28,155 bases of DNA. Origin: a virus. Location of the stretch: positions 1-28,155 of the IMG/VR virus record IMGVR_UViG_3300036401_000828. One strand, 5' to 3'. The notes under the pieces were generated by a model. The model saw nothing but the letters and a program-made list of their open reading frames with translations, made no database searches and was not told the DNA's origin. The translations under genes and the position numbers were made by a program. This document shows positions 1 through 28,155 of the stretch, in pieces (position 1 is the stretch's first letter; every line of letters starts with the position of its first letter).

Positions 1-7
1 ATGAAGT

Positions 8-55
8 GGGGTGTGAGTGGGGTGGAATGGGGTGAAATGGGGGGTGGGGGTGGGG
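8..55 (+). repeat. G-run tract with G-quadruplex potential
   Basis: Six runs of four to six G are separated by loops of one to seven bases on the plus strand, in an irregular tandem pattern of GTGGGGTG-like units. The tract meets the usual G-quadruplex rule of at least four G-runs with short loops. No gene overlaps it. Confidence 0.7.
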
Positions 56-237
56 CCGCCGTGATCGCCCGTGATTGGGAAGGCAAAAAACTACCAGTGA
101 TTAACACTGATGACGCTGGCCAGGAATAGAGGCGAAGGCTGAAATCGACGCCAATCGAGCGGTAATCGCTCAAGCCTACGCCAATCTGGGATGACCTTGG
201 GACGCGGTGGGATACACCGGGAGGGGGGTATTCCAAA

Positions 238-267
238 GATCGGGTGATCTGGTGATCGGGTGATCGG
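238..267 (+). repeat. Short tandem repeat, GGTGATC core
   Basis: GATC is repeated four times at close spacing, in units reading GGTGATC(G/T). It is non-coding and downstream of the lipoprotein gene; function unknown. Confidence 0.6.
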
Positions 268-315
268 AAGAGCAAAACCGCGTCTCTTCAAAATGCATTC
301 TGGTTGGACTAGGGA

Positions 316-334
316 TCCCTCGCTGCGCTCGGGA
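316..334. repeat. Dispersed 19-bp imperfect palindrome, copy 1
   Basis: The sequence is TCCCTCGCTGCGCTCGGGA, with TCCC/GGGA arms around a GCGCAGCG-like core on the minus strand. A second copy at 7590-7608 matches at 16 of 19 positions. It lies just past the stop of the minus-strand lipoprotein gene, where it could form an RNA stem-loop. I infer it belongs to a REP-like family dispersed in the host genome. Confidence 0.55.
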
Positions 335-347
335 GTAAACAAAAAAA

Positions 348-1592
348 TCACGGATCGATCTGCACCACGTCAAACGCCCTGCCTACCACATCGATCTGGG
401 TAACGCCGGAAGCAAGAGCATCTGTGTTCGTATCGAAGATATCGATCTCCGCGCCCTGCACCACGTAAATAACGTTGCGGCCGGAGATAGGCTGGAGGCC
501 CGTCACGTCAAAGTTCTGGCGGAAGGCCGATTCTGGGGGGAAGACAGCGGCAGATGTGCCGGTGTTGAAGATACTCAGGCAGCCGCGGACGGTATTGGCG
601 GCCGTGCCGGGCTCGACCGTACATCCGGCGGCGCCAACGTAAACGCGGTTGTTGGCGAATGCCATCTTTTCGTGGTCGCCGTCGGTAATCGGGATTGCGG
701 CTCCGGCGGTGAGTGCAGTGGCATTAATCACGGTCAGCACGCCGCAACGGGAAATCGGGCAGCCTACGACTGGGGGTGGCTGTGGCGGCGTTCCGGCAAC
801 GTAAAGATTGGAACCGTTGATCAGCCCAACCGTCGCACCAGCAACGGGAATCGGCAGGATCGGAGCGAAGGTGGCCGTGGGATTTGTAAAGTCGGCAAAG
901 GTCACGCTGGCGTTGGTGCCACCGCATTCAGCGCCGCAGTTCAGGATGAAAGCCTGCGTCTCACTGCCATTGAATACCGCGTTAACGGGCTGGTCAAGAT
1001 GCGTTGCATCTGTAACCACCTGGACAGCCGAAGTGGCCGTATCGACCACAAAAAAGGTGCTGGTGTTGGGCGGAATCTGCCCTTGCGGATCGGGAAAAAC
1101 CAGCAGCTTGGTCCCCTTGGGACTCATCACCAGCCGGCGCGCATTGCCGATGCGCAGCACCGGACGCGCGACGCCGTTGGTGGTGTCAACGGATTGAACG
1201 AAGCCGAAGTTGCGCATGGCTGCCCAGGCATTTTTACCGTCGGGGCTGATGGCGATATCAAAGGGTTGATCGCCTATAGGGGCAGGGAAAGTTACGGCTT
1301 CCGTGGTGTTATCAATGACCGTAATCAGGCTGCTGGAGCTGTCCATTACGATGGTGGTCCCGCCGGCCGTAAGCATTTTGGTGGGAGAAGAAACGCCCAG
1401 AACTTTGCTGCTAAGCAGGTCTTTCTGCGCATCCATCACGTTCACCGTGCCGGCGGCCGTATTGGAAAGCAATACTCGTTTTTTCAACCCGGTTGGCTTG
1501 GGTGCGTTATTGCTGGTGCTGGAACCGCAGCCGGCCATGGCCAGGGCAAGACTTGCAATCAACAAATGTGAAAGATAGCTGTTTCGCCGCAT
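348..1592 (-). CDS. Secreted lipoprotein with YVTN/YncE-like beta-propeller
   Basis: The 414-residue product starts with a lipoprotein signal: a basic N-terminus, a hydrophobic stretch and the lipobox LAMAGC, with the lipidated cysteine near residue 22. The rest is a run of beta-rich repeats with phrases such as TAAGTVNVMDAQ, TVIDNTTEAV and DIAISPDGKNAWAA, typical of the YVTN/lactonase-like propeller fold (family knowledge). It would be anchored in an envelope membrane facing outward; ligand unknown. Such paralogous lipoproteins are common in Acidobacteria, so I read it as host flank rather than phage cargo. Its codons look ordinary and the frame is intact. A TATAAT-like box lies about 55 bases upstream. 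The ribosome site is weak, so the start is chosen for the signal peptide. Confidence 0.85.
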   Translation of the reverse strand: MRRNSYLSHLLIASLALAMAGCGSSTSNNAPKPTGLKKRVLLSNTAAGTVNVMDAQKDLLSSKVLGVSSPTKMLTAGGTTIVMDSSSSLITVIDNTTEAVTFPAPIGDQPFDIAISPDGKNAWAAMRNFGFVQSVDTTNGVARPVLRIGNARRLVMSPKGTKLLVFPDPQGQIPPNTSTFFVVDTATSAVQVVTDATHLDQPVNAVFNGSETQAFILNCGAECGGTNASVTFADFTNPTATFAPILPIPVAGATVGLINGSNLYVAGTPPQPPPVVGCPISRCGVLTVINATALTAGAAIPITDGDHEKMAFANNRVYVGAAGCTVEPGTAANTVRGCLSIFNTGTSAAVFPPESAFRQNFDVTGLQPISGRNVIYVVQGAEIDIFDTNTDALASGVTQIDVVGRAFDVVQIDP

Positions 1593-1646
1593 TCTTTATT
1601 TAGACCGTTTCCTCTGGGAGCCGCGCCAAATGATGTTGAAATCGCG

Positions 1647-1652
1647 ATTATA
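1647..1652 (-). promoter_or_regulatory. Candidate -10 box for the propeller lipoprotein gene
   Basis: Reading the minus strand gives a perfect TATAAT about 55 bases upstream of the start at 1592. A good -35 box at 16-18 bases spacing is not visible; TTGAAA lies only 10 bases upstream. The call is therefore tentative. Confidence 0.35.
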
Positions 1653-1711
1653 ACAGAGCCACTTTCAAGCGCCCTGGAGCTTCCATCCGAGCTGGGGCTG
1701 GGCGCGCTCGG

Positions 1712-1761
1712 CTGCAGTAATGGGCGACTTAGATTGCAGTACGGGCGATTTAGGTTGCAGT
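1712..1761 (+). repeat. Tandem 21-22 bp repeat, 2.3 copies
   Basis: Two units begin CTGCAGTAATGGGCGACTTAG and TTGCAGTACGGGCGATTTAG, followed by a third partial TTGCAGT. It sits between the last phage gene (ends at 1789) and the host lipoprotein promoter, where a prophage end would be expected. Mu-type transposases bind roughly 22-bp sites near phage ends, so it could be an end-binding site. That is inference only. Confidence 0.5.
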
Positions 1762-1788
1762 GAGTCATTCGCGGCAGATTCGCCCGGA

Positions 1789-2079
1789 TCATCCCTTCAC
1801 CAGTGTGGCCAAGAACCCCGTGGCACGGTCAGCGGAGGCGTGGTGGTCTGCTACCCTCTCGACGTGTGCCTGGACTTCAGCGCGGATGTCGTCCTCAGTC
1901 ATAGTGGAGGCGATGTCATAGATGGTGTGGTGAGAGGTGGTAGACGCATCGCCACAGCACTGCGCAACGATGGCGACCGCACCATCGGAAAGAGATATAA
2001 AGCGCACTGCCTCAGCCGTGTGTTGAACGTCCACTCCTTCACGATCTTTAATTGTCACTGTGTGTGTTATATGCGCCAT
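1789..2079 (-). CDS. Small phage protein, last gene of the late operon
   Basis: The 96-residue soluble protein has no signal peptide or membrane segment and is rich in His, Asp and Ala, with several Cys and His near the middle (AQCCGD, TSHHTIYD). I do not recognise a family. An AAGG site lies just before the ATG, and the gene follows the tail-tip gene by 20 bases, so it is transcribed with the tail module. Its place at the end of the operon suggests a tail-associated or moron protein. Beyond it the DNA turns into repeats and host genes. Confidence 0.7.
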   Translation of the reverse strand: MAHITHTVTIKDREGVDVQHTAEAVRFISLSDGAVAIVAQCCGDASTTSHHTIYDIASTMTEDDIRAEVQAHVERVADHHASADRATGFLATLVKG

Positions 2080-2099
2080 TTCGCCTTATCCCTTTTTAG

Positions 2100-5000
2100 T
2101 TATGGGTTGGGAAGCCTGTTGCCTCCGCCGAATCCGTTACCAGCTCCACTGCCGCCCCCGGTCCCCGTTCCACCGCCTCCGCTCACAGTGGTGATCGTGC
2201 CGAATGTAACGATCCCGTTGTTCGATGTTTTAATATGCTCGCTCTGTGTTGCAAGAAAGACCACGGAACCGCCAGTGAACGCCGGGTCAATGCAGTAGAC
2301 CAACCAGGTGCCTAAACCAGAAGGAGTCACCGATCCGCTGTTGTATGATACCTGGCCATCGCCAAATTGAATTACGCAGGCTGCAACAAGAATCGTGGAG
2401 GTACCTCCGCTCTGGGTCAGCGGGTTTGATCCAGTGAGAATGCCGTTGGCATTCACCGGATTGTTGCCGAACGTGCCGCGAAGACGCTGGTTTCCATTGG
2501 AATCAACCTGCGCCAAAGGAGCCAGGCCGGACGGAATCACGGCACGCAGCGACAGCGCGGTGTTGCTGGTATCTGAAAATGCCGTGGGCAGATACTGCAG
2601 CAGCGTGAGGTCGATTGTGGGCTGGTTGGTTTGGCCGCTTCCGCTGTTGCCGCTGCCATCGGCTGCGGGAATCGTGAAGTCGGCCTTCATGATTTCGTAG
2701 TCGCCCTGGTACTCCTCGCTGATGGTTGCGTCCAACGTAATGATGTCGCCGCAGAGCTGCGAGATCAACGCGCGCGGAGTGCCGGGAATGGAGAGATCGA
2801 CAGCGTCCATCAAGCATTTGATCGTGCCCGCCCATGGCGCGCTGTAAGGAACGGTGTTGATGCCCAGGTTTCTGTTGAGCTGGAAATTCATAATGCGCTG
2901 CGCGCGCTCTGCGGTGTTGTTGCCAAGGTTGATGGAGAGCGGCACCACGCGGAAGATGGGCGTGAGGCTGAGCCCGCGCTGCCCAATCGCGTTCTGGTGC
3001 TGCTGATGGTCCGCAACCGGAGCGCGTACGGCGAAGCGGCTCTCCGGCGTGCCCACGGTGCCGTTGCCGCTGATAACACCAGCGGCCGCGCTGGTGGTTT
3101 GTCGATATGCGGAGCCAGCTCCGTCCGCCACCTGCAGTCCCCACGCGAATACCGAGGTGTTGATGGCACTAAATCCAAAGTCCACACGCACCGCGCCGGA
3201 ACCGGTCCAGACGGCGCTATGCGTGAAGGAGAAAAACTGCCATGCGTTGGTCACAGTTACCGGGACGTTTTGAGTGTCGAACGCACCCCGACTCAGCTGT
3301 ATCACAATAGAGATATTCGATGCCGCCTTCAGCCAGATGCCGGCCGTGACTGGAACGCCGTTGAGAGAATTGAATCCCAGCACCTGGCCCCATCCCCAGT
3401 TCGTGCCGGTTGCGGCGGAGGTGATCGTGTCCGCAGTGTTGCCGCCCAGCGGATCGACCTGGTTGTTTCCCACCACGGTCGCGTTGGTATAGAGATACAC
3501 CGCATTGGTGAAGTCTTCTGACCACAGCGCCCAGTTCGCGTTGCCGCCTTGCGCGTAAGTAAATTTATTGGCGGCGGGAATGGATGTGATGTTAAACACA
3601 CCATCGAACGCCGCTTCATGCGTGGTGCCGTCCTGCGGCGGCACAATCTGAATGCTCTGGCCCACGGTAAAAGGATGGTTCGTCTTGGTCTGGACCGTCA
3701 CCATGCTCTGGCCGTTGCGCGAGAGGCCGCTGTTGGCGATGGTATCGATATCGGCGATGCCCTGCGCGTTGAGATCGTTGAACGTGGCGACCAAGCGGTT
3801 CTGCGCGCCATGCAAATTGATCTTGTCAAACTCGGCCGTGCCGGGCACAACGTGATCTGATTTCAGAAGGAACGTCGACGTGCGCGGCTTGTCCGGGCAG
3901 ATATATATCTGGCCGTTGGCTTCAGTGATGTAGAGCTGCGACATCAGGCAGAGTTGCTTCAGCGCATCCATCAAAGCAGTGCGCTGAGGAAACGCAATCG
4001 AAGATTCAAAACGCTTCTGGCCGTTCGCCAGCACAGTGTTGCACCAGCTCACAGAATCGGCGAAGGACGACCAGTTGATGCGCGCTTTTTCCGCCGCGAC
4101 GAAATCACCGCCTGCAGCGCGCGCCGCGCTGGGATTCCATTCCGGTTTGAGCATGGTCCGCGCAATTGCGTCCAGACACTGCTCCGCGCCGTTGGTGCTG
4201 AAGGCGTATCCCGTTTGGTTTCCGCTGCCATCAAACTGCCGCACCACCATGGTGCGATAGTCGCCCACAATTGTCAGGGTGGCGCTGGGCGCGGCCGGAT
4301 CGGGAGGAACGTTGAACATGGCATACGCTTTGCGGCTGTACGTGGTGGGCTGGAAGTTCGCCGGCAATTGCGACCAGAAATTATCCACGCCCTGGTCCTG
4401 ATTCACCGGAGCAACCGACACCTCGTCAAACCATGCCGTCCCCGCTACTGCTCCTCCATAGCCAAGCTGGCAATAGAGGCGAATTGTGCCGCTGGCGTTG
4501 GGGATGAACACGCAAGAGACAAAGGTCCATGCGTGCGCAGCGCCATCAGCCGCGACTCCAACATCCGGCTGAGTCGATAAGAAATCAAAACCGCTTTTGC
4601 CTAAGATGGAGAAAGAAGTCACGCCGGACACCGTATCGATATTCAGCAACGCGCCATCGCCGGTTGCCGAGGGCACGCCGGACGTCATGATCCATCCCTG
4701 CAGCGTATAAGCCAGGCCGCCAACCACAGCGAAATCCTGCGACGAAAAAGAATTTGCGGCAGTACCGTTGCTGATCTTCAGAGAGTTGCTGCCGGCATGC
4801 TGCTGGTCATTGGCGATCACCAGGTTATTTCCGCCGCCCAGCGTCCAGCCAGTGGCTTGCGCGCCCAGCGTTCCCGTTTCGCCGCCGCCATTCACAATCA
4901 GATTCGATGGCGCAATGGAACCGGGTAGACGTCCGTTCGATACCGGCGAAAGCCCCGCGCCCAGCGTTCCATCTATGCCAGGATGGAAATGCACCAGCGT

Positions 5001-5228
5001 GACATCGGATTCGTCTGCTTTCTTGCTGTTGATAAAGAGCCGCTCAATGCCGTCCCACTCGCCTTCCGCCAGGATGCGCGTGACGATCCGGTTTTTATTG
5101 CTGAGCGCGTGATTCAGAATCTCATTGCCCTGGGCGCGCACATAGCCATAGGCCACGGGAAGATCGATGCCGAGCTGGGCATTGGCCACATCGGCCGGAT
5201 TGAGCGTTACTGTGCGCGACCTGAGCAT
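2100..5228 (-). CDS. Tail tip / host-specificity protein (gpJ-like) with two carbohydrate-binding-like insertions
   Basis: The 1042-residue product fills the slot of the lambda gpJ-type central tail hub, downstream of a DUF2163-like hub gene. The N-terminus (NPADVANAQLGIDLPVAYGY) and the blocks around residues 290-480 and 745-870 read as hub domains. Two beta-sandwich insertions interrupt it. Residues about 108-275 (NLIVNGGGETG start, AWFDEVSV end) resemble a CBM4/9-like module. Residues about 565-725 (WALWSEDFTNA start, WGLQVADGAGSAYRQTT end) match the domain in the neighbouring tail protein at 6095-7378. The C-terminus is glycine-rich. It probably contacts the cell surface and decides adsorption. 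The family is inferred from position and fold pattern rather than a single diagnostic motif. Confidence 0.75.
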   Translation of the reverse strand: MLRSRTVTLNPADVANAQLGIDLPVAYGYVRAQGNEILNHALSNKNRIVTRILAEGEWDGIERLFINSKKADESDVTLVHFHPGIDGTLGAGLSPVSNGRLPGSIAPSNLIVNGGGETGTLGAQATGWTLGGGNNLVIANDQQHAGSNSLKISNGTAANSFSSQDFAVVGGLAYTLQGWIMTSGVPSATGDGALLNIDTVSGVTSFSILGKSGFDFLSTQPDVGVAADGAAHAWTFVSCVFIPNASGTIRLYCQLGYGGAVAGTAWFDEVSVAPVNQDQGVDNFWSQLPANFQPTTYSRKAYAMFNVPPDPAAPSATLTIVGDYRTMVVRQFDGSGNQTGYAFSTNGAEQCLDAIARTMLKPEWNPSAARAAGGDFVAAEKARINWSSFADSVSWCNTVLANGQKRFESSIAFPQRTALMDALKQLCLMSQLYITEANGQIYICPDKPRTSTFLLKSDHVVPGTAEFDKINLHGAQNRLVATFNDLNAQGIADIDTIANSGLSRNGQSMVTVQTKTNHPFTVGQSIQIVPPQDGTTHEAAFDGVFNITSIPAANKFTYAQGGNANWALWSEDFTNAVYLYTNATVVGNNQVDPLGGNTADTITSAATGTNWGWGQVLGFNSLNGVPVTAGIWLKAASNISIVIQLSRGAFDTQNVPVTVTNAWQFFSFTHSAVWTGSGAVRVDFGFSAINTSVFAWGLQVADGAGSAYRQTTSAAAGVISGNGTVGTPESRFAVRAPVADHQQHQNAIGQRGLSLTPIFRVVPLSINLGNNTAERAQRIMNFQLNRNLGINTVPYSAPWAGTIKCLMDAVDLSIPGTPRALISQLCGDIITLDATISEEYQGDYEIMKADFTIPAADGSGNSGSGQTNQPTIDLTLLQYLPTAFSDTSNTALSLRAVIPSGLAPLAQVDSNGNQRLRGTFGNNPVNANGILTGSNPLTQSGGTSTILVAACVIQFGDGQVSYNSGSVTPSGLGTWLVYCIDPAFTGGSVVFLATQSEHIKTSNNGIVTFGTITTVSGGGGTGTGGGSGAGNGFGGGNRLPNP

Positions 5229-5234
5229 AAGTTT

Positions 5235-5948
5235 TTAGGAGATAAGCGGGAACGGCCCTCTTCCTCTTCCTCCTCCGCGATTCTGCGGGTCCGGCCTGTC
5301 AATCAGCGAGGTGACCGGCACATTCACAGTGTTCGGCACCGTGGTAAGGATGCCGGGATATCTCTCCTGCGCCAGGCGCGTTGCGTCCTGGCAATCCACC
5401 AGGCGCTTGGGGCATGCTGTGGCAGATCCCGTGGACCCGCATTGCGCCGACTTAAAACGGAAGGTGCAGGTTTCCACTTGCACGTCGCCGGCAAGAACAA
5501 ATTGCCCAGGATCGAAGAGCTGCAGTTCGCGGAAGCCGGCTTCATCTTCCTTGGGATTCTGCTCAGTCAGGGAGCAGTGAAATGAGCGGATGGCCACGTC
5601 GAGCAGTGGAACCCACAGGCGCGTGACGGCGTACGCGCCTTCGAACTCATGGTTCTTGAGCGCCGCCGCCACGTCGCGGTCAATCGTGTTGCCGGAAATG
5701 TTTTGCAGCAGCAGATCGCCGGCGTTGCTGGTCATGTCCCTGGTGCAGGTGAAGTTGCAGCCGCTCTTGATCCATCCGTTATAGAACTGCGTTGCGCCGG
5801 TGAACGCCGTGGGATAACTGCCTTCAAAGTCGCCCCAGAAATATTGCGTGCCGTCGAGCGTCTGGATATCGACGAGGACGACAGGCACGAACGATCCGCC
5901 TTGCTTGGAGAGAAAGAGTTCGGTGCCGGCTGGCTGTGTGATGGGCAT
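5235..5948 (-). CDS. Tail hub protein, DUF2163 / phage BR0599-like, cysteine cluster
   Basis: The 237-residue protein has the layout of the DUF2163/BR0599 tail proteins of transposable siphophages. Its N-terminal half describes a beta domain (TLDGTQYFWGDFEGSYPTAF). It then has a C-terminal cysteine cluster C161-x8-C170-G-x7-C179-P-K-x5-C186, the pattern family members show as CxxxFxxxxCG...CdKt...C. The four cysteines sit where lambda gpL, a related hub protein, binds an iron-sulfur cluster, so metal binding is plausible but unproven. Three more cysteines (64, 68, 125) lie earlier. The gene starts directly on the stop of the 49-residue gene and ends seven bases before the gpJ-like gene, consistent with a hub assembly unit. 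Confidence 0.75.
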   Translation of the reverse strand: MPITQPAGTELFLSKQGGSFVPVVLVDIQTLDGTQYFWGDFEGSYPTAFTGATQFYNGWIKSGCNFTCTRDMTSNAGDLLLQNISGNTIDRDVAAALKNHEFEGAYAVTRLWVPLLDVAIRSFHCSLTEQNPKEDEAGFRELQLFDPGQFVLAGDVQVETCTFRFKSAQCGSTGSATACPKRLVDCQDATRLAQERYPGILTTVPNTVNVPVTSLIDRPDPQNRGGGRGRGPFPLIS

Positions 5949-6098
5949 TCAGTTCACCCCGCATCGGTGCGCCTGGCGGAGCATGATCATAAGCGGGCCG
6001 ACAATGTAGTAGGTGTAGTTGTAGGGATAAGGAGCATCACCTCTTCCGATTTTGGTTATCCATTTACCCTTCCGTGGCCAAACCCAGCGAAGTCTCAT
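5949..6098 (-). CDS. Short tail-module protein of 49 residues
   Basis: This small gene exactly fills the gap between two tail genes. Its ATG overlaps the stop of the 427-residue gene as ATGA (6095-6098), and its TGA directly abuts the ATG of the DUF2163-like gene. The product starts MRLRWVWPRKGKW, then has a tyrosine-rich stretch (PYPYNYTYY) followed by a hydrophobic VGPLMIML. I recognise no family. Perfect junctions at both ends argue for real translation, since a gap of this kind would otherwise need explaining. It may be a small tail-assembly or membrane-active peptide. Confidence 0.6.
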   Translation of the reverse strand: MRLRWVWPRKGKWITKIGRGDAPYPYNYTYYIVGPLMIMLRQAHRCGVN

Positions 6099-7378
6099 CG
6101 CATTACCTCGATTGCGTCCGCCGCGACGATGAAGCCGGAGCTGGACGCGTTTTTTGTATTTGTCGGCGCGAGCTTCACGCGGTGCTGGCCCAGAGATACG
6201 CTCTGCACCGTCATGAGCGCGGACGATGCGGCGTGCGCCGCAGAATAGAGATCAATCGTCCCCTGGGAAACGCCATCGAGGAACACCTGCATGATTCCCA
6301 TCTGCGCGTTCTTTGGCGCCCACACCCTGAATCCATAGCCCACATATATCCACTCCGCGGCATCCGTGGTGACGGTACCGGGATCGAAGTAAGCGAAGCC
6401 ATTGTGATAATTCACATTCTGCTGCGCAGCGAGAAGCGCGGCGGCTGCTCCCGTTGTCTGCGTGTACGTGCTGGCAGCTCCGGTACCGCCGAACTCAAGC
6501 TGCGCGCCCCATACATGGTAGGCAATCGCGTTTGACGTGGGGCTGAGCAACATGAAGGTGAGAGCGGTTGCAGCATCATTCAGCACCACAGAGATTGAGA
6601 CGCGCTGCCATGCGGTGCTGAGCGCGAATACCTGGCTGGTAGTGCCGGTTGCATCGAATACCTGCAGCGTGATGGAAGGTGTGCCGGATGCAGCTTTGAG
6701 CCAGATGCTGAGGGTCACGCGTTGTCCGCCCACTGGAAACGGCGTGGTCACGGTCTGGGTGAGCTGCGCGGTGGAACCTGTCACAGAGAAGGCCACGGAA
6801 TCGGCCGTCGCGCCGCCGTTGGGATCGGTGACCACGTTCGGCGTGACAGTGGCGTTGGCCTTGGTCCATGCAGCGTTGTCAAACTGCTCTGACCACAGAA
6901 CGTAATTCTTGTCGCCATGGTCCCACGTTCCCGTGAGCTTCACCAGGTCCTGGCCATAGTCGCCGCGCTCTTCCACAAAGATTGAATCCACGCCCCAGTT
7001 GCCGGGATATTGAAACATCGCAACCTTGGGAATCTCAACGAACGTGGCGCTCACGTTCACCTGGTTATTTCCCACGCGCTCAAACTGCGGCTCAGCCAGA
7101 AACTTGCCGCTGTAGTAGCGGTTGTCGTCGATATCGAAATAAGAGAAGAACCCTTTGCGGTACTGCCTGAACCATTGCCGCAGCGACTGATAGGTGGAGA
7201 AAGGGACTTTGTCCCAGTGGAGCTGCCACTCCATGCCGCGCACCAGCATGTCGCGGTCATACTCTTGTCCGCTGCGGGCCTGCCAGCTCACGTCCGTGGC
7301 GGGATCTTTGTGCGGAATCGAATAGTGCGGATTCATCACGCTCGCCGCAGTCGGATTCAGGATGTTCTGCTCGCTCAT
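6095..7378 (-). CDS. Distal tail protein (DUF2460-like) with carbohydrate-binding-like domain
   Basis: The 427-residue protein has three parts. Residues 1-125 resemble a distal tail or DUF2460-type domain (YDRDMLVRGMEWQLHW, YQSLRQWFRQYRKGFFSYFD), which ties the tail tube to the hub. Residues about 158-312 form a beta-sandwich found in many phage tail proteins (LWSEQFDNAAWTKANATV, IWLKAAS, WGAQLEFG), thought to bind surface sugars. Residues about 325-427 form another beta-sandwich ending SSGFIVAADAIEVMR, as in galactose-binding-like modules. The middle domain has a sister in the gpJ-like protein. It overlaps the FtsK-gamma gene upstream and the 49-residue gene downstream, each by ATGA. Confidence 0.75.
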   Translation of the reverse strand: MSEQNILNPTAASVMNPHYSIPHKDPATDVSWQARSGQEYDRDMLVRGMEWQLHWDKVPFSTYQSLRQWFRQYRKGFFSYFDIDDNRYYSGKFLAEPQFERVGNNQVNVSATFVEIPKVAMFQYPGNWGVDSIFVEERGDYGQDLVKLTGTWDHGDKNYVLWSEQFDNAAWTKANATVTPNVVTDPNGGATADSVAFSVTGSTAQLTQTVTTPFPVGGQRVTLSIWLKAASGTPSITLQVFDATGTTSQVFALSTAWQRVSISVVLNDAATALTFMLLSPTSNAIAYHVWGAQLEFGGTGAASTYTQTTGAAAALLAAQQNVNYHNGFAYFDPGTVTTDAAEWIYVGYGFRVWAPKNAQMGIMQVFLDGVSQGTIDLYSAAHAASSALMTVQSVSLGQHRVKLAPTNTKNASSSGFIVAADAIEVMR

Positions 7379-7584
7379 GCTTTCGATTCCGGTCGCTTCA
7401 ACACTTCCCGAGGTTGTATGCCATTTTCCGGCCCCACAATTCCGTTGGCCTCCATAAGGTTCATCAACTGCAGGGCGCGCCCATATCCAATTCCCAAGCG
7501 GCGTTGCAGCAAACTATTGGAGGCTTTGCCAAACTCGATCACCAGATTCACGGCATCCTGATAAAGCTCGTCTTGCTCACTCAT
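7375..7584 (-). CDS. Stand-alone FtsK gamma (winged-helix) domain protein
   Basis: The 69-residue product is almost wholly an FtsK gamma domain: DELYQDAVNLVIEFGKASNS, then LQRRLGIGYGRALQLMNLME, then GIVGPENG and REVL. In FtsK/SpoIIIE this C-terminal winged helix reads KOPS/SRS DNA and activates XerD at dif. Here no motor domain is attached. The recognition helix is altered: the N, R and E of the usual N-R-A-A-R-x-x-E stretch are G, Q and N, so DNA specificity may differ. The gene lies between tape measure and distal tail genes, overlaps the latter by ATGA, and takes its GAGGGA ribosome site from a dispersed repeat. Its role in a tail module is unknown. Confidence 0.85.
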   Translation of the reverse strand: MSEQDELYQDAVNLVIEFGKASNSLLQRRLGIGYGRALQLMNLMEANGIVGPENGIQPREVLKRPESKA

Positions 7585-7589
7585 AGGGT

Positions 7590-7608
7590 TCCCTCACTTC
7601 GTTCGGGA
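7590..7608. repeat. Dispersed 19-bp imperfect palindrome, copy 2
   Basis: TCCCTCACTTCGTTCGGGA matches the copy at 316-334 at 16 of 19 positions. It occupies the only gap between the tape measure and FtsK-gamma genes, and its minus strand provides the GAGGGA that serves as ribosome site for the latter. Confidence 0.5.
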
Positions 7609-7619
7609 CAATTTTTCAT

Positions 7620-10600
7620 CTAGTGCCCTTCCGTTGCGTGGCGATCCAGTGCGCGTTGCAGCATCTCCGCACCGCCGCGTTTCGCCCAGTCATCAAAGCT
7701 TCTAGCATCTATCGCGTTCACGACCAACGTGATATGGGAAGTGCTTCTCACCTTGCCTCCGGCGTTGATCGTGGCAAGAAGTTCCTTATTGCTTCTCGAG
7801 GGGCCGGGTTTAATCACTGTCTCACCATCTTCCAAAATTGCCGTGCCGCGTCCGCCGCTCGCCCTGAATACTCCGCCTGTATCGAACTGTGGCGGACCAA
7901 ACACCTGGGCGCTGCGGCGGTCGCGCTCCGCCTGCGTGCTGCGGATGTGCGCTTCAGCCGCGTCAATCGCGGGATCTACCTTTTTATTGAAAACGTCTTT
8001 GCCCTGGCTCTGCAGCGCGCTCAGTTGCTTTTGTGAATCAGTGCGCAGCTGCTCCAGCTGCTGGATGGCCGAGCTGGAGTCGATCTGGAAACCATCAAAG
8101 CCTGTGCTGATTTGCGTGATGTCCGGCAGCAGCGTGTTATCGGCCAGCGCGTTCGCTTGTTTCTTGCGCTTGTTGCCGCCAAAGATGCCGCCGAAGATCC
8201 CGCCCAGCAAACCAACCACGCCACCGATGAGCGCGCCGATAGGTCCAGCGGCCAGGAAGCCGGTGAGAGCGCCGCTGCCCGCGCCCGCAAGCGAGCCCAG
8301 AAAACCGCCGTGGCTTTCTCCCACGCCAAAGCCGATCAGTCCACCAGACAGGCCCGCCAGAATTTGCGAATTGCCCAGGATCGCCAGCATCGACAGCAGA
8401 CCACCGATCTGCCCAGCCTTGCCGCCGAAATTGCCGACAATGCCGGGAGCGAGCGCCGCAAGGCCAACCAAAGGAGATCCAGCGGCGAATGAGCTGCTGC
8501 GCGCGGAAGATCCAGCCACGCTGGAAGCGCCCGCTGTAATCCCGCCCAGGGCATCCGTTAGCGTCGACGTGGTGAGCGCGTTGCTGGCCGATGGAAGCAA
8601 CCCACCAGTCGCAGCGCTGCTGCCGGCAATCGCGCTCGTAAGGCCGCTGCCTCCCGCGAATGCCGATGGATCGCTGAAGATGCCGCCCGGCTGAAATGCA
8701 GCGCCAGAAGGTGCGCTATTGCTTCCACTGCCGCCAAAGAGACTGCCCAGGATCGATGTGCCCGCGCCGCTCCCACCGCCGCCGCCGAAGACGCCAGCGC
8801 CGGTTGAGCCAGGCCCAAACACGATGGAGCCAAGGATGCTGCCGGCAGCGTTCTTCATGATGTTGAGCGAGAGAATCCACTGCGCCAAGATCTGGAAAAA
8901 CAGCTTTTCCATGTTGGAGAGAATGCGCTTGCCGATGTTGCCGCTGGCGATATCGTCAAACACAGACTGCAGGTCGCTGCCAAGGCTTTCAGTCAAACGC
9001 TTGTTCTCCTCGCGAATGCGTATATCAGCCTGCACAATCGCGTCATAGCGCTTTGCGTCCGCATCCTGATTGATGGCGAGTATCTGGTCTCGCGTGAGAT
9101 CCTCCGCTGCCAGCTCCCTGAGTTTCTGGTCTTCAATGGCGCGCTCGCGCCGGTTTAGTTCAATCTGTATCTGCGCGCTGGCGCGCTGCCACTCCGGCAC
9201 CGCCGCAAGCGCAGCGTCTTCTTGCGCCGTCTTCATGTCCTCAGCCGCACGCTGCTGCATCTCCACGGTGCGGGCGAGTATGCGCGCGTCTTTATCGGCG
9301 GTAACCTTATGGGACTCCCTCAGCTTCTGCTGCGCTTCGGCATCAGCAAGATCGATTTCAGCCAGGTATTTTTGCCATGCTTCAGGACTCGGAGCTTTCT
9401 CATACTCTGCACGGGCCTTTGATGCGGCCTCTTCCTGATGAGCAAAGATGAGATCGTCGCCCTGGAGGAACGTGTCGCGAGTTTTATCCTGGATAGCAGC
9501 GAGTTCGGCTGCATTCTGAATGGACGAGACTCGTATCTTTTCGTTCGTGTCCTGATGGATTTTGGCGATCTGCGCCTGGTACTCCTGGGTCTTCTGCACT
9601 TCCGCCGCGCTCAGCCCCATTTTCTGAACGTCTTCGGCGAGCGTCTCTTTAATGTGATCGGCTTCCTCCTGTTTTATTTTTGCGATGCCAGAGAGAGCGT
9701 TTTCCGTGACCTGATCTCGCAGCTTCATGGTTTCCATGGCTTCCTGTCTACGGAGTTCCACGGTCTGCGCTGCGGCTTTATTGTTGGCATCCACGATAAG
9801 CGCTGCTGCCGCTTTGTTTACATTGGCGATGGCAACGGGGTCCTGGTTTGCATCCAGATGATATTCGCGGCCTATGTCCGCTAGGGCGTTCGCGCGTTCC
9901 TGCGCGATCCTGGCGATTCCGCTCTTGCCAATCAGCGCTGTCGATTCTTGCGATCTTGCTACTTCGTCATTGAGGTGCTTGGTCATTCCTGTGATGGCCT
10001 CAAGCACTACACGTCTTTTCTCCTCAATTTCCAGCGCCTTGCCCTGAAGTTCAGCGCTTACGGCGCCGTTGATCGTTCCAGAAAACAGGAACGCTGTGAT
10101 CTTGCCTTCCAGCGTGGCTTGTTCTGCAACCATCTGGCTTCGCGAGCTCTCGATCGCAGAAGCTTTATTGAGCACCGTAATCTGTGAATTCAATTGATTC
10201 AGGTGCTGTTGCCCTACTTCAAGCGTCTTCGGATTTACAAATGCCTCGTTGCTGGCCTTGACCGTTTCAGCGCGTATCTGCTGCACGGCCTTGGTATAAC
10301 CACCCAGCTCAGTTGCGCCATTGGCTATTTCCTCTCCGATCTTGACGAAGATTGGAGCAACGCCCGCAAGTATCCCGATAGGAAATGCCGCTGCCATCAG
10401 CGGCCCAAGCAGTGCGCTGCGCGCCGCGACCTGATTGAGCGCGCGGTTTTGCAATCCCAGCGTTTGCTCCAGCAGCCTGCCGGCAACATTGGCCTTCATC
10501 TGCTCGCTTGTCATTCCCATGAATGCGGTGGATGAATTTTTCACCATGGGAGCCCAGTCTTGAAATCTGACCGTGCCTTGAAGCGTCTTGGCGGATGCTG

Positions 10601-10871
10601 CCGTAGCCTGCATCGCGGCCATGTTTTCCTTTATGCGCGCGTTCACTTCGGCGATTGTTTTCTGCTCTTGCTCCCATTTAGCAGTGAGAACCGCGACAGC
10701 GGCTGCGCCCGTGAGCGTGGCCTTGCTTTGATTGGCAATCGCTGCGGATGCAGCCTCAGCGGCGGTTACCACCTTCGTTCCCATCGCATCGCCTGAAGAC
10801 GATATCTGCTGGAAGCCGGTGACCGCTCCGTTCGCATCCACCGTGACCGTGATTTGTATTGGCGTCGCCAT
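7620..10871 (-). CDS. Tail tape measure protein
   Basis: At 1083 residues this is the longest gene of the unit and sets tail length by family rule. Residues about 100-660 are largely helical with coiled-coil character (for example KAALIVDANNKAAAQTVELR). From about 690 to 915 it is a low-complexity, hydrophobic Gly/Ala/Ser-rich segment with IFGGIFGGNKRKKQ at its end, as expected for a membrane-inserting part. The C-terminus has the FDTGGVFRASGGRGTAILED pattern seen in tape measures. It begins directly after the stop of the zinc-ribbon gene with only a weak AG-rich ribosome site, so its translation is probably coupled. The order chaperone, small gene, tape measure fits siphophages. Confidence 0.9.
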   Translation of the reverse strand: MATPIQITVTVDANGAVTGFQQISSSGDAMGTKVVTAAEAASAAIANQSKATLTGAAAVAVLTAKWEQEQKTIAEVNARIKENMAAMQATAASAKTLQGTVRFQDWAPMVKNSSTAFMGMTSEQMKANVAGRLLEQTLGLQNRALNQVAARSALLGPLMAAAFPIGILAGVAPIFVKIGEEIANGATELGGYTKAVQQIRAETVKASNEAFVNPKTLEVGQQHLNQLNSQITVLNKASAIESSRSQMVAEQATLEGKITAFLFSGTINGAVSAELQGKALEIEEKRRVVLEAITGMTKHLNDEVARSQESTALIGKSGIARIAQERANALADIGREYHLDANQDPVAIANVNKAAAALIVDANNKAAAQTVELRRQEAMETMKLRDQVTENALSGIAKIKQEEADHIKETLAEDVQKMGLSAAEVQKTQEYQAQIAKIHQDTNEKIRVSSIQNAAELAAIQDKTRDTFLQGDDLIFAHQEEAASKARAEYEKAPSPEAWQKYLAEIDLADAEAQQKLRESHKVTADKDARILARTVEMQQRAAEDMKTAQEDAALAAVPEWQRASAQIQIELNRRERAIEDQKLRELAAEDLTRDQILAINQDADAKRYDAIVQADIRIREENKRLTESLGSDLQSVFDDIASGNIGKRILSNMEKLFFQILAQWILSLNIMKNAAGSILGSIVFGPGSTGAGVFGGGGGSGAGTSILGSLFGGSGSNSAPSGAAFQPGGIFSDPSAFAGGSGLTSAIAGSSAATGGLLPSASNALTTSTLTDALGGITAGASSVAGSSARSSSFAAGSPLVGLAALAPGIVGNFGGKAGQIGGLLSMLAILGNSQILAGLSGGLIGFGVGESHGGFLGSLAGAGSGALTGFLAAGPIGALIGGVVGLLGGIFGGIFGGNKRKKQANALADNTLLPDITQISTGFDGFQIDSSSAIQQLEQLRTDSQKQLSALQSQGKDVFNKKVDPAIDAAEAHIRSTQAERDRRSAQVFGPPQFDTGGVFRASGGRGTAILEDGETVIKPGPSRSNKELLATINAGGKVRSTSHITLVVNAIDARSFDDWAKRGGAEMLQRALDRHATEGH

Positions 10872-11273
10872 CTATTTTCTTTTCTTGAACTCCATGCGGC
10901 AGACACGGCAGCGGATCGCCGTGCTGGAATGCTGGCGCGCGCCGCACTGCGGGCACTCAGGATGATCGCGCTCAAATTCCTGCTGCGCCGCCGCAAGAGC
11001 GCGCAGGCCCTCGGCTTCCTCAGCCAGAATCGTGAGCTCCACGTCGGCATCGATCATGCTGCGTATCCAGAACAGATATGCGGCATAGTCGTAAAAGCCG
11101 CTGGCCACGCTGCGCACGGGAACGGTCTTGGCAAGAGCAACGGCATACGCCATCAGGTCTTCTTCGGCGCTGAGGCTCTCGATCTGGCGCGCGAGATCGT
11201 CCGCGCCCAGGGATTCGTTCATCAGCTCAAGCGCCGCTTGGCGTATGCCGCCCATGTCTTGCGTAACAATCAC
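10872..11273 (-). CDS. Small protein with C-terminal zinc ribbon, between tail chaperone and tape measure
   Basis: I place the start at a GTG (11273) just after the stop of the upstream gene, giving 133 residues. An ATG six codons in is the alternative. The reading frame stays open for 47 codons further upstream, but that part is an arginine-rich shadow of the chaperone gene. The N-terminal helical region (IRQAALELMNESLGADDLAR) is followed by a two-knuckle CxxC...CxxC pattern (CPQCG, CRVC) and a basic tail, so zinc binding is likely. In siphophages this slot is the second tail assembly chaperone, often made by frameshift. The relative frame here would need +1 or -2 slippage, and I see no clear slip site. 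Confidence 0.65.
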   Translation of the reverse strand: MIVTQDMGGIRQAALELMNESLGADDLARQIESLSAEEDLMAYAVALAKTVPVRSVASGFYDYAAYLFWIRSMIDADVELTILAEEAEGLRALAAAQQEFERDHPECPQCGARQHSSTAIRCRVCRMEFKKRK

Positions 11274-11277
11274 CTGG

Positions 11278-12030
11278 CTACGCAGCCTCCGCTGCGGCAG
11301 CTTCCGGCTGCGTGTTAAAGAGTTGCGCCACGGCTTCAGCTTTGTGGTAGCCATCCATTTCGCGCCGGATCTGCTCCGGGCCTTCCAGCGGCTTGCCGGC
11401 AGCGCCGTATCCATCCACGGAAAGGATCAGCTGGTCATACAGTTCCAGCAGCAGCTTGTTCCGGAGCGAATAGACCGTGGTGCTGCCTTTGCGCGTGCCG
11501 CCGATCACTTTGCTGATGGCTCCTCCGCGCATGTAGCGTTTCTTCTGCTCAACGGTTGGCGGCGTGAAACGGTGCACCAGGCCTTTGTATTGGGTGACCT
11601 GTCCGGGTGCCGTGGTCTGCGACCAGTGCGCGTCGATCCGCGTCTCAATGGCGTCGCAGTCGAGCGGCTTATCGTCTTCCTCTTCAGAGATAAACACTGA
11701 GCGCAGAAGCCCGGCAACAGTCACGGAGTGGCGCGGCAGTACCTTCTTGAAATCTTCCGGCGTGGTGAGCTCGCGGGAATAGCCGACGACGCGCGTCACC
11801 GTGGATTCAAACAGCTCAATGCCGGCCGTGTTGAAGTCAGTGGTGTTCAGCTGCGCCACGCCATCATTGCGGCTGGAGAGATACAGCCCGGCGAAGTACT
11901 GCTCCCAGTCCGGCTGAAGAATTCTGCGGAAGTAAAAGGTGTAATCGCGCTTGCCTTCACGGATGGGGATCACGCGCGGTTCGTCGAGCATGAGCAGTGA
12001 AGGTGGATTCTGTGGGGTTGCCGCTTCCAT
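11278..12030 (-). CDS. Tail assembly chaperone candidate
   Basis: The 250-residue soluble protein sits directly between the major-tail-like gene and the zinc-ribbon/tape measure pair, the slot of lambda gpG-type chaperones. It starts with a strong AGGAG site before the ATG. The sequence is mixed alpha/beta (REGKRDYTFYFRRILQPDWE, KYMRGGAISKVIGGTR) and ends in an alanine-rich tail. It has no signal peptide or membrane segment. I know no single motif to prove the family, so the role is inferred from position. It may count tape-measure length or hold the tape measure during tube assembly. Confidence 0.6.
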   Translation of the reverse strand: MEAATPQNPPSLLMLDEPRVIPIREGKRDYTFYFRRILQPDWEQYFAGLYLSSRNDGVAQLNTTDFNTAGIELFESTVTRVVGYSRELTTPEDFKKVLPRHSVTVAGLLRSVFISEEEDDKPLDCDAIETRIDAHWSQTTAPGQVTQYKGLVHRFTPPTVEQKKRYMRGGAISKVIGGTRKGSTTVYSLRNKLLLELYDQLILSVDGYGAAGKPLEGPEQIRREMDGYHKAEAVAQLFNTQPEAAAAEAA

Positions 12031-12083
12031 AATGTTCTCCTGAAATTTGATTTGTGAATTGTTCTGCGTGGAACGTATCTGGC

Positions 12084-12155
12084 GAGATCCGCGAAGCGGT
12101 GCGTCTCTCAGAGCAGCGAAGCGGTGCTGCTCTCATCAGCGAAGCGATGCTGATG
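12084..12155 (-). repeat. Three tandem hairpins with a shared loop and different stems
   Basis: Three adjacent inverted repeats lie in the untranslated gap between the major-tail and chaperone genes. The second has perfect AGAGCAGC/GCTGCTCT arms (12110-12117, 12126-12133), and the third perfect CATCAGC/GCTGATG arms (12134-12140, 12149-12155). The first is imperfect (GAGA/TCTC outer arms at 12084-12087 and 12104-12107). All share the loop core GCGAAGCG(G/A)TGC while the stems differ and stay complementary, which points to selected RNA or DNA structure. Confidence 0.8.
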
Positions 12156-12189
12156 TCTTACTAGACTTGCAACTTACCACATCTTTGGA

Positions 12190-12223
12190 CCGCAGGGCAG
12201 AGCTTTTTTTCTCTACCCTGCGG
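12190..12223 (-). terminator. Strong hairpin after the major-tail gene
   Basis: Arms CCGCAGGG and CCCTGCGG plus an inner AGAG/CTCT pair, with one mismatch between, enclose an eight-base loop. On the transcribed minus strand the loop is A-rich. No T-run follows, so it is not a textbook intrinsic terminator. It may stabilise the upstream mRNA or attenuate downstream transcription after a highly expressed gene. Confidence 0.5.
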
Positions 12224-12272
12224 CAGAACCAGCGCCGTCCTACCCAACTAACTCAGCGCCAGCAGCCACTCG

Positions 12273-13688
12273 CTAAGCGCCCACGCCGTAGGCGCTCTGG
12301 TTATTCGTGACGATTGCCGTGAAAACTTCCTGCGTTGATGGCTTGAGCACGGCATTGTCGCCGGCATTCATCTGCCACATCTGCTCGCGTCCGCTCTGCC
12401 CGATCTGGAAGGTATCGAACAGGACGTAAGGCGATCCCAGCGTCATCTGCTGCGCCGCGCCGGAGTTGGTCACGATCTGAATTTCCTTCTGCGTGTCGTT
12501 TTCTGAGATCGTGCGCATGTCGTCGGTGCTCGTCGCTTTCACGTTGACGGTCCAGTTCACGCGCTGTTTCAGCACCTTCATGAACGTGGCCCAGAAGCCT
12601 CCGCCCGGAGCGCGGTTCGGCGTCATTTCGCAGGAGATATGCACTTGCCAATCGGTGACGCGCTCTTTGATGCTGCTGAGCGCCGTGGTTGCCGTAGGCA
12701 GCGCCGCTCCAGCGGCAAAACCCGTTGCAGGCTCCGTGAAGACGCCGGCTGCGGCGAACGGTCCACCAGCCTGTTTTGTTTCCGTTCCCGTGGTGATGGA
12801 GCCGTAGACATTCACGCCAGTGACTCCGGGCGGAAGCGCGGCAGGCATCGTGACCTTGGAAACGCTGTTCGCAGGCGTCACGAATGAGAATTCCTGGCTG
12901 CCAACTGTTTCGCCGGCTGCGTTCACGTAAGTCAATTTATAGAAAACCGTCCGCTGAGTAAGCGCGCCCAGCACCGTGCTGGCAAACGTGAACTGGAAGC
13001 GCGGATCGGTGAGGTCCGGCGCGGATGGCCCGATCTTGATATCGGTATCGGAACCATAAAGGAAGAGCGGCGCGCTGAGCGCGGGGAACGTGATCGCTCC
13101 GTCCACCTTCTTGCCGCTGCCGATCATCTTGAACTGCACCTGCAGCGGACCCGATTCCTTGCCGCTGATGACGAGATCCAGTATGCACATGTCCGGCAAC
13201 TGGAAGATCACGTCATTGGTTTCCTGGCACAGCAGCGTGGTCACCGGCATCTGGTTCGTCGCTTGCAGGAACTTCATGGTGTGCACGAAAGGACCGGCGC
13301 CGGTGACCGTCTCAGTGCCCAGGATGAAGAACAGCGCCCATCCGGCCAGAATCGCTTCCAGGTCCATCGTCGCATCGAACGAAGTGTTTTCCATGGTGCG
13401 AATCTTGGCCGCCGCCCACTGATGGCCTTTGTTGGCCATCTGCTCATCCGTGAAGAAATCGGGCTGATGCGCGGCAGTATAGTTGCCGGCATTGCGCGGG
13501 CGGATGGTATAGCTGGCCGCCGCCACGGGCGTGAGAAACGCGTTTTGCTTGTTGGGCGCAATGGCCACGTTGCGGATGTCGAGCACGTCCTGCGGTTCGT
13601 AGGCCATGCCGAATAACAGAAATCCTGCCGCCGTCAGAAGTGCAACAGCCAGCGGTCCCAAATGAATTGCAAACAGTAAGAAAATCAA
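12273..13688 (-). CDS. Major tail tube protein candidate with hydrophobic N-terminal leader
   Basis: The frame opens at a TTG (13688) with a perfect GGAGGT six bases upstream, and this start overlaps the stop of the previous gene as TTGA. It encodes a hydrophobic leader (LAVALLTAAGFLLFG) before MAYEPQDVLDIRN. The alternative is the ATG at 13607, giving 444 residues, but its ribosome site is weak. The body (PNKQNAFLTPVAAASYTI, VRPRNAGNYTA-like turns, a beta-rich middle) and place before the chaperone fit a tail tube protein. Residues around 290-360 look like an added beta domain (VTGVNVYGSITTGTETKQAG). A hydrophobic leader is unexpected for a virion protein, so the true start needs checking. 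Confidence 0.65.
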   Translation of the reverse strand: MIFLLFAIHLGPLAVALLTAAGFLLFGMAYEPQDVLDIRNVAIAPNKQNAFLTPVAAASYTIRPRNAGNYTAAHQPDFFTDEQMANKGHQWAAAKIRTMENTSFDATMDLEAILAGWALFFILGTETVTGAGPFVHTMKFLQATNQMPVTTLLCQETNDVIFQLPDMCILDLVISGKESGPLQVQFKMIGSGKKVDGAITFPALSAPLFLYGSDTDIKIGPSAPDLTDPRFQFTFASTVLGALTQRTVFYKLTYVNAAGETVGSQEFSFVTPANSVSKVTMPAALPPGVTGVNVYGSITTGTETKQAGGPFAAAGVFTEPATGFAAGAALPTATTALSSIKERVTDWQVHISCEMTPNRAPGGGFWATFMKVLKQRVNWTVNVKATSTDDMRTISENDTQKEIQIVTNSGAAQQMTLGSPYVLFDTFQIGQSGREQMWQMNAGDNAVLKPSTQEVFTAIVTNNQSAYGVGA

Positions 13689-13984
13689 GCGCCCACCTCC
13701 GTGTTTTTCGGATAAGCATCAATCTCATCCGCATTCATACCCTGCGTTCCATCCTGTACGTCCGATGGCTCAAGCTGCTCGGGCACGATCTCAAACAGCG
13801 GATGCCCATTGACGTGTTCATTCTTCAGCACGCGCTCCCACTCGAACGCGCGCGTGACCATCTTCACTTCGCCTGGCTGAAAGTAAAACGAGTGATTGCC
13901 GGCATGCACCTGGACGCGGCCGCCGCCCGCCTGCTGCACTCCAAATTCGGTAAGCTTCACGTTGACGAAATCTTTTCCTGCCAT
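13685..13984 (-). CDS. Small virion-module protein, unknown
   Basis: The 99-residue product starts at MAGKDFVNVKL after a strong GGGAGGGG site; codons upstream of it in the same frame look non-coding. It contains a compact beta-rich core (GGGRVQVHAGNHSFYFQPGE, VTRAFEWERVL) and an acidic tail. It lies between the DUF1834 gene and the tail tube gene, a position often held by head-tail joining or minor tail proteins. I do not recognise the family. Confidence 0.7.
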   Translation of the reverse strand: MAGKDFVNVKLTEFGVQQAGGGRVQVHAGNHSFYFQPGEVKMVTRAFEWERVLKNEHVNGHPLFEIVPEQLEPSDVQDGTQGMNADEIDAYPKNTEVGA

Positions 13985-13997
13985 ACTTCCCCTCCCG

Positions 13998-14465
13998 TTA
14001 AAACTGCGCGGTTTTCGGAACTCTGATCTTCTGCAAATACCACACACCATTGGCATCGAATTGATACGGCTCGATGCCCGCCAGGGCCGCTGGGCCGCTC
14101 AGCACCGCGCCGGAATCGAGCTGAAAACGTTTGCCTGCGATAGCGTGACGCGCCGTGGCAATGACCACATACGCGCTGGAGCGCTCCTTGTCCACGCTTG
14201 ATAGGTCCGCAGCGCCGCAAAGAAGAAAGAATTCGTAATCGACTTGATATGTGGTGCGCACAGTGTCTTGCGTGCAGTCGTCAGAGCCGGAATTGAAAGA
14301 CACCAGAATTGCAGGAGGCATAACGATAATGTTGCCCTGCTCATCAAAGTGCCGGCTGGATAAGCCCTGCACCTGCGCGCTCAACGCCAGAACGCCGGAA
14401 TCGGCGGCCAGCGTGGCAATGATGCCCTTTTCCACATCATCAAGTTTGAACTCTGTCGCGCCCAT
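13998..14465 (-). CDS. DUF1834 (Mu gp37-like) tail terminator candidate
   Basis: The 155-residue protein follows the Mu order gp36-G-gp37. It has a mixed fold with LDDVEKGIIATLAADSGV at the N-terminus and PPAILVSFNSGSDD and TYQVDYEFFLLCG in the centre, resembling DUF1834. That family is thought to close the tail tube or join it to the head. The gene follows the morphogenesis protein gene head-to-tail, its ATG preceding the next stop by a few bases, so translation is coupled. Confidence 0.75.
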   Translation of the reverse strand: MGATEFKLDDVEKGIIATLAADSGVLALSAQVQGLSSRHFDEQGNIIVMPPAILVSFNSGSDDCTQDTVRTTYQVDYEFFLLCGAADLSSVDKERSSAYVVIATARHAIAGKRFQLDSGAVLSGPAALAGIEPYQFDANGVWYLQKIRVPKTAQF

Positions 14466-15008
14466 CTATTTCAGTCCCTCTTCCTTGGCAACAACGTCGA
14501 TGTATCGCTGCATCGCATCCTGCATGCGCTGCGGATCTTCAGGCCGAAACACCAGGTAAGGCCGCGCCGGAATAAACGGCCTGCGAAACTTCATTGGCCC
14601 ATGGAAGCCGCCGACCTGCTGGTCAATCAAATGTCCGAGTCTGCGCTTGCTGCTAGGTTGTCGCCTGCCGGCAAAGCCGCCTTCCTGCTGGATCTGCGCA
14701 TAGACCAGGTTGGTGCCGATAGTGAGCGTATTGCCGCTCACCAGGTACGACATCGAATTCTTGAGCCTGCCGCTCTGGATCAATTTCAACCTGCCAGCGC
14801 CGCCTTTGCCGCGCTTCAGCGTGGACGCAGCCAGCGGAGCCCACGATCCAGCCGGCGATCCCTGCTCGCGAAACGTCCGCTCAATCGATCCGCGCATTAC
14901 TTCGCCCGCGATCTTCAGCAGCGGCGGTGGCTGTATCCGCGCGCTGAAGTTCTTGAGCGATATCTGCAGCGCCTTATCGTTGACCGTGGCTTTAAATTCT
15001 CCCGCCAT
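14466..15008 (-). CDS. Phage virion morphogenesis / tail completion protein (gpG / gpS family)
   Basis: The 180-residue product carries the family's usual signals: an N-terminal helix (IQPPPLLKIAGEVMRGSIERT), the RFREQGSPAGSWAPL-type turn, a long basic middle, and near the C-terminus the RPFIPARPYLVF motif. Mu gpG and P2 gpS relatives end with LPARPFLG. It links tail to head during assembly. Its start directly abuts the stop of the DUF1320 gene. Confidence 0.85.
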   Translation of the reverse strand: MAGEFKATVNDKALQISLKNFSARIQPPPLLKIAGEVMRGSIERTFREQGSPAGSWAPLAASTLKRGKGGAGRLKLIQSGRLKNSMSYLVSGNTLTIGTNLVYAQIQQEGGFAGRRQPSSKRRLGHLIDQQVGGFHGPMKFRRPFIPARPYLVFRPEDPQRMQDAMQRYIDVVAKEEGLK

Positions 15009-15434
15009 CTATACATACCCCGACAGATTGTCGTCGCTGAAGCGCTCTTCAACGCTGGTGGTCTGCACATCGCCGCCGCTGGTTTGCGGCGTGGCGCTCA
15101 CAGGCTGGTCCAGCCCGGCTTTGCCGTTAGATACGTCTTTCAGAAACGCAATCGCATCTTCATAAGACTGGCGCACATCCGGCTTCACGCGCTTGCGCCG
15201 CAGATAAAGGAAGTACTCGGCCAGCGTCAGGCAAAGCCCTTTCACCTGGTCAGACGACTGCAGCGGAACGGTATAGCGCACGCGGCAATACGAATCGATC
15301 AGCGCGGATGCTTCCGTCAACACATCCGTGATGACCTGGTCATTCGTGCTGCCGGAGTTCGTATCGTCGGTGAGCTGCACCAGCTCCGCTGCGGAGATCC
15401 GGCGAGGTGAAAGATCGGCTTTGACTGCGTACAT
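15009..15434 (-). CDS. DUF1320 (Mu gp36-like) head-tail connector protein
   Basis: The 141-residue protein matches the DUF1320 pattern: an N-terminal LSPRRISAAELVQLTDD, then a helix ALIDSYCRVRYTVPL, then LCLTLAEYFLYLRRKR and YEDAIAFLKDVSNGK. Family members sit between the capsid and tail genes in Mu-like phages and are thought to be head-tail connectors. The order matches Mu gp36 followed by gpG and gp37. The gene ends where the morphogenesis gene begins. Confidence 0.85.
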   Translation of the reverse strand: MYAVKADLSPRRISAAELVQLTDDTNSGSTNDQVITDVLTEASALIDSYCRVRYTVPLQSSDQVKGLCLTLAEYFLYLRRKRVKPDVRQSYEDAIAFLKDVSNGKAGLDQPVSATPQTSGGDVQTTSVEERFSDDNLSGYV

Positions 15435-15596
15435 TTAGCTCTGGCCTCCGTTGCCATTGCTGTCCGATGCCTTGGCCCGCTCAACAACATCCGGCCCCAT
15501 CTCTTTGGCCTCTTTCACGCTCAGATCAATGGTCTCGCCGGGCGCGAAATCCGTGCCGTCCTTGCGCACAGGCGATTTAACTTTGTAACTCGGCAT
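15435..15596 (-). CDS. 53-residue Mu-like FluMu N-terminal domain protein
   Basis: This short gene fills the gap between the signal-peptide gene and DUF1320. Its AGGAG site lies about eight bases before the ATG (15596) and its stop abuts the DUF1320 start. The product begins MPSYKVKSPVRKDGTDFAPG, then has an ETIDLSVKEAKEM helix. This matches the short FluMu N-terminal type proteins that sit before gp36 in Mu-like phages. It is probably a small structural or assembly protein. The ribosome site lies in the loop of a hairpin listed separately. Confidence 0.7.
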   Translation of the reverse strand: MPSYKVKSPVRKDGTDFAPGETIDLSVKEAKEMGPDVVERAKASDSNGNGGQS

Positions 15597-15619
15597 GATT
15601 CACTCTCCTTTAGTGAGTC
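15597..15619 (-). promoter_or_regulatory. Hairpin presenting the ribosome site of the 53-residue gene
   Basis: GATTCACT (15597-15604) pairs with AGTGAGTC (15612-15619) at seven of eight positions. The seven-base loop holds AAAGGAG on the transcribed strand, and the stem ends directly at the ATG. This geometry exposes the Shine-Dalgarno in the loop, so folding may set translation level. Confidence 0.5.
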
Positions 15620-15649
15620 ACCGCTATTTTTCTACCCCAACATCCGCAT

Positions 15650-16138
15650 TCAGTTGGAGAGCATCCTTGCCGATGTGGTGGCTGCATCGGTTTGCAGACA
15701 TACATCCTTGGCTGATGTGGCTTGTATCTCAAGCCACACTTTGCCAATTGGCGGGTTGACCACAGGCCCCAGCAAAACTGCCGTGCCGGTCCCGCAGTTA
15801 GTGCCCGTACCAGTCTGGATGGTGAATGATCCGGTGCCTCCGGTTGACTTCTCCACAATCACACCACGGATATAAACCGAGCCTGATGCAGGGCCGGTCA
15901 CTACTTTTGTAAGCGTGGCCGTTGCCACGGCTGCGGACAGCGTATTCACTTCGCCGGTTTGCAGAATGTTGGTGCCGAGCGTGCTCGATCCGAAGTTGAC
16001 GAACTTCATCTTAAGCAGTGTCTGGTCGCCAACCTGCTGCGCATTGACATGGCTTCCAGGAATAAAAACCAGCGCAACCGCAAAACAGATAACCGCGATC
16101 AATCCAAATAGCAACCGATCTTTCGTTTTTTCCTTCAT
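15650..16138 (-). CDS. Secreted protein in the virion module
   Basis: The 162-residue product begins MKEKTKDRLL, then a hydrophobic core (FGLIAVICFAVALVFIPG), then HVNA|QQ, a classic signal peptide with a probable cleavage at residue 31. The mature part is a small beta-rich domain with paired cysteines (NCGTG, DVCLQ). The GGAGGG site before its ATG is strong. It sits directly after the capsid gene, where head proteins are expected. A secreted protein here is odd, so either the leader is not cleaved or the protein has an envelope role. I do not know a family. Confidence 0.6.
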   Translation of the reverse strand: MKEKTKDRLLFGLIAVICFAVALVFIPGSHVNAQQVGDQTLLKMKFVNFGSSTLGTNILQTGEVNTLSAAVATATLTKVVTGPASGSVYIRGVIVEKSTGGTGSFTIQTGTGTNCGTGTAVLLGPVVNPPIGKVWLEIQATSAKDVCLQTDAATTSARMLSN

Positions 16139-16185
16139 TGCTTCTTCCCTCCGTTTTCTAAAGACTTTTTGGTTTCCATCGCCCA

Positions 16186-16254
16186 GGCCGCTTACGCGGC
16201 CCGGACCATGTTTGCTCTGGCGATTTCTCCGCGACCTCGTTTCTTTCCGTCGCG
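16186..16254. repeat. Two hairpins in the gap after the capsid gene
   Basis: GGCCGC (16186-16191) and GCGGCC (16196-16201) form a perfect stem with a TTAC loop. CGCGAC (16230-16235) and GTCGCG (16249-16254) form a second with a 13-base loop. Both lie in the 133-base gap between the capsid gene end and the next start. No T-run follows either, so they may stabilise the capsid mRNA or attenuate, not terminate fully. Confidence 0.55.
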
Positions 16255-16271
16255 ACTCGCTACGGAACTTC

Positions 16272-17243
16272 TTAGTTGACCGCGTTCTTTATCAGGTAGC
16301 CGGAGACGTTGCTGGTCACGCGCTGGTCATAATAGAAGTGGTCGGCCACTTCATCAGACTTCGCGCTTGGCGGCGATACGCGCCCGATCTCCACCTGAAA
16401 ACCGCCGACCGTGCCAGGAGCGTCCGTCCACACGAACGTTTTGCCCAGGCTCACGTCCATGGGTGTTGGGTTCTGCTGCGCGTAAGCCAGCACCACATGC
16501 TTGCCCCAGACAAAGCTTGGATTATCGGCCACATCGAGCTGGATAGCGGAAGCCAGAAGCACCTGCTCGATGCCAAAGACAGCCGCCAGATCCTGAAGTG
16601 TGACTTGCCCGCCCTTGGTATAAACCAGCCGCTGCAAAATTGCCGGATGCACGCGCAACTTCTGATATGCCGGGTCGCTGATGATCATGATGTTGGCTTC
16701 CTGTCCGATCTGACGAATAACGCTCTTTCCCGTCTCTACATCCGAGATCGGCGTCGAGTTGCCCAGGTCAGACCATTGTGACTGCCCCGCCAGAGTGACA
16801 GAGTTGCCGGCCGCATACTTCGTTGTATCGGTGGCCAGCGCCGCCACGGCGATTTCTTCGTCCAGAAACAGCTTGTCCATGATGGCCTTTGTGGCCCACT
16901 GCTCCACGCTGCCACCCGTACCGGCCTGGAAGTTGGCGCGCTCTTCATCTGGGATCAACCGCGCCAGCGCGTGGTCAACGCAGTTGTAGTTCGTGTTAGA
17001 GAGCGTCTGCACGATGCGCTCAGCTGGCGATCCCGGCGCGCGCTTGGTGTTTTCCCGCAGCGCCTGGTTTTCACGGCCATACAGCCAGAACTTATCGGAC
17101 TGGTGATTGACCTCCACGCGAGGGAAGAGCCGTTCAGCAACGAATGAATTGTTGCTGTACATCCTCGCAAACTGTGACAGCGCGATATCGATCTTGCCCT
17201 GCGTGGTGCTTACCACCGCGCCCGCAAAATTAACTGGCTTCAT
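16272..17243 (-). CDS. Major capsid protein (HK97-fold, Mu-like block)
   Basis: The 323-residue protein follows the scaffold/protease and decoration genes and precedes the connector genes, the fixed place of the capsid protein. It has the HK97-type layout: an N-terminal extended arm (ALSQFARMYSNNSFVAERLFPRV), a long helix and hinge region, a beta-rich P-domain stretch, then a closing VADHFYYDQRVTSNVSGYLIKN segment. The last reads like the C-terminus of many prophage capsids. It starts after a strong GGAGG site. No obvious N-terminal propeptide cut site can be read with certainty. I am confident of role, less of exact family. Confidence 0.85.
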   Translation of the reverse strand: MKPVNFAGAVVSTTQGKIDIALSQFARMYSNNSFVAERLFPRVEVNHQSDKFWLYGRENQALRENTKRAPGSPAERIVQTLSNTNYNCVDHALARLIPDEERANFQAGTGGSVEQWATKAIMDKLFLDEEIAVAALATDTTKYAAGNSVTLAGQSQWSDLGNSTPISDVETGKSVIRQIGQEANIMIISDPAYQKLRVHPAILQRLVYTKGGQVTLQDLAAVFGIEQVLLASAIQLDVADNPSFVWGKHVVLAYAQQNPTPMDVSLGKTFVWTDAPGTVGGFQVEIGRVSPPSAKSDEVADHFYYDQRVTSNVSGYLIKNAVN

Positions 17244-17307
17244 CTTTTCTGTCCTCCGGGGATTTTCTCCCAGTGTTATTTGTTAGAGGCTAAAAACCGC
17301 GAAAGCA

Positions 17308-17766
17308 TCAGCCTTGTGCGCGGCTGGGAAAAACCAGCAGCAGGAATTCATCGCCCTGGGCGGCAGCGGCTTCCAATGCCTTGCCCACAACGTGGTAGTT
17401 GGTGCCGGCAACCGCACCAATGGGCGCGAGCTGGCCAGTTGCGGCATTGATCATGACGTAATCATTGCGATTGATGGGCGCGTCCGCGATTGCAGTGCAT
17501 TCTCCGGCTTCCACCACAAGGATGGGATCACCGATGTTTGCAGCGGCAGCGGCAGTCACGCCAAGGGGCGCGACGTTAGCACCGCCAGGCAGGGCCACTG
17601 AGTTGATGGCCGCGCCTGCGATCACCGCCACGCCCGCCCCAATCACTGCGTCAGCCTTATAGCTGCGCATGATCTGATTGCCGACAGTTCCAAATTGTGT
17701 CTTCGCAAAGAACCTGGCGGAGCCAAGCATCATGAAGAGCGCGAACCTTTTTAATAGCTTGAACAT
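17308..17766 (-). CDS. DUF2190-like capsid decoration protein with hydrophobic leader
   Basis: The 152-residue protein has the Gly/Ala-rich beta pattern of DUF2190 cement proteins (KADAVIGAGVAVIAGAAINS, GDPILVVEAGECTAIADAPI, YHVVGKALEAA) and sits between scaffold and capsid genes, as in many phages. It has an unusual leader, MFKLLKRFALFMMLGSARFF, before the family part, which begins near residue 34. A GGGGAAG-type site precedes this ATG, and a later ATG lacks one, so the leader is probably translated. Confidence 0.7.
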   Translation of the reverse strand: MFKLLKRFALFMMLGSARFFAKTQFGTVGNQIMRSYKADAVIGAGVAVIAGAAINSVALPGGANVAPLGVTAAAAANIGDPILVVEAGECTAIADAPINRNDYVMINAATGQLAPIGAVAGTNYHVVGKALEAAAAQGDEFLLLVFPSRAQG

Positions 17767-17836
17767 TTTCTTTCTTCCCCTTCTCCGCCATCAGCGCCGG
17801 CGGCGCGCAAAACATGTAAGTTGCTTTTTGTGGGAT

Positions 17837-18493
17837 TTAAACGCTGCCGGCAGCCGTCGCGCCCGCCTCCCATTCACCGCTGGCGCGCACTCTGTTGAGC
17901 GCGTCGCCGTAAGGTATCTTCTCTTTGGCCGCCAGTGCCGTCGCCGCTTCAGCCAGCGCCACTGAGTCCTGATCAACCACCAGGTTCCGGTCTTTCGTCT
18001 CAGTGAACTTCACCAGCTTGCCGCGTTTCTCCGCTCCATTGGCCAGCTCGCCCGTGGGCACAAACTGGCCCAGGCCGATCATGAAATCCGCGAAGAGCTC
18101 GGCTGCGGGCTTCTCCACTTTCTTGTCGCCCTCGCCGAAGCTGACCTTGGTCTCCACCTTGGAAAGCTCTGTGAAAATCTGCGGCAGACCCATCTTGTCG
18201 AATGCCGGCAGCCAGCGCTTGCCGTCTTTCACGCGCTGAATCTGTTTCTCCGCGAAGGCGGCCTGTGTCTGCGTGGATGTGGCGGCGACGGCGGTTTCGC
18301 GCAACTTCTTTTCATTTGCAAGCTCAGTGGTGAGCTCGGTGAATTTCGCTTCAAACTTTGCCGTGGCTGCAGCGACGGCGGTTTCAATGGCCTTGGCCTG
18401 GTCGCCGCCATCGGTTGTTTTCTTGGGCATGAACTCACTGAAGAATTCCTTCAGCGACTCCATAAAGCTTTTCTTGATATCGTCACTATTCAT
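17837..18493 (-). CDS. Nested capsid scaffold protein (Mu Z-like), same frame
   Basis: An in-frame ATG at residue 147 of the protease gene has a perfect GGAGGAG six bases upstream (18500-18506). Translation from here gives 218 residues of charged, coiled-coil-prone sequence (MNSDDIKKSFMESLKEFFSE), without the protease. Mu I/Z and lambda C/Nu3 make scaffold by the same internal start. I infer that the two products share the C-terminus. The strong ribosome site inside a coding gene is the main evidence. Confidence 0.7.
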   Translation of the reverse strand: MNSDDIKKSFMESLKEFFSEFMPKKTTDGGDQAKAIETAVAAATAKFEAKFTELTTELANEKKLRETAVAATSTQTQAAFAEKQIQRVKDGKRWLPAFDKMGLPQIFTELSKVETKVSFGEGDKKVEKPAAELFADFMIGLGQFVPTGELANGAEKRGKLVKFTETKDRNLVVDQDSVALAEAATALAAKEKIPYGDALNRVRASGEWEAGATAAGSV

Positions 18494-18931
18494 TGTTTGC
18501 TCCTCCGTGAATTCAATTGCCTCAAATGCGCCTGCGCTGAAGGAAGCAAGCTTCACATCGGCCAGGCCTTTCACCTCGGGAGGCATAGCTCCGAGGAAAC
18601 CTACATGCCGCAGCGATGGACCGGTCTCGCCGCGATAAAAACTGATCGACCTTTTCTTAAATCGTCCTTCGTTCACCAGTTGCGCGAACTGATCTGGCAC
18701 CTGTTTCAATTTGCCAAGGAGCACGTCGCCGGATCTCTTCAACGCTTCAACCCATCCATAAGCCGGCGCGTCCATCTCGGGGTGCCCCATCACGACTGGT
18801 GCTTCATGCTTTGCCGGATCGTAGTTCGCGACCATCTTGTCGATATCAGCAGCGGTATAGCTGCCCTTCTCGCTGTAATTGCCTGCGCGGAAGAGTTCGA
18901 TCCATTTTCCGTTCAACGTCACTGTAGCCAT
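17837..18931 (-). CDS. Mu gpI-like capsid maturation protease with C-terminal scaffold
   Basis: The 364-residue product starts MATVTLNGKWIELFRAGNYS and contains APVVMGHPEMDAPAYGWVEA, typical of Mu-like I proteases. KKRSISFYRGETG is a likely active-site region; the conserved H50 and the serines of RSIS are candidate catalytic residues. Residues 1-145 are the protease. From about 147 the rest is helical and charged, as expected for a scaffold, with a second start there (see the nested entry). It digests scaffold during head maturation. Its first 13 bases overlap the end of the gpF-like gene. Mu I/Z has the same arrangement. Confidence 0.8.
   Translation of the reverse strand: MATVTLNGKWIELFRAGNYSEKGSYTAADIDKMVANYDPAKHEAPVVMGHPEMDAPAYGWVEALKRSGDVLLGKLKQVPDQFAQLVNEGRFKKRSISFYRGETGPSLRHVGFLGAMPPEVKGLADVKLASFSAGAFEAIEFTEEQTMNSDDIKKSFMESLKEFFSEFMPKKTTDGGDQAKAIETAVAAATAKFEAKFTELTTELANEKKLRETAVAATSTQTQAAFAEKQIQRVKDGKRWLPAFDKMGLPQIFTELSKVETKVSFGEGDKKVEKPAAELFADFMIGLGQFVPTGELANGAEKRGKLVKFTETKDRNLVVDQDSVALAEAATALAAKEKIPYGDALNRVRASGEWEAGATAAGSV
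18500..18506 (-). promoter_or_regulatory. Internal Shine-Dalgarno for the nested scaffold
   Basis: GGAGGAG on the minus strand, six bases before the ATG at 18493, encodes Glu-Glu in the protease frame. Such a perfect site is unlikely by chance at the domain border. Confidence 0.65.
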
Positions 18932-19746
18932 TGCTGTTGACCTCCAAAGCCGGGATCTGGAACACTCGCAGCCGCGAGAGGGATTCTTCCCAGGCCTGGC
19001 AAATCCGCATCATCGGGCACATCACCAGGCGCTTCCGCCGTGACGGTGCAGCGGCAGTTGTATCCGCAGGGCGGATAGAGACGGTGCCACACCACGTCTG
19101 TTGCCTTGGCGGCAAAGCCATCCAGCGCGGCATGCGCAGGCCGCACGCGATCATCTCCAGCGGTCCGGTACATCCAATAAGGCAACGCGATGAGCACTGC
19201 GGGATCGGTCAGCTGCTCATAGCGGCCGTTCTGGTATGCCGTCTGGATGTTGGTCTGGAAAACGCTGTCGATCTGAGTCCGCGTCAGGCGCGCGACGCCC
19301 GCTTTATCCGTGAGCGAATTCACCGCGGATTCAAAGTCTTTTTCCGTGCCGCCATGCGTGAGTACATCCACCAGCGCCTTTTTAATCTGCTCGATCAGCC
19401 GCACATCACTGATGCCGGCAACGGTGAAGGCCTGCATCTTGTAACGCTGCGCCAGCCCATCAAAGGCGTTGCGGCTCATGCCGATCAATTTCTCTATGCG
19501 CTGGATGGCGAGAGTCGGAGGCACGCTCTGAAACCCCAGATCGTTAAAGCGTGCGATCTGCGCCGTGGTGGCGAGCCTGAATTTCTTTCCTGTCTTTTGC
19601 TCGGCGTATTCAATGACGTGCGCGCGGCCGAGAAGATCAGCCGCAGCCAGATAGCGCGAGACGATGCCGCCGATATCGCTCTGAAACTTTGTGGCCAGCA
19701 ACTGTGGTGCGACGACAGCGACGGCGCGATGAGTACCGGAGATCAT
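18919..19746 (-). CDS. Phage head morphogenesis protein (Mu gpF / SPP1 gp7-like)
   Basis: The 275-residue protein carries the family's diagnostic C-terminal block: RTAGDDRVRPAHAALDGF, then VVWHRLYPPCGYNCRC, with its three cysteines. Members are minor head proteins bound to the portal and injected or used in assembly. The N-terminal part is helical. It overlaps the portal gene by ATGA (19743-19746) and the protease gene by 13 bases, so the three genes are coupled. The order portal, F, protease fits Mu. Confidence 0.92.
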   Translation of the reverse strand: MISGTHRAVAVVAPQLLATKFQSDIGGIVSRYLAAADLLGRAHVIEYAEQKTGKKFRLATTAQIARFNDLGFQSVPPTLAIQRIEKLIGMSRNAFDGLAQRYKMQAFTVAGISDVRLIEQIKKALVDVLTHGGTEKDFESAVNSLTDKAGVARLTRTQIDSVFQTNIQTAYQNGRYEQLTDPAVLIALPYWMYRTAGDDRVRPAHAALDGFAAKATDVVWHRLYPPCGYNCRCTVTAEAPGDVPDDADLPGLGRIPLAAASVPDPGFGGQQQWLQ

Positions 19747-21215
19747 TGAATCCCTCCGGCCTGGACCGCAGCAGCGATCTCATGAATACGCTTTGCATAC
19801 TGATCAGTAACGCTCACGCGCATAGCATCCATCAGCTCCTGAACTTCCTTCGCGTTATGGATTGCCTCCTGATCGGTGAAACTGGGATTCTGCGCAGCGC
19901 CGCTAGAAATCGCGCCCGCGCTTGCTCCCTGCGGACGGGCCAGAACTTCATCGTTCGCGCCTGGCTCCGGATATCCGTATGTCTCCTGCATGTACTGTTT
20001 GGTGATAGGGACGCCCATGGACTGAGCGATGCTGTCGACACCGATCCGCTGCACCAGATCCTGCTCATCTTCCGTGGTGATGACATACTTCGGCACCGGG
20101 CACGTTGGACCGTAGTTCCACAGGGTAAGCCGCTTTACCAGTTGGTCCTGGATAACCGTCTGCAGCTTGATCGCGACCTCGACCTCTTTCAGATAAAACA
20201 TTTTTGCGTGGACCGAGCCGAGCGAGCGTGATCCCGTTCCACCCTCATTGCCGTAGGAAGTAAGCGTCTGGCCAACGATGGCGCGCGCAATCTGATATTT
20301 CTGGTCATCGACCAGCTGCTTATAGACAGCCGGGTTTTGCGTGCGCGCGGAAGTGAGCAGCTCTTTCACCATCTGGAAGTTTTCCGGTACCGCCACGGCG
20401 ATGCTTTGCACAATGGCCTCAGCTGCGGCGAGCGCTTTTTGTTTCTCGTCGGCATTCGCGCCCGATGGGTACATCACAGCGGCGGTGCCTGGGCCTTTCT
20501 CTCCAAAGCGCAGCCAGAAGCGCATCGCCTGGCGCTTGAACCAGCTCGGCCAGAAGACGCGGCGCAAGAGCGGCCGGCCACGGCGATTCCCACTACGAGG
20601 GCGGAAGGTGAAGATCAAAAACTTTTGCTCCGGAACCAGATCGCCGCCATCGAATGCGTAAGGATTGGTCAACAGCCGCATCGGCCCGGTCTGCAGCAGA
20701 TATTGAGGATTAAAGCTGAACAGCTCCTGCGGACGGTCCTTAATGTCGATCAATCCCACCTGGCCGGCGCTCACGTCATAGATCACTTCAGAGATGTGCA
20801 CGCCATAGGCTGGCGCGTCGAGCATTGCTTCCAACACTTCATGGAACGCGGGAACGCCCGCGAGCTGCGCTTCAATGAACGCGGCAGCTTCCTGCGCCTG
20901 AGAAGACTCGTCTGCGGGAATAACGGAGCGCTCTCTTGACAGCACAGCCAGCTTCAACATCTCCAGCGCGGAGGAAATATCGTCGTCTTTTTCTTCCAGC
21001 TCGCGGTAATAGATAAAGGCCGTGCGGAAGTCGCGAATCATGGACTGCCAGATCACCGTGGGATCGGACACGCCGGCAAATCCCTGGGCGAGCGCCAGCG
21101 TGGTGCGCTGCGAACCCTGCAGCACCTCGTCACTGACAAGCTCATCCTTTGGCGGCAGCGGCGGTACCGCTGCGGCCGTGGCTGCCATGTTCACGATATT
21201 TGTTTCGTCGCTCAT
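19743..21215 (-). CDS. Portal protein, DUF935 (Mu gp29-like)
   Basis: The 490-residue product has the DUF935 layout: an N-terminal helical part (IRDFRTAFIYYRELEEKDDD), then APAYGVHISEVIYDV, PQELFSFNPQYL and GRPLLRRVFWPSWFKRQAM, then FGEKGPGTAAVMYP. These are typical of the Mu-like portal, which forms the ring through which DNA enters the head. It lies directly after the large terminase gene and before gpF. The family-usual length is close to this. Confidence 0.92.
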   Translation of the reverse strand: MSDETNIVNMAATAAAVPPLPPKDELVSDEVLQGSQRTTLALAQGFAGVSDPTVIWQSMIRDFRTAFIYYRELEEKDDDISSALEMLKLAVLSRERSVIPADESSQAQEAAAFIEAQLAGVPAFHEVLEAMLDAPAYGVHISEVIYDVSAGQVGLIDIKDRPQELFSFNPQYLLQTGPMRLLTNPYAFDGGDLVPEQKFLIFTFRPRSGNRRGRPLLRRVFWPSWFKRQAMRFWLRFGEKGPGTAAVMYPSGANADEKQKALAAAEAIVQSIAVAVPENFQMVKELLTSARTQNPAVYKQLVDDQKYQIARAIVGQTLTSYGNEGGTGSRSLGSVHAKMFYLKEVEVAIKLQTVIQDQLVKRLTLWNYGPTCPVPKYVITTEDEQDLVQRIGVDSIAQSMGVPITKQYMQETYGYPEPGANDEVLARPQGASAGAISSGAAQNPSFTDQEAIHNAKEVQELMDAMRVSVTDQYAKRIHEIAAAVQAGGIQ

Positions 21216-21218
21216 CGT

Positions 21219-22568
21219 TTACACATACACATGCGCCTGGCTCGTGGAGCTGGCGACAAAGTCGGTTGATATGCCTGGACCAGCGGCCGCAGCCACTGCG
21301 AGCGCGAGCGCCCAGAATTCATCAGCGTGCCCGGCATCTGTGCGGTCCGCGTCAAAGCGGAAGTGCCCGGTCAAACTGGTATAGCGCTTCACTGCGTTGA
21401 TGGAGCGGCGCAATGCCGGCGCTGAAGCGATCCGGATTTTTCTTTCTTCAAATAGGCGCTTCGTGGCAGTGGCCATCTTTTCTTTGTTCTCGATGTTGAA
21501 GGTGACCTCTTCAACTTTCTGGCCATGCTTCGCGTGGAGGTCCTCGGCGAGCTGCGCGCCGATCCCCGTGGCGTCAATGCAAGCACGCTGTGATCGCCCG
21601 ACGATGGGATCAAGGAGATCGAACTGCGCCTTAAACGGTGTGCGCTCCAGCACATCCATCCGACGCATCCACAGAACGTCGCCGAGTTTCTGCATGGCAA
21701 TGTTTGCGGTGCGGTCCTTCTTGCGTCCAATATCAGTGCCGGAATAAATATTCCCCACCAGGTCTTCAACAGGCGTGTCCATACGCGCATCGCTGCTTTC
21801 GCACGCGATCACAAGCTCCATGGGAATGTAGTTTTGCGCGTCGGCCAGGAACGCGCAGCAGTACTCCTGCAGCCAGGTGTCTTCATCTCCGGCAGCTTCG
21901 CGCAGCGCGGCGATGTCCACGGGGTTCCCCTCTTCAACAGAGGCATAGATGTCAACCCAATGAACGGACCAGATGCCTTTCGTCCAATTGCGCTTCGTCA
22001 TTGCGCCCAGCGGATCGACGCCGGCAGCGTTGCACAGGTCCCAGTACTTCCCCGCCTGGCCGTTGGGAGTGGAGATAACTTCCAGTGAATGTCCACGGCT
22101 GATGATGGCCATGGCCGCGCGCCAGATTTTTACCGGATCACGATGGAAAGCAAACTCGTCAAGAACAACGTCGCCGGAGAAACCGCGAATCGTGTCCGGA
22201 TTCGCAGGCATGAAGATCATCCTGGCGCCATTGTGCTTGAGCGTGACCTGGAGAGCTTTCTCGTCGGTGTTCGGAAATTCCAACTCCTCCAGCTCAAATA
22301 CTTCACGCAACGCGGAGAGATGCAGCCGGGCATATTCACAAGCCTCGCGCGATTGGCGCTCCGACGCGGAGATCCACACCGTCGTGCCTTTTTTCGCGAT
22401 GCGGCGGCGAACGTGGCGAAGCGTGGTGCCGAACGTAAAGCCTTCCTGCCGTCCCTTCACCGCAAGCTTGAAGCGCGAATCATCCGTTATCCAGCGCTTC
22501 TGGTACGCGTAGAGCTGCACCAGCGCGGCTGGTGAGATGTTTTCCGTGATGGAGTTATTAGGCTGCAC
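21219..22568 (-). CDS. Terminase large subunit (Mu gp28-like)
   Basis: The 449-residue DNA-packaging motor has an ATPase part and a nuclease part. The P-loop is the variant form seen in Mu-like terminases, VKGRQEGFTF at residues 37-46, with the lysine before the R-Q. Walker B is VVLDEFAFH (DE at 137-138), and the coupling-type ISTPNG follows at 165-170. The nuclease part has TDIGRKKDRTA (D279) and CIDATGIGAQL (D332), with DAGHADEF near the end as third acidic site. It overlaps the small terminase gene by 11 bases. Packaging mode (headful versus cos) cannot be read from the sequence. Confidence 0.93.
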   Translation of the reverse strand: MQPNNSITENISPAALVQLYAYQKRWITDDSRFKLAVKGRQEGFTFGTTLRHVRRRIAKKGTTVWISASERQSREACEYARLHLSALREVFELEELEFPNTDEKALQVTLKHNGARMIFMPANPDTIRGFSGDVVLDEFAFHRDPVKIWRAAMAIISRGHSLEVISTPNGQAGKYWDLCNAAGVDPLGAMTKRNWTKGIWSVHWVDIYASVEEGNPVDIAALREAAGDEDTWLQEYCCAFLADAQNYIPMELVIACESSDARMDTPVEDLVGNIYSGTDIGRKKDRTANIAMQKLGDVLWMRRMDVLERTPFKAQFDLLDPIVGRSQRACIDATGIGAQLAEDLHAKHGQKVEEVTFNIENKEKMATATKRLFEERKIRIASAPALRRSINAVKRYTSLTGHFRFDADRTDAGHADEFWALALAVAAAAGPGISTDFVASSTSQAHVYV

Positions 22569-23205
22569 TGAGTCCGTAAATCTCGTCTACCCGCTGTTTC
22601 AATTGTTCCGGCGAGAGCTGTTTCTTCTTGCCGTCGCTGCCGTCGACGCCCTTCTTGAGCTTCTCGACTTTTTCGCGTATGAGATCAATCTTCAGCTGAA
22701 GGCTGCGCTCATCCGTTTGTATCTGGCGCTCCTTTAATTGGACCTTGCGCTGTTCGTTCAGCAGAGCGCCCAGGGCCAGCATGCCAGCGACAACCTTATG
22801 CCGGCTCTTCTCGTCGGCGTTTTGCATCATGCCGAACAGCTGATCGCTTATCGCGGTGCGGACCGTCTCTGGCAGGTCCTTCAATTCCTTGCCTGCGAAT
22901 AAGCCCGCTATCTCTCGCGCCTTCACCTGATCAGCGAGTACTTCGCGCTTCACCTGTTCCACGCGCAGATCGTGCCAGCGCGTCAATGTCGAGTGCGGCA
23001 GCTTCAGACCAGGGAACTGCGCGCGGATCGTCTCAGGCGTTTTGTCCCACTCCTCAAATCGTGGAGACAGCTCCTCGATCTCTGACCACGTCCTGCCGGC
23101 AGCGCGTTCTTTCATCACTCGGTCCAGCAGCTCGGTGGGCAGCTTGTCCATCTTGAGCGGCTGCCGCGTGCGCCGCTTCTCTCCGGTCTTTGGCTTACTT
23201 GCCAT
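22558..23205 (-). CDS. Terminase small subunit, DUF3486 (Mu gp27-like)
   Basis: With the chosen ATG (23205) the product is 215 residues; a GTG nine codons upstream (23232) is also possible. It begins with a basic N-terminus (KPKTGEKRRTRQPLKM), then the helix-turn-helix region LPTELLDRVMKERAAGRTWS of DUF3486, then a long coiled coil (QLKIDLIREKVEKLKK). It recognises phage DNA and hands it to the large subunit. It overlaps the triple-CxxC gene at its start and the large terminase gene at its end. Confidence 0.88.
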   Translation of the reverse strand: MASKPKTGEKRRTRQPLKMDKLPTELLDRVMKERAAGRTWSEIEELSPRFEEWDKTPETIRAQFPGLKLPHSTLTRWHDLRVEQVKREVLADQVKAREIAGLFAGKELKDLPETVRTAISDQLFGMMQNADEKSRHKVVAGMLALGALLNEQRKVQLKERQIQTDERSLQLKIDLIREKVEKLKKGVDGSDGKKKQLSPEQLKQRVDEIYGLSAA

Positions 23206-23356
23206 TCGCGATTGAAACCACCTTCTGGCCACTTTCCTTGCACGCGCCGCAATTCAAGTCTCGATGCCCTTTGTCTCTACATCCGTCGCATGTAAGCGTT
23301 CTGTTCACCGTTCGCTTGCTGCAAACGTGGCATTGATTGAGCTGGTCGCTTCTCAT
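23195..23356 (-). CDS. Tiny triple-CxxC zinc-ribbon protein, 53 residues
   Basis: This short gene fills the gap between the winged-helix and small terminase genes. It starts with ATG (23356) after a GAGG site and ends in the first codons of the terminase gene. The product has three CxxC pairs at C9/C12, C23/C26 and C36/C39 with H10 and H31 nearby (QCHVCSKR, TCDGCRDKGH, NCGACKE). This is a zinc-ribbon or DnaJ-central-type pattern. The dense cysteines in a 53-residue frame, plus perfect position, argue for a real protein. Its partner may be the small terminase or DNA. Confidence 0.7.
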   Translation of the reverse strand: MRSDQLNQCHVCSKRTVNRTLTCDGCRDKGHRDLNCGACKESGQKVVSIANGK

Positions 23357-23362
23357 CGCGCC

Positions 23363-23698
23363 TCAGTCAAACGAGACGCCGGGTTCTTTTTCCCTTGCGC
23401 CCGGAGCGTCTTCCACCAGGTCGCGTCCCCTGGGCGTGATTTGGATTTCACCAATCACCAGCTCGCGCGATTTTTTCCACTTCTTCTCGTCGCGGGTGAA
23501 AGTCAAATAGTTGCGCTCCTGCAAATCTTCCAGCACGGTGACGAGCTCGTCTTCGCTGATGTCGAAGAAGAGACGCTCCAGCGCGCCATGTAGTGGAGTC
23601 AGACGCAGGCGGCTTTGGCGGCTGAAATGGTTGTCGTACACGATCTGCAGGATCGTGGCGCGCATCGCGCGAATGTTATCAGCCTGCAGTATGTGCAT
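23363..23698 (-). CDS. Winged-helix-like small protein
   Basis: The 111-residue protein has a helical first half (NIRAMRATILQIVYDNHFSR) and then a pattern of helix, turn and beta-wing (ISEDELVTVLEDLQERNYL, ITPRGRDLVED), as in winged-helix DNA-binding proteins. A Mu gp26-type protein sits at this place, but I cannot say the family for sure. It has an AGGAG site and starts inside the end of the two-TM gene (20 bases overlap). It may control late genes or assist packaging. Confidence 0.6.
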   Translation of the reverse strand: MHILQADNIRAMRATILQIVYDNHFSRQSRLRLTPLHGALERLFFDISEDELVTVLEDLQERNYLTFTRDEKKWKKSRELVIGEIQITPRGRDLVEDAPGAREKEPGVSFD

Positions 23699-24119
23699 TG
23701 GCTTTCTCCTGGGGGAACCGTTGTTTCAGCTCGCGCACGTCTTCCAATATCTGCCGCGAATTCCGCGCCAGCTGCCCGACAACCAGATCCATCTCCCTTG
23801 CTCGCTCATCATCTTTCTGCGCGATCTGATTCACTGCATCGGCCAGCCTCTGCTGCGATAAAGCATTGTCACGGCCTACCTGCAGCAACTGCTCGCCGAA
23901 GTCCATCACCCGCGTAAACCCTTTTGACATTCCCGTGCCCACAAGCACTATCGCAACCAGACCAATCAGCGATGCTGGGCCCCACGCGAAAAACGTTTGG
24001 ATCAAGAGCTTCGGCTCTTTCTCCGCCAGCACCAGAGCGATAGTCACGCCCGCGCCGAGGCCGCCGCCCATCAGAAGTTCCGGCAGCTTTTCGAGCAGAC
24101 CTTTGGGAACGAGGGTCAC
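23679..24119 (-). CDS. Two-TM protein with coiled-coil tail (holin- or spanin-like)
   Basis: The 146-residue protein has two hydrophobic segments, near residues 15-32 (LLMGGGLGAGVTIALVL) and 42-62 (FAWGPASLIGLVAIVLVG). A charged coiled coil follows (RLADAVNQIAQKDDERAREM, RQILEDVRELKQRF). Two TMs near an endolysin gene suggest a holin, while the long coiled coil resembles an inner-membrane spanin. It overlaps the preceding gene by ATGA, so the two are co-translated. The role is inference from topology. Confidence 0.55.
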   Translation of the reverse strand: MTLVPKGLLEKLPELLMGGGLGAGVTIALVLAEKEPKLLIQTFFAWGPASLIGLVAIVLVGTGMSKGFTRVMDFGEQLLQVGRDNALSQQRLADAVNQIAQKDDERAREMDLVVGQLARNSRQILEDVRELKQRFPQEKANAHTAG

Positions 24120-24652
24120 TTCGCGGAGCTCCCTGATGGGACGACAGTCGCAAAAGCATGTAGTCGCTTGCCGCTACCCAGAGGTTCTGTGTTGTTGAGC
24201 GGGCTATCACAGACGCCGCCACCGGAGGTTAGTGGTTGATTACAAAACATGCACGTTGCGGGTTTTAAATCTGAAGGAATGAATGTCTCTCCCGAGAGAG
24301 GAACAACGTTACTCACCGCGCCGGCTGGCGCGCTGCGAACCATTCCGCCTTGCGCGAACTTTGCAAGCAACGCTTTGCCAATATCCTCGACAAGCTGTTT
24401 CGTGTCGATCTTCTGTCCGGGAGGAATTTTCGATTGCGCCTGCTGAATATCGTCGAGAGCGGCGAGGATCGCGCCAGCGGTCCGCTCTGACTTTGCGCCC
24501 AATCCGGCCATGGCTCCGGCGACGCCAAGAAGCGAGAGCGCTTCCATGTAGCCGATCACCTTGAACCACCAACCGCAGCACGCGACCAGGGCGATAAGCG
24601 CCGCCGAAAAGTACGTCTTTTTTCCCTGCAAAAATTGCTTGATCTGCTGCAT
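24116..24652 (-). CDS. Membrane protein, holin-like, with CxxC tail
   Basis: The 178-residue protein starts MQQIKQFLQGKKTYFSAALI and has two hydrophobic segments near residues 13-33 and 36-52, typical of a small phage holin with a basic N-terminus. The second half is soluble, with CMFCNQPLTSGGGVC, a possible metal site that is not usual in holins. A GGAGGAG site precedes the ATG. It is the first gene after the regulatory palindrome pair, so it may head a separate transcript. Holin is inference from topology and context. Confidence 0.55.
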   Translation of the reverse strand: MQQIKQFLQGKKTYFSAALIALVACCGWWFKVIGYMEALSLLGVAGAMAGLGAKSERTAGAILAALDDIQQAQSKIPPGQKIDTKQLVEDIGKALLAKFAQGGMVRSAPAGAVSNVVPLSGETFIPSDLKPATCMFCNQPLTSGGGVCDSPLNNTEPLGSGKRLHAFATVVPSGSSAK

Positions 24653-24703
24653 CGTCTCCTCCGGGCTGCCTGCGCCGGTCTGACCACTGCTTTAAAAGGG
24701 CTG

Positions 24704-24739
24704 TGTGAAGCTTCACAAGGCACTTTGTGATGCTTCACG
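24704..24739. promoter_or_regulatory. Paired palindrome / hairpin ahead of the membrane-protein genes
   Basis: TGTGAAGCTTCACA (24704-24717) is a perfect 14-bp palindrome. A second site, TGTGATGCTTCACG (24726-24739), matches it at 12 of 14 positions with centres 22 bp apart, near two helical turns. The two also pair with each other (13 of 14 bp, six-base loop). It is either a dimer-operator pair or a strong stem-loop. A weak -35/-10 pair (TTGTGA, 17 bp, TTAAAG) overlaps it on the minus strand. Confidence 0.6.
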
Positions 24740-24813
24740 CAGCTCGCGACGTCTAATTCCTTACCTTGGCCGTTTAGCTAAGGCAGAAGCCCTAGTTTCG
24801 CCGCGAGCCGTTT

Positions 24814-25590
24814 TTACGAGTAAAGCCACGCCTCGCGCAGAGGGTTGGTTATCCCTCGGCGCTGATACGCGAAAGGAACGCCTGAGTCCTGGCGACAGCC
24901 GCGTCGTTGATCTTGGCGGCAGCGTCCAAGAGTTGCTGATCTGTAAGACCGCTTGCTTGCTTGCGGCGCGTGAGATATTCGAGCAGGTTCTCCACCGACT
25001 GGATTCCCAGCGCCATAAGTTCGGCTTCGGTTTGCGGGTCCATCTTTCACCTCCGTGAAGTAGAAAGCTGCGCACGCTCCGTCGCACGGCCGCGTCAACA
25101 TCGAGACAGGAAGCGCCATGGCGTCCACGATGAGCTTGATGGCTGCGGGAATGGGAGCGAGAAGGTCCTGAATCTTTTTCCGAGCATCGGCGTTCTTGAT
25201 TCCCACCACGCCGTTATTGATCAGATAATTCACACACGCGACGAACGCCTTGGACCAGCCGGTGACTTGCGCTTTGTTGGAATCGTCAACCGCGACCAGC
25301 GACTTCAGCTCGCCGGTGTATGAACCGGCGCAGACCTGCGCGCTGAGAAACATTTGCGCTACGGTCCTGGCATAGCCATCATCAGAGACGCCGGGAAGAT
25401 TCGACGTATAGAGCGCCTCAAATTCTTTTTCGCCGCTATCCAGCGCGTTGGAAATCTCGTAGGCGCTGGAACTCAATTTATCCAGCGTGGTCGCCGTGGG
25501 TGCGCGAGGCGCAACCGGTTTCTTTGCTCCGCAGCCGGCAATGCCCAGCATCAGCGCACAACAGAGAAACAATCGAACTGCAAAATTCAT
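24814..25590 (-). CDS. Phage-region lipoprotein with lipobox; C-terminus uncertain
   Basis: From the ATG at 25590 (AAGGAGG site upstream) the product starts MNFAVRLFLCCALMLGIAGC, a lipoprotein signal with the lipid cysteine at residue 20. The next 160 residues are helical with several cysteines (AQVCAGSYTGELKSL, AFVACVNYLINNG, PCDGACAAFYF). After about residue 182 the frame turns arginine-rich and overlaps the 64-residue gene in another frame. The true protein may end near there, by a frameshift or sequencing error, or the overlap may be real. Position in the lysis cassette suggests an outer spanin or superinfection-type lipoprotein; this is inference. Confidence 0.6.
   Translation of the reverse strand: MNFAVRLFLCCALMLGIAGCGAKKPVAPRAPTATTLDKLSSSAYEISNALDSGEKEFEALYTSNLPGVSDDGYARTVAQMFLSAQVCAGSYTGELKSLVAVDDSNKAQVTGWSKAFVACVNYLINNGVVGIKNADARKKIQDLLAPIPAAIKLIVDAMALPVSMLTRPCDGACAAFYFTEVKDGPANRSRTYGAGNPVGGEPARISHAPQASKRSYRSATLGRCRQDQRRGCRQDSGVPFAYQRRGITNPLREAWLYS
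24849..25043 (-). CDS. Small soluble protein, 64 residues
   Basis: The product (MDPQTEAELMALGIQSVENL start) is helical, and a GGAGGTG site lies seven bases upstream of the ATG. It contains one basic stretch (LEYLTRRKQASGLTDQQ) and otherwise looks like a normal small cytosolic protein. It lies wholly inside the longer lipoprotein frame on the same strand, in a different frame. The excellent ribosome site makes it the better-supported reading of these bases. Function unknown. Confidence 0.65.
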   Translation of the reverse strand: MDPQTEAELMALGIQSVENLLEYLTRRKQASGLTDQQLLDAAAKINDAAVARTQAFLSRISAEG

Positions 25591-25610
25591 GTTGCCTCCT
25601 TGGAACTTTT

Positions 25611-26129
25611 TCATTTGCCTTTCACCATCCGCGCATACTCGGCAACCCAGTTGGTCGCGATCCGATGCTGCGCGTCTTGAAGCGTGAGTGCGCCTGCGCA
25701 AACCTGCGCGTGCAGCCAGTTTTCCAGAACGTCTTTATGGCGCGCTTCGGCAATGGGCTGCGGCCACAGGTTCTTTACGTCGTTCGCGCCGCCCAGCTCC
25801 AGCGAGATCAAGTGATCGACTTCATAGGCGCTGCATGCTTGCACGCCGGCTGCCTTGGCCGTCACCACGGGCCAGCATTTGATCTTGTAGCTGCTGAACA
25901 CCTGGCGCTTCATCGCCGTGGTGACAAGGCGCACGTCGCGCGTGTGAAATTTCTGGCTACAGAGTTGGTCTTTGGTCGCGCTGGCGGTCGCGCCCGGAGT
26001 GAGCTTTACCTGCGGCAACTGCTGAGCGAAAGCCGGAACCAGCATGAGGACAGCGAACAGCATTGTCACCGCTGCCCTCATGCGAAGAACCGGTACTGCG
26101 CGTCGTGGTTGTGGATGTGTCAATCTCAT
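25611..26129 (-). CDS. Secreted HNH-like protein in the lysis cassette
   Basis: The 172-residue protein has a signal peptide after a basic N-terminus (AAVTMLFAVLMLVPAFA|QQ). Its core reads SAYEVDHLISLELGGANDVK followed by NLWPQP, an HNH-like motif with the D-H and N residues spaced as in secreted nuclease-like proteins of many bacteria. Near the end it has DVLENWLHAQVCAGALTLQD and NWVAEYARM, as in that family. It may act on DNA or peptidoglycan outside the cytoplasm; activity is not shown. It overlaps the endolysin gene by ATGA, so the two are coupled. The start could also be the ATG at 26081. Confidence 0.7.
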   Translation of the reverse strand: MRLTHPQPRRAVPVLRMRAAVTMLFAVLMLVPAFAQQLPQVKLTPGATASATKDQLCSQKFHTRDVRLVTTAMKRQVFSSYKIKCWPVVTAKAAGVQACSAYEVDHLISLELGGANDVKNLWPQPIAEARHKDVLENWLHAQVCAGALTLQDAQHRIATNWVAEYARMVKGK

Positions 26130-26695
26130 GCGCTGGCTCCTTGCGCCAGCGGAGGAGCGGCGAGATGCGGAGGCACAGCGGCGGCGCGATTCAGCCAGCC
26201 CTTCAGGTCAACTTGTTTTTCCGGATGCTTCGCGGCATCTTCACAGAAGGCAATCTTCGACAGATTGCAGAGTGTCTCCACCACGTTCTGCGGCGGGCAT
26301 GAATTCAGCGCGGCAATGGTTTGCGGGCCGATCTTGCCATCGATGGCGGGCGCTTTGGCACTGCCCATCAGAAGCCCGTTCGCGGCGCGCTGGGAAAGGA
26401 TCACAGCCTCTTTGCGCCCCATCACCACGGACATGTCGAATATCTTGGAAGCGACGGCCTGGTCAACGATCTCGCCCAGCCAGCAGGCCGCCCAATAATC
26501 CGAGCGGTAAATCATTTGCGCCCAGCTCAACGCCTTGGCGGCATCGCAGGTCCAGAATTCCTCGGGCAGTTCAGGATGAAACTTTTCGCAGATGCCAAAG
26601 CGCGTGCGTCCATCGCCGTCGCGCGTCACCTTGCCGGAACGCGCGGCGTCTTCGTGCCCCATCGTGAATTCGAACGCCGGTTTGAACTCAGCCAC
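26126..26695 (-). CDS. Endolysin, GH108-type muramidase
   Basis: I take the GTG at 26695, with a GGAGA site five bases upstream, giving 189 residues; an ATG at 26734 is in frame but less good. The protein has the GH108 layout: FEFTMGHEDAARSGKVTRDG with the family's catalytic-type Glu (E15), then TRFGI, DYWAACWLGEIVDQAVASKI and MSVVMGRKEAVILSQRA, then DGKIGPQTIAALN, a peptidoglycan-binding-like end. It cleaves the cell-wall glycan in lysis or entry. It lacks a signal peptide, so release needs a holin. It is the first gene of the late region. Confidence 0.85.
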   Translation of the reverse strand: MAEFKPAFEFTMGHEDAARSGKVTRDGDGRTRFGICEKFHPELPEEFWTCDAAKALSWAQMIYRSDYWAACWLGEIVDQAVASKIFDMSVVMGRKEAVILSQRAANGLLMGSAKAPAIDGKIGPQTIAALNSCPPQNVVETLCNLSKIAFCEDAAKHPEKQVDLKGWLNRAAAVPPHLAAPPLAQGASA

Positions 26696-26734
26696 TTTGT
26701 CTCCAAGACAGACCAGGACGGCGCGGCGCAGCAT

Positions 26735-26959
26735 ATTCGCCCGAATAAAGGGAGGACACTCCCAAAGGAAGGAAGCGCCTCACCGTCCAAAATCTGTTTT
26801 CCGGTAACTTCAGTACGGAGCTTAAACGAGAGTTGCAGGATGCGCGGTTGGTCGCGTTGGGCTTTGTTGATTAAGTTTTTACGTGAGGATTGATACTCGT
26901 GTTACTCGGCTTCGCTGGCGCGATGCGCTTAGACCATATCATAGCCAATGGCCAGAGAA
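26735..26959. other. Phage-host border with no intact gene
   Basis: No intact gene is visible here. The stretch holds a TATTCGCCCGAATA palindrome (26734-26747), a short possible gene remnant (separate entry) and repeat-like bases. It separates the endolysin from a host-like lipoprotein gene, so one prophage end probably lies within it. I see no promoter of good quality for the late operon. Confidence 0.5.
26815..26901 (-). pseudogene. Possible 3' remnant of an Oar/TonB-type receptor gene
   Basis: On the minus strand a frame reads HEYQSSRKNLINKAQRDQ, then PRILQLSFKLR. The last part resembles the closing strand of acidobacterial TonB/Oar-like receptors, which often end in PRIIQFALKLxF. It has no start and no upstream receptor sequence. 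It could mark a gene end cut by prophage entry. The stretch is short and could be chance. Confidence 0.2.
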
Positions 26960-26985
26960 AAGGCCCTGCAGCAAAGCAGGGCCTT
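26955..26985 (-). terminator. Intrinsic terminator of the G/S/T-rich lipoprotein gene
   Basis: AAGGCCCTGC (26960-26969) and GCAGGGCCTT (26976-26985) form a perfect ten-base stem with a six-base loop. On the minus strand the stem is followed by TTCTCT, a T-rich tail. It lies just after the stop of the lipoprotein gene at 27010 and probably isolates it from the phage genes. Confidence 0.8.
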
Positions 26986-27009
26986 GGGAATTATCAGTAC
27001 GATTTGTTC

Positions 27010-27825
27010 TCAGTGGCTCATCGTGATGCTGTATCTGGCGACATCAGGAGCAGGCGGAACAACGTTTCCACCGTTCAATATCCCGGCGAATGTGCGGTCC
27101 AGCCCGAGGCCTGGTCCAAGGAAGCCTGGGCCACCCGCCATCACATAGGTGTTGCCATTGTTGTCGGCGAAACTAACCTGAAGCACAAGACCGCTGAGCA
27201 CGTCAAACTTGCCTGTGGATACGTTCCCGCTGCTGATACCCGGCAACCCGCTGATTGCGTACGTTCCCGCCACTACGCCGGTCTGATCATTCTGCGTGAG
27301 CGTGGCCGTGATCGTTCCCGTGGTGCTGCCAGCCGGGCAATTGCTCGTGCATGTCACTGTGCCGGTCCATGTTCCGGCGACGCTCGGCACTTCATCCGCG
27401 GAGAATGTCCCGGTGGGTGAAACCGTCCAGCAATTTCCAGTCAGCGTGTACGTGCCGGCCGCGTGCGTGCCGGGCGCGTTCAGCGTGCTGGAGAAGTGGA
27501 TGTTCCCGAAAGGCGTATTCACGTCGCCGGAGAATTGATCGACATTCAGCACCTGACCATTGGCAAAGCTAGCGCTGAAAGGCACGCAGGCGAACGGCGC
27601 AGGATTCCCGACTATCAAAATGTTGAGCGCGGTCACGACAGAGCCCGTCTGGCTGAAGAGCGCCGACATAATGAAGCTGTTGTTGCTGCTGTCTGAAAAC
27701 TTCATGGCCCAGTTGCCGGACGGATCGATGGGCGGCTTGCCGCCAGCCGGGTTGGTTGAACTGCCGCCGCCGCAGCCGACGATCACGAGCGAGAAAACGA
27801 GAGCGAGAATGAGTGTGCTTTTCAT
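27010..27825 (-). CDS. Secreted lipoprotein, G/S/T-rich beta repeats
   Basis: From the ATG at 27825 the protein has 271 residues; a longer frame to 27903 lacks a credible leader. It begins MKSTLILALVFSLVIVGC, with lipid cysteine near residue 18, then a GGGSSTNP linker. The mature part consists of beta repeats such as DPSGNWAMKFSD, GTHAAGTYTLTGNCWT and VAGTWTGTVTCTSNCPAGS, with conserved cysteine pairs. Such lipoproteins are abundant in Acidobacteria; function unknown. It has its own terminator and looks like host flank. Confidence 0.8.
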   Translation of the reverse strand: MKSTLILALVFSLVIVGCGGGSSTNPAGGKPPIDPSGNWAMKFSDSSNNSFIMSALFSQTGSVVTALNILIVGNPAPFACVPFSASFANGQVLNVDQFSGDVNTPFGNIHFSSTLNAPGTHAAGTYTLTGNCWTVSPTGTFSADEVPSVAGTWTGTVTCTSNCPAGSTTGTITATLTQNDQTGVVAGTYAISGLPGISSGNVSTGKFDVLSGLVLQVSFADNNGNTYVMAGGPGFLGPGLGLDRTFAGILNGGNVVPPAPDVARYSITMSH

Positions 27826-27920
27826 GCCCGCAGAGTGTAATCCAGAGTTGCCGGAAAAACGAGTAAGATTATTCTTAGCCATGTGCTGAGGTGTCCTTTT
27901 CACCTTGGTGCTTCGGTTAG

Positions 27921-27953
27921 GCCGGCCCGGATGTTTACTGCATCCAGGCCGGC
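27921..27953. terminator. Large hairpin between two flank genes
   Basis: GCCGGCC and GGATG (27921-27927, 27929-27933) pair with CATCC and GGCCGGC (27941-27945, 27947-27953), with one C/A mismatch. The plus-strand side is followed by TGCTTTCCTT. Both neighbours are on the minus strand, so it is probably the end structure of the 27970 gene, though without a T-run on that strand. Confidence 0.5.
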
Positions 27954-27969
27954 TGCTTTCCTTATATAC

Positions 27970-28155
27970 CTAGTGATGCCCAGAGGCAAATCGTTTCAAG
28001 ACGATCGTGGGGTACCGCTGTTGGATGATTTTTGCGCGTTCAGCGTCAATTTCGCCCGTAATCACGATCTGCGCGCCATGATGCTCCTGTACCAGAGCAA
28101 AGACTTCAGAGATCGCCAGAGCCTCGTAAACTATAAACCCTTTTGCCTCCAACTC
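27970..28155 (-). CDS. Partial gene: C-terminus of a small receiver-like protein
   Basis: The frame stays open to the right edge, and its TTG near the edge is not a likely start, so the gene is cut. The visible part (LEAKGFIVYEALAISEVFAL, then QIVITGEIDAERAKIIQQRY, ending ASGHH) has a helix-strand rhythm like a response-regulator receiver fold with an N-terminal LExxGFxVxEA pattern. No phosphoryl Asp is certain. It looks like host flank. Confidence 0.5.
   Translation of the reverse strand, partial: ELEAKGFIVYEALAISEVFALVQEHHGAQIVITGEIDAERAKIIQQRYPTIVLKRFASGHH

Follow-up and report, generated by a model that had tools for sequence, protein, structure and literature searches.

The ratio of phage tail proteins expressed from one operon is usually credited to start-site strength and to frameshifting. 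Control from the leader of an mRNA takes several described forms: leaders in which a hairpin loop is paired to the mRNA's own Shine-Dalgarno sequence (SD) make up a general class (pseudoknot-type translational control), and phage RNA operators such as those of MS2 coat protein and T4 gp43, the latter with an 8-nt loop, are bound by protein. The architecture nearest to the element described here is that of the guanidine-II riboswitch (mini-ykkC), in which tandem small leader hairpins share their loops and follow an anti-SD translational scheme (PMC2864571; PMC7544219). The recurrent loop motif of the element, CUNCG, recalls UNCG/Z-turn loops (PMC5311481).

Our element lies in the leader of a tail-assembly-chaperone-like gene on a 28-kb IMG/VR phage contig (the window, that is the whole stretch of 28,155 nt analysed). 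Like guanidine-II, it consists of tandem, loop-sharing leader hairpins with a putative anti-SD scheme, but its loops are ANNNCUNC and not ACGR, it has at least three hairpins, the last being itself anti-SD in a distant clade (clade B), and the gene that it would control encodes a phage tail component. From the loop-SD class it takes complementarity to the gene's own SD together with co-variation, both found in clade B, whereas the window matches codons 2-4 instead; it differs from this class in combining such pairing with tandem CUNCG hairpins. Small fixed-loop hairpins beside a start site also characterize the MS2 and T4 gp43 operators, but here they come as several tandem copies with another loop sequence, and no candidate binding domain was found. 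As for UNCG tetraloops, the loop predicted here has 8 nt, its G pairs within the stem, no canonical closing C-G pair surrounds UNCG and the base after the G is usually C. A search of Rfam 15 with the window leader and ten relatives gave no match, and a search of one literature collection found no paper on such a leader. The leader RNA is thus new to Rfam, and we file it as a new RNA of the loop-SD leader kind, not under any named family.

The hairpin array and its setting

Genes for terminase, portal, head, capsid, neck and tail are present in the window, and the minus strand encodes nearly all of its genes. The leader separates two genes named by synteny (Table 1), neither of whose products has a match in Pfam or PHROGs. 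The downstream 250-aa protein lies ahead of a tape-measure-length ORF and is overlapped by a shifted-frame ORF, a position usual for tail-assembly chaperones. Its AlphaFold model is confident when built with 61 homologues (pLDDT 91.8; with only 6 homologues it was poor, pLDDT 47), a fold search of this model against PDB and BFVD returned no match at E <= 0.001, and no RNA-binding domain was recognised in the gene product. The two overlapping frames recall the G/GT tail chaperones that arise by frameshifting; the overlap yielded no identifiable slippery site.

Table 1. Coordinates of the leader, its hairpins and the neighbouring genes in the window
Feature	Position	Strand	Remarks
ORF that overlaps the chaperone-like gene at its end	10872..11414	-	frame-shifted overlap of 137 nt, G/GT-like; context only
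Tail-assembly-chaperone-like gene (250 aa)	11278..12030	-	putatively controlled gene; named by synteny
Proposed loop target GAAGCGG	12021..12027	-	codons 2-4, directly after AUG; 7-bp exact complement of CCGCUUC; wobble positions frozen
Shine-Dalgarno AGGAG of the chaperone-like gene	12037..12041	-	hairpin 3 of the distant clade targets the SD; no clear pairing in the window
Leader (intergenic region)	12031..12272	-	242 nt between tail-protein and chaperone-like genes; contains the entire element
Hairpin 3 (weaker)	12084..12107	-	GAGACGC-ACCGCUUC-GCGGAUCUC, 2-nt bulge; loop 12093-12100
Hairpin 2	12110..12133	-	AGAGCAGC-ACCGCUUC-GCUGCUCU; loop 12118-12125; best R1 match in the window
Hairpin 1 (first in mRNA)	12134..12155	-	CAUCAGC-AUCGCUUC-GCUGAUG; loop 12141-12148
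Hairpin with A-rich loop, upstream of the array	12190..12223	-	kept in near relatives (seen in L138-L143); no U-run
Probable major tail (tube) protein gene, upstream	12273..13688	-	named by synteny

A preliminary description of this DNA had reported three tandem hairpins with a shared loop at 12084-12155 on the plus strand, and all three copies are indeed present: GAGATCCGC-GAAGCGGT-GCGTCTC at 12084-12107 (7-bp stem with a 2-nt bulge on one side), AGAGCAGC-GAAGCGGT-GCTGCTCT at 12110-12133 (8 bp) and CATCAGC-GAAGCGAT-GCTGATG at 12134-12155 (7 bp). The strand, however, has to be reversed: because nearly all genes are on the minus strand, the RNA is the complement, with an 8-nt loop A(C/U)CGCUUC. 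Consistent with this orientation, the minus strand folds better than its shuffles (z = -3.1, with 1 of 200 as good), whereas the plus strand is unremarkable (z = -0.86). The window contains exactly three copies of the 12-mer GCGAAGCGRTGC, all in the array, against a mean of 0.06 in shuffled sequences, which never reached three. A search for further copies of the loop, as the preliminary description had proposed, found none beyond the three anywhere in the contig.

Two familiar identities were rejected. An intrinsic terminator would show a U-run behind its GC hairpin; no U-run follows the window's hairpins, and none was found upstream of the array either. The GGA loops of CsrA-type sites are absent from the mRNA strand. 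Directly upstream of the array, the hairpin with the A-rich loop is followed by TCCAAAGATGTGGTA.

Compensatory changes among relatives

Protein and DNA scans recovered near-identical arrays at loci L004-L007, L127 and L131, and diverged arrays at L130/L155, L144, L148, L152, L154 and L166 as well as at L170 and L177 in Acidobacteriota genomes. Together with the window these form clade A; the chaperones of the first six relatives compared share 47-75% identity with that of the window. Every listed relative has a set of three hairpins in the same position, although in L170 the loop of the third is unrelated; one distant relative (L156) is without the array.

The stems of clade A are largely rewritten, and 89% of cells nevertheless pair among 26 distinct hairpins. 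Compensatory changes occur in each of the 8 stem pairs, with 60 cells changed on both sides compared to 20.3 in shuffles and 4 to 21 with the partners slid; the hairpins were chosen by loop sequence and the two innermost pairs, so that those two pairs are biased while the outer six are not, and since the sequences are related, p-values overstate their independence. Read on the mRNA, wobble pairs number 19 G.U against 3 A.C, which indicates that the element acts as RNA. The co-variation claimed in the preliminary description was drawn from three copies within a single sequence; it holds between phages too, and the idea of a selected structure is supported.

A larger, distant clade with the same arrangement

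Clade B comprises genome loci L181-L192 and 80 viral loci (L206-L285, with 60 distinct leaders), whose chaperones are about 30-40% identical to that of the window. Its leaders mostly have three hairpins in the same place ahead of the chaperone-like gene. The loops of hairpins 1 and 2 mostly end in CUNC, followed by G, with all four bases occurring at N, and CUNCG lies near the hairpin-1 position in 54 of the 60 leaders. When the flanks were located by this motif alone, leaving pairing unused, 83% of positions paired, compared to 34-52% when slid, and wobble pairs in this set again favoured the mRNA strand (29 vs 11). RNAalifold applied to 34 of the leaders gave three helices; of their 16 pairs, 13 show compensatory changes.

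A covariance model built from those 34 leaders matches the array of the window with 26.4 bits (E = 1e-4) at 12063-12134; nothing else in the window falls below E 0.2. From this span, hairpins 2 and 3 of the window seem to occupy the positions of hairpins 1 and 2 of the model, and hairpin 1 of the window may be an extra unit relative to it. In 9 of 11 curated clade B loci (for example L181, L185, L186, L190 and L192) a terminator-like hairpin with a U-run precedes hairpin 1 by 13-54 nt, which suggests that transcription may partly stop past the tail protein gene.

Two findings tie the group to Acidobacteriota, a phylum of soil bacteria: of 397 genomes of one order, 18 have chaperone-like genes, and tail-protein matches occur in 5 of 396 genomes of the phylum. 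Tandem hairpins ahead of a tail-assembly gene are conserved across a large group of Acidobacteriota phages.

Loop complementarity to the translation start

The third hairpin of clade B is typically CAGGGU-CCUUC-ACCCUG; about 40 nt downstream of it lies the SD of the gene itself, to which the hairpin loop is complementary. Loop and SD change together: the L189 loop GGGUCCUUC pairs with SD GAAGGACCC, the L184 loop GUUCCUUC with GAAGGAAC, UUCCUCA with UGAGGAA in L181 and L186, UCCCUCA with UGAGGGA in L282 and UUCUCC with GGAGAA in L278. Across the 11 curated leaders, the last loop scores 6.59 with its own SD and 5.63 with swapped ones (p = 0.0006). For 58 automatically parsed leaders the corresponding values are 5.38 and 4.84 (at most 5.22 in 20,000 swaps), with 3.53 for shuffled sequences; an SD stays purine, so that swapped pairs already score high and what matters is how far own pairs exceed them. 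No comparable SD match is seen for loops 1 and 2 of clade B, and pairing is poor in some leaders (L217, L271 and L284). The loop of the last clade B hairpin is thus complementary to, and co-varies with, the SD of its own gene.

The same pairing was rejected for the window itself, where it amounts to CUUC/GGAG with one wobble; the SD match of clade A is at chance. Here the loop sequence CCGCUUC complements GAAGCGG, found directly after AUG in the window, L177, L148, L152, L154, L144 and the near relatives L004, L005 and L007 (L144 has two candidate starts, and this AUG is the second). The predicted duplex has -11.5 kcal/mol; when the start region was shuffled 200 times, 0 and 1 of the shuffles did as well for hairpins 2 and 3 of the window, respectively. 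Among nine clade A genes, 57 positions have an invariant amino acid and only 3 of them an identical codon; two of the three are codons 2 (GAA) and 3 (GCG). GCG accounts for 35% of alanine and GAA for 42% of glutamate codons in the window's group. Codons frozen at their wobble positions support selection at the RNA level.

Some loops have drifted (AUCACUUC in L148 and L152, ACCACUUC in L144), with at least one of the three loops keeping the full match. Codons 3-4 are changed in L166, whose loop UCGCUUCG has its match in the SD UGGAGCGA rather than in the codons; in L155 and L170 the match to codons 2-4 is poor. Because loop and target show so little variation within clade A, the swap test carries no information there, and the case for pairing with the frozen codons 2-4 is weaker than that for the SD in clade B.

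Proposed mechanism and alternative explanations

We propose, with a probability of roughly two in three, that the array is a cis-acting leader for translational control of the tail-chaperone-like gene in these Acidobacteriota phages, with a loop that folds onto the start. In such a loop-start pseudoknot the SD or the first codons would be hidden, lowering access for ribosomes, and the chaperone-like gene would be translated less than the tail protein gene upstream. The anti-start sequence would be carried by the CUNCG hairpins themselves in the window's clade, and in clade B by a separate hairpin next to two CUNCG hairpins. The leader probably acts as a brake, a direction (brake or switch) guessed from the geometry. 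The preliminary description had placed the hairpins in the leader of the tail chaperone gene and suggested that they might regulate the ratio of tail proteins; the position is correct and a role in tail-protein output likely, and the complementarity between loops and start, which that description had missed, gives the idea a concrete candidate mechanism.

Pairing is perhaps not the whole story, since three equal loops for one target are odd. In hairpins 1 and 2 CUNCG also stays constant when no sequence near the start matches it, which suggests a further role, most simply the docking of a protein or other ligand; such docking might set or release the brake, the most speculative step of the scheme. 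Taken further, the same observation leads to a reading in which the hairpins are multivalent sites for a trans-acting protein that reads CUNCG, be it an autorepressor (the chaperone or the tail protein) or a host protein, and the match to codons 2-4 is incidental. A multivalent binder would suit tandem, equal loops, as well as loops that drift elsewhere yet hold C, U and C. This reading leaves unexplained, however, why loop and SD co-vary in clade B and why codons 2-3 are frozen, and the product of the chaperone-like gene has neither a recognised RNA-binding domain nor a fold match; we consider it unlikely.

Other explanations would dispense with translation altogether. The hairpins could merely stabilise or process the mRNA, as nuclease barriers or cleavage sites at the border of differently expressed genes, an arrangement that would agree with stable stems and with the location of the array, which directly follows the tail protein gene and in clade B stands close behind the terminator-like hairpin. 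Stability alone would conserve neither the loop sequence nor the tracking of the SD by the last loop, and we regard this explanation as improbable. A DNA element, whether a recombination array or mobile palindrome, both of which had been offered in the preliminary description, or a site of single-stranded DNA hairpins, might be suspected from tandem palindromes with a common core and from the variable cargo genes just upstream in relatives. It is very improbable given the wobble bias in both clades, a plus strand that folds no better than shuffles, loops that co-vary with the SD, and the occurrence of one array per phage contig in one place, ahead of the same gene in the window's relatives. 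A dispersed, REP-like palindrome or host-wide repeat was rejected on similar grounds, as scans of Acidobacteriota under strict filters gave only phage-like loci and chance matches.

Returning to translational control by loop-start pairing, we can tentatively extend it to a phage-specific class of riboregulators, possible but so far short of probable, that would span much of the large Acidobacteriota phage group. In this class two or three CUNCG hairpins would sense a tail-assembly component or ligand and an anti-start loop would switch chaperone translation, keeping tail parts in proportion, while the target (SD or codons 2-4) would swap between clades. If the proposed control is real, these phages possess a conserved and dedicated leader RNA where the tail protein and chaperone genes meet, an added means of setting the ratio of the two proteins. 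Some 80 natural variants of one loop-start interaction would then be at hand, with predictions testable by single point mutations, for a structured RNA absent from Rfam, in a phylum whose phages have received little study.

Additional arrays and neighbouring genes

Scanning 297 Acidobacteriota genomes with the clade B model gave two more convincing copies, L286 in genome G088 (about 1070-1250) and L287 in G136 (mid locus, minus strand); the filters were strict and missed the known array of G272, so that absence elsewhere means little. In both, about four hairpins, mostly with loops of the CUNCG type and the final one with a UUCUUC or UCCUUC loop, precede a tape-measure-like gene; no chaperone-like match was noted alongside. 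G272 holds a second array (L195, G272:C7; about 650-760, minus strand) ahead of a short, gutted-looking chaperone-like remnant. A 16-mer scan of genome contigs returned chance matches in many phyla and pointed to no host, and the R2 matches L288-L290, none of which contains the array, also look like chance.

The stretch between the tail protein gene and the array varies in content. In L141, about 120-230 bases past the tail protein stop (near 7520-7630), an insert reads as the 3' half and then the 5' half of a tRNA, with matching acceptor strands; ARAGORN reported no tRNA in it. The gap holds a small ORF with an Acb2/Tad1 hairpin domain (PF24729) in L140 and L166, and by similarity in L142, and other ORFs in L148 and L170; counter-defence genes and others appear to be carried there as cargo.
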